Positions 1-64,000 of a DNA stretch of 64,000 nucleotides are shown in pieces. The stretch lies in NCBI RefSeq assembly GCF_026914265.1, contig NC_069136.1, positions 25,742,701 to 25,806,700 on the forward strand, in the 5' to 3' direction. The position numbers were made by a program, and so were the translations under genes. The notes beneath the pieces are model-generated. The model was not told the origin of the DNA and made no database searches. It was given only the letters and a program-made list of their open reading frames with translations. This DNA is from Mya arenaria (lineage: Eukaryota; Mollusca; Bivalvia; Myida; Myidae). Position 1 is the stretch's first letter, and each line of letters begins with the position of its first letter.

Positions 1-165
1 ACTGTATTTAGTTAGCTTGTTCTTTTTTGTTTTTGTTTTTTGTAAGTTGATGATTTTATGTTTTGGTTCTACAATTGTTTCGTAGTTGTAGAAAAAACAT
101 AATTGAGCCATTTGATCTTTTTAAGACCTGATTCACTGAAGTAAATGTACAAATACTTGTTGCAG

Positions 166-767
166 GGATATTTATTAGTACAAATGGAGGCCTGTTAGAG
201 AATTACCAGTACACATCCTTGACTACAACTATGTACTACCTGGCAGACATACTACTGGACAAAGAACCATGGCTGAACTCTTCAACTGCCTGCTCCTTTC
301 CCGAACCTTGGAGAAACGAGACAGATTCGAATTTTAGGGAAATTTCTGCTTTTTTACCGGACATATCCGAGTACACCGGAATCTACGGAAATGAGTTTCA
401 ACCAGAGTTCATATTAACTGTGAATGGAAGTTCACAAACGCAGCTGAACTTCGAATCGGGACGACTCGGGGGAAATCTCTATTCAACCCAAGACAAAGAT
501 CGATTCTTGATGGAGATAACATACCCGTGGGAACTTTACGTTCCGCTGATGGACCATAACAACGTTACGACAAAAACAAATGTCACCTTTGTTCGCAAAG
601 CTGGAACAGTGACATCAATGAACATAAACATTGGCACCAATATAACATTTACAAAAGGTGTTTCCATGTTAGACGTTATTTCCCGAAACACTAACGGAAG
701 TAGGGGGTTATTTAGCGCAGCTTGGTTGTTATATCTGTTAGTTTCTTGGGCTGTGTGGCAACTGTAA
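166..767 (+). CDS. C-terminal exon of beta-lactamase-fold protein (partial)
   Basis: This is the terminal coding exon of a gene that begins left of the window. It opens after a splice acceptor (TTGTTGCAG, ending 165). The frame starts IFISTNGG, which resembles the strand after the active site in eukaryotic serine beta-lactamase/penicillin-binding-like proteins. An EPWLN...CSFPEPW segment follows, then EYTGIYGNEF, which resembles the small C-terminal beta domain (DUF3471-like) of these proteins. Several N-glycosylation sequons and a hydrophobic tail of about 17 residues (LFSAAWLLYLLVSWAVW) suggest a secreted protein held by a GPI anchor or membrane segment. The catalytic SxxK and YxN motifs would lie in upstream exons outside the window, so activity cannot be judged. 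The family call rests on remembered pattern similarity; the exon itself is well supported by its acceptor and long open frame. Confidence 0.65.
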
Positions 768-984
768 TATGGCGTTTGGCCAGTATATAAATCAGCACAT
801 TTAAAAACACAAACTTTTTATTGAACGCATCTGAAACGATACAACACGTGGTCATAATTTGAAGAATCTATTTTTACAGGACACTATTGAACAGTGATAT
901 GTCCAGTTATATCCAAATATCCATACTGTATCCATACTGTGCTATCCAACTTATGTGTGTTTATATTCATTTGGCCATTTAGTA

Positions 985-990
985 AATAAA
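985..990 (+). promoter_or_regulatory. Poly(A) signal of the beta-lactamase-like gene
   Basis: AATAAA lies about 220 bases after the stop codon at 767. It is the first canonical hexamer downstream on this strand, so it plausibly ends the transcript. Confidence 0.5.
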
Positions 991-2412
991 TTATCTTAAA
1001 CCTTCAACATCTTTTCATTGATTTTTTTACTAAGAACAGAAGTACTGCAGAAAAAAGTTACAAGAATATTTATGTGTCGTGCCACAACAAATTTATTAAT
1101 TTTTCGTCGGATTTGCGTACCTAAAAATCCAAAAGTTAAAAAAAATTAAATCACTACTTTTATGCTCCCGCACTTACTTTTTTTAGTTGTGTGTAACCTA
1201 CACTTTTGTTAACAATAACATAGTTGCTTCCCTTAGTTGAAAATTTGCCATCCGTTTTCACTTTTAGAAACTGTGATAAATACATTTATATAATAATTAA
1301 GGTTTGTGAGGTATAACGTGCTCAAATGGTAAATTCAGTTGTCTGGTAAAGAAAAAAAGTTCAAACTTTCAGAAAATGCTAATTCACAGTGTGACTGCAG
1401 CAAACCCATACAACTTTGGACCAGAGAAAATTTATTTCTAAATGCTTCAACAACAACGCTTGAAACAGCTAATATGAAAATGTAATGTACAAGACCAGCA
1501 TGCCATATTATTGTATCTTAATAAATGGGGTGTTGTGTCGCAAAATGCAGACTAACAAATATTAAGATATCAGAAGATGATAGTTGAAGCAGAGGTTAGT
1601 TATTAATTTCATTAAATATCATTAATTTACTGAAACAGTCCATAGATTGCAATCTGCTGAGGCACATCAATATTCATTGACTTTTAAATGCTGTGCCCTT
1701 TAAAAGTAATATGTTCATAATATTAAGATGCCCCAATCAACACTTTAATAATGAAATGGAACAATATCTTTTGTTTTGCTCATGACAGGTGGTCGATGAA
1801 ATGAATCGGTTTTTGGTCCATTACTGACCCACTACAGAAAAAATGGGGTATGTGGAATTTAAAGGGGAAAATAAAACACTTACATCTGTCGATTGTGTCT
1901 CAACTATCCCGATAATCTGTAAATCTAGGACAAATCTGACACTGAATGTGACTGATTGTGTACATGTATGAAATGGTGTAAAGGGTTTGGAATATTTTGG
2001 TCGTTAGGAGGTTCGGTTAAATAACACTATTTTAACTATTTTTATTTTTTTTAAAAACTACCATTAGATAGTTGTTTAAGACGAGCGTCTTACCGACTGT
2101 GCCATCGCTATTAACGGTGGGTCTAAGTAAATATAAATAGAAAAGCGCGAGGATAACTGTGACTGCGCTTCTGAGAATTAAAAATCATTCGATAAAAAGA
2201 AACATGTATACACCACAATGGTGGCCCGCAACAATCATTTCGTGACCGTGAATATGATTCTGTGAAAATAAAGACTCTTTCGACAAATTCAATCCAGTTT
2301 AGATCACTGTCAGGTATTTTTGGTATAATTTTATCATTATGCTTCAACATCGATGCATAATATTAATATAGTTTATTTCGCCCGGTGTTTAATAGTAGAG
2401 CGTTGTAGCGTT

Positions 2413-2477
2413 ACAGGGGTACACATGAACTGTCAGAATAATAAAAAAGTATCCCTGATCACTCATTATTGTAGCTA
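2413..2477 (+). repeat. 65-bp dispersed repeat, second copy at 61340
   Basis: The block, containing AAAAAAGTATCCCTGATC and TCATTATTGTAGCTA, recurs in the same orientation at 61340-61404 with only a few differences. Flanks differ, so it is a fragment of an interspersed repeat and not a segmental duplication. Confidence 0.7.
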
Positions 2478-4035
2478 GGGCAAGATGAAACATAGCATGG
2501 CACATTTCCTTAAATTAAAAGGGAAGCATTACTGTGCAATCATTACCGGAGTCGGAATAATAGTTTTAATACCTAGCAACAAACCATACCTTCAATGGCT
2601 TTCCGGACTGTATCCTTGAACCTGTTGCGATCGCCAATTGTCTGGATGCCCAAACGAAGTTCATCTAGCCAGGACAACACAGTTTTAAAAAATATTGAAA
2701 AGTATTAAACCTATACATATTCTTAAAGAGTACATTACTGTGATTTTTTTTTCAAAATAATTTTACTGCCTGCGCGTTTTCAATTGGGAAAATTAGCGCG
2801 AAAAGTCCAAAAATTCGGAAAATTATAACATGGTTATTTTACTTATAAAATATTTAATTTTCTGCTTTAACGAGATTATTATATATAATGTGTGTCCATA
2901 CAGACTTTTTCTATAACATTCAAGACAGCAATTAAGAAGCTTGTCCGAGATTTTTTATCTTCTTATATTAAACTTTGATGATTAATATAAATACTGTACT
3001 GAGAAATGCATTTTTGAATTCGAAAGAATACTCACGACAACATGTTTAAAACCGGTTGTCAATTGTGTGTCCATGTATATGAAGTCTGTGTATTAAGTTT
3101 TGCACTCAAAATCTAATTTAGTCATTTTCTAGAACTAAACAGTTGAGTACAAAACATTGATACTTAAAACAGACATAAATAAATTCCCTTCGACGCTGTG
3201 AAACTGCTGTTGTTTACTGAATACCATACTTAATTGACTATGGCAACAATTGTCAGGATAAACGTGTATTTTGCATTACGAAAAACTGAAAGTAAACTGA
3301 AAATTAAAACCGGAAGCATGAAAATAACGGTGCGTCCTGCAAAATGTCCCCGGCAAAAAAAACTGTAAACAAAAATTGGCTATTTTGCGGTTACCCGGAC
3401 CGGATTTTGGCGGATACGAGGACATATCTGAAAGTTTGCTATCCAAAAATGTATGAAATGGAAGTAGCTTCAATGAAATGGGAAATTAACTTTGCAGGTT
3501 TAAATTGCAAGTAAAAAAAAACTCCGGAAAAAGGGGAAAACTGAATTCTGTTTTTGGGAAAATTGGCGGGGTTTTTTTTGTGAAAAAATGGAGGCTTTTT
3601 GGCGAGGGGAAAGGGCCGATATTCGGCCCTTAAATTAGCCAGAAACAATCACTACATTAAAACAAATAAAAACACACCAGTTTTTCTAGATTACCTCCAC
3701 AAATGACAAATTATGGACTGTTGAAATATCTGGTCTCGGAAATCATGTCTTGTCAAGTAACAGTGGTTACATACTGCTATTCATCTTATGCTGAACTTGG
3801 CTTATATGTAAAATAATCACTTGTCAACATAAAATAAGATGTAATTGTACATTGATGATGTCATATCATTAATTTACATTCTTACTTTAGGGTGTAATAT
3901 TCAGGTTCGATTATTTTCTGGTGTGCGTTTCTGTTGTGTTTTTTTTTCAATAAAAAAAATCCAACCTAACCATCAGTGAAAATGCATTTTTACAATTTTA
4001 TTTTAAACATATATTCATAAAATACATATATATAC

Positions 4036-4069
4036 ATACGTATATATATATATATATATATATATATAA
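4036..4069. repeat. (TA)n microsatellite
   Basis: An uninterrupted alternating TA run preceded by imperfect ATA/TACG units. Confidence 0.9.
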
Positions 4070-4797
4070 TCTGGCTTTTAGCTTGACCTTGGCCTTGTGT
4101 TACAGTGGTATGCATGTTTAAGTTGCAATTTTCAAAATATGATTTCATTCAACACTGATTTTGCTTTAAACAAAGCAGAAAAAACAATCTTCTGCATGTT
4201 CCTTTTTTATAATTCATACAATACTTTAACATTAAATTTCACAACACAAGATTCTGGTGAATATTTATTTCAGTTGCATATATTTACAAGTGATTCATTT
4301 TCAGCACATATTTATTATCTATGTCTCTGTATTATTATTTTTCAAATATTAAACAGTCCTTTTCTGAAAACAAACATTTTGTTAATTGTTGTAATTTAAA
4401 GCAAACATCTAATATTATGAAAGTTTTATTCAGCAAGAAGATTTCAATATGATTTATTAAAGGAGTATTTATTCACTTCTTTTGGCTTAAAATCATGCAC
4501 TAAATCATGCATAAAGTTAAGCACAACCAGATTACTTCACGATCTTTGCATGTTAAAAAAATGAGCAAAATACCAGCTCCACTGTTTGTTCTCTTGTAAC
4601 AATGTGTCATATCATCAACAACTGCTAAAACAGCTTCCAAATTGTTGGTGATTTAACTTTAAATGTGTATCAACTAACAATTTAAACGAAAATTGCAACA
4701 TTCTCAAACAACCTGTGATACAAGTTGTCTTATGATAGTAACAACAACCACAACAAACGCAACAACAGCAACAGCGAAGTCAACCACTAAACTACCT

Positions 4798-5394
4798 GTG
4801 ATATTATTTGGCCTATGTACCATACTGTGCTGTCATTTTCTTTAAATGCATGTTGCACCTTTCTGCCAAGAATCACAACAGGTTCTGTGTTATCAATTGG
4901 AATGGTCTGAGCTCTTACAACCAGAGATTTGAGATTTCCAGATAATTCTTGCATGGTAAGGTTTACTCTTTTATCTCCAGCTTTTTTAGTGAAGTTAAAG
5001 ATATCTGGTTGTCCAGTTTGCTTTAATACATTCTTACGAAAATTTAACGTTGTCTTTAAAGCAATAAACCTATCCTTCTGTGTAGAAATTCTTTTTAATC
5101 CACTTTCAACTTCCGCAGTGGTCTGCCAAAGGCCCCAAACCTGTATTTCATTTAAAAGCTTCTCAAGTTTTTCTATTTGCTTTTGTTTAGCCAGTTCAAA
5201 CCTTTCCTGTGTTCTTTTCTTTGTTTCCGTTCTATTTGTAGCTGACGCTCTTTGAAGTCTTGCCTTAATCTTTTCACATTCTTTCTGGCACTGTTACACA
5301 ATTTGTCACGCTCATCTTTCTCCTTGTTTATCAACCAATGCAATGCCTTATTGTGACAAAATGCAATGCATGCTTCAGCAGATATTATAGACAC
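4798..5394 (-). pseudogene. Coiled-coil protein fragment with Tudor/SH3-like end
   Basis: Reading from 5394 down, the frame starts MSIISAEACIAFCHNKALHW and runs into a charged helix (DERDKLCNSARKNVKRLRQD). Near 5215 the frame must shift by one base to continue: ERFELAKQKQIEKLEKLL, IQVWGLWQTTAEVESGL, LSGNLKSLVVRAQTIP and finally ILGRKVQHAF...VWYIGQIIS, which looks like a small barrel domain. I recall similar uncharacterised proteins, often multicopy, in molluscs and fish, but know no function. It is divergent from the Crypton gene at 5661, 266 bp away, so the two could share a promoter or belong to one mobile unit. One frameshift and no visible 3' end make this copy probably dead. Confidence 0.55.
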
Positions 5395-5660
5395 AATATT
5401 TACATTAACACTTCATTCCTTAACGATGGTTGTTTTTTATCAATTTCACTTTATTTCTGTATAAAGTGTAATGGCATTTCCCGTGGATATCGCGTGCATT
5501 TGTTCGATACTTCTGTCCTGTCATTGGGCGCAATAATACAAATGGGCGGAGATTATTTACTACGGAACTATTTTTTTTTCAATGAAATCGTAGTAAAATT
5601 ATTGGCAACCTGTCAAAATAACGCAGACGACGAAAACTTCAGTAAACCAGAGAAAACAAA

Positions 5661-7435
5661 ATGAGCAACGATAATTTGATTGATTTTAATCTAGATCTTG
5701 ATTTCATGATGGATGGAACATTTGAAGAACTATTAAATGACAATGATGACGACTTATTTCGGGATTTGGAATAAACATTTAGTGATTGTAAAGCATCTGA
5801 CAATTCAACAAAACATGAAATCAAGGAATTGAAACAAGAACAGAAGGAAGAAGGAGAACTGAAGGAAGCACAAGAAGATTGTACCAGGTTTAGAAGGGTT
5901 GGAGAGGAAGACATAAAGGTTTTTGAAGAGTCTCACCAGTCAAAGAGAACAAGAGAAAACACAAAATGGACAGGAAAGGTATTTCAAGGTATGAAAGTGT
6001 GTTTTTCTCCATCTTTTGTGAAAAATGAGTATTAATTATTTCATTTAGATTTTCCAATTGGTGAAAATATTAATCAACTTAATTTTAACACATAAAAATG
6101 TACAAAAAACAGTGTTTAAAATTTTATTATTTACAATAAAAAGATATTTAAACAATATTATGAAAATATATTTTTAACAATATAGTGAAAATATATACAA
6201 AACTCATTTAACAGGAAAACATAATTATAAACAACTTTTATAAAAACATTACCACTAATTCAATACTAAAATGCACAAATGCTTTTTCTAACTCCAGATT
6301 GGCATAGATCTAGGTATGCTGAGCCTCTAAACACGTCTACTGTCTCAGAAGAGTTACTTGGCCAGATTTTGCGCAAGTTCTACTGCGAAGTCGCCCGCAG
6401 CCATCAGAAAGGCACTCAAAGGATTTCGGAGCTGGGTCTTAGGTGTACCACAAGAATAGTATGAAGAACATGCGATCTGATCTGAACAGACATCTGACCG
6501 ACCTTGGCCGCAACATGGACATTGTTCATGGCACATCATTTAAGGCTGCAAATCGCACACTTGATGGCTTCATGAAGGAACAAACTAAGGCCGGACTTTC
6601 GCGACCCACACATCACAAACCTATCATCGAGCAAAGCGACCTTGAAACCATTTCAAGGTTCTTCGCCAGTGCTCCATGCTCTCCAATTATTCTTCGACCT
6701 TGTGTATGGTTCCAACTTGCTCTCCACTTCGTGTCACGCGGCCTTGAATTTCATCACCAGCTTCAAATCGACTCCTTTGAGTTTATTGAAGACCGTGATG
6801 GAATTGAGTATGTCACCCTGAAGCACGAGACGCAGCAAACAAAAATCCAGGGTGGGCTTACCAAGGATTAGGCTCCATCAGACCGCAGAATGTATACGAC
6901 CGTTGGCCCATGTTGTCCTGTAGCAATGTTAAAGTTACTCATCAATAAAACCGACAAATCGGCGCCGATGCTGTTTAATGAGGCAAATGGCATTTGGTTC
7001 ACCAATGCGCCTCTGTCAAGGCGGTCGTACTGCAGTTTCATGGCTGACATTTGCAAAGCAAGCAAAACAACAGATTGGTACACCGCGCAGTGTCAGGGCC
7101 ACAGCCATCCAAGCAATGAACGACAGTGGCTTTGAAGCTCGTCATAGTATGTTCATGTCCGGGCACAGGAATGAGGCATCATTAAAGTCGTATTGCAGGG
7201 CACCCAGTAACGTCCAGAAGAAAGAGCTCAGTTCAACACTGAGCCTTCTCGCGTCCTCTGGCTCTACTTCCGCAAAAGCTCCCATTGCTAAACACGTTAC
7301 CCCACCCACCGCCACAGTCGTTGCATCCGATGTTAAAGTCCAAAGAAATAACAATACACTTGCTGATTTGTCTAACACCATATTTCAACATGGTTCTTTC
7401 GCCAACTGCTCCTTTAACATAACGCTAAACAAGTA
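5661..7435 (+). pseudogene. Crypton-type tyrosine recombinase, decayed
   Basis: Exon 1 begins with ATG at 5661 (MSNDNLIDFNLDLDFMM). It has an in-frame stop at 5772-5774, then continues through an acidic/charged stretch to RFRRVGEEDIKVFEES and a donor at 5989. Exon 2 starts after CTCCAG at 6298 with DWHRSRYAEPLNTSTVSEEL, the helical N-terminal core domain of the DUF3504/Crypton class. Further segments (SRPTHHKPIIEQSDLETISR, VWFQLALHFVSRGLEFH) run in shifted frames. The C-terminus (RATAIQAMNDSGFEARH, FMSGHRNEASLKSYCR) carries the HxxR-like and final Tyr region of a tyrosine recombinase. I count at least one early stop, one stop near 6869 and two or three frameshifts, so the copy is inactive. 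Cryptons move as DNA by site-specific recombination. Terminal repeats were not identified. Confidence 0.8.
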
Positions 7436-7782
7436 AATTTACTGGAATTTATCTTAAATTTCGTGTTTAACAAACACTTTGGGTCGCGATTGTTGCGAGA
7501 TATGATGAGAACTTTGCATGTGGCGATATTTTTATGTTTTCTTGTTATTGTAAATGTACCTTACTCCAGTTGTATTTTCTTAGTTGTAAAACAATTATAA
7601 TGTGTATTTAAAATATACTTGTCCTTAAAAATATAGAAACTGAACCTATAAATAAGGAACTATTTTATCTGCGCATTCATTGTTTTATAACATTGGGTTG
7701 AACAGCAGCTGTTCTAATTTACCCACCGTTGAGAACAACAGAAGAAAGAAAAGAGTAAATGTTCTTGAATAATCAATTTATT
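7436..7782. other. Spacer without recognised feature
   Basis: AT-rich sequence between the converging Crypton remnant and the transposase-like gene. It probably holds both 3' ends; no clear repeat or RNA gene is visible. Confidence 0.5.
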
Positions 7783-9093
7783 TTAGCAGAAATGTAGATT
7801 TAAATAAATGTAAATATAAGGATTAAAATTCGACATGTTGCATTTTATTGGGGTATGGTATGCAATGGCGCAGTTCAAAATGTTGGTGGAGTCCTTCAAA
7901 CAAGAATACATATTGGCCGCATTACTGAACAGGATATTAAATCTATTCCCACGGAAACGTTCCAACGGTAGAGAATGAAGCTTCTTTTCTTTAAGGAGGT
8001 TATTACAAAGCAACACGAAAGGTCGATGAACACCATTCTTTTCATCACCTCCTCGAGCAAAGGCTTTGGATGCAGTGCGTATGAGTCGAGTAGTCCCTGA
8101 TTCTGTGCCCTTCTTAAATGATTTGTCAAATTATGAAATACAGAAGGGTTGCCCTCAAAAATGATAGTTTCCACTTCAATAAGTGACTTTTCAGCAGCTT
8201 CTGCAAGATGTACTAAAACATGGAGTGAAAAGAAATTACACAATTTACTGACAGAATTTCTCTCCTCTTCTGTCATTTCATTCCATGGAAGGTCTTCTCT
8301 CAATACATCAGTACGAAATTTTTCAAGTAAATCATTGAACTTAAGTTGCTCTAATTGACATTGTTGAAGATTTTCTTTTCCAAAACTGACCAGGATATTT
8401 CATTTTTACTAGCATCGGCTGCAGCATCCATATCTGAAACTATTTCATTTATTGTATCCATTGCGTCTTGACCCGATTTTGTTGCCATTTGTCGCAGTTG
8501 TAGGACCCAAGATTTACCAGAGTTATCCACCGCATGGAACCCTTCATATTTCTTTCCAAACTTTGAAAGTCTCATCAGACAACAAACAGGTGTCCTTTTT
8601 CTCAGCAAACTCCACAGCAATATGTTTCTGAACCAAGTCTAAACGCTAAATGTTCACATTGTTTACTGTATTCTTCCTCGGCAATCTACTCGCTTTGATG
8701 TTCGCCAATTTCAAAGCATCTACTATCACCAATGAAACCATTGTAGTGGACACATTGTGTTCCAACAAAGAGTAAACACACTGCTGCATTTCTGTGTTGA
8801 ACACCTTTTTCTCTTCAGAGTAGGTTATTTTTTCATCATTACACATGCTTCTTAACCACTCATTTTCAGCTATTCTCATTTTTGTCCTGCAAACATTTTA
8901 CCTCTTCATTTAAACTATTATTTTCATATTTAAGTGTATGAACCTCTGAACTCAAATCTACTGTAATGTCCTTAAGACTTTCAACATTTTGCATAAAAGA
9001 TGATTTATAAGCTAATTCAATTTCATCTGATTTCCTTTTCTTAGATGCTCCAATTGAGGGAAATGTTGCTATTTCTGCTTGAAATGCAGCCAA
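7783..9093 (-). pseudogene. Unclassified transposase-like protein, frameshifted
   Basis: Segments in order on the minus strand: an N-terminal coiled coil (MAAFQAEIATFPSIGASKKR; LKYENNSLNEEVKCLQDK); a helical block ending ASRLPRKNTVNNVNI; a core SKFGKKYEGFHAVDNSGKSW with LRQMATKSGQDAMDTINEIV; then LCNFFSLHVLVHLAEAAEKS and LPLERFRGNRFNILFSNAAN. I recognise this order from a multicopy family of uncharacterised proteins in cnidarians, molluscs and fish whose core looks like a DDE-type nuclease, but cannot assign a transposon superfamily. Frames shift near 8885, 8630 and 8025, and the C-terminal third of the family is absent, so this is a truncated relic. No terminal repeats were found. Confidence 0.6.
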
Positions 9094-10028
9094 ACGTTGT
9101 TCGTGTTCTGTTTTCCCTTTGCTTTTATTTATAGATCTAAATTCATTTAAATTTTCTGCACAGCATTCTTATACGCATTTGGGTAGGCATTTTCAGTTGC
9201 ATTATGTTTATCCCTGAACCATTCTGATGTAGTACAGTCGTGTTACCCTTAGCGGATCAGCATGGAAACAATGCAGCGAATTGCACAAACGTTCAGCATT
9301 CTGGGATTAAAGTGTTTACAGTAGAAAAGAAAAATATTTTCTCTTTTGATTGACATAAAATAATTCAATTTCAGTGCAGAAACATATTAACTGACCGTTG
9401 TTTACATGTACGAATAAATGAGGCATTAGGGAATCAAATGTACCAATAACGGATCACGTGACATTCCGATATTGGGGGTTGTCTCAAGCGAGGTGTTAGC
9501 TGTCAAAATTGACAATCCGATTGTTCATCCTTTCTGTTAACCATATTTAGTCCCTCTTTTATGCAATATACTGGTGATATCATGATAGGATGCTTCTTTG
9601 GTGATCCGTTTCACGTCAAAAACGGAGAGATCGCATATATGTATTTAAAGATATCCGATTTGTTGAATTATTTCAACAAATTACCTGTTGAAAACACTCA
9701 GGTGCAGTTCATTTTGAGAGCTTTTGGACCTTTTATCACTGATCAAAATTATTTGAACGTATATCAATAATAACTGTGTGTGCATGTGCTAGTAAATCTG
9801 TTAACTGTTCATGATTTACTATGCATAGAATAAACTCTTTCTGATTGAGATCATTTATTTCCATTTAATAATAAATTGGACAATGATTAAGTATCCCGAG
9901 TCATAAAATCACAGAAAATCACTTAAGTATTCAAGAATAAAATCACTGACATTATAAAAAGTAAAATATAAACAAATATATATAAACACATAACAGTTGA
10001 CCAGATATTCTGGCCAGCTAGGTGTTAA

Positions 10029-10331
10029 TGTACCAGTCAATTGTAACCACGGCCCCCAATGTCCGGGGAAAAGCAGGGACTTTGATCTTCGATCCAGCCA
10101 TGCCCGAAATAAATCCCCGTCCTGCAGGCACGAACTGATGGTAAAATCCCCGCCAAATGCCAGGGCAACCCAGGGACCCTAGATAAGGCCCATTCCCCGC
10201 TTTTTTGGCGCGAAGATAAAACCACTGCATTCACCCAGCACTGCAGGGCCACCTTGAAGGTAAAACACGCCCCATTTCCCCGGCTATTCCCGGTATACCC
10301 CAGAGTTGCAGGGTTACAATTGACTGGTGCA
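10029..10331. mobile_element. MITE family 1, copy 1 (nested in pogo element)
   Basis: Terminal inverted repeats read TGTACCAGTCAATTGTAACC at the left and the reverse complement ending CAATTGACTGGTGCA at the right. The inside is C/G-rich, with CCCC, GCAGGG and CGGGGAA motifs typical of this family. Three relatives lie at 15099, 56008 and 60935. No coding capacity. Confidence 0.8.
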
Positions 10332-10596
10332 TAATATTATGGTACCAACCTATGCAATGATATGAAGTAACAGGTTAAGTGTAAGAAATAGTATAAGTTA
10401 AACCTGTACTTTAACCTGAAAAAATTACACAGACATCATGATAAACTTGAATGAACAAGCATGATGGCAAAAGATACAACGATTTGAATCAAGATTCAAG
10501 CTACTTTGAGTATAAAACATTGCACATTTAAACAAAACAACACTCCTTATGATTTGCAACACTTTATTTCGTAATTAAAAAAGTGCATTTTACAAA

Positions 10597-10946
10597 CCAT
10601 GAACGAGTTTCTTTAAATCCATTCCGCGCTTGGTCATTTCACTAAGACATTCGGCCATGCTTTTTTTCTCAGCCGATGAAAAGACAGTTTCCGGCCCCTT
10701 GATCTTTTCGATGTGCACTTCCCCTGAATAATTCCAGTCTATAAAGAAACACATAAGAGACCCCATATTCTCTAGCTGCTCTCCTTAGTGTAAGCTTTTC
10801 ATTACATACACTGTATAATGCTCGACGAACATAAGGCGCTTTCTCTGGTGTCATTTTTTCCCCCGACACTTCTTTGATATGGCTTTGGCTGACTTCTGTG
10901 CTTTGCTCCTACATGAAGTTGCACCACCCCGTCGTTTGGGACCCAT
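10597..10946 (-). pseudogene. pogo transposase N-terminal remnant (Psq-type HTH)
   Basis: ATG at 10946 opens a basic stretch (MGPKRRGGATSCRSKAQK). After a frame change near 10865 comes MTPEKAPYVRRALYSVCNEK and LTLRRAAREYGVSYVFLYR, the helix-turn-helix of pipsqueak/pogo transposases. After another shift a third piece reads SSAEKKSMAECLSEMTKRGM then DLKKLV, matching the conserved helix that follows the HTH in pogo-like proteins. It stops at a TAA near 10597. About 110 residues remain of a protein normally 450-600 residues long. The HTH would bind the element's TIRs. Confidence 0.65.
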
Positions 10947-11291
10947 ATTCTGCAATACAATATGAATTTTATGTTTGAGAAAACATTGCCTTGTTTTATA
11001 GCAGAAAAAAAATATTTGAGTATAAATTAAGCAAGCACCATTAAGATTAATTTCAAATAATATATTATAAGTTCACCCTGCTACAATATGATAATGTAAA
11101 TCTGATTTTCTGTTCCAGACTAAGATGATTTCTAACCTCCACCAACTCTTCTCAAAAAATTATGTTGTCAACTTGGACCCAATTCAATCTTCATTCTTTT
11201 CATCTGTAAAACACAAGCGATATTTTTAAAAATAATCACAAACTGCATGGTATGTATACACTCATAGAAGTTGCAGTTCATGTACATTAAA

Positions 11292-11339
11292 CACAGGCGT
11301 CTTAAATGTTGATTAATATAAATGAGCAAGACGCCTGTG
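11292..11339. repeat. Short hairpin CACAGGCGTCTT
   Basis: Twelve-base arms CACAGGCGTCTT / AAGACGCCTGTG surround a 24-base AT-rich loop, immediately left of the 85-bp MITE. It could be a tiny MITE of its own or part of the pogo interior. Confidence 0.6.
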
Positions 11340-11354
11340 ATTCAGTCTTCAACT

Positions 11355-11439
11355 CATCCTCGGCACCCCAGCTTATCATAACCTCCTATATGATATCATA
11401 TACAAATGTAGGTTATGATACGCTGGGGTGCCGAGGATG
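11355..11439. mobile_element. 85-bp hairpin MITE with 9-bp target duplication
   Basis: Arms of about 30 bases, CATCCTCGGCACCCCAGC then a near-palindromic ATCATAACCT, surround a 25-base loop. Nine-base direct repeats TCTTCAACT lie on both sides (11346-11354 and 11440-11448). A 9-bp duplication is typical of Mutator-like elements, so this is probably a minimal Mutator-type MITE. Confidence 0.8.
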
Positions 11440-12223
11440 TCTTCAACTGTAAATCCTGCAAACTGGAATTAGAGACTTAAAATAATTCTGATATAATAAT
11501 GGAACTAAAATACATAAAATGATAAGTTATTTGTTATTATTCATTTCATGTTGGAATTTTTTTCTGCATTTTGAAATTTGTCATGTCCCATACTGTTCAT
11601 ACCTCATTTTGATGTAGAATAAAAAGTAAAAAAAAATGAAACTAAATTAGAGATATGTGTTATAATTCATATTTAAATCATAATTAAAGTAATATTAGTA
11701 TTCAGCAATTTTTGTGTAATAATTAAATAATTTGGAAATGACAAAATGTTACAAATCCACTGTTTTGAGAGAACCCCTCAGACTCACTGCATAAACAAAA
11801 TGGCGATCCGCTACTGGTTAATTACCCACACTTCACTATTATCGCCAAATTCAAACAATGCATTGATGAAAGAAAATAATGTTAGGCATTTCTGAGAGGT
11901 TATATATTGGCCTTTCATAAAATGTATAAATTGTTTACTTTCACATTGTAGTTGGACGAAAAGTTCTCGGAAAAAGCACATGTTGCAATCAAAACGAGGC
12001 TGGAACAACTGGGTCACGTAAACAGTTGCATCAATCGTTCGTGTGATACAGATTATTTTGAAGTCCGATAAAAATAATATTTATTGTGATTTTCACTCAT
12101 ACTTTAAAGTGCATAACTGCCAAAATTCATAAAAAAATAATAATTAAATAAATTTGATAGCGTGTCTTTAACAAGAGAGTGACCCGCTAATGGTTGTGAT
12201 CCGCTAAGGGTAACTTGACTGTA

Positions 12224-15098
12224 GTAATATTAGTTTCTTGCAAGAAGTTAAGCACTGATCCTTTGTTTATAGACATTGTCGGTTATTAAAAAACAAATAT
12301 TTAAAGTAGCTCTAATATAATGAAGAATGGATAGTCTCACACTCAGAACATTGTGAACAATGTTTGGGTATATGATTCACACCCACCAAATTTGCGTGTA
12401 ATGACAAAGTTTTCTTGAGAATCATCCTCTTCAATATTACCAATACAAATGGTAAGGGTTGCTTTTATCTCAAGTAAGTATCACAATTATGTGTCTGTAT
12501 TATTTTTAAACTTTTTTTGAATTGACATTTACAAATGATTTTGAATATCAAATATAATTCATAATTATTGATGGAAGCTCTGCCTAAAAAAGGGCACAGT
12601 GGGGAATAGTAATTCAGCAGCAAGGAGTCGGAAAATGGAAGCAGGCCTAGCTTAAGCATGGCAATGTTAAAAAATTGGGTAACAACTAATAGGCTATGAC
12701 AACAACTATTTTGGCTTTGGTAAGAAGGAAACCACAAAACATGAACACTGTAGTGCATACAGATATACATTTTATTGATAGGTTGGAAATGTTTTTAATG
12801 CATCTCAAAGGAAAAATGTAATACAAAATAGATTTAAACAATTAAAAGTTGAATATTATTTATAAATGGCAGCTAATATAAAAGTATAGCTATTGGAGGT
12901 TCTTCATTAGCTGTAGCAGTTAAAATGCTGACAGTGGTGTATGCATATGATATTGTTATCGTAGCTGGTTAAATTAACATATCAACAGTCACCCACACCT
13001 GTCATAGACCAATGCCTAAACACCAGCAGTTCAATTTCAGAAAAATAAGAACAAGGTTTATGAAAAGGAACATTCTCTTTTGTGTGTTTTTATAGTTGGT
13101 CTATGATTTAATAAAAGTTGTAATGCAGTGTTTTATTTCATAATCTGAACAGGTCTGAAATTGAGCCCAATTAACATTAGATATAAAGTATGTCTTTATT
13201 TCTCCATAATTATCAATATCATACCAGGGTTTATTGGATCAATTGGGGATGTACCAAAATCAGCAAATTCATTTTTTCCTTAAAACAAGACTGAACTTAT
13301 GAATTAGGGCTAGTATGAGGTCAAAAATGCAATATTTTAAATGAAAAAAATAAATATTTCTATCTCTGTCTCAGCTGTGTGTATACACTAAAGAATAGCA
13401 TGTGGGGCTCCTGTGAATTTTACAAGACACACGCAGAAGCTATTTCTTAAAATAACTGGGATTTACTCTGTCCAAAAACTCAATTAAAATGTACACTAAG
13501 ATATAAATTCCATTAAAGTTTTGGACAGTTTTTTTTTTCATCTTGCAATGGTATCATCTGGTGTCTAGTCCCTTGAAATGTATTTCAACCATGCCTGAAT
13601 GACAGAAATGCAAGGTAAAGCTCTAGGAAACAATGGTGTAAGATGAAGGCTATATCAAAGGATGGATTTCTTTTAAAAGAATTGAAAAATAGTTTACCAT
13701 TACAATTAACCAGTCTGTAGTGTTATATAAATCTATAATGAACTACTTTGGCGAAATGATAATGTACAAGTGATAGTGAAAGTAATGCAATTCATGGAAG
13801 ATGCCGCAGCTGACAATTATCAAATAACATAAATGTCAGGAAGAGTATACCCATTATCACACTCTTTTGAGCATCATTTGTCATTATTTACAATTGAACA
13901 AGAAGAAATTTACATAAAATGAGATTAGCAATAAATCATGAGCGAAGTAATACATGTAATGTGAAAACAATGAATCTAAATGATACACATAAAAACGCGA
14001 TAACATTGTAGCAGAAAAAACATGCAATGAATGAAAATGATTACAATATGTCAAAAATAATTTATTTATAGGTTAAGAAGTGCATTTGGTTGGGGGGAAA
14101 TCTTAATTTTTTAAAGGCTGTAAACTGCAAAATGGTTTGTCCAAAAATAATTTCATAGCCGTTGAGGAATGTTTGGAATATGTTTCCATAAGGGCATTAG
14201 GTTATTGTTATTTTAATTAATTATCAATTTGGAAGACATTTCTAGGCAGCCATGAAGTAGAGCCTGTTTTTTAACAGTGATCAGACTTCAAACTTAGAAA
14301 TGTTAATGAAAAATATATAGACAATTGAAACCAGAAATGTCAAAAGGCTTATTATAGGAAATAAGACATTGACTGCCTTGTATATTAATGAAGTGTACTA
14401 ACTATATGATATGAAAATGATCATAGACAACAGTGGTAGAAATAAATAAAAACAAATTCATCTAGATTATCTGTTAGTGGCACTGGTATAGCAACAGAAA
14501 TTGAAGTATGTGAACATCAATACAGAGTGAAAAATCGCATCTTAATAAAATCATAGTTAACTTCAAGTACAATATCTATGCATAGAGCACTGATAAGACA
14601 CAAGTAATAAATGCAATAAATTTGGCAATGCCTGTTCATACTAGTGATCTCAAGTTGCAGCAGAATTTATAACAGAGGAGTTTATCATTCTTCATTTATC
14701 ACTGAAGATAGCATGATTGCCTTTCAGACCTTTCTAGTAATGTTTGAATATGAGGAAATGGTAGTTGAAGTAGTATACTGTTCAAGCTGATGGTCCAGGT
14801 ACACAGATAGTTTGTGTTAATGAAGGAAGTTGGTGTAATTTCAATCTTTTCAGTTACATGTTATCTTGACAAATTGGTGGCATTAAAACTGCCCCTGCGA
14901 AAAAGGTTCCACAAAATGATAAATTTAAATATGCAAGAAAAAATATCAATTATGTTTTTCCAGTACGGATTGAAAACTCCTACCCTCAGGCACGTTGCAT
15001 GGCCGGTAGCAAGACTTGCATCGCTACAGGCTTAAGCACATGTATGCCCTTGGGTCAGATTTTTCTATCTGTACCGGAAACACATGATAGGTACTTAT
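12224..15098. other. Intergenic DNA without recognised gene
   Basis: AT-rich, stops in all frames, no convincing splice-bounded exon. The frames at 12465-12770 and 14814-15035 have no recognisable motifs. I see no strong repeat. Confidence 0.55.
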
Positions 15099-15240
15099 AT
15101 TCCCCGCTATATTTATCGCAATGACATAACCACCCCATTCACCCAGCACTGCAGGGCCACCAGAAAATAAATTCACGGCCCATTTCCACGGGTATACCCC
15201 TGGACCTGAGGTGGGGGAATGGTTACAATTGACTGGTGCA
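15099..15240. mobile_element. MITE family 1, copy 2 (right half only)
   Basis: It starts at the internal ATTCCCCGCTATATTT motif also found in copy 3 and ends with the family terminus GGTTACAATTGACTGGTGCA. The left half is absent. Confidence 0.75.
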
Positions 15241-17012
15241 TGGGTAAAACCTTATTTTAAAATGGCATGGCCATAGCAGTTTGGTATTGCTGAAACATAA
15301 GATTCAGCTACTGGAGCTGCAGTTGACTCACTGATGTGAATGAACACTAATGTATCAATCAAATCTTCAGCAGGCACTACATCTAATTTCTGTGTGGCTT
15401 TGACTGCCAACAGATGTTTACAACATTACAAACTCTTTTTTTAACCTCAAGTACTGTGAAGAGCAATAATGTTTATTACCTATACTTATTCGGTCAACCT
15501 TTCTCATTTCCTTTACACATTCTACCCCCAATAGTGCCAAAACTTCAGCTTCAAGCTCATTATCTCTCAAATGTTTTACCTTCCCCGATATATCACAATT
15601 TGCAGCTTCAGCAGTCTTTTTCCATAGTGTTGACTGTGCCGACTGAACACCTTTTCTGTGTAAACAGGAAACTGCCTGTTTGTACAGCATTACTTGTCTC
15701 ATAACATGACCTGTTCCATGTACTGCCTGAAGCAACATTGCATTGTTATCCTCAAAAAGGAAACAACTCCATGCCCATAGTGGTCCCTATAACTTAACAT
15801 ACCAAACCAAATGCATGCAAGCATTATGAACATTCAGACCACATGATCCTTGGCCATATAAATCAGCAAAACTATAGTAAAACTTGTCCAACAGCATGGC
15901 TGCTCTATCCAGTGCCCTGGCAATATATTGTCTCCAAGAAGAATATATACAGCTTCAGATAGATATGAAAAATGTACCAGAAAAACTTCTGGTAGTATTC
16001 CCTGTAAACATGGTATACCATAAAACAACAACCAAGCTTGAAGTTCTGTGGCTTTTGGGTTATTAACATGTTTTTCTAAATCACGTGGTAATCTCTCAAT
16101 AGAGGTAGGAGGCTGAATATTTTGAAGTCTTTTAGAAATAGTTTTTATATGTTTTCCAATGAAATAATTCTTACCACTTTGTGTTGGAGAGAACCATTTT
16201 AATAACAATGTCTGTGTTATACCTAACAAAATACAATGCATGTAGTCTGGTACTACACCCTTAACCAGATCAAAGGACTGAAGAAATGCTAGCCCAGAAA
16301 TGCCTTTAAAACCTTTAATCCTTTTCTTGTCTGTTGCATTTCGCATGTTTTCTAAAACCTCCGGACTATTTCGTAATGGATATTGTTCAGCAACATTCCT
16401 ATAGGGATAACATCGAGAAGATCCTTACCCTTGTTTCACAACAACACCAGGTTCTTCACAGGTAATGCATGCTTCAGTCCCGTTGAAGTAAGTCATATTG
16501 AGAATACCAGCTTTGGCTGGCAGATCAAATACACCACAAATAACACCAAGCTTTACAGCAATAACTCCATTATCTGTATTTACTTCAACCACTTTATTGT
16601 ATAAACTGTTCATTTCTTCACTGAAACTTTCTATATATTGTTTAAATGGTGGTTTCCCCTTTCCCTGCCATATCCCAACCAATAGCATGTTATCTCTTGA
16701 AAATCTTGCTTTGGGACTCAACTCATTAATTGCCATAAAAATTGGCCACAACTCAATTCTAGAAGAGGAATACAGATTTACTCCATCTGTATTGATGATG
16801 GCACTTAAGTTGTAAGGACTTTGTAGAAAACTGTTATCTTCATTCAGAATTTCTCTGTAAGCTTGTCCGTTGGTGATGTCTGTCAGGTTTCTACAATTGT
16901 TCCTGTCTTCTATTTCTTCTTTACATTTTTCAATTTCCTTCAGAATTCCTGAAATGGAAAACAAATAAAAAATGCATAATATCCATGGTTATTTACAAAG
17001 AGTGATAATTAA

Positions 17013-17420
17013 ACAAGAGAACAATGATGGTCCTACACATGCATATGGCTCACCTGATTTAATAAAACTTCATTTGTTTTCAAAATTTATCTTTATTCAT
17101 ATTAGCAGAGCAGGCCTTGTTAATTAGGAGATCAAAATGATTTAAACAATGTTGATAGAGGCCATTAGACGGTCACCGAAAAAACATTTGACAAATGTTT
17201 CTTCGGTGACAAATTGTGCTAAATTATTTTCAAATAGGGAAAATACTTTTTCGACAAGAAGTTTTCACAATTATAAATATGTATATTAGAAAAACAAGCC
17301 CCGCCGCTAAGCTGCTATGTTTTTCATCAGATTGGAATAATTGCAACAATCAACACCAATGTTTGTCTCTTATTGCACAAGGGGCATTACTGAGTAAAGA
17401 TTAAAGCAAGAGTTGGAATG
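17013..17420. repeat. Dispersed repeat fragment in the EnSpm intron
   Basis: The start CAAGAGAACAATGATGGTCC with GGCTCACCTGATTT resembles a repeat start I know from many bivalve sequences. A related end (GTGATCACAATAGCTCACC) occurs at 18906-18924. A 20-base hairpin (GTCACCGAA...TTCGGTGAC, 17171-17209) lies inside. Both pieces sit in introns of the EnSpm-like gene. Confidence 0.5.
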
Positions 17421-19341
17421 TACATGCATATTGTCTCCAGGAACATGTTAACAAGTTTAATTTGAATGAATTTTTGAGGTAAGACAAGCTCGACAATTTC
17501 TCTTAAAAAACAACAGACAAGCTTAATATGTGAACAGATAGATACCTGGTGTTTTTAGTAGATGTTTCAACTGTTGTTTTATATCTGCAAGTATAAAACA
17601 TTTTCTAGGTTGTCGGTCCTTCTTTTGCTGATGAGAAAATCCACCTTTGTAACGAAAGCCTTCACAATTTTCTACCCTACAGCTAAAATCATCCAAATTA
17701 TCTGGAAATACTCCATTACATATCTCACAATAGTGTACTTCTTTCATAGGGTGAATATCTACAAATGAATATATATAGTCCAAGTTTAGGACAGTAACAC
17801 ATTCTGAGCTAGGGAACACGCTTTTCATTGTTTGAAGAATGTCTCTACTGGCTGAAGTGGTAAAATTATGTCTTTTGCAAAGGGAAAGAATTTTTAAAGC
17901 TTGCAATTCCGTTTCTGAGAGTGATTGTGGCTGTACATTTGCCATTTCAACATTGCTGTCTATTTCATGTGAGAAATGTGTGTCCTCATCTGAGCTCATC
18001 TCTACATCAGAAATAGTATCAGCTGATTAAAAATTCGATGAGGTTTCCGATATCATAGATTCATTTAAGTCTGATATTTCTGATAACACGTCACTTTCGG
18101 CTGACTTACATGATGAAGTGTCTGATATCATAGATTCATCTAACTCTGATATTTCTGATGAAATGTCAGTAATACTTTCTGGTGAATTATCACTATCTGT
18201 TTTTGATAGATAATCAACTTCATGGCTCACACATCTTTCTGATGATGATGCATTCTCTGAACCTGAAAAAGACATGTCCACTTAATTATTTGAAAGTAAA
18301 ATCAAAGCTGAAACAATAACTTTTTACACACAAACAACCCTGTTTTATGAGACTGGACTTCAATGACTTTGAGCAATTTTCTTGTTAAACATGGAATGAA
18401 TTATTCAAATCCGTGCTGAAATCTGAGACTGACTTACGGATTGTCTGCTTATTTTCCTTAGTAAAACAACTTTGAAAGACTTTGTGATACTGAGTGTATT
18501 TCTAACTGAATACTACATGTATATTTTGGCACGTGCAAATATTGAAAAATATACATGTTTTTTCTAATGAAAGGTTGATGTAAATAGGTCAGCATTTGGC
18601 TCTGACTTTGAGTAACCTCACTAATTTTAAAACTGAAGTTCAAAAAGTTAAAGTATGAAAGTTTTGAGATACTACCAAATATATAAAGTTTTTATTTCAA
18701 CAATAGGGCTCAGCTAACCTTATTCTTAAGCCACTGAATTAAATCCTTTAAAAAAAACTTTGAAAGAGGACCACTGAGGGGACATTACTGTAAAAATTAT
18801 TTTGAATTTGGTTAATTGGTTTAAGAGAAGTTGTTTGTATGACATTGTGAACAGAATCAGTCTGACAGAAGACAGACAGAGGACGACAGATTATGGACAG
18901 TTGAGTGATCACAATAGCTCACCAGCACCTTCTGCATTTTCTGCTCCGGTGAGCATAAACATGAGAGGTTGCAAAGTCCTGACTAATGATTTGAACAAGC
19001 TATTGTGCACTTACTCTGTAACTGAATTTCATTGCCAGATTTATTGCAGCTTGTATCTACATCCTTAGACAGATTTTTCTTCCATCGAGTCAATGTACGA
19101 GCAGGAACCTTCAACGACTTGTCAGCAACATGTAGCTTGTAGACTGGTTTTACTGGAGCTATGAAATAAATGATACAAACTTTACAATACTTAACAACAA
19201 ACACCTCCAAACCTCTGTGTTTAACCCTTTTCCATTATAGATACATAATACATATATTTTTGTGACATTATTAAAATACAGCTTCAAAATATTTGTAATA
19301 AATAAGTGCTCAGAATATGACTTAAACAAGGAAAGATTTGT

Positions 19342-19612
19342 TTAAAGCTGCACTCTTACAGATTTACCATTTTTACAACTTTTTTATTTTTTGTCTTTGA
19401 AAGAGCAAATTTTTGTGTAAATATCTGCAAATCAATGATATAAGATTTCTGACAAAAATCAGATTGTAGATTTCCATATTTCCGTTCCAAACTTTATGTT
19501 TTATGGCCTTAAAACGGTTACGAAATGCATAAAACATCAATTTTTTAACTACAATGTAATAATCTACAATCTACTTTTTGTCAGCAGTCTTATATAACTG
19601 GTTTCCATGGAT
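19342..19612. mobile_element. MITE family 2, copy a (right end missing)
   Basis: It begins TTAAAGCTGCACTCTTACAG and continues through motifs shared with copies at 53500, 55425 and 60009, including GTCAGCAGTCTTATATAACT. It lies in intron 1 of the EnSpm-like gene. Confidence 0.75.
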
Positions 19613-19786
19613 TTAAGATACATTTCTTTAATAGATAATTCTTATCTACTCACACAAACTGCGGGTGCTATGTAAATGGTGGACGATGTAGTGTTTGCTC
19701 CCCACAATCCTTTTGCACACCAAGCACTGGTATTTTTTAACACCATTTATAATCTTTTGAATGTAACTCGTTTGCTTGGATGCCAT

Positions 19787-21208
19787 ACTGTTTTGTGTTT
19801 AACTGTTACAGAAATTCTTGTTGACAATCCTGCTTATCGAGCCGAAATATATGAAAACATCGGCAATGATACACCGCCATCCGCCATTTTGATTTTGGGA
19901 ATTTCGGAAAATACCTCTGCTGATATATGTCGTATGTGTGACGTATGTATTTACTTCAATTTTGACCAATCAGCATCAATATTCGGGGTTAAATCTATTT
20001 TTGACTTGCAACCGATTTATATACAATTTGTGTAAATTTAGATAAAGAAACGTTATAAATGAACAGGTTTGGTTTCTCTAGCGGGTATATTTTTACATAC
20101 AAAAGCGATATACTGATATTATGATCACATCATCATTTCAACAGGAATATGGAACTAAGCAATCAAATATACCTTCGGAAATCAACGGAAATCGACGATA
20201 CATGATTGGTGCGCATGCGCCCGATAACTTCCTTTTGCAGACGAAACTTCACGAATTCGCAATCAAATATAATCATCTATCGTCATCTCTAGGAATCAAC
20301 GCGATGGGGAACAAATACCTAGTCTACTGGACTCTTGAACGAAACGAAACTCCATCCTTAGTTTCTCGGCTTTAAAATCAACTACACATGGAGTCCAAAC
20401 GGAGGCAAGATTCATGGGGATATGGTACCCCTGCATCGTCATCGAGGGTACGTACCGGGGTAGTTGATTTGAAAGCGAAATTAAAAAAAATGAAAACATT
20501 TATTCATACACGGTACCTGGATTTAGTTCCTTATACTGGGTGATGGCCCAAATCCAAACCCTTCCTTTTTTTACAAATATCTTGGGAGAGTTTTCAGTTC
20601 GTTAAGATTTCGTAAGAAACATCTTTTATAAATATGAATATCAACATCTGTCAAAGTGAAGGTTCACAATATGATGTCACTTAAACAAGAATTGAAGATG
20701 TTAATTGAAGCCAAGACTAATACAATCTTATGAAAAATGTTGTTCATTGTATGGACGGTAAATGCTTTGGAGGGCACACATCCCGAACACTTGAACCATT
20801 TTGTTTTCTTTAATGTAACATTGTAAAAAAAAAACATTGAAATTAGATAAGGACAACAGGCACATTTATATGATTTTTTTTTCTGATATCTAATTTTTTG
20901 TTCAAACTACATTTTATCAAAAAAACTAATTTCACAATTCATTTCATGACTGAACATGTGAACAAACAAGGTATGTTGGGCCATCCGAAAACGTTGTTTT
21001 ATGACACTCTAGCATATAAATGAATGGTGATAATCATATTAAATATGGAAAGTCATGAAATAAATACAAGATTAATATTCAATATAAAATGATAACATAT
21101 TTTCAAATGGGTTATTATTTATCTGTTTACTGGGGAAATTTTCAGATAAGTTGCACTATTTTAATTTCATAATTCAATTTATTTCATAATGATTCTTATA
21201 TACTGTAG
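19787..21208. other. Upstream region of the EnSpm-like gene and spacer
   Basis: It contains no supported exon. The plus-strand open frame 19676-20035 is the shadow of EnSpm exon 1. A short inverted motif GTACCCCTGCATCG...CGAGGGTACGTACCGG occurs near 20425-20460. The rest is AT-rich. Confidence 0.5.
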
Positions 21209-22684
21209 AAGAAGGCCCAACAGTTGAAAGACAGTTCAAAAGATTTCTCCATATCATATTGACTGAAGAGGCTCCAGAGGACAATAATAAACAGATCCAG
21301 GAATATGCAAGAGGTAAGCAAAAATAGTGCAATCAAGACAGCAGACATCCATCATCATTTACGTGAATTTGTACAGTTAATGTAAATGCATATTGCATTG
21401 ATTTGTTTAAAGGGCCCAATAAACAATGCAGAGTTTGGCCTGTTGCAATCTGACATGTACTTTCTGAGAAACATCACATTACACTTACGTTAAATACTTT
21501 TCTTGTGCTAAAAGCAGACCGTCCAGAGGCTGTACAATTTCTAAAGTATGTATTGTTGCTGCAGGAAACCAACTTGGCAAAGGTATGGACCACTCACATC
21601 CTCAAGACAAAACGGGTTCAGGATCACCAGTGGCAGCGCTTGCACAGTCCAATGTAGGCAGGACAGGCAAAGCAGCACACTCCACTTTTGATACACCAAA
21701 GAGGCAAAACATTCCAAGTGGAACTTCAACAGTAGATGATACAGGTAATTGTGTAAATTCAAAGTTGGCCAATGAGACGTTTGGACGCCACAGTAAGATT
21801 TTTACAACTATAAAATGCCATTATTTTTTTCAGTTGTTTTAGCAAACCCGTGCACTTAGGTGAGCTGTTATGTACGAAAGACCGGTGGTAACATTTCACA
21901 TTCAATATTTCATGATTTCCTTTACACAAATTCCCGACTTCAACTTCACGAATTCACGGTTTCAACTTCACGAATTCACAAATTCACGATTTCAACTTCA
22001 CGAATTCACGATTTCACAATTTCAACTTCACAATTTAACGATTTCAACTTCACGAATTCAAGATTTCAACTTCACGAATTCACGATTTCAACTTCACGAA
22101 TTCACGATTTCAACTTCACGAATTCACGATTTCAACTTCACGAATTCACGATTTCAACTTCACGAATTCGCGAATTCACTATTTCAACTTCATGAATTCA
22201 CGAGTTCACGATTTCAACTTCACGAATTCACGATTTCAACTTTACGAATTCACGATTTCACGATTTCAACTTCACGAATTCGCGAATTCACGATTTCAAC
22301 TTCATGAATTCACGAGTTCACGATTTCAACTTCACTATTTCACGAATTTAACTTCACGAATTCACGATTTCACGATTTCAACTTCACAAATTCACGCTTT
22401 CACGAGTTCAACTTCATGATTTCACGATTTCACGAATTCACGATTTCAACTTCACGAATTCACGAGTTCAACTTCACGAATGCACGACTTCAACTTCACG
22501 ATTTCGCGATTTCAACTTCACGAATTCCGATTGCATCTCACGAATTCGCGATTACAACTTCACGAATTCCATTTTACGAATTCAACTTTTTTGATGACGT
22601 CACCATCGCGCGGGAAAAACTTGATATAACAAGGAAGCACCACAGCCCAAGGTGACAAGGTTAATCCCAGTGCTGAGCGACATA
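21209..22684 (+). CDS. Unknown gene, three phase-consistent internal exons
   Basis: Exon A (21209-21313) reads EGPTVERQFKRFLHIILTEE and on to IQEYAR, between an AG acceptor and a GTAAGC donor. Exon B (21565-21744) continues in phase as GNQLGKGMDHSHPQDKTGSG and ends in VDDTG at GTAATT. Exon C (22634-22684) can continue in phase (STTAQGDKVNPSAERH) to a GTATGT donor, though its acceptor is poor. No start, stop or known domain is visible; the B-C part is hydrophilic and probably disordered. A 660-bp tandem array fills the B-C intron. Phase agreement at two junctions argues for a real or recently real gene, but it could be part of a transposon. Confidence 0.35.
21931..22588. repeat. 22-bp EcoRI-site minisatellite array
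   Basis: About 30 imperfect copies of a unit close to CACGAATTCACGATTTCAACTT, with many GAATTC sites. Because 22 is not a multiple of three, all three plus frames read through with peptides such as HEFTISTSRIHDFNFTNSRF; these are repeat artefacts, not genes. Confidence 0.95.
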
Positions 22685-23784
<1,100 letters not shown>

Positions 23785-23851
23785 CATACATGTATAACTT
23801 CTATTTAAAAGGCTAGTCATTGCTTGTTGTGTTTTGCACATTTGCAAGCAG

Positions 23852-24007
23852 CGAGCCATTCCCATGTCAGCTATAGAAGACAACAATAATGGTGGAAATG
23901 GTGATGATGGCAGGGTGCAGCCTCAAGCTAACAATCTTGTTGGGCTAAGATACAGAGACCACTTTGTTTCAACATACTTTGGTAAAATAATTTTATTTCA
24001 ACATTAA
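23852..24007 (+). pseudogene. Last exon of a HARBI1-like nuclease (remnant)
   Basis: After an acceptor (TTTGCAAGCAG) the frame reads AIPMSAIEDNNNGGNGDDGR, then GLRYRDHFVSTYFG and a stop. The final motif matches the R-D-x(4)-YF C-terminus of Harbinger nucleases. It converges with the Myb-like gene at 24775-27510, the normal two-gene Harbinger arrangement. The catalytic exons are missing upstream, where unrelated sequence and a TA array lie, so this is an internally deleted element. Confidence 0.5.
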
Positions 24008-24774
24008 CATTACCAAGTATGCTTTAGAATATTTTGTCATGTTATGGCAATGTTTATAAAATGTATTCTTTTGTTAAAAGTAATAGTAAATAAAGTATTC
24101 AATAATGATCTAAGAATTTGTTTTCAACGCAAAATACTATTGAACAAAATACAAATTCTGCTCATGAACACTTATTCTTATGGCTTTTCAGTTAAATATA
24201 TAACCCACATGGGGAAAGGCAAATATTTTTTTCAGTATATGGTCACATGTGTCTTTTTGCTAATTTGGACCCCAAATGAATAGGATAAATTTTGATTATG
24301 TAGGGGAGTGGTATTACATGTAGTTTAAAGTGCTTTCCCCCCATATAAGTTAAAAATGGATATCCCTTGAGTGAAATGTACATATACTAATCAAATTTGG
24401 AGCCTTAGTCTTGAAACATAACTTTAGGTATGGGTAAAACACTGTTGTGCAGAACACAAGTTGCATAATTTCTGAAATGCCATCAATGAACAACAAGGTG
24501 GATTACCAAATACTCGGTACATGCAAGTTAACAATAGTTTTAATCAAAGACTTTAAAGAGTACCAAAATACATAACTATGTTCTATAATAAAAGTGTACT
24601 AAAATGTGCTGATAATTGGCAACAGACATATATCGGATATTAAGAATGTAGTTAGAGGTCCATTACTGTAATCTCTTTCCAAATTTAACCTGTCAATGCC
24701 ACAAAATTTAACTTAAATATTTGTATGTAATTTTAATAAAATTTGGCATCAGCACTCAATGTGCATATTGATCT

Positions 24775-27510
24775 TTATTGTTCTTTTTTTAATTGCTTTG
24801 CTAAAATAGCCACTTCTAATTCTAATTTTCTTTTTTGCAGCTGTCTGATTGCTTTACACTCCTGACAGCAACATCGATTGCATGATGTAGAGGTTGTGAA
24901 CACTTTGGAAGTCGTGCTAGCCTCAGGTCTTGAAAGATGAAACGTGGCAGGAACCTCATCTGCCTCCAACACTGGCTGATATGTCCTGGAATTACAAACT
25001 CTAATTCTAAAATGTGCTATCATATTTTTGCAAATCTTGTAAAAAAAGTCACTATGCTGACTTGTTTAGAATGTGAGAGTCATTTTTAAATATTTTTCCC
25101 AACTTGATCATACCCGAGAATGTCTGTGATATATTTTGGAATTGAACCTGGTACCAAATTGGGACTTTCCAAACTTTGGGAAAAATACAAATTTATGTTT
25201 GAATGGAAAGTATAATATAAAATAGACCTATTTCTACCTTTTTATGCATTTAATCTAAAATGGCTACCAGGTAGTCTTATCAAGATGTTGTTATCTTTTT
25301 AAGCAATTCATTGCTGTATTCACTGAAAATCTTATTAATTATTTTGGCAAATATAATTTCATGGGGATTTTTTGGCAAGAGGAAACATCTCTTAAAGCAG
25401 TAAATTGCACCAAAAAGTCAATGAATGTGTGCTATGTTTTATTTAAGTCCTTAGATATTTACATGTACATGTCGGTATACATCTGAAATCATTTCTGTGT
25501 TCATGTTATTTTATATCAATGTGCATTGTAGTGTTATCTCACCCTGTTATATATAAATGTCTTAGTGATATGAATGTCTTAGTGATATCAAAGTCTTTGT
25601 GATATGTTTGTCTTAGTGATATGATTGTCTGAGTGATGTAAGTCATATAATTGTCTTAGTGATATGATATAATTGTCTTAGTGATAAAAATGTGGTAGTG
25701 ATATGGATGTGTTAGTGATGTGAATCTGACAGTGATATGAATGTCTTATTCATATGAATGTCTTAGTGATATGATTGTCTCAGTAATGTGAATGTGTAAG
25801 TTAATGGCAATGTTTGAATATTTTAATGTTTAAAATGTATTGGTTACATTCAGATGTTATTGTTAAAAGATATGGATATCTGGATATGTTAGTAATAGCT
25901 AAGAATACTTTTTATAACAAAGATGACATCAACAGCTTGACGAAAATGTTAACCAACAAGTGACTGTGAGAGATACTTACGTGTAATCATTTACAAACTG
26001 ATATACAGGCTGTGAATTGAGACCAACATCTGATCTGCTTTGGCTGAAAAAAAAAGATTAAAATAATTATTGTATATTTGAGAAAATTCACACATCAACT
26101 CATTTCTGTATATGGTAGGATGTGGAACTTAAGCCTTATAAAATATCATTTTCCACCATCTAATCAGTACACATATGTTCACATATTGACCCATTTGGTT
26201 ATTTATTTCAATGGTAATATAGCAAGATGAAGTTCATTGGCATTATGCATTATTGTTGAAGATCTCAAATTTGGTTTGTAAGATATTCCATCTATTGATA
26301 CCTTTCCTGTATACATGTTGAATCAAATTCTTCTGATCCACCGATTCCATCCATGGCACAGCCATCCCTGCCAATAACATCAATGACAGCATTTGTCAAA
26401 TCTGACAAGGAGGCTGTATTTTGGCCATTTCCTGAAGAAAATAATGTTTTGCTTCCATTAACTTTTGATAAATTATTTGTGACTTTTGTACAGTATTATC
26501 ATTTCTATTTTTAATTATTGTTTGTATATAATATGAATATCACCAAGTGTGGTGGAAATAATGGCAAGTTGAAAGTTGAGTTGAGTCATTACATTTCATT
26601 TAAATTAATTCTTAATGTAATCAAGAGTTCATTAAGAAAATATTTATGTACATAATAAGTATGTGAAAGTGTCAAAATTCACTTTTTAAATTGATCAATA
26701 TGTCTAAAAAAGGGAATCAGTATGTAGTTATAATATTACAATTACTATTGAAACTGCAAGTACAGTTGTGATCCTAATTGATTACCTCATTTAATAAATA
26801 ACATGAATTGATTTAACTTTTTATTTAATTTCATAGATATATGTAAAATGAGAAAAATATGAACCTGTCAGATGAAGCTGCCTTTTGTAGTCCATGAACT
26901 TAGGGCGGTGGACTTGGGTCAAGTTGTCCCACTTCTTAGTTAGAAGGTCTACAGTTCTTTGTATTCCTGTAGATTGGACATTGAAGCTTCTCTCAACAGT
27001 CTCCCACATTTTTCTTTTCGTCTCTGAGGTGATTCCTTAAGGACAATTTGTTTTATAAAAAATGAATATACGGTACATGCATGATTTTTCATTATTAATT
27101 ATCAATAAATCCAAATGTTATGACCAGGAATCAATAACTAGGGGAGAAGGAGGAAGTTTCAGGAGCATAAAATATTTGCATGATTATCTTCTTTTCATTT
27201 ACAAATTATTTTGACATAGAATTATTATTTTTTTTTTTTTGGGGGGGGGGGGGGGTCGCACGGGAAAACCTGCAACTGGATTACTACAACTAGGCAAAAA
27301 ATGTGTTCCAAATAAATAATTTGCATATATATAATTAATCTATCGTTCTCTTTTATTTATAATGTGTTCAAAGTAAAATGAATATCAATGAGAAAGCGTG
27401 ATATTGGTTATGAATTATCATTTTTTTCTTCATTTCAAGGATAATTTTTTCTTTAGTTTTTAATTACTTGGCAAATAACAAGATGTACTTACTTGAAGTA
27501 TAGCCTTTCT
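24775..27510 (-). CDS. Harbinger Myb/SANT-like protein, 5' end missing (element A)
   Basis: Five minus-strand exons join in phase with no stops. The 5'-most is a partial exon ending at a GTAAGT donor at 27493 (KKGYTS). Then 27035-26865 (KMWETVERSFNVQSTGIQ...LTKKWDNL), the Myb/SANT-like DNA-binding helix. Then 26431-26302 (SLSDLTNAVIDVIGRDGC), 26043-25981, and 24985-24775, a Cys-rich patch followed by a C-terminal coiled coil (RKLELEVAILAKQLKKEQ) and stop. In Harbinger elements this protein binds the termini and recruits HARBI1 to the nucleus. The N-terminal part of the domain is cut off where the parvovirus-like element begins at 27511. The remaining frame is intact, so loss was recent or the piece is constrained. 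Confidence 0.7.
25554..25795. repeat. Degenerate 17-bp tandem repeat
   Basis: About 14 variants of ATGTCTTAGTGATATGA, strongly diverged, in an intron of the Harbinger Myb-like gene. Confidence 0.85.
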
Positions 27511-27735
27511 TCTCTGGGCTCTAGGGCCTAAAAAAAAAATTGTTTGGTTAGGGTTACATCCTTAAAAAAAATAGGTAGGGTAGGTAGGCTTTTTATTTTT
27601 TTTATTTATTTTTTTTATTAGGTTTTATATAAGAATATAATTTTCATCATTGGAGAATGGTGTTAAAGCTATCTTCTGTACAAGCATTTAAGGTTTAAAC
27701 TTAATATTAAAAAGCAATTAAAAAAAAAACGAATT

Positions 27736-27770
<35 letters not shown>

Positions 27771-27981
27771 TTTTTCATTTTTTTTTTTAAACTGACTATA
27801 AAAACGGTAGGGTCGGCGCCTATTCCGTAGGTAGGGTCGGGTAACCCGAACCAAATGTATTTTTTTTTTAGGCCTAGCTCTATGTCGTATGTTTCCCTAC
27901 GGGATCGCGAAGCGGGCGAAGCCATAAACAACGACATAGAGCTAGAGCCCAGAGACGAGTGTATCTCTCACCCGTAATTTT
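27511..27981. repeat. Left hairpin ITR of the parvovirus-like element
   Basis: Outer arm CTCTGGGCTCTAG (27511-27524) plus CTCTATGTCGT (to 27888) pairs with inner arm 27931-27955. A 42-base loop (27889-27930) contains TTCCCTACGGGATC and a repeated GCGAAGC motif. The inner continuation to 27981 is shared with the right ITR. The outer arm is interrupted by a 349-bp MITE. A stem with an asymmetric closed loop is the classic parvoviral telomere used for rolling-hairpin replication. Confidence 0.85.
27525..27873. mobile_element. 349-bp MITE inserted in the left ITR
   Basis: Terminal inverted repeats GGCCTAAAAAAAAAATTGTT and, from the right, GCCTAAAAAAAAATACATTT, both followed by TTGGTT[A/C]GGGTTA. 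Subterminal GGTAGGGTAGGTAGG motifs are present, with a long A/T homopolymer core. CTAG flanks both sides (27521-27524 and 27874-27877), consistent with a 4-bp target duplication. Since it splits one ITR arm, it arrived after the parvovirus-like element. Confidence 0.75.
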
Positions 27982-28085
27982 GTCATCATCCGCGCACTAT
28001 TTTTATTTATTGTATTTTCATTGGCCCGAAGGGTAGAACTCATTTGTTTACATCGGATGAATTGTTGTGTTCATAGTCTATGACA

Positions 28086-28093
28086 TATAAAAG
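28086..28093 (+). promoter_or_regulatory. TATA box of the parvovirus-like element
   Basis: TATAAAAG lies about 110 bases inside the left ITR and 119 bases before the capsid-like start codon, the right place for the main left-end promoter. A good splice-donor match (GTAAG at 28168) follows, and an acceptor-like TATTTCAG sits at 31591-31598 before the NS1 core. Parvoviruses commonly use spliced transcripts, so NS1 could be made this way; this is inference. Confidence 0.6.
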
Positions 28094-28204
28094 AAGTTGT
28101 TATTGTGTGACGTTTCATTGATGATTGAGACGTTGAGCTGTTCACTACCAAAAATACAGTGGATATAGTAAGCATATTTTATTACTCTTTGTATTTATTG
28201 CATT

Positions 28205-30319
28205 ATGTCTTCTTCTATTTCACCAGATAACAAGAAGAACACTGAGAAGCAGGCAGACCTCGGAGTTGGTGACGGTGTGAGTGCAGGCAATGGTATCTAC
28301 CAACAATTTAGTCAAGATGTAGCTTCAGGTGGTAAGAAATCTGTAACATTCTCGCGTACATTTGTACACTTCCTTGGCCCAGGCGTTGAAAAAGGAGGAG
28401 CCAAGGTTGAGAGCAACGCAGAAGGAGAGCTCTGCTACTCATATGATTGGGGTGCTAGTATTCTACCTTATAATACGACTAAGGCCGCATGTACCCCGTC
28501 TAAGTTGTTACCTTATATGTCAAAGTGTAACAGCTATCGTATCACTGGTCATGGCGTACGTATACATGATCTCATAACGTCCCGCGACGAAATTCAGGCT
28601 GATGGTCGCATAGTGACCACCCCTATGCCAGACTCTATAGAAGTATTCTCAGATAAAAATAGATTACCCAGTTACATCGTGCCAATAGGCACTAAAACTA
28701 TCTTCGAAATCAATAAAGGGTTTCGTCGTGTCGAACCAGAGACATGGGAGGAGGGGTTACTACCCCGGGTTAAAGTCCAATTTCCCAGTGAAATGTATCA
28801 GAGTACCCGTAACGAGCCCCAACGTGACTTCAGACTTAAGGCATTTGATGTATACAATGGTCTTTTCGCTATGTTTACTTGGAATACTGGCAATGAGCTT
28901 ACATTTAACGCTGAACTTGACTCAGGCCGCATCCCCGTAGGCTCATTCGCTGAAATGCACGAGTTACCATGTAATAAAACGTCACTCAATCTAGCCAATA
29001 AAATGCTCGATACAGTATGGGGCATTCAGGCTAACATGGCGACTCAACAGAATCGCTCTCCCATCATCCCCCCCATGCCTGTCTTCTTCCGGTTTGCCCC
29101 TTTCTTTACGGCTAGGGGCCGTGCCCAACGTAGAGCTCAATTTAAATGTACTTATACTTCAACCATTGAGTTCTACTTCTCACCACGCATGGGAGTTGAA
29201 ATGTTAATGCTAGGTATCCAAGGTAAACGAATGAATGAACCCTATGTTGACCCCTGGGACAATGCTGCAGCTGACGTACTGCGTTACAATCCTGGTGTCC
29301 ATGCTGAAAACTTTGTCATGCCCTTAACCGCTTACATCCTTCAAGAGACGGCCCTCAGAACCGGAAACGACGCACTTGTCCCCAAACCTGTTGTCCTAGA
29401 CGAAGAAATAACTATGCAAAACACTGTTGAAAGCGAATTTGTCAAAAAAGGTTACGCTCTCAGTGACGTCATGATCAATGACATCCCCGTGGTCAAAAAC
29501 ATCATGTCAGAGGCCGGTGACGGCAATAAAAAGACAGACGAACGTGAGGTTGGACATGACTTACGGAACCCCGAGTTCTATGCTTCCGCTCTAGAGGGCA
29601 TGGGCTTTAGTCAAGACGAGATTAGTTTATTTGACGACGTACTTGACCTAGAAGCTGACAGTCAAAGCACAGCTAAAGACTATGTCATGAAGAATGGCAT
29701 CCTAACACAGACTTCCGCTGACGACAAAGACGACGTAATCGGTCCTCTCCTTCCTGTTCAAGCCATCCCACAAATAGATGGCGACGTACGAGTCACAAAC
29801 ACTCGTAATCTCAGGCCAGCAGAGGCATGGCGCGCCATAGGGATAGAGGACTATCCTGTATGGACGCGCAAAAGACACGGTTATAACTTAAGTTATGTAC
29901 CGTGGCCCAGACTTGATCAGTATGGCACTGTTAATAAGAATCTATGTGACATACGTGATGTTCAAGCCGTTCGTCGGCTTAATGAGGCTGGTATTCTCAA
30001 AAAAATGAGAGTAGTTAATAGGGCTAATCTTGTTACTGATATGGAGTTTGATGAGGGGGGTACTAAAAATAATGCACAAATGTTTGAAAAACCTGCTAGT
30101 CAGCTGCAAGAGAGTACGCTTACAACTCCTTTGCAGGTTGTCGGACAAACATCAATCCAACAGGTCATGCCAGCGACTGATTCGTTTCCAGAGCTAAAAC
30201 TTTCACTGACACCGGAGGACGAACAGACGCTCGTCAAGCAGACACCACTCAGTCACGAACAAGACACCCAAGACGATATCTTCTCCAGCCCCCCGTATAA
30301 GAGACCACGCAAAGAGTGA
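28205..30319 (+). CDS. Capsid-like protein (VP) of the parvovirus-like element
   Basis: A 704-aa open frame starting MSSSISPDNKKN. The N-terminus is Gly/Ser-rich (about residues 20-45, GVGDGVSAGNG), as in many densovirus capsids. The middle (about 60-330) is beta-rich with aromatic strands and ends in a PVFFRFAPFF...STIEFYF segment resembling the last strands of a parvoviral jelly roll. An acidic region (about 430-530) follows. The C-terminus ends in a basic KRPRKE that could serve as a nuclear localisation signal. I see no phospholipase A2 motif (HDxxY), which many but not all parvovirus capsids carry. It is placed before NS1, opposite to the common order. Its stop overlaps the next start in TGATG, a reinitiation-type junction. 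Capsid identity is inferred from length, composition and context. Confidence 0.6.
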   Translation: MSSSISPDNKKNTEKQADLGVGDGVSAGNGIYQQFSQDVASGGKKSVTFSRTFVHFLGPGVEKGGAKVESNAEGELCYSYDWGASILPYNTTKAACTPSKLLPYMSKCNSYRITGHGVRIHDLITSRDEIQADGRIVTTPMPDSIEVFSDKNRLPSYIVPIGTKTIFEINKGFRRVEPETWEEGLLPRVKVQFPSEMYQSTRNEPQRDFRLKAFDVYNGLFAMFTWNTGNELTFNAELDSGRIPVGSFAEMHELPCNKTSLNLANKMLDTVWGIQANMATQQNRSPIIPPMPVFFRFAPFFTARGRAQRRAQFKCTYTSTIEFYFSPRMGVEMLMLGIQGKRMNEPYVDPWDNAAADVLRYNPGVHAENFVMPLTAYILQETALRTGNDALVPKPVVLDEEITMQNTVESEFVKKGYALSDVMINDIPVVKNIMSEAGDGNKKTDEREVGHDLRNPEFYASALEGMGFSQDEISLFDDVLDLEADSQSTAKDYVMKNGILTQTSADDKDDVIGPLLPVQAIPQIDGDVRVTNTRNLRPAEAWRAIGIEDYPVWTRKRHGYNLSYVPWPRLDQYGTVNKNLCDIRDVQAVRRLNEAGILKKMRVVNRANLVTDMEFDEGGTKNNAQMFEKPASQLQESTLTTPLQVVGQTSIQQVMPATDSFPELKLSLTPEDEQTLVKQTPLSHEQDTQDDIFSSPPYKRPRKE

Positions 30320-31590
30320 TGGCAGACAGGTCAGATGATAGTGATATTGCAAACATTAGGTCAGATGATAGTGATATTGTAAATAGTTTTAAGCCACTTC
30401 ATTTTTATGGCTTGAATTTATTCATTAACGCTATACAAACAGGTATACAAAATCTTTGGGTTAATACTCATCTCACTACAGGTTTTCAATGGCAACTAGT
30501 CAGTCGTTATCTTAGAAATGCATTAATTCATCTTGGTGTTCCAAATGTGGTAGCACCTACAAAAATGTCTGAGGTTATTCAACGTAATGTATGTGAGGAT
30601 ATTCACAGTAATGATCGAGTATGTTATCCATCATATGCAGGCAGTCCTACAGGTGTATTTAATGGTGAACTTATGACTCCTACTGAACATCAATGGGGTG
30701 CCGGAGTAGATTGGACTAGATTCAGTTTTAAAAGAGTAGTTGTTAGTATGCCTGATGATGATGTCTTTAAAATAAAAGTAATTAATGCTAGAGGTGATAT
30801 CTTCTTTGATTCAGAAGGCAATCTAATTTGTCAGCATATTGATAATACTAAGAGTAACTTATTTACCATAGCCATTTACATGCTTGAAAATCAAATGCCT
30901 ATTCCAGAACTGCCTAAACTCGTAAAAGCATTAGATGAGGTTACTGCAATTCAAAAGCAAGTTGTAGGTGTTGCTGCTAAAGTCGGTGCTGTAGGTTCCC
31001 AATTAGAGACAATGCAAAAAGAACGAATTGATTATTTAAACAAAGAAAAAGATATGCAAAGAGCAATTGCAACCATAGAATCAGAAATCGAACGTGTCGA
31101 TAAGACACTCATTCCTAACGAAATACAAACATTAGCTGCCCGAATAGGTGTGTTAGAACACAAACATGATACAGACATTGCAAACATTCCAGAGCCTCTC
31201 GATAGGATTAATGACGTCATTGCTCGTCAACGTATTAGAGTAATAACAGACAGGGTGGATGGCATACTCAATCAAATGACTAATTATCGTGATAATACCA
31301 TTGTCAAAAGACCGTTCGTACCTTATACAGCTGTGGTACCAACTGCTGATGGTGGTAAAGATCCTCATCATCAAGAGGCACCTGATCTATTAAATAGAGT
31401 TAATGGAGTCATTGAACGTGTAGAACAATTTGTACGTGAAGTACAGCGTTATACGCAACTAGTTAATAGTCTGAAAGAACAAGTAGATGTTCAAGCTGTT
31501 GACCAACAAAATGAAAACATGGGGGGCTGTCCATGTCCATTGCGTGCCACATATACATCTGGCAAGCGTCCTTTTAACACACTTTCATAA
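30319..31590 (+). CDS. Coiled-coil protein of the parvovirus-like element, unknown role
   Basis: ATG at 30319 overlaps the capsid stop by one base (TGATG), which suggests stop-restart translation; 423 residues from this Met. The start has a direct repeat (RSDDSDIAN / RSDDSDIVN). Residues about 25-190 look globular (FYGLNLFINAIQTGIQNLW; GAGVDWTRFSFKRVVVSM). About 205-290 form a long heptad coiled coil (VGSQLETMQKERIDYLNKEK), and a second coil lies near 365-405 (RVNGVIERVEQFVREVQRY). The end is CPCPL and basic. No known family is recognised; a trimeric spike or minor structural protein or an assembly factor are guesses. Codons are A/T-ending, unlike the more GC-rich capsid and NS1 genes, which hints at separate origin. 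Its 3' end overlaps NS1 by about 100 bases. Confidence 0.6.
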   Translation: MADRSDDSDIANIRSDDSDIVNSFKPLHFYGLNLFINAIQTGIQNLWVNTHLTTGFQWQLVSRYLRNALIHLGVPNVVAPTKMSEVIQRNVCEDIHSNDRVCYPSYAGSPTGVFNGELMTPTEHQWGAGVDWTRFSFKRVVVSMPDDDVFKIKVINARGDIFFDSEGNLICQHIDNTKSNLFTIAIYMLENQMPIPELPKLVKALDEVTAIQKQVVGVAAKVGAVGSQLETMQKERIDYLNKEKDMQRAIATIESEIERVDKTLIPNEIQTLAARIGVLEHKHDTDIANIPEPLDRINDVIARQRIRVITDRVDGILNQMTNYRDNTIVKRPFVPYTAVVPTADGGKDPHHQEAPDLLNRVNGVIERVEQFVREVQRYTQLVNSLKEQVDVQAVDQQNENMGGCPCPLRATYTSGKRPFNTLS

Positions 31591-34500
31591 TATTTCAGGC
31601 CTGCCGTACAATACAAAAACTACTCTGTTCAAGCCAGCACTTCCGGGTCTAGCGGTGGGTTCAGAGTTCCCCGCTACCAACAAAAATTACACAAACAACC
31701 AGAGAAAAAATTGGGAAGAAATATACAACACCGATATCACTTCCGGCGGTCCACTATACTCAATTGTTATTGAATTTCCTGACGAGTTCACATCAATCGT
31801 TGACGCTCTGCAACCTCAAAGGCCATTGTTAAAGAAAGACGGTGATTACCTGCGAAACAAAACCAACGAAGTATGCAAGACGTACTTCTCGTCAGAAGAC
31901 ATCTCTGCGAGACGCCAATATTGTACACCCACTGTTGCGTGGTCAACCCCCACCAACATCTACAACGGAGCCATACCAGAGTTAGAGAAGAAGGTTGTCG
32001 ATGCAGTCAAGAACCTGTGCAACAACTCGCCATGTCTTGCCTGCTGGCACGACGGCCGTTCAGACGAGTCTTGCAGCTTCCGAGGTCTCCATATGCACCT
32101 AATCCTGCACAGCCATGTCAACTCATTTCCTCAGGGCCACTACGGGTACACACGTCTAACGACAGTAGTGAAGGAGACGATGACCTTCTTCAATGGATTG
32201 AAGGTTCGCTATCAGAAATGCGCGAACTTCAGTGGCTTGACCAGTTACCTCCTCCGAGATCCCCGGATTCTGCTAGGCTGCAACAACGACATGATGCTCA
32301 AAGAAATACAGAAACACTCACCGCCATCAGAACTCGGTACAGTCCAGACCATGTGGCGGACCGAAAAAGAATCGGAGGAGGTGCCATTCGACGAAGTCTG
32401 GGAGGACGGGGAGCAACCCGGTATGAGCGGGCAATCTTCGGGGACCAGCCTGAGCGCGTTCAGCCGACAGCTACAATCACTAGCGTCCCAGAATCGCCAA
32501 CAGGAAGCATCAACTCCAACGCAAGTACCATCAGCGACCTATCGCGAGAGTATTCTCCCTTTTACTCCCCAGCCACGCCAACGAGTGCAGATCTCCGCGA
32601 CAGCTCGGAAGATAGAACACATATTAGCTCGTCTGAAAGAGTATTCCGCCACAACGTACGAAGAGGTCCTAGAACACCTCAAGGGCCTTACACCTCAACC
32701 CCTAGACGAGATCGCTAGGTGGCGCACGATAATGACCTCCATGAACAGCATGAGAATGCTTCAACAGGCTCAAGCAGAGATGGAGATTGACCGAAAACAG
32801 ACACAGAGTACATACATTGACACTCTAATAGAAGCTAACTTTGGAGATGAAAGTGATATGATGTCACAGCAGGAAACAACCAGGACTTTCATCGACTGGT
32901 GCACAGAACAGAATATCACGCCGGCTGCCTTCATCTTGGATTTGTATCTCATATTGGGCCAAAAACTCAAGAAAATCAATACGTTCATGCTTCATGGCCG
33001 CTCGAACGCTGGCAAAACTTATTGGATGAATGCTGTCACACCAATACCAAACATTGTAGGCCAAACTGTCCCCAGTGCAGACTTTGCCTGGATGGACAGT
33101 CCCGGGAAGTAGGTCATTATGGTGCCAGAATTGAACATTACTAAACCAGAGCAGGTCGAAGAGATAAAGTGTGTATTTGAAGGTCAAAAAAAGAAGATTG
33201 GCATCAAGAACAAGGCTCCACAGTTCCTGGACAGGACTCCTCTGCTGCTCACGTGCAACACCAAGCCATGGGCAAACTATACTGAAGAAGAGGAGGGGTT
33301 GAGAAACAGAATGGTGATGTATGAGGACCTCATGGAATACCAGAATGTTGGGAATCCAAACTTGCGGTTTATCCCGCACATCTTTAAATATATCAAGGAC
33401 GAACTAGATAGTGGGCTTGATTTCGGATATGATATACAGTCGGATGAAGATCAACGCTCTGAAGCAGAAGAGGCAATAGACACGTTCTTGAAAAAGGAGT
33501 TGCAGGACTACGTCTCCTTGGAAGAATTTTGGGATAACGAAGAGGAGGAGTTCGACCGGTTAAATACAAGCGTCCATATCGACCCCACAAGAACCGACCG
33601 GTATCTCACTTTAGAACCAGATAGGTTTGAAAGGGGATACCCCTTGTCATGCTCAATTCGCGAAATGAAGCAACATTTCGTCCAGTGGAAAAAGCAAGCA
33701 GGAGATTACTCGATTAAATGGGACAACGATGCGTGCGTTCTACTTAACTGTAGAGAGGAAAGATATCGAGTGGCAAACATCCCGGCATACATCATGGCCA
33801 AACTGAAGTACCATAAGATCAGGCTTGTTAGAGTGTACAAGATATTTGAAAAGGAAAAACTCACCTTGATCCAGAAAGACGGCTACCCAGTCAAATCATC
33901 CATAAAAGAAATGGTCCAAATGATTTCTAAAATTCAAGAAGCTCATGAGAAACATAGTAAGAGGTTCGCACCGAAAATTGCAAGCACGCCTATCATCCCT
34001 GCTGCCACTTGGATTGAAGATGAAGTCATGTCAGATTGGCCGGAACCAGCTATTCCAGAGTCTCTCTTGACTGCGCATGCTCCTCCAACGCCGCCAATGT
34101 CCCCGATACCGAAGAGGGCAAGGCCAAATGAAAGTGGAGGTATGATAAACTACTCTCCTTTACTAGATTTCGCAAACTACATGTATAACTCATTTGTTGC
34201 TGATGATAGTGCTGAATTTGTCATTCCAATTAATAAACCAAAAATGCAACTGACAAGGTTTATCAACACTCATTATATCAACAAACCGCCTAGTGCTAAA
34301 ATAACAGGCCGCACTTTCTTTCCAGATGCGGAAGCCGGAACTAGTGGAGCATCTGATCTTACTCATCTTAAGACTGCCAGCTTTTCTCCTACGAAAGCTC
34401 GTGAAATTTTTAGAGAAGCGATGTACTCCCACAATGAGCCAACGACCTATGAAAGGATCGAACGTACAGTACAAACCTATCTGCAAATCCAAGAAGCGGA

Positions 34501-34645
34501 AGCAGATGAAGACCCCGCCGCTGTCGCCATTGTCCGTTCCCGAACCAATGAATGGAGAGACTTGACAAAAATTGACATTGAACTAGTGAAGCATCTAGGG
34601 TACCTTTGGATGGAACTAAAGGACTGTCTAACTCTCGATGCCTGA
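31487..34645 (+). pseudogene. NS1-like replication protein (HUH nuclease + SF3 helicase), broken
   Basis: A parvoviral NS1 relative with about one break. The N-terminal part carries an HUH nuclease signature (GLHMHLILHSH) and a downstream YLLRDPR segment where parvoviral NS1 proteins place their catalytic Tyr/Lys helix. The C-terminal part carries an SF3 helicase: a P-loop (GRSNAGKTYW) and the PLLLTCN sensor motif. In working relatives NS1 nicks the ITR hairpin, unwinds it and drives transcription. The first ATG in frame overlaps the coiled-coil gene, and an acceptor-like site at 31598 suggests a spliced start instead. The C-terminal region past the helicase is Pro/Ser-rich and unassigned. 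The last bases overlap the small acidic gene. Confidence 0.8.
31873..32718 (+). CDS. NS2-like frame overlapping NS1
   Basis: A 281-codon frame open for 846 bases inside the NS1 region, which is unlikely by chance. The start is Cys/His-rich (MQDVLLVRRHLC). The middle is acidic (SSEGDDDLLQWIEGSLSEM). The end is Ser/Pro/Arg-rich and probably disordered (DLSREYSPFYSPATPTS; RRGPRTPQGPYTSTPRRDR). Densoviruses encode NS2 in this position by leaky scanning within NS1. The overlapped NS1 stretch is also the low-complexity linker between nuclease and helicase, as expected where two frames share sequence. Confidence 0.5.
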   Translation: MQDVLLVRRHLCETPILYTHCCVVNPHQHLQRSHTRVREEGCRCSQEPVQQLAMSCLLARRPFRRVLQLPRSPYAPNPAQPCQLISSGPLRVHTSNDSSEGDDDLLQWIEGSLSEMRELQWLDQLPPPRSPDSARLQQRHDAQRNTETLTAIRTRYSPDHVADRKRIGGGAIRRSLGGRGATRYERAIFGDQPERVQPTATITSVPESPTGSINSNASTISDLSREYSPFYSPATPTSADLRDSSEDRTHISSSERVFRHNVRRGPRTPQGPYTSTPRRDR

Positions 34646-34946
34646 GATACGTTACCTTGACCCCGGAGATGCAGAGTACATGGAATTTGATGAAGAACAA
34701 TTGGGTATAGAGGACGCCTTAGATATGTTAGAAATTGATGGAAATGAAAATATGACAGTACCTGATATTGATGATTTACGTGTTAGAATTGCATTTATTC
34801 GTAGTCTTATTGACGATTATATTAATGAAATATACTTTGACTTTAATAGAATAATTGGTATGTACGGCTTTACCGATATTGATGAACTGTTTTATCGTTT
34901 AAGAGAGTTGAATATTATGTTGTGTGTATATAGTAATGAAGAATAA
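34638..34946 (+). CDS. Small acidic protein of the parvovirus-like element
   Basis: A 102-aa open frame whose ATG overlaps the NS1 stop region by 8 bases. It is strongly acidic (DPGDAEYMEFDEEQLGIEDA) with a predicted helical half (LRVRIAFIRSLIDDYINEIY). A/T-ending codon use resembles the coiled-coil gene. No family recognised; possible accessory protein. Its stop lies inside the AATAAA poly(A) signal at 34942-34947. Confidence 0.5.
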   Translation: MPEIRYLDPGDAEYMEFDEEQLGIEDALDMLEIDGNENMTVPDIDDLRVRIAFIRSLIDDYINEIYFDFNRIIGMYGFTDIDELFYRLRELNIMLCVYSNEE

Positions 34947-35042
34947 ATGTGATATGTTCAATTAAACTTGTTCATAAAAAAAAAAGAAAAAAAGGGCACA
35001 AGTGAGAATGGTTTTATCCATTCTTGCTTGTGCCTTTTTTTT
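34942..35042 (+). terminator. Poly(A) signal and 3' stem-loop of the parvovirus-like element
   Basis: AATAAA at 34942-34947 overlaps the last stop codon. Downstream, AAAGGGCACAAGTGAGAATGG (34991-35011) pairs with CCATTCTTGCTTGTGCCTTT (from 35018) around a short loop, with A and T runs extending the stem. Such a hairpin could protect or end the transcript, or be an internal palindrome used in replication. Confidence 0.65.
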
Positions 35043-35101
35043 AAAAATCAAAATAAAAATGGCGGGAAAAACCGGTCCGCTGAATATAACGGTACTTAAT
35101 A

Positions 35102-35170
35102 AAAATTACGGATGAGAGATACACTCGTCTCTGGGCTCTAGCTCTATGTCGTATGTTTCCCTACGGGATC
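35102..35170. repeat. Right hairpin ITR of the parvovirus-like element
   Basis: Bases 35102-35152 match the reverse complement of 27931-27981 at 50 of 51 positions. The next 18 bases (ATGTTTCCCTACGGGATC) repeat the left loop in the same plus-strand reading, not its reverse complement, so the two loops are in opposite flip/flop states. The right copy is shorter than the left and joins Harbinger-derived DNA at 35171. Confidence 0.85.
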
Positions 35171-35857
35171 ATATTGTTACCAAATTTAACAGATGAAGAA
35201 GATGCGGAGAGTGAAAGCCTTAGGTCATCAAAGTTACCCCCGCCATCCAAGATCATGATGGCGGCACAGCCTACTGCAGGACCATCAAAGAGCAGTTACC
35301 AAGAACACAAACAGGAACGTGTGTAAGTATTTGCCATGTATTCAAACAACTGCATTGTAAAAATACGATATATGAAATATACACCAATTGAGTAAACTTC
35401 AACATTAACAGTTTGAATCCACACATTATTTGATAATTTTTGTCACAATTAGCAATAGTTTCAGTTCACTGTTATAACATCATATTATTATGATCCTTAT
35501 TATCATAATCCTTATTGTTAATAGTGTCAAGAGAAGGAAGACCAAAGCAGAGGAACTCATTGATTGGCAAATTTTATACTTTCAAAATCAGGTGGAATTG
35601 GCACAGCAAGAGGTATGAAAAAGACTAAGGGTACGGAGGATGTTACATAAAGTATAAATTTACATGTAGTTCAATGCAAAAGGGGTTTCAACCACAACAA
35701 TTATATGTTAGATGAATTATATATGCCAAATAATAAAGATTGTAGTACCAAATCGGCAAAGTTGTTTATGTTTTGTTTTGTTTTACAGAAGGAAATCAAT
35801 CGGGTGAAGCTGAGAGTGATGGAAAAATATGAAAAAAACTTGATACAGAGGAAATAG
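35171..35857 (+). CDS. Harbinger Myb/SANT-like protein, C-terminal exons (element B)
   Basis: Three exons join in phase: 35171-35322 (partial; LPNLTDEEDAESESLRSSKL), 35525-35612 (KRRKTKAEELIDWQILYFQN) and 35789-35857 (KEINRVKLRVMEKYEKNL, stop TAG). Acidic linker, basic patch and C-terminal coiled coil match the tail of Harbinger-associated Myb-like proteins. The DNA-binding N-terminus is absent because the parvovirus-like element abuts at 35171. It converges with HARBI1 B on the other strand, the standard Harbinger layout. Sequence differs from the element A Myb gene, so this is not its missing half. Confidence 0.65.
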
Positions 35858-36214
35858 ACGGATTCATCCGGACAACCTTCTTCGAGAGTTAAACATGAAC
35901 ATGTGATATGGTTTATTTCATCCTGGTTTTCATGGCGTTTATTTATTATTTGACTGTTTGCAATTTATGTACGAGCTTGTAAAGTTACCTACATGATGTG
36001 TTTAATTCAATGTGAATCGTCTGTCTGCAATATTTAGGCCATTCTGAGCGATTTACCTTACTTGCCAAAATAAAGTGAGCACGTGAAAAATCCATGTATC
36101 CAACCGGTGTTGTTTTTCATTAATAAGTGCCTTTACACAATACACAAACAATTATGAATGAAGAGCAAACAATGTAAGAATTATTATTTTTTACTTTAAG
36201 AGGTGTATGAAGAT

Positions 36215-36385
36215 GTTGATAATCTAACAGCGATGATGATAAACTAACAGTGGTGATGATTAACTAACAGTGGTGATGATGAACTAACAGTGGTGATGAT
36301 GAACTAACAGTGGTGAACTAACAGTGGTGATGAAGAATGAGCAGTGGTGATGAAGAACGAGCAGTGGTGATGATGAACGAGCATT
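36215..36385. repeat. 18-21-bp minisatellite
   Basis: Repeats of CTAACAGTGGTGATGATGAA grading into GAGCAGTGGTGATGAAGAAC. They lie just past the HARBI1 B stop codon. Confidence 0.85.
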
Positions 36386-36413
36386 TATGATAGCAGTGGT
36401 ATATATATCGATA

Positions 36414-37820
36414 CTACACAGAGAAGAAGTTTTCCACAATGAAGTCTCTAGTGGCAACGCCAGTACCATCATCTTGGTGTACTCCATCATTCCCATTCTG
36501 TGGCTGAATGAACTCATTGTCGTCCATAGGCATGTTCATGTCCACTGCAATATTATGTAGGATAACACATGCCACAGCTACCTTGCATGCCTTTTTTGGT
36601 CTGAGGCGTATCTGTAAAATTATATAATTTAATTGAAAAAGGTGAATATTTGAACGTGTGCGCGTACATGCATGATCGGTTTGGTGTTTGTTTAAGGACA
36701 CCATCTGAAAACGCCACATGTTCAATGGTCAGTTTGGCTGCCAATCCCGACGTTCTGAAGACGTGCGCGTCGTGGCACGACCCAGGCCAGCTTGCATTTA
36801 CACTTGTAAATTTTCCTGAAAAATGATTAAACAATTAAACTGTGCAATAATAATCAGAGTTGAATCCGCAAATGGCAGTGGTTCACTTGGGTTATGGTTC
36901 ACTTCGTCCTGCACCTTCCAAACTCTTCACAATCTGTATGCATAGACTCTGTATACAAAATCTTTTTGAGTACGGTACCATATGTTATCTATGTCTACGA
37001 GTTATTTATTTAACAAAAAAATGATAAATAATATAGTACGTCGACTTGAATTATTGTATTAATTAATAGAAATATAAAATCACTATTTAATAACATTTTT
37101 GGTCAGCATTTAATAACATTTTTGGTAAGCATTTTCCCTCTTTATGTATACTGTCAGCGCTCCAGTCAGCTTTTTAGTATCGCCCTTTAACCGGACGTGT
37201 TTTGGCCGAATTGACAATATAATTATTATGTTAAGCGTTCGAAAGAAAAGATGGAAATACTGAAAACAAAAGTGGAAAACTCAAAGTTTTATACCTTTGA
37301 TGTCACATACAGCCTGCATGTTGATGCTATGGAAGCCTTTCCTATTCACGAAGGCTGGTTCGTCTTCGGATGGCGCCTGGATTCGGATATGTGTTCCGTC
37401 TACACATCCAACAACTTTCGGGAAACCAGCTTTCTTAAAAAATTCTGTCATATTCCATGCTCGAGCATTGGCATCAGGCCACATCACAAACTGATGTATG
37501 TGACCACAAATTGCTTCTGTTACTTGGGCTACAACACGTGACACAGTGCACTTGTGGTAGCCCATGCTATCACCAATGATGTTAAAAAATGCTCCTGTGG
37601 CGAAGAAGCGCAACGTAATCAGAATCATCTGTCTAACAGTAAGTGCTCTGTTTCTTCTTGTCGTTCTTTCCAGCGATTCCTTCAGCAAATCCTCTAGATA
37701 ATCTATTCCACCATTCGTATATCTGTATCTGGCATACATCTCATTGTCTAGCATATTCTGTACATGTGCAGTGTGCCGAAATTCTTTCACTTTTCTATGA
37801 TTTACAAATAGAGCCGCCAT
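36414..37820 (-). pseudogene. HARBI1-like DDE nuclease, internally deleted (element B)
   Basis: Exon 1 (37820-37295) starts MAALFVNHRKVKEFRHTAHV and contains the HTH-like LTVRQMILITLRFFATGAFF and the first catalytic Asp region (VVGCVDGTHIRIQAP). Exon 2 (36815 to about 36690) is in phase and carries the second Asp (ASWPGSCHDAHVFRTS). It then breaks off at AFSDGVL, where the family normally continues with GDSGY and the RxxxE helix bearing the last catalytic Glu. Exon 3 (36611-36414) resumes at RLRPKKACKVAVACVILHNI to the stop. About 100-130 residues including the catalytic Glu are missing, so this copy cannot cut DNA. HARBI1-type proteins normally pair with a Myb-like partner such as the one at 35171-35857. 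Confidence 0.8.
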
Positions 37821-37830
37821 CTTGGAAACC

Positions 37831-38016
37831 TTCCGTTAATGTTTTAACGTAGGTCTATTCCTCCGTTACATTTAACGGCTGGTTCAACCGTTAAACCCGC
37901 CGTTAAATTCTAACTTTATTTTGAGCAACCTCATACCAATAATAGTTAAAATTAAACGGACCGTTAAAACTTTAACGAGCCGTTAAATTTAACTGAGGTT
38001 TTGAGCAACCGGCCCC
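37831..38016. repeat. Harbinger B terminal region with CCGTTAA motif cluster
   Basis: About seven CCGTTAA or TTAACGG motifs in both orientations fill 37831-37990. The region ends in GAGGTTTTGAGCAACCGGCC, which read outward to inward (GGCCGGTTGCTCAAAACC) is a typical Harbinger terminus. The motif cluster just upstream of HARBI1 B may be binding sites for the Myb-like partner. The opposite terminus was not found in the window. Confidence 0.55.
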
Positions 38017-38059
38017 TGATGGAGTTTTCCAGCACGGCTGAATTCACCGGAAATGCCTA

Positions 38060-38335
38060 TCCGGTGTGCTAGAATAAAGAAGAAAACACCGTCCGAAATT
38101 CTGAAACTTATTAAAGAGTCGTCTACGGTATGACCTTGCGGGAAAACATCTGTTTACAAATGGCATGAGCGTTTTCGAAATGGAAACGTCGATTGAGGAT
38201 GACGACTGAACGCTTTTCAGTAGTATAAGCCGCAAACGTGGAGAGAGTCCATGAGCTGATCAACAAGATAGGTCTACGAGCAACAGTGAGAAGCGTAACA
38301 GACTATCTTCAGCTTAAACAGTTTAGCCTTTTGTG
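38060..38335 (+). pseudogene. mariner transposase N-terminal fragment
   Basis: Segments SEILKLIKESSTV, KTSVYKWHERFRNGNVD and ELINKIGLRATVRSVTDYLQ match the paired HTH region of mariner-family transposases. There are stops near 38131 and 38195 and frame changes. The catalytic domain is absent. Confidence 0.65.
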
Positions 38336-38404
38336 TACGTACTATTAACAAAGGAACCGAGAATGTCCAAAGCGCACGTATAATTTAAAAAAAAAAACGT
38401 CACA

Positions 38405-38790
38405 AGCCGGAATCATATATATTTATGTGAAAATCTCAGTAGCCAAATGTTTTAGCATAAGCCCCGTTTATTAGTAAACGCCAAAGACAAAGAACAAAAA
38501 AACAAGAAATCACACACACGAAAGTTAACAGTGAGAAGCAGCATAAATACAATATAACAAAACGAGGTATGTTTATCAAGGGTTATTAAGTACCGCCTTG
38601 GAACGGTCAGTTTACATGCACAAACCTCACCTTTTTTCCCCGACAATACCGAATATAGTACGTTAAAGTAAATCGTATCAAAGTATGCATTCTCTTGCGG
38701 AAAAAAAAAACAAATAATAAACTGATAGGTAAACCTCAAGCACTTCAATGATTAAGGATCCCAACTGGATCTGCAATTGGAAAATAAACT
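38405..38790. repeat. Dispersed repeat family R, copy 1
   Basis: A series of shared blocks (CTCAGTAGC..AAATGTTT, CCGTTTA..GTAAACGCCAAAGAC, ACCGCCTTGGAACGGTCAGT, CAAACCTCACCTTTTTTCCC) recurs in the same order at 39140-39720. Partial copies lie at 44690-44890 and 60240-60341. Copy number and length of several hundred bases suggest an interspersed retro- or DNA element; no coding seen. Confidence 0.7.
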
Positions 38791-39139
38791 TAAGATAGGC
38801 CCCCATTACATCAATATATTACAACTCTATATCTGCAGACGGAGGAATATTTAAAGTACCTTATGCAAATAAAAATTAAAGCCTGATACGATGCAGTTCC
38901 TGTTTGGAACTTTAAGAATCAGACACAGGCCTTAGATAAAAAGATTTAAGACTGTGTGACCATAGTTTCAATGAAATGCACCATTGTACTAAGACGGGGA
39001 ACAAATAAAGAAAACGACATGTATTAGCTAAACTAGCTACGAATATATAATATTTGAAGAAAAATACGTCACAAATCAAGCCAACCAAAGACGGTTTTAA
39101 AGACAACTTGAATCTGCAATTTTTCATAAAATCAAAGCA

Positions 39140-39316
39140 CTGAAAGTTAACACTTATGCAAAAAAGCTGCTAAAACAAGCTCAGTAGCAAAACGTTTAAA
39201 TATAAACCCGGTTTAATGGCACTGGGTAAACGCCAAAGACATAGAACATAAAATCACAAACAATTAACATAGAAGAATAGCACAAAGCTCCACAAACAGC
39301 ACAGTGCATACATAAT

Positions 39317-39389
<73 letters not shown>

Positions 39390-39720
39390 CTAGGTATGTT
39401 TATCAAGAATTGTTAGGTACCGCCTTGTTACGGCCAGTTAAATGTAAATTTACTGGGGTTTAAAACCATTTTATGTGCACAAACCTCACTTTTATCCCAA
39501 CAATCCTTAATAAAGATAAAACGCAAAAGGTAAATCTTATCAAAGTATGTATTAACTTGAGGAAACGTCTCAAAAAACAAACAATTAAAAATAAACGTAT
39601 ACGGGTTAACCCCAAGTACTTCAATGATTACAGATCCCAACTCTATCTGCAGATGGAGGAATATAATTCAGAGCACCTAATGCAACATACTTTTCAAACA
39701 TACGATGCAGTAATTGTTTA
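39140..39720. repeat. Dispersed repeat family R, copy 2
   Basis: Longest copy, with GGCACTGGGTAAACGCCAAA near its start, a TA microsatellite (39311-39387), then ACCGCCTTGTTACGGCCAGT and a tail ending near GATCCCAACTCTATCTGCAG. The plus-strand frame 39473-39721 is repeat-derived. Confidence 0.7.
39311..39387. repeat. (TA)n microsatellite
   Basis: Alternating TA inside repeat family R; copy 3 at 44690 has a short TA run at the same place. Confidence 0.9.
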
Positions 39721-39984
39721 AACCAATAACATCACAACACAGTCTGTCTTATAAAATAAAAGGTTTAAAACTGTGTGATCATATGAGTTCCATAATAAAA
39801 ATCATCATTGTACTTAAACTGGGTACAAATTAGGAAAACATTAAAAACAGATTCATTGAATTGATATCCCTCGCCTGATTTGGCTAAGTCAAGGAATGGA
39901 AATCAATTGTTGATGATATATATATATATGAGTTTGAGTGCAACTGTTTGAAAAATAAATAAATATTGTACATAATGTAACATT

Positions 39985-40246
39985 TAGAATTGACCAAGAA
40001 ACCTAGTTTAGGACTCCATGTTACCCAGTTCCAAACTAATCAAAGATTTCATCCAAGGCAAACATTCTGATCAAGTTTCATGAAGATTGGTCCAGCTACA
40101 TTGCAAAAATATAGCCTCTAGAGTGTCCGCAAAGTTTTTTTTGAGATTGGACTCAGTGACCTCATTTTTGACCCCACATGACCTACTAGTTTCAAACTAT
40201 TTCAAGATTTCATTGAGGCGTTTTGATTAAGTTCCATGGAAATTAG
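39985..40246. repeat. Bivalve-type dispersed repeat
   Basis: Motifs such as CAAGTTTCATGAAGATTGGT, TAGCCTCTAGAGTGTCCGCA and TTTTTGACCCCACATGACCT are typical of a noncoding repeat I recall from many bivalve sequences. A weaker match (TTGCCTCTTGAGTGTTCCCA) follows the right arm of the inverted repeat near 40963. Confidence 0.55.
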
Positions 40247-40945
40247 CACAGGCATTTGAATCATTGTTTGTCACTAAAATGTTGTTTAAAACCATTTTGG
40301 GTACATGCAATGAGACAAACAACACATCTGAAGATATTTAGTGTCTTTGATATACAAAAAAGAAACAAGGTATGTAACTCAAACTTATCCGATTTCACGG
40401 TAGAGTCCAGTTTTATGTAAATTTCTCAACCAACATATAAACAATCCAACTGATACAGTTGTTTCTAACATTGTGATGTTAGTCTTTTCGTGGTATTATG
40501 GAATGGAATTAATTTATCTGTACACTGAAGCATAAAATAACTTTAATAGGTCTGTGTTTAGTACTGTTTACACGGGGAAAATTGAAGATTTTAATTTGCT
40601 GTACTCTTTCCGACCAAAGAAAAACATGAGAATTTGACATTGAATTATGCTCGTTTGTCAATATAGACAATATAGTTATACCAACATATCGCACACCATT
40701 TAAAAGGTAATTGACTCTTCTTTCCATGTCACTTATTTAAAAATGGATTGTTTATATGTTGGTTGAGAAATTTACATAAAACTGGACTCTACCGTGAAAT
40801 CGGGTAAGTTTGAGTTACATACCTTGTTTCTTTTTTGTATATCAAAGACACTAAATATCTTCAGATGTGTTGTTTATCTCATTGTATGTACCCAAAATGG
40901 TTTTAAACAATATTTTAGTGACAAACAATGATTCAGATGCCTGTG
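40247..40945. repeat. 202-bp inverted repeat with 295-bp spacer
   Basis: Arms 40247-40448 and 40744-40945 are equal in length and differ at about 5 positions. The left arm contains CGATTTCACGGTAGAGTCCA, the right its complement. No gene is seen in the spacer (a frame at 40509-40727 is unrecognised). RNA from here would form a very stable hairpin. Confidence 0.9.
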
Positions 40946-41204
40946 GAAATTAGAGCAGATGTATTGCCTCTTGAGTGTTCCCAGATTTCTGTATGACATC
41001 GATTCCGCGGGGGATATTAGTTGCGACATGTATAAGCTAACCTTTCCTTCCAAATGATTTGAAAGAGTAAAATATTTGAAGAAAACGAAGTCACATGCCA
41101 AAACACTCCAAGTCAGCCAAACACGTGTTCGCCAAATACGGTTTTAAAGATAACATGAATTAGCAAAATCTTACTAAAATCAAAGGACTGAAAGCTCAGT
41201 TATA

Positions 41205-41570
41205 AAAGGATGCTATATTCAACCCTATAATTATTTTGTTTCAGATATTCATCTTCAAAAACTAGAAGGAAAGTGCTCTTCAAAATAGTGCCTTAATACC
41301 CACGGTTTAAATAAAATCCAAGAAATTCATTAAGTCAATCTGCCCATATACCTGCTGGAAACATTTCAATTTTACGAATTTAATTCATGTTAAATTAAGT
41401 TATGTTATGACGCTTTAATCAACCTTTTATTTTGTTTGAGAATCTCATCATCAAAAACAACAAGGCAGTACAGCCGTTATATCCGCGATTTAAATAAAAT
41501 TCAAGTAATTCGTTGAGTCTATCCGCCCACCTGTTGGAAACATTTAATTTTACGATTTTTCTTTAATACA
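41205..41570. repeat. Diverged direct duplication of about 170 bp
   Basis: Blocks TTTTGTTTCAGATATTCATC...CTGCTGGAAACATTTCAATT and TTTTGTTTGAGAATCTCATC...CTGTTGGAAACATTTAATTT repeat in order about 185 bases apart. Confidence 0.65.
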
Positions 41571-41884
41571 TCACCTTGAAAATCAAGATGAGCAATACAA
41601 TTTCCAATCAGCGATATAAAACGACTACCGTACTTTGATATAATAGTATAATGACCATTGACATTTTGAGAAAGCTTTCCTTAATTTATGATATCTGAAA
41701 CCCTGTCTTAGAAGTTTTTCCGTCATAAGTTACTGCGAGAGGTGAAATTGTTGACACTTATACATTTTTTATCGAATCTTATCAACTGTGCAATAAAAAT
41801 ACCATATGATGGTTAACTAGGAACATCTACATCTAAAGAAGGGTAATTAATTATTTTAAAATTAAAATCATCACAGTTATCATA

Positions 41885-42240
41885 AGGATTGATATATATC
41901 TTCCCTTACTTCGAGTAGCAGTTCTAAATAGGATGCTTTAGCATTGGATGTATTAGATTTATTCAGTTGCAATTTAATCGATTCAATTTTATCTTTAAAT
42001 ACCGTATTATCCAAACATAGAATATCGTCAATATATCTGAAAGTGCTATTGAATTTATCAACAAGGAATATTCAAAACGGAATTAAAACATTTTAAGAGT
42101 CCATACACATGTTAATTCCTCGATTCATTCCGTTTTTAATTTCAACGCTTTGGTATTTGCTTACCGAAATGAACAAATAAGGAGCGTTATCCCCATATAT
42201 TGGGGGTCGCGACAACATTGAAATCAGTGCTATCTTGCAT
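41885..42240 (-). pseudogene. Penelope-like reverse transcriptase fragment
   Basis: On the minus strand DKFNSTFRYIDDILCLDNTV then a charged region and SNAKASYLELLLEVREDIYQ match the catalytic palm (YIDD) and following strand of Penelope-like element RTs. Upstream, degenerate PIYGDNAPYLF resembles the preceding PMG motif. At least one stop separates the pieces. No GIY-YIG domain is seen. Confidence 0.6.
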
Positions 42241-42611
42241 GCAAATTGGTCATTTGACTAAAGAATATATATTGATGGTGTCTGACCTTAACGCGCTTTT
42301 ATCGTGATCACAGCGCCCTTTTCATCATTTGCTCCTTTTGACTAGTACGATTTAAAACACTTCAAAACTAGTATTTGTAGCGCAATCAAAAAACATATTG
42401 AACGAGTGTATTTCTCTCTGTTGCAATTGTTTCCAAAAGATTTCCTAGTTGATATGTGACATATTCAAATGTTATATTAATTGTTTTGTGTTGAATCTTA
42501 ATGACACTGTTATTGTTGTTGAACCAACTTCCATATGGTTTTGTTTATTATAGGTCATTCATTGTTATTATCGAATTATTGCATTTCTTTTATCTTACTT
42601 TTTTTAAATAG

Positions 42612-42711
42612 ATATGTACATACATACATACATCCACACATACATCCACACAAACATACATACATACATACACACACGCGCACGCGCACACGCACACACA
42701 CACACACACAA
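42612..42711. repeat. (CATA)n / (CA)n compound microsatellite
   Basis: ACATACATACAT units grade into CACACGCGCACG and then pure CA. Confidence 0.95.
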
Positions 42712-43039
42712 GTGACAACCTTGTAATAATAACATTAACTGTCCAGCAAATTGTACTTTTCAAATAATGTCAATCAAACAACATATTTTTTCAACATGGC
42801 AGACAAATGAATTTGAAGAAATTATCAGCATTTCTTTTTATACACATTTATTATGTACAATACTATCAATAACAATAAATTGAATGTAAAAAATAGAGAA
42901 ATCTTAATGCAAGAGAACAAGGCACAGCAGGCACAATAAGTAAGATTGATGATCATTTAAATTTTTATATAATAAACGCAACCTAACAATGAGAGTGCAG
43001 CTTTTAACAGTTGAATAGAATAATCAAAGGCCTCAAAGA

Positions 43040-44060
43040 TTACTATCAAATATCATACTTTGTGAAGAGCAACAGTTCTTGTGCATTGTGCACTTCTAAA
43101 ACACAACAACAAATATTTGAGCCAGAGTTATGCTTCTTATGAACTACACCATGCCATCTTTCTGGATGTGATGTTTTTAAGATGTATTCTGCAGCAAAAA
43201 ATATCAACTTTGTGATATAAAAAGCCAAAAGTTAATATTAACAGAGGGTTATATAGATTAAAAATACTCAAGCCAGAGTAATGGGTATTGTGCAGTCCAC
43301 TACTCCTCCATCTGTATAGGAAAATTTCAGTTAATGTATAAAAAAGTTCTGCTCCAGGCAAGAAATAAGTATGAACAAAAAAAGAAGGGCCGATAAATCA
43401 AAAATTATGAAAACATGTGAATGGTTCTTGTGCACTGCACTTCTCCTTGTTGAGATCTATCTGCATATGAAAACTTATGCAGTCTCATTATATGTCTCAA
43501 TGTTTGATTGAAAAATAGAACAAGAGCACAGTCAGTGGGTGATAAACGCTCGTCTTAATTATTCCTTTAACAGTTTATTTATTTCATTTTGTATATTTAG
43601 GGAATGAACAAATATTCCCAAATTTGGAAGTGATAGCTTTAAAACTTTGCTTGGAAGTGACCCAAGCACAAAACTAAAAAAATAAGGCTAGCTAATAAGT
43701 ACAAAGTCCAAAAATACTAAAATATCGCACACCTTCGCCCTACCCTTACAAATGTGTGAATCAAAAAGCCGTTTGATATATTAAAGGCATTATCCATTTA
43801 TTGTCTGAGATTTTTTTTAATGAATCCAACAAACATTAAAGAAGCAATGTTCAATTCTCAAATAAACCAAAATTCATGTTCTTCACCCAAAAAAATAGGT
43901 GAGACTCAGCATATTTAGGGTACAATGTGAAGAAGGGTATTAGATGAACAAGTTCCCCAACTTTCAAAGTGATAGCTTTGATAGTTTCCATGTAAGTGAC
44001 CTAAACACAAAACTTAACCAACGACGATGATGACAATCAAGTGGCGACAATAGCTCGTCA
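43040..44060. repeat. Bivalve-type dispersed repeats
   Basis: Three rounds of GCCAGAGTTATG / GCCAGAGTAATG / GTTCTTGTGCACTGCACTTC with AAGAAGGGCCGATAAATCAA form one repeat (43040-43500). A second, from CAAGAGCACAGTCAGTGGGT to GCGACAATAGCTCGTC, runs to 44060. Both styles are familiar as noncoding interspersed repeats of bivalves. No genes. Confidence 0.6.
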
Positions 44061-44179
44061 TTTTTTTATAAATCAGACGTGTTCAAAACCTAACAATAGA
44101 ATGAGATGATCGTTTATGGAGGACAGGCAAAATTGAAAGTAATGTTCACACCATCTTGTAAAGCTATGGCAGCTGAATG

Positions 44180-47100
44180 TATCGTGCCCTTGTGGTTAGT
44201 CCGGGTCTAGTGGCCTCCTGATTTTGTTGAATGCCCTGGTCTTCTGCACCAGGAATTGGCAATACACAGATTGTGTAATTTACAGCAGGCTAGAAAAACC
44301 CGTCAGCTCTTTCCTGGTGAAAATGGCAGCACACCCCCGATCTGTGTAGGCATCTGGAACATAAACAATCGTTATAGCAAAACACATTACCATCAATACA
44401 AATTAAATAGCTGAAAAAACAAATATACATTTACGTATATAATACTAGATGTGGTGATTCTGAATGTTGCATTAAAGCAAGTTGTATTTAAGGTTAATCA
44501 GGAAATACTCCAAAATATATTCATTGCACTATTCGAAAATATCTTTTAAAAGTTTACAAAAAAAGGCTTCATTTATCTTCAAAAGTATATGATTTTTTTA
44601 AAAATTAAAAATTGTCCCTATGCTTACCACATTTATGCCAACTCACAGGCATGAAATTCGTAAACAATAGATACCTACAAGGATACAATCAATACTTATG
44701 TGAAATCTACAAAAACAAGATTAGTAGCCAAAAGTTAAAACACAAACTTCGTTTAATGGCACAGGGTAAAAACCAATAACATAGAACACAAAAAACCCAC
44801 AAGAAACATGGAACAACAGCACAAAACTCCACAAAAAAACACAGTGCATATATAATATATAAATAATTAACAAGGTATGTTTATGAAACAAATGGCTTAC
44901 CTAAATCTTGACTTCAAAACAACAAAAGCCCTCTCAACAACTTCTCTTCCAGTCTTGTGGGGCCTATTGTACCTCTCCTCATCCTCATTTGATGGGTGCA
45001 AAATGGGAGTAATCAAATAACGCCTCAGCGGTACCCACTTGCGCCTAGAAGTGCAGCCTCCACGTCTGCTTCCAGATAGTCCTAGATATAATACATTGCA
45101 TATCGAAGTGAGAATGAATTAAATATGGGCGACACTCCATGTACATTGTAATATAAAATTAATATAATTTGACCTTTCGAAGCATTTTTTACACAACCAT
45201 GATATGAATACAGGACCTTTTTTTAACATAACCTTCTCTTATTCAATGAATTAAGATGAAACAATATGAAAATAAACAGGAGTTTTCGAAGAGATAGCAG
45301 CTTTACTATACAATAATTGCAGTTGTTCATATACTTTATATAACAAGGCATATTTAAATATGCAAGACCTGTGTATGTCATTGAAGTAAAAATCACATTG
45401 TGACACATGATTATTTTTTTAACCGTGCAATGTTTATACCTTTAACACCGAATTGTCAAAAACACCAACATCATGTGAGGAACCAGGCCACCTTGCCACT
45501 ATGTCAATGAATCTGAAATTGCCAATGACGATTACATTTACTAATACATGTACAAAGCCATTTTCTTCATTTAACATCATTGATTTAACAAGAACCCTCA
45601 TACAACAAGTTATGCTCCAGAACAGATAATATATATATATATATAATAATAATATAAACAAATAGGCAAGTATTTAAAAAAAAAAAGTTTTTTGTGCATC
45701 TCATGATTAAGTCAAAAGAAATAAGGAGACACTGCTTGGCAATTGATGGCATGAAACCCCTTACGGCATACGAATGACTCTTCATTTGCTGTTTGGGCAA
45801 GTATCGGTACTAAAGTACCATCAACAGCACCTACAATGTTTGGGAGTTTACACTTCCTGTAGAAAGCCCTCTTCACTGTCATCTGGTCATCCCTCTGAAC
45901 AGGAAACCTGCAATTTTTGTGTGTTTCTTTTAAATATAAGCAAAGACCAGATATAGGTGTTAGTAAACAATGCCTTGTTTTATCAATGTAACTCCGGAAC
46001 AAAAGGTATTAGTATTGAATTTGACAATAATAACAATTCAAAAATACTGATTTCATTACTTTTCACAGTACATCAATAAATATTGTGAACAAAGTTCTTA
46101 TTGGGTTATTACAGGAATTAATTTTAATATTACATACTCATTTCATCATGTCGGCACAATTGAGTACCCAGATGAGAGCCACTTGTCAAACGAGGTGAAA
46201 ATCTACAAAATTGTTTTGCCCAAGCCGTTCACCAATTCTGGTCGTATTAGCCAGAGGCAAGTATGCTTACATCAGCCCTAAGTGGATATTTCTTTAGTGG
46301 ACAGTTACATGCCTATGTAATGCACTGACCACCAAGCTATCCGAAATGGCATTTGATTTTCTGTCAAGATTTGATATAATATCCATATTTTAATTATGAA
46401 CAGAAAGGTGAGTGATGTCACGCTACTTGATATTGTCAACATTTTTTATTACAGCATCGACAATTCCATGGACAATTCTAGACACTGGATTTGCTCACTC
46501 CGTGTGTGTCAGCAACCTCCGAAAACGGGCACCTTTTGCCAGGCACCGGAGACCAACAAGAACCTGAAATAATATCTAAATTTTAATATGAGTATAACAT
46601 GCAAAAAAATGCATTCAATGTATTCATACAATTGTAGTAAGTCAGAGGTATGTAATTCATTTTACAGCGCAACATGAACAGTTGGACGCACTTGTATATT
46701 AAACTGATTGTTTGCATTGTCGCCAAAATGAAGGTAATGTGCTTGCTGGGGTACAACAAATCGGCAAGGAAACGTGTACTGTCGAGTAATAACCATGACA
46801 TTTGGAAGTAAGGAATACCTACATGCAAGCACGGTTACAACATGCACAGGTATGCACTATTTGCCGAGAAAATACGAAAAAAATGAGGATAAATGCTAAA
46901 CATTTATTTGTTAACATTGCCTCCTATGCCACAATCGGTTCAATAACTTTTTTATCTTTAAAGTTATGATACAAAACTAAGATTTCGATTGAAGAATATG
47001 TTGATCGCGTCACACTGGACGCATTCATTTTTTTCAAAATTAAAAGAAAAAGTCAACTTAGAAGGCAAAAGTTGGTCCCAGAATCGGTATTTTTCATTAC

Positions 47101-47640
47101 AAATACACTATTTTGTTTGCCATGAAACATTTTTCTCACTTAATGTTTGCATGAGACCAAATTACGTCATCCCCCTTGGTAAAGACTAACAATTTCTTTA
47201 CTAAGCATACCACTTTTCAAATAGAACATATATGTCAATATTAAATATAACAAGGTCTGACAGATTGTGATGTCCAATATCGCTGCGTTTTATACCGACC
47301 CATGTTGATTTCATACATACCTACACCGTATTTCCCGTTCGATTTCGTTCCGACTAGTACATAATAAATAATGATGTTAAGTACATTTGACTCTTACTTG
47401 AGTGTCTGGAATGGTATGTCCACCGCGACAGGTCTTTTCCAAAGTTTGGCCGACTGTTTCAAGCAAATTTTGAAACAACACCCGATCCAAAGGGTAACGG
47501 GAAACAAAATCAAAATCCCGTACCACCATCGATTTAATACGAGCATTAAAAATCGCCTTATGCTGGGCACTTTTCTTCGTCGACAACGTCGTTGTTGGAA
47601 AATAACCACAACTGCGTCGGCCATTTTTGCGTCCTACAGT
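44180..47640 (-). pseudogene. HARBI1-like nuclease gene, decayed (element C)
   Basis: Exon-like pieces in order on the minus strand. N-terminus (to a donor at 47398): RDFDFVSRYPLDRVLFQNLL and CRGGHTIPDTQV. Near 46560-46440: LVGLRCLAKGA then SEVADTHGVSKSSV and RIVHGIVDAV in changing frames. 46000-45730: KCKLPNIVGAVDGTLVPILA, first Asp. 45570-45450: FRFIDIVARWPGSSHDVGVF, second Asp. 45080-44901: RRYLITPILHPSNEDEERYN and REVVERAFVVLKSRFR, catalytic Glu. 44346-44180: SGGVLPFSPGK and VFLACCKLHNLCIANS, stop. All catalytic positions can be located, but frameshifts and stops in the second and last exons make it inactive. No Myb-like partner was found nearby. Confidence 0.75.
44690..44890. repeat. Dispersed repeat family R, copy 3
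   Basis: Shares AGTAGCCAAAAGTTAAAACA, GTTTAATGGCACAGGGTAAA and the CACAAAACTCCAC..ACACAGTGCATA block with copy 2. It lies in an intron of HARBI1 C. Confidence 0.65.
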
Positions 47641-47808
47641 CAAGTTGCGACTTGAAGTACCCAGTCGCAATAAAAGCACCGATATTTGCGACCAGCAGGT
47701 GCTCTTTGCTACGTCGCAATTTTGATGAAGCGCATTTTGCGATGCGATCGGCAAATTTGCGACGTCGCAGACTAATTTTGCGATGCGACCATTAATGAAA
47801 CGGGGCCC
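47641..47808. repeat. Harbinger C terminal region
   Basis: Repeated TTTGCGATGCGA and TTGCGACGTCGCA motifs lead to a terminus ATTAATGAAACGGGGCCC. Read inward, GGGCCCCGTTTCATTAAT is a typical Harbinger end. The repeated motifs may be binding sites for the element's own proteins. The opposite end was not found. Confidence 0.55.
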
Positions 47809-47815
47809 AGCTAGG

Positions 47816-47872
47816 GATCTTTTGTCGGCAGTCTTATATAACTGGCTCACTCCAAAAATGAAAAGCTGTCAA
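47816..47872. repeat. MITE family 2 fragment
   Basis: TTTTGTCGGCAGTCTTATAT and AACTGGCTCACTCC match the interior of MITE family 2. It is followed near 47920-47960 by CTGCGCGGATATGCAGGCTG, another bivalve-type repeat. Confidence 0.5.
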
Positions 47873-47960
47873 AACGGTCAACCAACTTTAAGAATTATGA
47901 GCACTGTATACCCTGACGAACTGCGCGGATATGCAGGCTGATCTGAGTCTACGCTGGTCG

Positions 47961-48996
47961 CATACATGTAGGCGGTAAGCCTAGTTATTAGTTATATAAT
48001 GTTGTGTAATTTCTGTTCCGGGGCCGATATTTCAGCGGAGTGTGGAGGACCTTGCTCACTACAGTAACAATCCTGAGGAAGATCAGTTACACAATTCACA
48101 GGTCACCATTACAGATGTGACATGGTAAAACTGATCCACCCGTATGACCTTTTCGTTTGTGTATGCTACAACGCAAATTATTTGCAATAATTTTCTTGTA
48201 GCATTTTAATTAAGGAATTTTATTTTATAATTATTAATATATACATTTTGCAATATTTAAATGTGCATTGTACATTTATTTTAAAATGTTCTTTTGTTCG
48301 TTACATATCCACCACGTTACAAGTACATGCTTTAGATATTTATCTTTAATGCTCATCGCCCTAAGCGCATTTTGTTGTTAAAACGTCTTATTTTCTAAAT
48401 GCGGCGGTCCAGCATGGATAAAAAATATGTAATATTGACTTATTTTTAGCCTTATGACAGTCACGTGGTAGAAACTGATCAAAAGATATTGATAGATACA
48501 CCTCGGTTATGATTTCCTATCAAAATTAAAAATATATATTTACATATATATTTAGTGAAAATTAATTATTATCACTGTAATTATTATTGATTATCATCAC
48601 AATCGAATAAAACACTTAAAACTTGTATGTTGTTTCACTTGGAGGCTTTCGAAGTGGGCGTTGGACAAATAATTATGATATAACAACATTGCGTGTCAGA
48701 CAGTGTGCGTCATCGTGTATCCCGGACATTTTTTCTAAAAGAACGTAACACGATAGTTTTCCATCGTGTAATCACATACTAGTCGAACATTGTGGCGAGC
48801 ACTCATCCCTTGTATTTATGATTCAACATCATCATCATCAAAGTTTGCTGACAGAGACTGTGTAATGCTATGTAAGACAATGATTTGCAAGGTCATGTTT
48901 CCATTCGATATGTTTGTACATGTATTACAATTATTTCTAGTATTAAACGCTACTTTGACAATACACAGCCCAAAATTGCAAATATTGTCGGAATAT
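47961..48996. other. Intergenic DNA without recognised gene
   Basis: AT-rich; the frame at 48790-49008 has no recognisable motif. Nothing else supported. Confidence 0.5.
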
Positions 48997-49930
48997 TTAA
49001 AAACATGATATGAAAATGCATTTATTTTGGCCGAAAAAAGGCTGCATACTTAAAACACACATATGATACAGAACAATAGCAGCTAAATCACCCAAAACAA
49101 AAACTCGGCCAAAAATTAAATTGACAGCGCTACTTGTCAAGCGATCTGAATCAAAGATTTGCCAGAAAAACGTAAGTAACGTATAGCAGTCCGACTTGCA
49201 TTTGTCAAATAATTGAACATGTTCACATGGATCTTCACACTTAAAAGTAAAAAGAAGCACTTCCCTGTCTAAAAGAAGGTAAAGGTTACTCAGAGGCTCC
49301 ATATACAAAAGTGAGTTTCATGATGCGTTTAAAAATTCTGTCAAGCTTACTTGCATCAGGCGGAACTAAAGAATGAGACCGTGTCTTATCTAGCAAACTC
49401 ATTAGATCCTTGGTTTAGTGTCGAAGAGTCATATAAAAAGCAAATAAAAGAAAACAAACTGTTGCGTAGAAAGGAATTTCTATATCAATAACGTCTTAAG
49501 CAATATACCAGGCGTAATTGGAGGTGCCTGGTGAGGAGAATGAAAAAAAAACCTTAGTTGGACCTCTAAAAGTCATCCGTAAAGAAATATGAGAAATGTC
49601 TGGAGATACAAATCCCCTGAAAATGTGATATAGACGTACACCATTGATTTATTATTCTTGATAGATTGTACAGAATTCATACTTCTACTTAAAAACTGAG
49701 CGCACAAACACAATGTTTCTACAGTTACAGGACAGTCTAAGACTGTCTTTTTGGTCCTAATATTCACAAAACAATAAAAAGGAACGAGCTTGCGTATTTA
49801 GAGTTTTATAAGTTCCAAGAGCAAAAGCTGATTTCCGAGTAATGTTTAACTGACGACGGAGACAATCAAGGCCACTTGTATCTTCGTCAGCAACATCTGA
49901 TAACGAACACAAAACACAAAAATACTATTA
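48997..49930 (-). pseudogene. Tyrosine-recombinase-like retroelement or Crypton remnant, broken
   Basis: Minus-strand pieces resemble the N-terminal helical domain of eukaryotic tyrosine recombinases: RKSAFALGTYKTLNTQARSF, then CPVTVETLCLCAQFLSRSMN, then a weaker TLLTFFWQIFDSDRLTSSAV block. Which class (DIRS/Ngaro or Crypton) cannot be told. The copy is broken in several places and lacks a recognisable catalytic end. Confidence 0.35.
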
Positions 49931-50210
49931 AAGAAACTTTGTGACATTCACACGGAACAAATAAAACATAAACAAATTATTTAATTATATGCAGGAAACT
50001 AGAAAAGAGAAATGTGTTAAGTATATCAAATGAAATGTAGCTATTTTGACAAATATAATATTTCAAATAGAAATACGCAATACTGATAATATAAACAGAC
50101 TAAAAACAATAGTTGCCTCAAACACCTGAACAAGTGAATAATGTCTAAAGATGCGATACGCGCATCACCATCTATTCTCAAACATGAACAATGATTTATC
50201 CACATTAATG

Positions 50211-50444
50211 CAGTACACCAACTAGATTCATAACACGTTGTCTGAAATGCAGTACACCAACTAGATTCATAACACATTGTCTGTACTGCAGTACACCAAC
50301 TAGATTCATAACACATTGTCTTTAAGACAGTACACCAACTAGATTCATAACACATTGTCTTTAAGACAGTACACCAACTAAATTCATAACACGTTGTCTG
50401 TAATGCAGTACACCAACTAGATTCATAACACATCTGCAATGTTG
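50211..50444. repeat. 39-bp minisatellite, six copies
   Basis: The unit starts CAGTACACCAACTAGATTCA and recurs at 50211, 50250, 50289, 50328, 50367 and 50406. Because 39 is a multiple of three, the minus strand stays open (50562-50041) with a 13-residue repeat CYESSWCTALQTT. I see no gene signals around it, so coding is doubtful. Confidence 0.9.
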
Positions 50445-50562
50445 CATTCCAATTACAAACTCTACAAAATGTCGCGAGAAGTCGTAAATAAATCAATTCC
50501 ATGATTCTCTGAATATGATAGAGGGTCAACGTGTGTGCTAAGTAAATTCGAAACGTCATCAA

Positions 50563-51571
50563 GTGGTTCTAGGTCAACCGAATATGTGTCATTCACACCA
50601 CATTCATATTCTGTGTCATCTCTGCCAAAGTTGATCAGCTCATCCTAAAGAGCAAAACAAATATGGTTTGACAAGTAATGTTCAGAGAAGGAATAAGAAT
50701 TTATAAAGGTTATTAAGTTTAGCAAAACCAAAACGGTTGCAAAGAACTCAGACAGATGTATATATGGAAGCTTAATTAGTCAAGTTCACACCAATTAATA
50801 CAATAAGATAAGAAGACAATACAAGATACCTTTTAATATCTGTCAAATGTGCATGCTATTTAAATAAGAATTGTTCGAGTGGTCAAGAGTTATGGAGAAG
50901 TCAAAATGTGAAAGGCATTTGACCTTACACTGTCGATCTGACCTTAAAATAGCAAGGTTGAGACATACATTCTACATATTGTCTGTGTAACTTTTCAATT
51001 AACATGAAATCCATCAAGAAATTGATCAACTCAAAATTCAACACACATGCCTTTGACCTTTAATTTGACATTCAGCATGGACAATCCTGCACATCAGTTC
51101 TTTTAGGTCATTCACTTGACCTGGGTATCATTTAAAACTTTAAGAGATATAAATTGGACATATACCACAAGGCTCAAACCTTTGTACATGATTTTAAGTC
51201 GACCTTGAAGTATCATGGCTAATAGACATCTAAGCTGACAAATGATGAAATATTGTGATCCAATACATGTTTCTTAAGATGCAATAACAGTTAAAATCTC
51301 AATTTTCTTTTAAGCTTTATCAATATTTAAAACTGTTAAAACAATTGGGTGTAAGACTAAATTTTACACACAATCTGTCTAAAGTATTGGTATTCAAATA
51401 CTGTATGCTTAAATACATTTTACAGATTTGAAATTGAAGATGATTGTATTATTGGATCGGTTTTAGTTAAAATTTCTGAAAGAAAGAGAAACAGATGACT
51501 TCTTGTGATCACATGGCAGAGGTTGACGGGCAAAGAATAACCATAATAGATCAACTCTTACAAATGTTAAA
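50563..51571. other. Intergenic DNA with repeat-like blocks
   Basis: GACCTT/TTGACCT-rich segments (50920-51220) look like a mollusc dispersed repeat. No gene seen. Confidence 0.5.
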
Positions 51572-53499
51572 TCATACCATGTTCAAATTTGTGCGGGGAT
51601 AAATCAGTAACCCTGATATATAGAGCTGCATTGGTGTCCTGCTGTTTGCAGTTCTTAAGGGTCTCCTTATGTATGCGCTGCGGAATGTATCCAAGTGTTG
51701 TTGGATGCGTGGCAGATATATGTAATGCAGTGCCTTTAAATGGTCATCGTTTTGTGGGAGCAATATACCAGTATCTTCCATCATACAAAACAGCTTGTAG
51801 AATAAACCGATAGGGGTCCCGCACATCCCTCCACAGCCTTTCTATTCTGACACACATCAATATTGTAAAAAATAGTTAAATATAGTGTAATTGAAACCAA
51901 ATATTATTCATAAGGATATCTGCAAAATATATGCAGAAATATAGTGGGTTTATATTAAAGAAATAATAATAATATATGCACCTTAAACATAACTGACCCA
52001 AAACTTATTTAAATTTTCTTTCGGCAAAATGTCGGAAGTTATATGCAGTTCTAAAAATAAGCACCTTTTCATAATAAGACACAGAAACAGGTTTAATCCA
52101 GATTTAATTTCCTATAAAATTTATTTTCAGTAGATGTTTAACGATTACTTTTTAATCATGTTACAATTTTTTAAAGAAAGCAAACAGAGAGGCACCATAA
52201 AACGATTGTGATTGGAAAAAAATGATAGTACCTATTAATTCTTCCAAAAGGTTACATTCATATATGAAAACAAGAGAACATTCTGTGAACAGAACACTCA
52301 TTTCTTATAAAAAGAGTAACTCCAAACTAAAAAGAGTTATTCTGTGATTATAACAGACAGAGTAATGGTTCTTTGATCATAATACATAGACATACTGTTC
52401 TAAATCATACCATCAAGTTTATTAAGATCCCTTCAGTACTTGCAGACACACTCTGAGAAAAGCCGAAAAGGTAAAGTTGTTTACAGATACAGTTATGGTT
52501 CTAGATATCACATCTACATGTTGTGGATGATTTTGCAAACATTTCTTGACATGTTTGTATTAAGATCCCGTCTGTGCTAAAGACAAACAACTGTTGGCAA
52601 GACTGACAAAAAGCAACAACATGCTTGCCTGAAATCTACAAGGAGCATACTAAATAATACTTGCCTTTGGTTGTGCACACTTCTACCAGCTATCAAGCTA
52701 CCAACACCTCTTTTTTCCAGCATCAATCTTGCTACACTGACATTCTCGCCGCCCTTGTCCGACCGAACACGCTCTGGAAGACCATAGGTGAACGCTCTTC
52801 TTGAAATGCATTGAGCACTGTTTCTGAACGGTTGTTATCACTGACTTTTAAGAATACTGGAAGTCTTGATTACCCATCTATTCCCCCATGGATGACCATT
52901 CGCCAGCTTAAAGTATACACACCAGGGTTAATTTCAAGTCTAAAGTCATATACTTATTCTACTAATAAATCTATCATTGTTAATAACAAAATAAGCATAA
53001 GAACTTGTGCACTTATGTACTGTCCAAACTCTTTCTACAGACTCGTGGGATGTAAGAAACACATTTGATCTGATGAACTTTTGTGCCAATTTTTTTGGAA
53101 TCTATGAATGGTTGGGGCTTGTATGAATTGGTAACATCTAATTTCATAAAAAGTAGCATTGACTTTGAATCTTAAAAGTGGGATCTTGGATGTGATTAAT
53201 TGTCTGATCATGGTATACATACATGTAGGTTCTAAATCATTTGGAAATATATATGTTAATTCATATAAATAATATATTCCATTAAAGAACATTCTACTTT
53301 TATTAACAGTGACCTTGGACCTAGGAAATCTAAAACTTGTGTGTAATACATCATTTCATGATGGTGAACAGTTATCAGAGAACAGATGGGGGCTTGGCAG
53401 TGCTGTATATTTCATTACTGAAAATCAACAATCTAAATAATACTGGGACTATTACTTTCACATTGAGCATGAACTTTGTGATTCTGAAAGACCAATTCT

Positions 53500-53812
53500 T
53501 TAAAGCTGCACCCCCACTAATTTACCTTTCGGAATGGGCAATTACTTTGGGTAAATGTCTAGAAACCAGTGATATAAGACTGCTGACAAAATATCAGATC
53601 ACAATTTTTCATATTTAGTTCACAAATGGAAGTAATATTGCTTAAAACATTACTAACACTTTAAAAAATATTTCGGCAGTTTTCTATTGACATTTATTCT
53701 ATGGTGAGTTGTCTTATATGACTGAATGAAGGCATTGCTGCCATAGTCAGCTGATTCTGGGACAAAAATTTAAAAAAGTCAAAACTTTCAATCTGTGAGA
53801 GTGCACATTTAA
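53500..53812. mobile_element. MITE family 2, copy b
   Basis: Ends TTAAAGCTGCAC and the reverse complement GTGAGAGTGCACATTTAA. It carries the central motif TATAAGACTGCTGACAAAAT. It lies in the intron of the integrase-core gene. Confidence 0.8.
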
Positions 53813-53993
53813 GAATATATTTAAAATTATGTTTTTGCTTTTTGTTCCTTCAGCAACTTAAGTTCAGCATTATTTTGTTGTTTTAAACATCCAAGAATTT
53901 AAAACTGATGTTTAATCAAATTCCAACCATGCGATGTCATTTAAATTTATTGTATCATTAATATTACCATAAGGTGAGCTAATATATATAGTA

Positions 53994-54215
53994 AGAGGGT
54001 GAGAGTGCTCTAGGGGATAAGTGTCTACCTATCATCAAAGAGGTTGTGGGTTCAATCCCCACCAGGGGTACTTTCTCATGGCCTCTCAAAAAAGGACACT
54101 TGTATTGGTTTCTACCCAGGAAACGGATATCTTCACAATAGAACTTAAATAAATTTATATAAATTATAAACACAGTCAGTATGTCAATTCTGACATGACA
54201 TTTTCTAGCTACCAA
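53994..54215 (+). repeat. tRNA-derived SINE
   Basis: The head GAGGGTGAGAGTGCTCTAGG ... GTCTACC and a Pol III B box GGTTCAATCCC (54049-54059) with cloverleaf-like spacing mark a tRNA-related SINE. The body TACTTTCTCATGGCCTCTCA and TTTCTACCCAGGAAACGG is a form familiar from bivalve SINEs. The reverse-strand peptide GIEPTTS is a well-known by-product of tRNA SINE B boxes, not a gene. Confidence 0.8.
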
Positions 54216-54980
54216 CAGTGCCAGTCCCTTACAAGATTACAGGGCTTCTTACCTGATAAGTTTATGGTATCCATCCATATGCCACAAAGACAATGGTGCC
54301 CTCACATTGTACTGCCTTCTTAATATTGGCTTCAGTAACATCTTTCCCTGCAGAACACCTTCTATTTCAACACGTTTCATTGAATCTAGGACACGAGATT
54401 TTTGGACAACGAAACCCTTCATTTAAATGGCTTCTTACAGTTCTATTACCAATGTTTGGAAACACATTGGTTAAGTTTGAAAACTTTGAAGACATAGAGA
54501 TGCCAAATTCTGTTAAGCGTCTGTTCAAAGTTCTTTTACTTATGCCAAAAAGAGATGCCATATCTTTCTGGGAAAGGCCAGCATCAACATAATATTCCAA
54601 CATTTCTTGAGGAATATTTAACACTGGTCTGCCAATCTTTCCTCTTTCGACCGATGTATCCAGATGTACACATTCTCCGGATGAATAGTTCATGCTTGCT
54701 AGTGTTTCTAATGTTGTTTCCAAAATATCTGTGACAGTTTCAACAATTGGATTGTCAATGAAAATTCTTAAAATACTTATAATTTATTCTATATATCTGG
54801 ATATGTCAGGAATATTTTGGTAGTTTTCAGTTTCGCAGATGTGTATAACATTCCTCAATTTCTCAACTATCAGCTCTGTTAATTGATTGTCTTCCATCCT
54901 AGAAATAAAAAGCAGAGAAACAGTTAAATAAATTTTAAAAACATTAAAAGACGCAACAAAATAATAAAATCTACTGTGGT

Positions 54981-55279
54981 CATTGTGAAACCATCAGACA
55001 CAAACAACTAATGCCTGAAACATGTTAAATGATAGACATTACATTTTGAAATCATCAGACACAAACAACAGTTGCCTGAAACATGTTAAATGATAGACAT
55101 TATATTGTGAAACCATCAGACACAAACAACTGTTGCCTGAAACATGTTAAATGATAGACATTATATTGTGAAACCATCAGACACAAACAACTGTTGCCTG
55201 AAACATGTTAAATGATAGACATTACATTGTGAAACCATCAGACACAAACAACTGTTGCCTGAAACATGTTAAATGATAG
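54981..55279. repeat. 61-bp tandem repeat, five copies
   Basis: The unit contains AACCATCAGACACAAACAAC and GCCTGAAACATGTTAAATGA. Copies are almost identical, so expansion is recent. Confidence 0.95.
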
Positions 55280-55424
55280 ATAAATTTAATATTTAGCTTA
55301 ATTAGCTTTCTCAGTATTACCTGCCATGAGCTGGGATATCATCAGGGTTGTACATACATTCTACTACCTCTACGTCTCATGTTTTGGTGGCATACTTGAA
55401 ATTTCTTTTAAATCCAGAACTTCC

Positions 55425-55740
55425 TTAAAGCTGCACTCTCACAGATGACATATTTTCAAATAGTGTCTCAGAATCAGCTGACTTTGGCAGCAATGCCTGC
55501 AATTCATTTATATAAGATAACTCACAATATAACAGGTCCCAATAGAAAACTGCCGAAATTATAAATAAGTCATAATACATGGACTTCCATTTGTGAATGT
55601 AAATATGAAAACCTGAGATCTAATCTGTTGTCAGCAGTCTTTTATCACTTTTTTCCTGAAATTTCCACAAAAATTGGCTCATTCCAAGACAATGAAAAAA
55701 AAGTTGCCAAAGCAGTCATTCAGTGAGGGTGCAGCTTTAA
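55425..55740. mobile_element. MITE family 2, copy c
   Basis: Complete copy: TTAAAGCTGCACTCTCACAG at the left, the complement AGTGAGGGTGCAGCTTTAA at the right. The interior is inverted relative to copy b. Confidence 0.85.
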
Positions 55741-56007
55741 AATTTAGCGTTTATTACAATCATTAACTCAATTTCTTGGTATAAGTCTAGATAGCACAAA
55801 ACTCTTGTTTGGGGGATCTACTGTATTGAGACTTTGCTATTAAAACATCAGTCTTCATCCTCCTAGTCACAGAGATCCATTCTCATTCATCTGAGGTTTG
55901 ACAATGATGAAACAAACTGTTGTACACATAGCATCATCGCTCTAGTGTGTACACGAGAATGCAGAGATCCTGCTCAAGCAATAAACAGTTAGATATAATA
56001 AAATTAA

Positions 56008-56323
56008 GTACCGGTCAATTGTAACCACGCCCCCCCCCCCCAGGTCCGGGGAATAGCGGGGACTTTGACTTTCGGTCCAGCCAAGCCCGGGCAAAGTCCC
56101 CGCCCTGCGGTGACGAACTGCTCGCGAAACCCCCGTCAAATGCCCCCGAACCCAAGGGACTCTAGGTAAGGCCCATTCCCCGCTATATTTGGCGTGAAGA
56201 CAAAACTACCGCATTCACCCGGCACTGCGGGGCAACCTGGAAGGTAAACACACGGCCCATTTCCCCGGCTATCCCCCGGACCTGGGGGGGGGGGGGGGGG
56301 GGGCTCGTGGTTACAATTGACTT
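56008..56323. mobile_element. MITE family 1, copy 3
   Basis: Left end GTACCGGTCAATTGTAACCA, right end GTGGTTACAATTGACTT. The inside is rich in C and G runs, including an approximately 20-base G tract, so it differs sharply from the AT-rich surroundings. Confidence 0.85.
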
Positions 56324-56388
56324 TAAAGTTACTCTTTCAACCTAACAATTTACTTGACCACAATTGTAAAGCAACAACTATGCAGTAA

Positions 56389-56608
56389 AATTTAAAAATT
56401 AAACGAAACTTACCTTGGTCAAGGTGCATTTTTATTTCAATTCTTTGAGTAAAGAATTGAGGGAGGGCTTAACTGAGATACGGTGCGCATGCGCAGAGCA
56501 CTTTCTTAAGTTGTTTTTGCTTGTTAAGCCCTCCCTCAATTCTTTACTCAAAGAATTGAAATCAAACTTCACCTTAACCAAGGTAAGTTTCGTTTAATTT
56601 TTAAATTC
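56389..56608. repeat. Fold-back repeat with 85-bp arms
   Basis: Left arm 56389-56474 and right arm 56524-56608 are near-perfect inverted copies, both including CAATTCTTTGAGTAAAGAAT and GAGGGAGGGCTTAAC. The spacer of about 49 bases contains GGTGCGCATGCGCAGAGCAC. ACGAAACTTACCTTGG/CCAAGGTAAGTTTCGT in the arms carries a perfect splice-donor motif (AAGGTAAGT) in each outward direction. Confidence 0.9.
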
Positions 56609-56672
56609 TTTTTCGTTTAAAGAATTTCGTATGGTCTTACCCGAGACTTTAAAGCTGAATGTGACCAAAACA

Positions 56673-57620
56673 CTATCTACATCGCAAGATGCCTTCTTGG
56701 AACTTGTCACTTTTGTTTAACACTGGTTTGTCGTAAAAGTTTCTAAATGTACTTTCTCTTGACCATCCCGCTTTAGCAAGAATGCCCGCTATAGGTACTG
56801 CTGATGTACTTGCTTTTGATGTCACCGCAGATATAACACTGTGTGAACCGAAATCCTTTACATTGATTCCAGCTCTACACATAACTGTCTTTATCCATCT
56901 CGAGATGGTGTCTCTAGTTACAGTTGTGTGTGGTTTGACATAACTCTTAAAAAAACTTTCCAGAATTACCATTGTGTCTGAGCACACTAGTACGGGAAAG
57001 CTATTCTTTCAAAACAGTATAAATGCATAATCTCCTTTCTGGAGGATAAGCTCGAAACGAAACACAATCAACATTATGTCCGGGCCTGCTTTGCTTAAGA
57101 TGCCCATTAAATTGTAACACATATTCAACAACTTTTTGTAACATTTAAAGTTCAACAAATGTAACGTATGTACATGTGCAGCTTGAGTCAAGGCCATAAG
57201 CATTACTAGCTTCAAAGTGAGATCCTTTAAAGAGAAATGTTCCACTGGTGAAACTTTCTTTAAATACAACAAAACTATATCTACATCCCAGATATATGTA
57301 TATCTAGGTTTGGAAGGTCTAGATGCAAAAACTCCTTTCATGTATCGTATAATAAATGGATGATTCCCTACTCTAAAACCATCGAACTCTAAATCTAGTG
57401 CCGAGAGAGCTCCTCTTGCTGTGTTTAAACTTTCATATCCTAGGCCTTTTGAATATTGGGATGTTAGAAATTCCACTACTGTTTCCAGCGTTGGTAATAT
57501 TGGAGATGTTTCCCTTTCACTACAGTACTGAAACCACCTGTTGATATGCGTGTTATATTGTTTCTTAGTCCCTGGCCGCGCATGAATAACGCCGTCTGTT
57601 ATAAACTTGCTCCTCCTGAT
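56673..57620 (-). pseudogene. DIRS-type tyrosine recombinase remnant, broken
   Basis: The minus-strand region encodes pieces of a tyrosine recombinase as carried by DIRS-like retroelements: HARPGTKKQYNTHINRWFQY, GYESLNTARGALSALDLEFD, YTYIWDVDIVLLYLKKVSPV with LTLKLVMLMALT, and a C-terminal end TISRWIKTVMCRAGINVKDF with AGWSRESTFRNFYDKPV. The final HS...GW...FY pattern is the catalytic end. No reverse transcriptase or split repeats are seen nearby. Treated as a fossil with a few breaks; a fold-back repeat lies just beyond its 3' end. Confidence 0.65.
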
Positions 57621-57640
57621 AAAAGTGTGTGTATAATAAA

Positions 57641-58106
57641 TACCACGTGATAAATTGCGCCATAAATCATAAGAGCTACGTCGAAAGGCAATATTTTGCT
57701 TCGGATGAAGACTTCAAACTAAGATAACTTTAATATTTCTTCACCATTTCAAATGCATCATAGCGCAGTCTACGCCGCTTACGGAGCCCCGCCTTCGGTC
57801 TTTTACCAGAGTTTGATTGAGAGTTTAGTTTCTTAAAATACTTCGACAAACCTTTTCACAATACGGCCGTCTGACAGAGCACTGTCAAAAGATTATTTGG
57901 GAAACAGATTAGTCGAAGTTTTTGATGAAACTAATCACCTTTATCAAACTTCTGTAATAACATGAAGGCGGGTCTCTTTGAGCAGCATAGACTGCCCTTT
58001 GTTTTATTTAAAAAGTAAAAGTTAAGTTCTATGATTTAAGTATATATATCTAAAGCAAATTACTGCCTTCTGACGTAGCATTTATGACGTAATTTATCAC
58101 GTGGTA
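57641..58106. mobile_element. MITE family 3, 466 bp
   Basis: TIRs of about 55 bases start TACCACGTGATAAATT and read outward as AATTTATCACGTGGTA at the right, followed by related ACGTCATAAATGCTACGTC / GCCATAAATCATAAGAGCTACGTC. TA-rich flanks fit a TA-targeting superfamily. A family I recall as abundant in bivalves. It abuts the DIRS-like remnant. Confidence 0.8.
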
Positions 58107-59107
58107 TACACACACTGGATATCTAATCCCTAAAAAACCTATGATATTAAATCAGATACCTAAATTGATTTGCAACGTTAATATGATTCTACTTATTCCA
58201 AATATATTCTATATCACATGAGTGAAATACACAACACTGTTTTTGACATTTGATCGAGTGAAAATTAAATGTTGAATCGAACATTTGTATTTCTGTATTT
58301 GTGTTTGTAGCACAATCATCATTGCATATCATGTTTGTGCCTGGGTTAAAACCTAAATGTTTTACATTGGCAGGAAGTAATCGCAAATAACTATGACTGC
58401 TTCCTTCTATCATTAATAACTTAATAACTCGTGATTAAACGAGATTAAAAAAAAATGTCATTTCAATGCCACAGTAGCTATTTTTAAATGTTGATTTGAT
58501 TTTTCATGTGACGACTTATCAAATTACATTTTCATATATATCCGGAAAGCTTCTGCACAGAACAGTTGTGGAATAGCATTTTAAAGGGGAAGTTTTATAT
58601 CTTTGCATTCAACCTAGTTCTGTTAAGTTGTTTTTTTAAACTGAAAAATCTTGACAGATCCCTCAACCCTGCTATGTTAGGGTACGTACCTTCCCTAAAG
58701 GTTATATATTGAATATGCGAGGATACATTTAGTATCCTAGTTTGTGTCGGGTGAAAATGGCTCCAAAGGGGTTTATTCACATTTTACAGGAAACCAAAGG
58801 GCAAATTGTCGATAATTTGTATTTATTCCGGTTAAAGATATTTGTCAAAGAAATCAAAATGAAAGTTAACTGTTTCAAACAGAAATAAACAATTTGATAT
58901 TGTTCACTGTTTTTCCAACTTGAATACGCCCTCATTTCCAAATCAAACGTCAGCGCGCACAAGCCTTGAGCGGAATGCCAAAGTAGTCATATCCGAAAGT
59001 TATGGTCGCATACAATATATTTTTTTCTGAAAACTACAACAAAACAAGTACAATACATAAATAAATACAATACATAAAGGAAGTTAATGTCAATGCAAAC
59101 ACCATCT
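58107..59107. other. Intergenic DNA without recognised gene
   Basis: AT-rich; frames at 58189-58413 and 58595-58962 lack motifs. Nothing else supported. Confidence 0.5.
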
Positions 59108-59430
59108 AGAACACAGAGATTTCCTTGACACACATTGAGGTATTACTATTATGTATACATATAAGGTATTTCTGTATGTTATGTTAGAAATAAGCACATA
59201 TTCACATAACATTATCTAGCAACATTCAAAAGACGGTCCTTTTCCTGCGACCTGTTTCAATACGTCATCAAGAACACAGCGATTTCCTTGACACATTGAT
59301 AATAAGGTATTTCTGTATGTTATGTTAGTAATAAACACATACATGTATTGACATAACATTATCTAGCAACATTCAAAAGACAGTCTTTTCTCTGCGACCT
59401 GTTTCAAAACGTCATCAAGACGAGAACTCA
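59108..59430. repeat. 163-bp tandem duplication covering the sulfotransferase 3' end
   Basis: Copy 1 (59108-59270) and copy 2 (59271-about 59430) share AGAACACAG.GATTTCCTTGA, GGTATTTCTGTATGTTATGT and CTAGCAACATTCAAAAGAC. Copy 2 contains the last codons and stop of the sulfotransferase; copy 1 holds a duplicate of them (minus 59272-59216, ...VLKQVAGKGPSFECC, stop). The gene thus has two tail-plus-3'UTR copies in series; the first stop met in transcription is in copy 2. Confidence 0.85.
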
Positions 59431-62400
59431 TCTCAGACGTTAACGACTCTCGCCAAGTTCCAGGTTTACCTGCAACAACACAGACATTGTAAATGCATCA
59501 TATTCAGGCTATAAAATGTGTGAGAAATAGAACATTTAAACAAACTCTCTCCCTCTATTGCCTGATGACGCCTTTTTAAGTTTGTATTATTTGGAAGGGT
59601 TTTAGATGCAGATAATGAATATGTATGAACTATACCAAAACTAATACAGACAAGCGTTTGTGGTCTTGAAACAGTGTGAACATGGAACTTGCGTAAGATT
59701 TCAGTAAAAGAAAAAACAAAGTAGACTGCTACAATGTCTTTGTCTATCATTCAGTTCCTGTCATTTATTTTACATAGTAGTAATCTGCAAGCAATACCCT
59801 TCGAACGATTCCAAACTGCCATGGGGGCCACCACGCATCAAAGATACTCGGTAACTATATATTTGAATCTTCCTATTTTTATCTGTGTAAACGTTTCCAG
59901 TAGTTAAATAAACTATGCGTAATTTAAGTTAAATCGGCCTTTATAAGTGTTCAGGCCCTGAGGCCTGGATTAAATATAACACTTTCTAACAGCAGAATAG
60001 AACAAACTTTAAAAAGCTGCACTCTCAAAGATTTACCACTTCAACAACTTTTTTATTTGTTTTGTCTTCGAACAAGCCATTTTTGGCGAAAATCCATGGA
60101 AAACAGTCATATAAGACTGTTGATAGAAAAATAGATCGCAGATCTTTATATTTATGTTCATACATGTTTTATGCATTATACGCAAATGGTAAATCTGTAA
60201 GAGTGTAGCTTTAACGAGCGACAAACATCAGTTGAGAAAATGTGTTGAAGGCAATATTTATGCGAAAAACTACAGAAACAACCTCAGTAGCAAAATGTTT
60301 AAACATAAACCCGGTTTAATGGCACTGGGTAAACGCCAAAGTGCACCTTTGTTAATGAAACCGCCATAACCATCCTTCATGTTACTTCCAGCCATATGTT
60401 CCAAATTAAGCGTCGGGTTCTTTCGCATGCTTTCAATAGAGCAGTGCTCATGTATTCTGTTCACATCGCCATCGGTCAGTGTTCTGCCAAGAAAGCTCGC
60501 TATGTCCCTTATGGTCTTTGGAATATCCTGCAAGGAAATATAGTTTTCTGTTATGTTCTGTGGTGGCTAATTTCTGCCATTTCGTATTGGTGGGTTTTCG
60601 GAGCGAAAACTCGACAAACGGTCAATATCTAAACAATGTTAAATTATTATTTCGGCCAAACCAAATTAATGATTAGTTCCTCGAATTTTTGCCAAAAAAA
60701 ATGGAGCGAGCGAGCGAAAAAAAAAAATTGCCAGTTTTCATAAAAACCGAAGCGAGCGAAGAGCGAAAAATTCATATAATAAATAACCCTGTTTTTAGTA
60801 AAAAGTTTGAAACGACTTATATAAATCTACCTGAATCAGTTTAACATCATATGCTACTGTATTTAGACATAAAAAGAAAAAAAAAGAACAAGGGTATTTT
60901 TCAGAGTACTTTTTTGGTTATTTATATGTTTTTATGCACCAGCCAATTGTATTTGCCACCCCCTTAGTCCGGAATAGCGGGACTTTGACTTCCGGTCAAC
61001 TTCCTCAAAACCCGGGTAAAATACCCGACCTGCAGGGACACACTGCTGGTAAAATCCCTGCCAAATGGCCCCGCAACCCCGAATACCTATGTGAGGCCCA
61101 TTCCCGACTATTTTCAATATGAAGACAAAACCACATTCACTAGGCACTGCGGGGCCACCTGAAAGGTAAAAACACAGCCCATTGCCTCTGCTGTCCCCGG
61201 TATACCCCTAGAACAAGGGCGAGGGGTGGGCGGGCAGTGGTTACTATTGACAAGTGCATAACAATCCCGGATTATGTAGTCAACCTAAATGGCCGTCAAT
61301 GAGTCTTTTGACGATTTTTAGACAATGGCAGACTCGAGACACAGGGATACACATGAAATGTCAATATAATAAAAAAGTATCCCTGATCGCTCATTATTGT
61401 AGCTACTGGATTATGCTGCAAATAAAAACAAAATATTAGGTGATAAACTTAGGCTTAGTTATGTTGAGGTATATCCAGACCAGTGTTTATAAATATCGCT
61501 ATTTGTGAAAAGATATTTGTTCAAAACTGTTGTTTTGTCAGAATTTGATCAAAAATGAGCTTGATACATCAATTTGGACCAAACAATGACTCATGTTCCA
61601 GTTAAGTTGACCTGTCATCTTCAGCATCGTCGTAACGAGGTAAAATTTTGGTCCCTTGTATTATGACTTGAATAAAAGTTGATCATTCCGATTTCCATTC
61701 AAAACGAGTCACTAATTACGCAAAATATAATCGCTACAGTATAAAAACACATCGGTTACTTCCCTTTACAAAAACACGAAAACTAGCGTAGAAAAAATAA
61801 ACTTGATTATTTTTAGCCTTTTAATAAATTATTACCTGAAAAAAATCTGCTTGTGCGATCAAAATGGAGGTGCGGGCACACAAAAAAAATTGTTTTTACA
61901 TTTTCAAAAAAATAGGAGCGGTAAATCCGCGGAACGAAATATCAATTTGGTGTGGCCTTATTTATCTTTATTTTTTATTTTTTTATATAATTATGCTCAT
62001 AAAATCCAATTCAGCAAGTGTGTTTGTATCAAATACTAGCACTTCTTTATGCAACATTTATTTATGAAAAGGCATTATGTAAGATATGCAAATAAGGCAA
62101 AAATACCGTTACCTTGACAACATCTTCATACTTTAAAAACAAAAGGTTCCCAACTTTGGTGTTATTCCAAAATCCAAGAACGTTATCTTCCCAACCTCCA
62201 TACAAAACTGAAATATATAGTCTCCAAAAGTATTTAAAAGAATTTGGTATGGAAATCAATGAAAATATTACTACAAATAAATTAATTATATGTTAAGCAG
62301 AAACGTTTGAAATCTATGACATTATTAAGGACAAAATTATTATATGTTATTGTTAAGAAAAAAGGTAAAATGTTATTTGGCATGTATAAAAACTACATAG

Positions 62401-63577
62401 TTTGATGGTCCAACTGAAATTTACGGTAAATAGCCAGCCGTGCCTGTGAAAAGAAGTTTATAAAACAGGTCGCTCGAAAGGACATCACAAAGGACCATGC
62501 AGTTACATACTACATTTCAATTAACCATGCATAATGTATGTGATCTTAAAGGGACTGTACACCCGATTGGCACCAAAAACATATTTTTTTTTGTTATGAA
62601 TCTCAGGACAAGTATTTAATAAAATATTTTACTCTTTGATATCATAATTGTAAAAGAAATACCAAAATGTAAAAAAATCGCTAAAAGTGCTAAAAGATTT
62701 ACTGTTATCTACTATCATCCCATAAGGTAAAACTACTGAGTTTTCTGTAAGACAGTACATGATTACCTTTTCCGTTCATGAAATCCTCAAAGAATTCTGC
62801 CAGTGACATATCACACCAGTCGAACCATTGCATCAGCTTGTACCAGGACAAAACAACGTCTTTAGGGTTCCGACACACGTACACCATCTGAAAATTTGTC
62901 ATACAAGGTATAATATACCGATGTCGTCCGAAATAAGTTTGGGAAAAGTGTCCTACAAGGTAGAATATACCGATGTCGTCCGAAATTAGGTTGGAAAAAG
63001 AGTCTTATAAGGTAGAATATACCGACGTCGTCCGAAATTAGGTTGGGAAAGAGTCCTACAAAGTAGAATATACCGACGTCGTCAGAAATAAGGTTGGAAA
63101 AAGTGTCCTACAAGGTAGAATATACCGACGTCGTCCGAAATTAGGTTGGGAAAAGTGTCCTACAAGGTAGAATATACCGACGTCGTCTGAAATTAGGTTG
63201 GAAAAAGTGTCCTACAAGGTAGAATATACCGATGTCGTCCGAAATTAGGTAGAAAATCTTATAAATGACGGCTTACCCTAATCAGGGACAGTTAAAGACT
63301 AGTTTAAAGTATCTTAATCAACCTTGTAAATTGTATACACTGTAGCATCTTAAACGATTCGGAAAAATAGTGTCAGTCTAAAGCAGCAATTACAAAAAAC
63401 ATGTATACCATTTATTAAAAAATAACGTATTAAAGATTTGGTCCAAATGCTGGAAATATACAGCTTGGGAGACAGGTACCCTTCCTTTTCCGCCTTGTAA
63501 CATTTTTGGCAGGAACTTGTACTGCAGATGGGACTTGAACACCCTGGGGCTCCCTGCGTTCTTTAATGCGTCCATTC
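59363..63577 (-). CDS. Cytosolic-type sulfotransferase, last five exons (5' end outside)
   Basis: Transfers sulfate from PAPS to small hydroxyl or amine substrates. Exons, all GT-AG and in phase: 63577-63480 (98 nt; MDALKNAGSPRVFKSHLQYK FLPKML), 62887-62767 (121 nt; MVYVCRNPKDVVLSWYKLMQ, the 3'-phosphate-binding region), 62207-62113 (95 nt; GNLLFLKYEDVVK), 60527-60346 (182 nt; IRDIASFLGRTL, HCSIESMRKNPTLN and the KDGYGGFINKG start), 59469-59363 (107 nt; GKPGTWRESLTSEM completing the RKGxxGxWK-like PAPS loop, to ECC stop). Lengths 98/121/95/182/107 closely follow the classical SULT pattern. The first exon with the P-loop-like PKSGTTW lies beyond 64000. No stops or frameshifts seen. Introns hold MITEs and tandem arrays. 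Substrate unknown. Confidence 0.9.
60009..60214. mobile_element. MITE family 2, copy d
   Basis: Left AAAAAGCTGCACTCTCAAAG, right GTAAATCTGTAAGAGTGTAG then CTTTAA. A shorter version in the last intron of the sulfotransferase gene. Confidence 0.8.
60240..60341. repeat. Dispersed repeat family R, copy 4
   Basis: Shares CTCAGTAGCAAAATGTTTAA and GGTTTAATGGCACTGGGTAA with copy 2 and ends 5 bases from the donor site of the 182-nt sulfotransferase exon. Confidence 0.75.
60935..61258. mobile_element. MITE family 1, copy 4
   Basis: Left TGCACCAGCCAATTGTATTT, right GTGGTTACTATTGACAAGTG then CA. The TIRs are more diverged than in copies 1-3, so this is the oldest copy. It lies in a sulfotransferase intron. 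Confidence 0.8.
61340..61404 (+). repeat. 65-bp dispersed repeat, second copy
   Basis: Matches 2413-2477 in the same orientation. Confidence 0.7.
62552..62700. repeat. Dispersed repeat fragment
   Basis: The start AAAGGGACTGTACACCCGAT followed by TGGCACCAAAAACATA is a repeat terminus I recall from bivalve sequences. Only one end is visible. Confidence 0.45.
62899..63250. repeat. 52-bp minisatellite, seven copies, at a splice acceptor
   Basis: The unit contains TCCTACAAGGTAGAATATAC and CGACGTCGTCCGAAATTAGG. The array starts 12 bases upstream of the 62887 sulfotransferase exon, so its first unit borders the 3' splice site. Confidence 0.95.
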
Positions 63578-64000
63578 CTGCAAATCAAAATGCACTTTGT
63601 GATTTTTTTATGAAATACCTTGTTATGTTTGCCCCTTGATGACCCGCTGTCAATTCTTGGCATTCTGTTGCAATTTGTCAAAATACTCGGATAATATTAT
63701 ACATTATTTTACTGTTTATATAGTTTTGTCTACAAAACAATGGAAATGTGGCTTGTATAATATTAATTAAATTGGAAACAATGCAAAAAAATGATATTTC
63801 AATTCAACTCTGTGTATGCATTTTGTTGTTTGAGAAACAGATACCCGCGCTCAATGGCTGCATTATGGCTTAATCCCGCCGTGTGTACCATCACGACTTA
63901 AAGCGTTATAAACCGTTTACTTCCGAGTTACATTAAGACAAGCCTAAGATAGTCTTTGTAAAGATAGTCTTTGTAATTTTAATAGAGTCCCACCAGAGTT
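63578..64000. other. Sulfotransferase intron, right edge
   Basis: No further exon or clear repeat is visible; a short direct repeat AAGATAGTCTTTGTAA occurs near 63945-63977. Confidence 0.5.

What the first reader, a model, noticed from the sequence alone, without database searches (positions are those of the whole stretch)
27511..35170. A 7.3-kb parvovirus-like element with non-standard gene order and an extra coiled-coil gene
Capsid-like, coiled-coil, NS1-like and acidic genes all lie on one strand between hairpin ITRs, capsid first. Known parvoviruses are about 4-6.3 kb and read NS then VP, or are ambisense. The larger size, swapped order and a 423-residue protein of no known family suggest an undescribed lineage of invertebrate parvovirus relatives. 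It is near whole, with about one break.
Basis: partly seen in the sequence, partly recalled or inferred. Interest (0 to 1): 0.95.

Follow-up and report, generated by a model that had tools for sequence, protein, structure and literature searches.

The report
Parvovirus-like genome fossil, unusual gene order
A chromosome of an unidentified organism carries a nearly whole, slightly decayed copy of an unfamiliar small DNA virus related to parvoviruses, apparently larger than described relatives and with its genes in the opposite order.

Summary
The element is real: 27511-35170, 7,660 nt, about 7,307 of them virus-derived once a 350-bp insert and its 3-bp duplication are discounted. It has terminal inverted repeats with a branched hairpin. 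The genes lie on the + strand: a 704-aa putative capsid, a 423-aa partly coiled-coil protein, an NS1-type protein (HUH-like motif, SF3 helicase) cut by one in-frame stop, a 281-aa NS2-like frame overlapping NS1, and a 102-aa acidic protein. The helicase passes the Pfam cut-off for parvovirus NS1 only when trimmed. Overlapping stop and start codons (capsid/coiled-coil TGATG; NS1/acidic 8 nt) suggest two translationally coupled pairs. Flanking Harbinger-like transposon genes and the insert show an integrated copy. No relative was confirmed in the collections searched, but the large protein database was off and no animal genome or animal-virus collection was open to me. The capsid label rests on position and recalled features; no search or fold supports it. 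Host unidentified. Verdict: a near-whole endogenous parvovirus-like virus with parvovirus-style ends and replicase, but a capsid-first, one-strand, 7.3-kb layout that the paper passages I read do not describe.

The parts
27511..35170 (+). Whole endogenous parvovirus-like element (7,660 nt including the 350-bp insert)
   Evidence: Outer limits of terminal-repeat sequence; GC 0.39-0.51 per kb over 28-35 kb against 0.29-0.45 elsewhere
27511..27524 (+). Outermost left terminal-repeat fragment (outer arm of the hairpin)
   Evidence: Identical to 35128-35141; its reverse complement lies at 27942
27525..27874 (.). 350-bp MITE-like insert in the left terminal repeat, perfect 16-bp terminal inverted repeats, TAG target duplication (27522-27524 / 27875-27877)
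27875..27981 (+). Left inverted terminal repeat: branched (T/cross-like) hairpin and inner arm
   Evidence: (z -4.99, folded as 27874-27981)
28086..28091 (+). TATAAA, candidate promoter; the only + strand TATAAA in the element outside the insert
28205..30319 (+). ORF1, 704-aa putative capsid protein (no HDxxY motif; basic C-terminus near residue 699)
   Evidence: no family match
30319..31590 (+). ORF2, 423-aa protein with coiled-coil-like stretches; start overlaps the ORF1 stop (TGATG)
31487..33112 (+). NS1 piece a: HUH-like motif (codons from 32087) and SF3 Walker A (codons from 32996); ends at an in-frame stop
31873..32718 (+). NS2-like frame, 281 aa from its first ATG, overlapping NS1 piece a (open from 31846, 290 aa)
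   Evidence: 0 of 2000 codon permutations gave 283 aa or more
33113..34645 (+). NS1 piece b: rest of the SF3 helicase (asparagine segment from 33242) and C-terminal region
   Evidence: Pfam Parvo_NS1 20.9 bits against cut-off 20 for 33113-33454 alone, 16.8 bits untrimmed; Rep40/Rep68 best PDB matches
34638..34946 (+). 102-aa acidic ORF (pI 4.05), start overlaps the NS1 stop by 8 nt
34942..34947 (+). AATAAA, candidate polyadenylation signal overlapping the last stop codon
34987..35042 (.). 25-pair stem hairpin (counting G-T pairs) just inside the right terminal repeat
   Evidence: z -6.72, 0 of 200 shuffles
35102..35170 (-). Right inverted terminal repeat, cut off inside its hairpin turn-around
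26821..27036 (-). Flank: Myb/SANT-like domain, PIF/Harbinger-type (type recalled)
   Evidence: PF13873, E 1.6e-06
37284..37835 (-). Flank: DDE_Tnp_4 transposase piece, PIF/Harbinger-type (type recalled)
   Evidence: PF13359, E 4.4e-07

Best explanation
This is a near-whole, integrated and lightly decayed copy of a linear single-stranded DNA virus of the parvovirus kind. The exogenous virus would have replicated by rolling hairpin: NS1's HUH domain nicks the branched terminal hairpins and its SF3 domain unwinds (inferred from motifs and ends). Unlike the parvoviruses described in the passages read, transcription would run from one left-hand promoter (TATA 28086) through a structural pair (capsid then coiled-coil protein) into a non-structural set (NS1, overlapping NS2, acidic protein), ending at a poly(A) signal that overlaps the last stop (inferred from signals). 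The coiled-coil and acidic proteins would be made by termination-reinitiation at overlapping stop/start codons (overlap shown, mechanism inferred). How NS1 is started from the middle is not shown: a second promoter, splicing or leaky scanning are open. The coiled-coil protein is most likely a minor, low-copy structural or capsid-assembly protein (inference).
For: Terminal inverted repeats with a branched hairpin. SF3 pieces match Parvo_NS1 in order and with fitting spacing: profile 84-134 (83-aa piece) then 170-209 (114-aa piece). Of 12 PDB sequences listed for the 114-aa piece, the best 9 are Rep40/Rep68/DNA replication protein entries (AAV by recall), E 0.053-0.19. HMH motif in piece a (HUH reading recalled). 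Overlapping second frame: 0 of 2000 permutations. Overlapping stops/starts. Single TATAAA and terminal AATAAA. Integration: transposon genes on both sides and an insert with target duplication inside the left repeat.
Against: Untrimmed NS1 pieces stay under the Pfam cut-off (E 0.046 and 0.0035), and the trimming that passed it was my choice. For the 83-aa Walker A piece the papillomavirus helicase model scores about as well (E 0.060 against 0.058), and it also touches the 114-aa piece (E 0.033); the six PDB matches of the Walker A piece are unrelated proteins. Piece a has no PDB match and the HUH region no Pfam match. The capsid ORF has no capsid match; its glycine-rich start is not unusual for its composition (85 of 1000 shuffles). 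Both single-sequence fold jobs failed (pLDDT 29.4 and 32.0). No donor site reached my threshold (8 of 9), so a spliced NS1 message is unsupported. Further AATAAA words lie inside ORFs.
Confidence: 0.72

Rival explanations
1. Ordinary densovirus-like integrations, with capsid-like and NS1 parts brought side by side by separate insertions or rearrangement.
For: [quoted passage not shown] PMC5013282 passages report genomic matches of 0.05-8 kb in 31 invertebrates).
Against: ORF1/ORF2, ORF2/NS1 and NS1/acidic overlap, no copy of the terminal repeat was reported between them, and one pair of inverted repeats encloses all.
Confidence: 0.07
2. ORF1 is not a capsid: the element is a mobile element or satellite that borrowed a parvovirus-like replicase and hairpin ends, with accessory genes of unknown role.
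For: No capsid match by Pfam, PHROGs, NCBIfam or PDB; ORF1 is 704 aa with no HDxxY (PLA2) motif.
Against: Position, size, basic tail and a start recalling parvovirus capsids (recalled); capsid genes diverge fast, some densovirus pairs sharing under 15% VP identity (PMC5013282 passage). No integrase, PolB or transposase among Pfam matches of the six ORFs up to E 1.
Confidence: 0.17
3. A member or close kin of an already described lineage that the searched collections simply lack (not exclusive of the best explanation).
For: The protein database was off; contig scans need shared 8-residue words; mollusc-derived parvovirus sequences outside known genera, and endogenous matches of up to 8 kb, are reported (PMC5013282 passages).
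Against: Two papers read in passages give 3.6-6.3 kb, and one states NS on the left and VP on the right; ten literature searches, several with capped lists, showed me no capsid-first one-strand parvovirus in titles, abstract starts or the passages I opened.
Confidence: 0.3

Closest known systems
Parvoviridae, subfamily Densovirinae (monosense Iteradensovirus and ambisense genera)
   Same: Hairpin terminal repeats, SF3 NS1, a long NS2-type frame overlapping the N-terminal part of NS1 (monosense densoviruses with an NS2 ORF of 253-466 aa, PMC9896142 passage)
   Different: Putative capsid gene lies upstream of NS1 on the same strand; about 7.3 kb against 3.6-6.3 kb; no HDxxY motif; extra coiled-coil and acidic ORFs
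Parvoviridae, Hamaparvovirinae and AdSDV (segmented densovirus)
   Same: AdSDV also has T-shaped termini and separates VP from NS (PMC10267136 passages)
   Different: AdSDV has two segments of about 3.3 kb; the hamaparvoviruses in the passages are 3.9-6.3 kb, those of one paper reading NS1-NP-VP
Cynoglossus semilaevis parvovirus (CsPV)
   Same: Extra ORF without known homologues beside NS1 and VP (PMC11125579 passage)
   Different: The extra ORF is 182 aa at the 3' end; no capsid-first order was stated in the passage seen
Bidnaviridae
   Same: SF3 NS1 of parvovirus descent, extra structural protein (PMC4061559 passages)
   Different: Bidnaviruses have PolB in place of the nicking endonuclease; here no PolB match and an HUH-like motif
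AAV Rep (Dependoparvovirus)
   Same: Rep40/Rep68 are the best PDB matches of the helicase piece; small branched terminal hairpin of comparable design (recalled)
   Different: Distant (E 0.053 at best); different gene order and size (recalled)

Membership tests
Parvoviridae | NS1 with SF3 helicase of the parvovirus type | tested here: met
   Trimmed piece 20.9 bits against cut-off 20; untrimmed pieces below cut-off
Parvoviridae | HUH nicking domain in NS1 | tested here: inconclusive
   HMH motif from 32087 (reading recalled); no Pfam or PDB match; fold failed
Parvoviridae | Hairpin inverted terminal repeats | tested here: met
   the right end is cut inside the hairpin
Parvoviridae | Jelly-roll capsid protein | tested here: inconclusive
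   No capsid match; single-sequence fold of 359 residues pLDDT 29.4
Parvoviridae | Genome of about 3.6-6.3 kb | tested here: not met
   7,307 nt virus-derived against ranges in PMC11357303 and PMC10267136 (passages)
Parvoviridae | NS cassette before VP on one strand, or the two on opposite strands (ambisense) | tested here: not met
   Order ORF1-ORF2-NS1-acidic, all +; holds only if ORF1 is the capsid
Parvoviridae | Clusters with the family in an NS1/SF3 tree | not tested
Densovirinae | PLA2 domain in the minor capsid protein (usual, not universal) | tested here: not met
   No HDxxY in ORF1 (motif recalled)
Bidnaviridae | Protein-primed PolB | tested here: not met
   No PolB match among the six ORFs up to E 1

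The most novel reading that the evidence does not exclude
An undescribed lineage at family or subfamily rank beside Parvoviridae, with a 7.3-kb genome, a capsid-first one-strand transcription unit, and bacterial-operon-like stop/start coupling that makes a low-copy coiled-coil structural protein from the capsid message and an acidic protein from the NS1 message.
Probability: 0.45. Interest if true: 0.85.

Novelty: new variant of a known kind. Interest (0 to 1): 0.72.

Why it matters
Parvoviruses, as described in the paper passages read here, keep NS on the left and VP on the right within 3.6-6.3 kb. A capsid-first, larger, one-strand relative with hairpin ends would show that neither gene order nor size limit is fixed. 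It would offer a comparison for bidnaviruses and segmented densoviruses, and a test of how a downstream replicase gene is expressed in a parvovirus-type genome.

Tried and rejected
Eight scans of IMG/VR, with the capsid, SF3, HUH and coiled-coil pieces and four shorter pieces, gave pattern matches but 0 confirmed relatives each; so did one scan of GTDB contigs with the capsid. Two phage tblastn searches, SF3 piece and capsid, gave no match. The search of the window's own genome did not complete in ten tries, so copy number and host are unknown. Within the window the six pieces have no second copy in the flanks (best E 0.45). Fold jobs on the first 359 capsid residues and on 261 residues of the HUH region gave useless models; no fold search was run on them. 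Rfam gave 0 matches at gathering score for 27400-35500. A spliced NS1 message was considered: at 8 of 9 consensus positions no donor appeared, and 8 loose acceptor candidates did, so I do not claim it. The glycine-rich capsid start was tested and is not significant (85 of 1000 shuffles). A host exon rejoined at the empty site was looked for; a 70-residue frame on + and a 49-residue frame on - cross it, which I do not interpret. Pfam matches of the coiled-coil protein (CorA, Nuf2_DHR10-like) are below cut-off and read as coiled-coil similarity.

Full report
WHAT IS THERE. The window holds a compact, gene-dense island at 27511-35170 in mostly more AT-rich DNA (GC 0.39-0.51 per kb from 28 to 35 kb, 0.29-0.45 elsewhere). 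Four stop-to-stop frames of 715, 429, 541 and 510 aa lie on the + strand, where 300 random Markov sequences of the same dinucleotide make-up gave at most 221 aa. Minus-strand frames reach 179 aa, within that range. A 102-aa acidic frame follows on +; by length alone it is not beyond chance. A 290-aa frame (281 from its first ATG) lies within NS1 piece a in another frame; 0 of 2000 permutations of that piece's codons gave one of 283 aa or more (maximum 262). The other three large ORFs have no such second frame on their strand: longest shifted frames are 83 aa (capsid), 40 aa (coiled-coil) and 86 aa (SF3 piece), each under the 95% point of 500 permutations of its own codons.

ENDS. Inverted repeats of 51 nt (98%) stand at 27931-27981 and 35102-35152, with the outer hairpin half repeated as a 33-nt direct match. 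The left end folds as a stem carrying small side arms, z -4.99. The right end stops inside the turn-around and does not fold by itself (z 0.29). The left repeat is split by a 350-bp insert with perfect 16-bp terminal inverted repeats and a TAG duplication; the outermost 14 nt of the viral repeat remain at 27511-27524. Virus-derived DNA totals 7,307 nt. I see no target duplication around the viral element itself in the printed junctions; this is an inspection, not a test.

REPLICASE. NS1 is in two pieces in one frame, parted by a single in-frame stop at 33110-33112. I searched them apart. As whole pieces they score under the Pfam cut-off for Parvo_NS1 (E 0.046 and 0.0035). The first 114 codons of piece b alone score 20.9 bits against a cut-off of 20, E 2e-4 (papillomavirus helicase model E 0.033). 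The 83 residues around Walker A match the Parvo_NS1 profile just before that stretch (84-134, then 170-209), E 0.058, where the papillomavirus model is about as good (E 0.060). Of 12 PDB sequences listed for the 114-aa piece, the best nine are Rep40, Rep68 or 'DNA replication protein' entries (AAV by recall; E 0.053-0.19) and the other three nucleoporins. Piece a has no PDB match, and the 83-aa Walker A piece matched six unrelated PDB sequences (E 0.27 and above). An HMH motif from 32087 reads as HUH by recall; no profile supports it.

STRUCTURAL SIDE. ORF1 has no match in Pfam, PHROGs or NCBIfam. In PDB it has only two weak stretches to designed repeat proteins (E 0.017 and 0.81, residues 385-418), which I take as chance, and its first 359 residues have none. 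A single-sequence AlphaFold2 model of those residues failed (pLDDT 29.4). The capsid reading thus rests on its place, length, basic C-terminus (KRPRK at residue 699) and features recalled from parvovirus capsids; the glycine-rich start was not significant. It lacks an HDxxY motif. ORF2 has heptad-like hydrophobic spacing in 3 of 19 windows at p<0.01, against 1 of 33, 2 of 25 and 1 of 23 in capsid, HUH and SF3 pieces (neighbouring windows overlap), plus below-cut-off matches to coiled-coil families.

EXPRESSION. The only + strand TATAAA outside the insert is at 28086, 119 nt before the ORF1 start, and AATAAA overlaps the last stop; further AATAAA words occur inside ORFs. ORF1's stop and ORF2's start share a base (TGATG), and the acidic ORF starts inside the last codons of NS1 (8-nt overlap). 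Stop/start coupling is the reported way murine norovirus makes its minor structural protein VP2 (PMC2793014, title and abstract start in the listing). By analogy ORF2 would be a minor product of the capsid message; this is inference. NS1's own start (ATG 31487 or 31511, inside ORF2) has no TATAAA between the ORF1 start and itself.

INTEGRATION. A Myb-like domain (26821-27036) and a DDE_Tnp_4 piece (37284-37835), both on the - strand, flank the element, so it probably landed in or near a PIF/Harbinger transposon (inference). The insert in the left repeat and the stop in NS1 suggest that it has been a chromosomal resident for some time; the four other frames (ORF1, ORF2, NS2-like, acidic) are still open, which argues for moderate age or for selection, not decided here.

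RELATIVES AND LITERATURE. Eight IMG/VR scans, one GTDB scan and two phage searches confirmed none (56; 57, 58). The protein database was off and the genome search unanswered (ten calls, listed under tried and rejected). In the literature library (ten searches; several lists were capped) I opened ten papers and saw passages, plus one abstract and outline (PMC9896142): PMC11357303, PMC5013282, PMC9896142, PMC10267136, PMC9825006, PMC6631224, PMC12451622, PMC11125579, PMC4061559, PMC6950620. Two give 3.6-6.2 and 3.9-6.3 kb; one states NS on the left and VP on the right (PMC11357303); none of the passages shows a capsid-first, one-strand parvovirus. PMC5013282 passages mention endogenous matches of up to 8 kb and mollusc sequences outside known genera, whose layouts I did not see. 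PMC9896142 passages describe monosense densoviruses whose NS2 ORF (253-466 aa) overlaps NS1, like the overlapping frame here. Many subscription papers and preprints are not held, so absence from print is not shown.

VERDICT. The best reading is a near-whole endogenous parvovirus-like virus whose layout I did not find described. It works like a parvovirus (hairpin ends, SF3 replicase); membership of Parvoviridae is open, since size and order as given in the passages read are not met and the capsid is unproven.

Noticed in passing
34987-35042: A 25-pair hairpin (counting G-T pairs) with an A/T-run base, just inside the right terminal repeat and after the poly(A) signal (z -6.72); role unknown, no Rfam match.
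   Followed up: partly
27525-27874: 350-bp MITE-like insert with 16-bp perfect terminal inverted repeats and TAG duplication, sitting inside the viral repeat; only two matches of 20-22 nt elsewhere in the window.
   Followed up: partly
16428-16988: Piece of a tnp2-type transposase (Transposase_21, E 8.8e-12), - strand; the neighbouring frame 15837-16424 was not tested.
   Followed up: no
21860-22652: Repetitive frames on the + strand, suggesting a short tandem repeat array.
   Followed up: no
36197-36391: Repeat array of about 20-nt spacing beside the element.
   Followed up: no
57012-57713: 234-aa frame on - with a weak phage-integrase SAM-like match (E 0.031, below cut-off), perhaps a tyrosine-recombinase transposon.
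   Followed up: no
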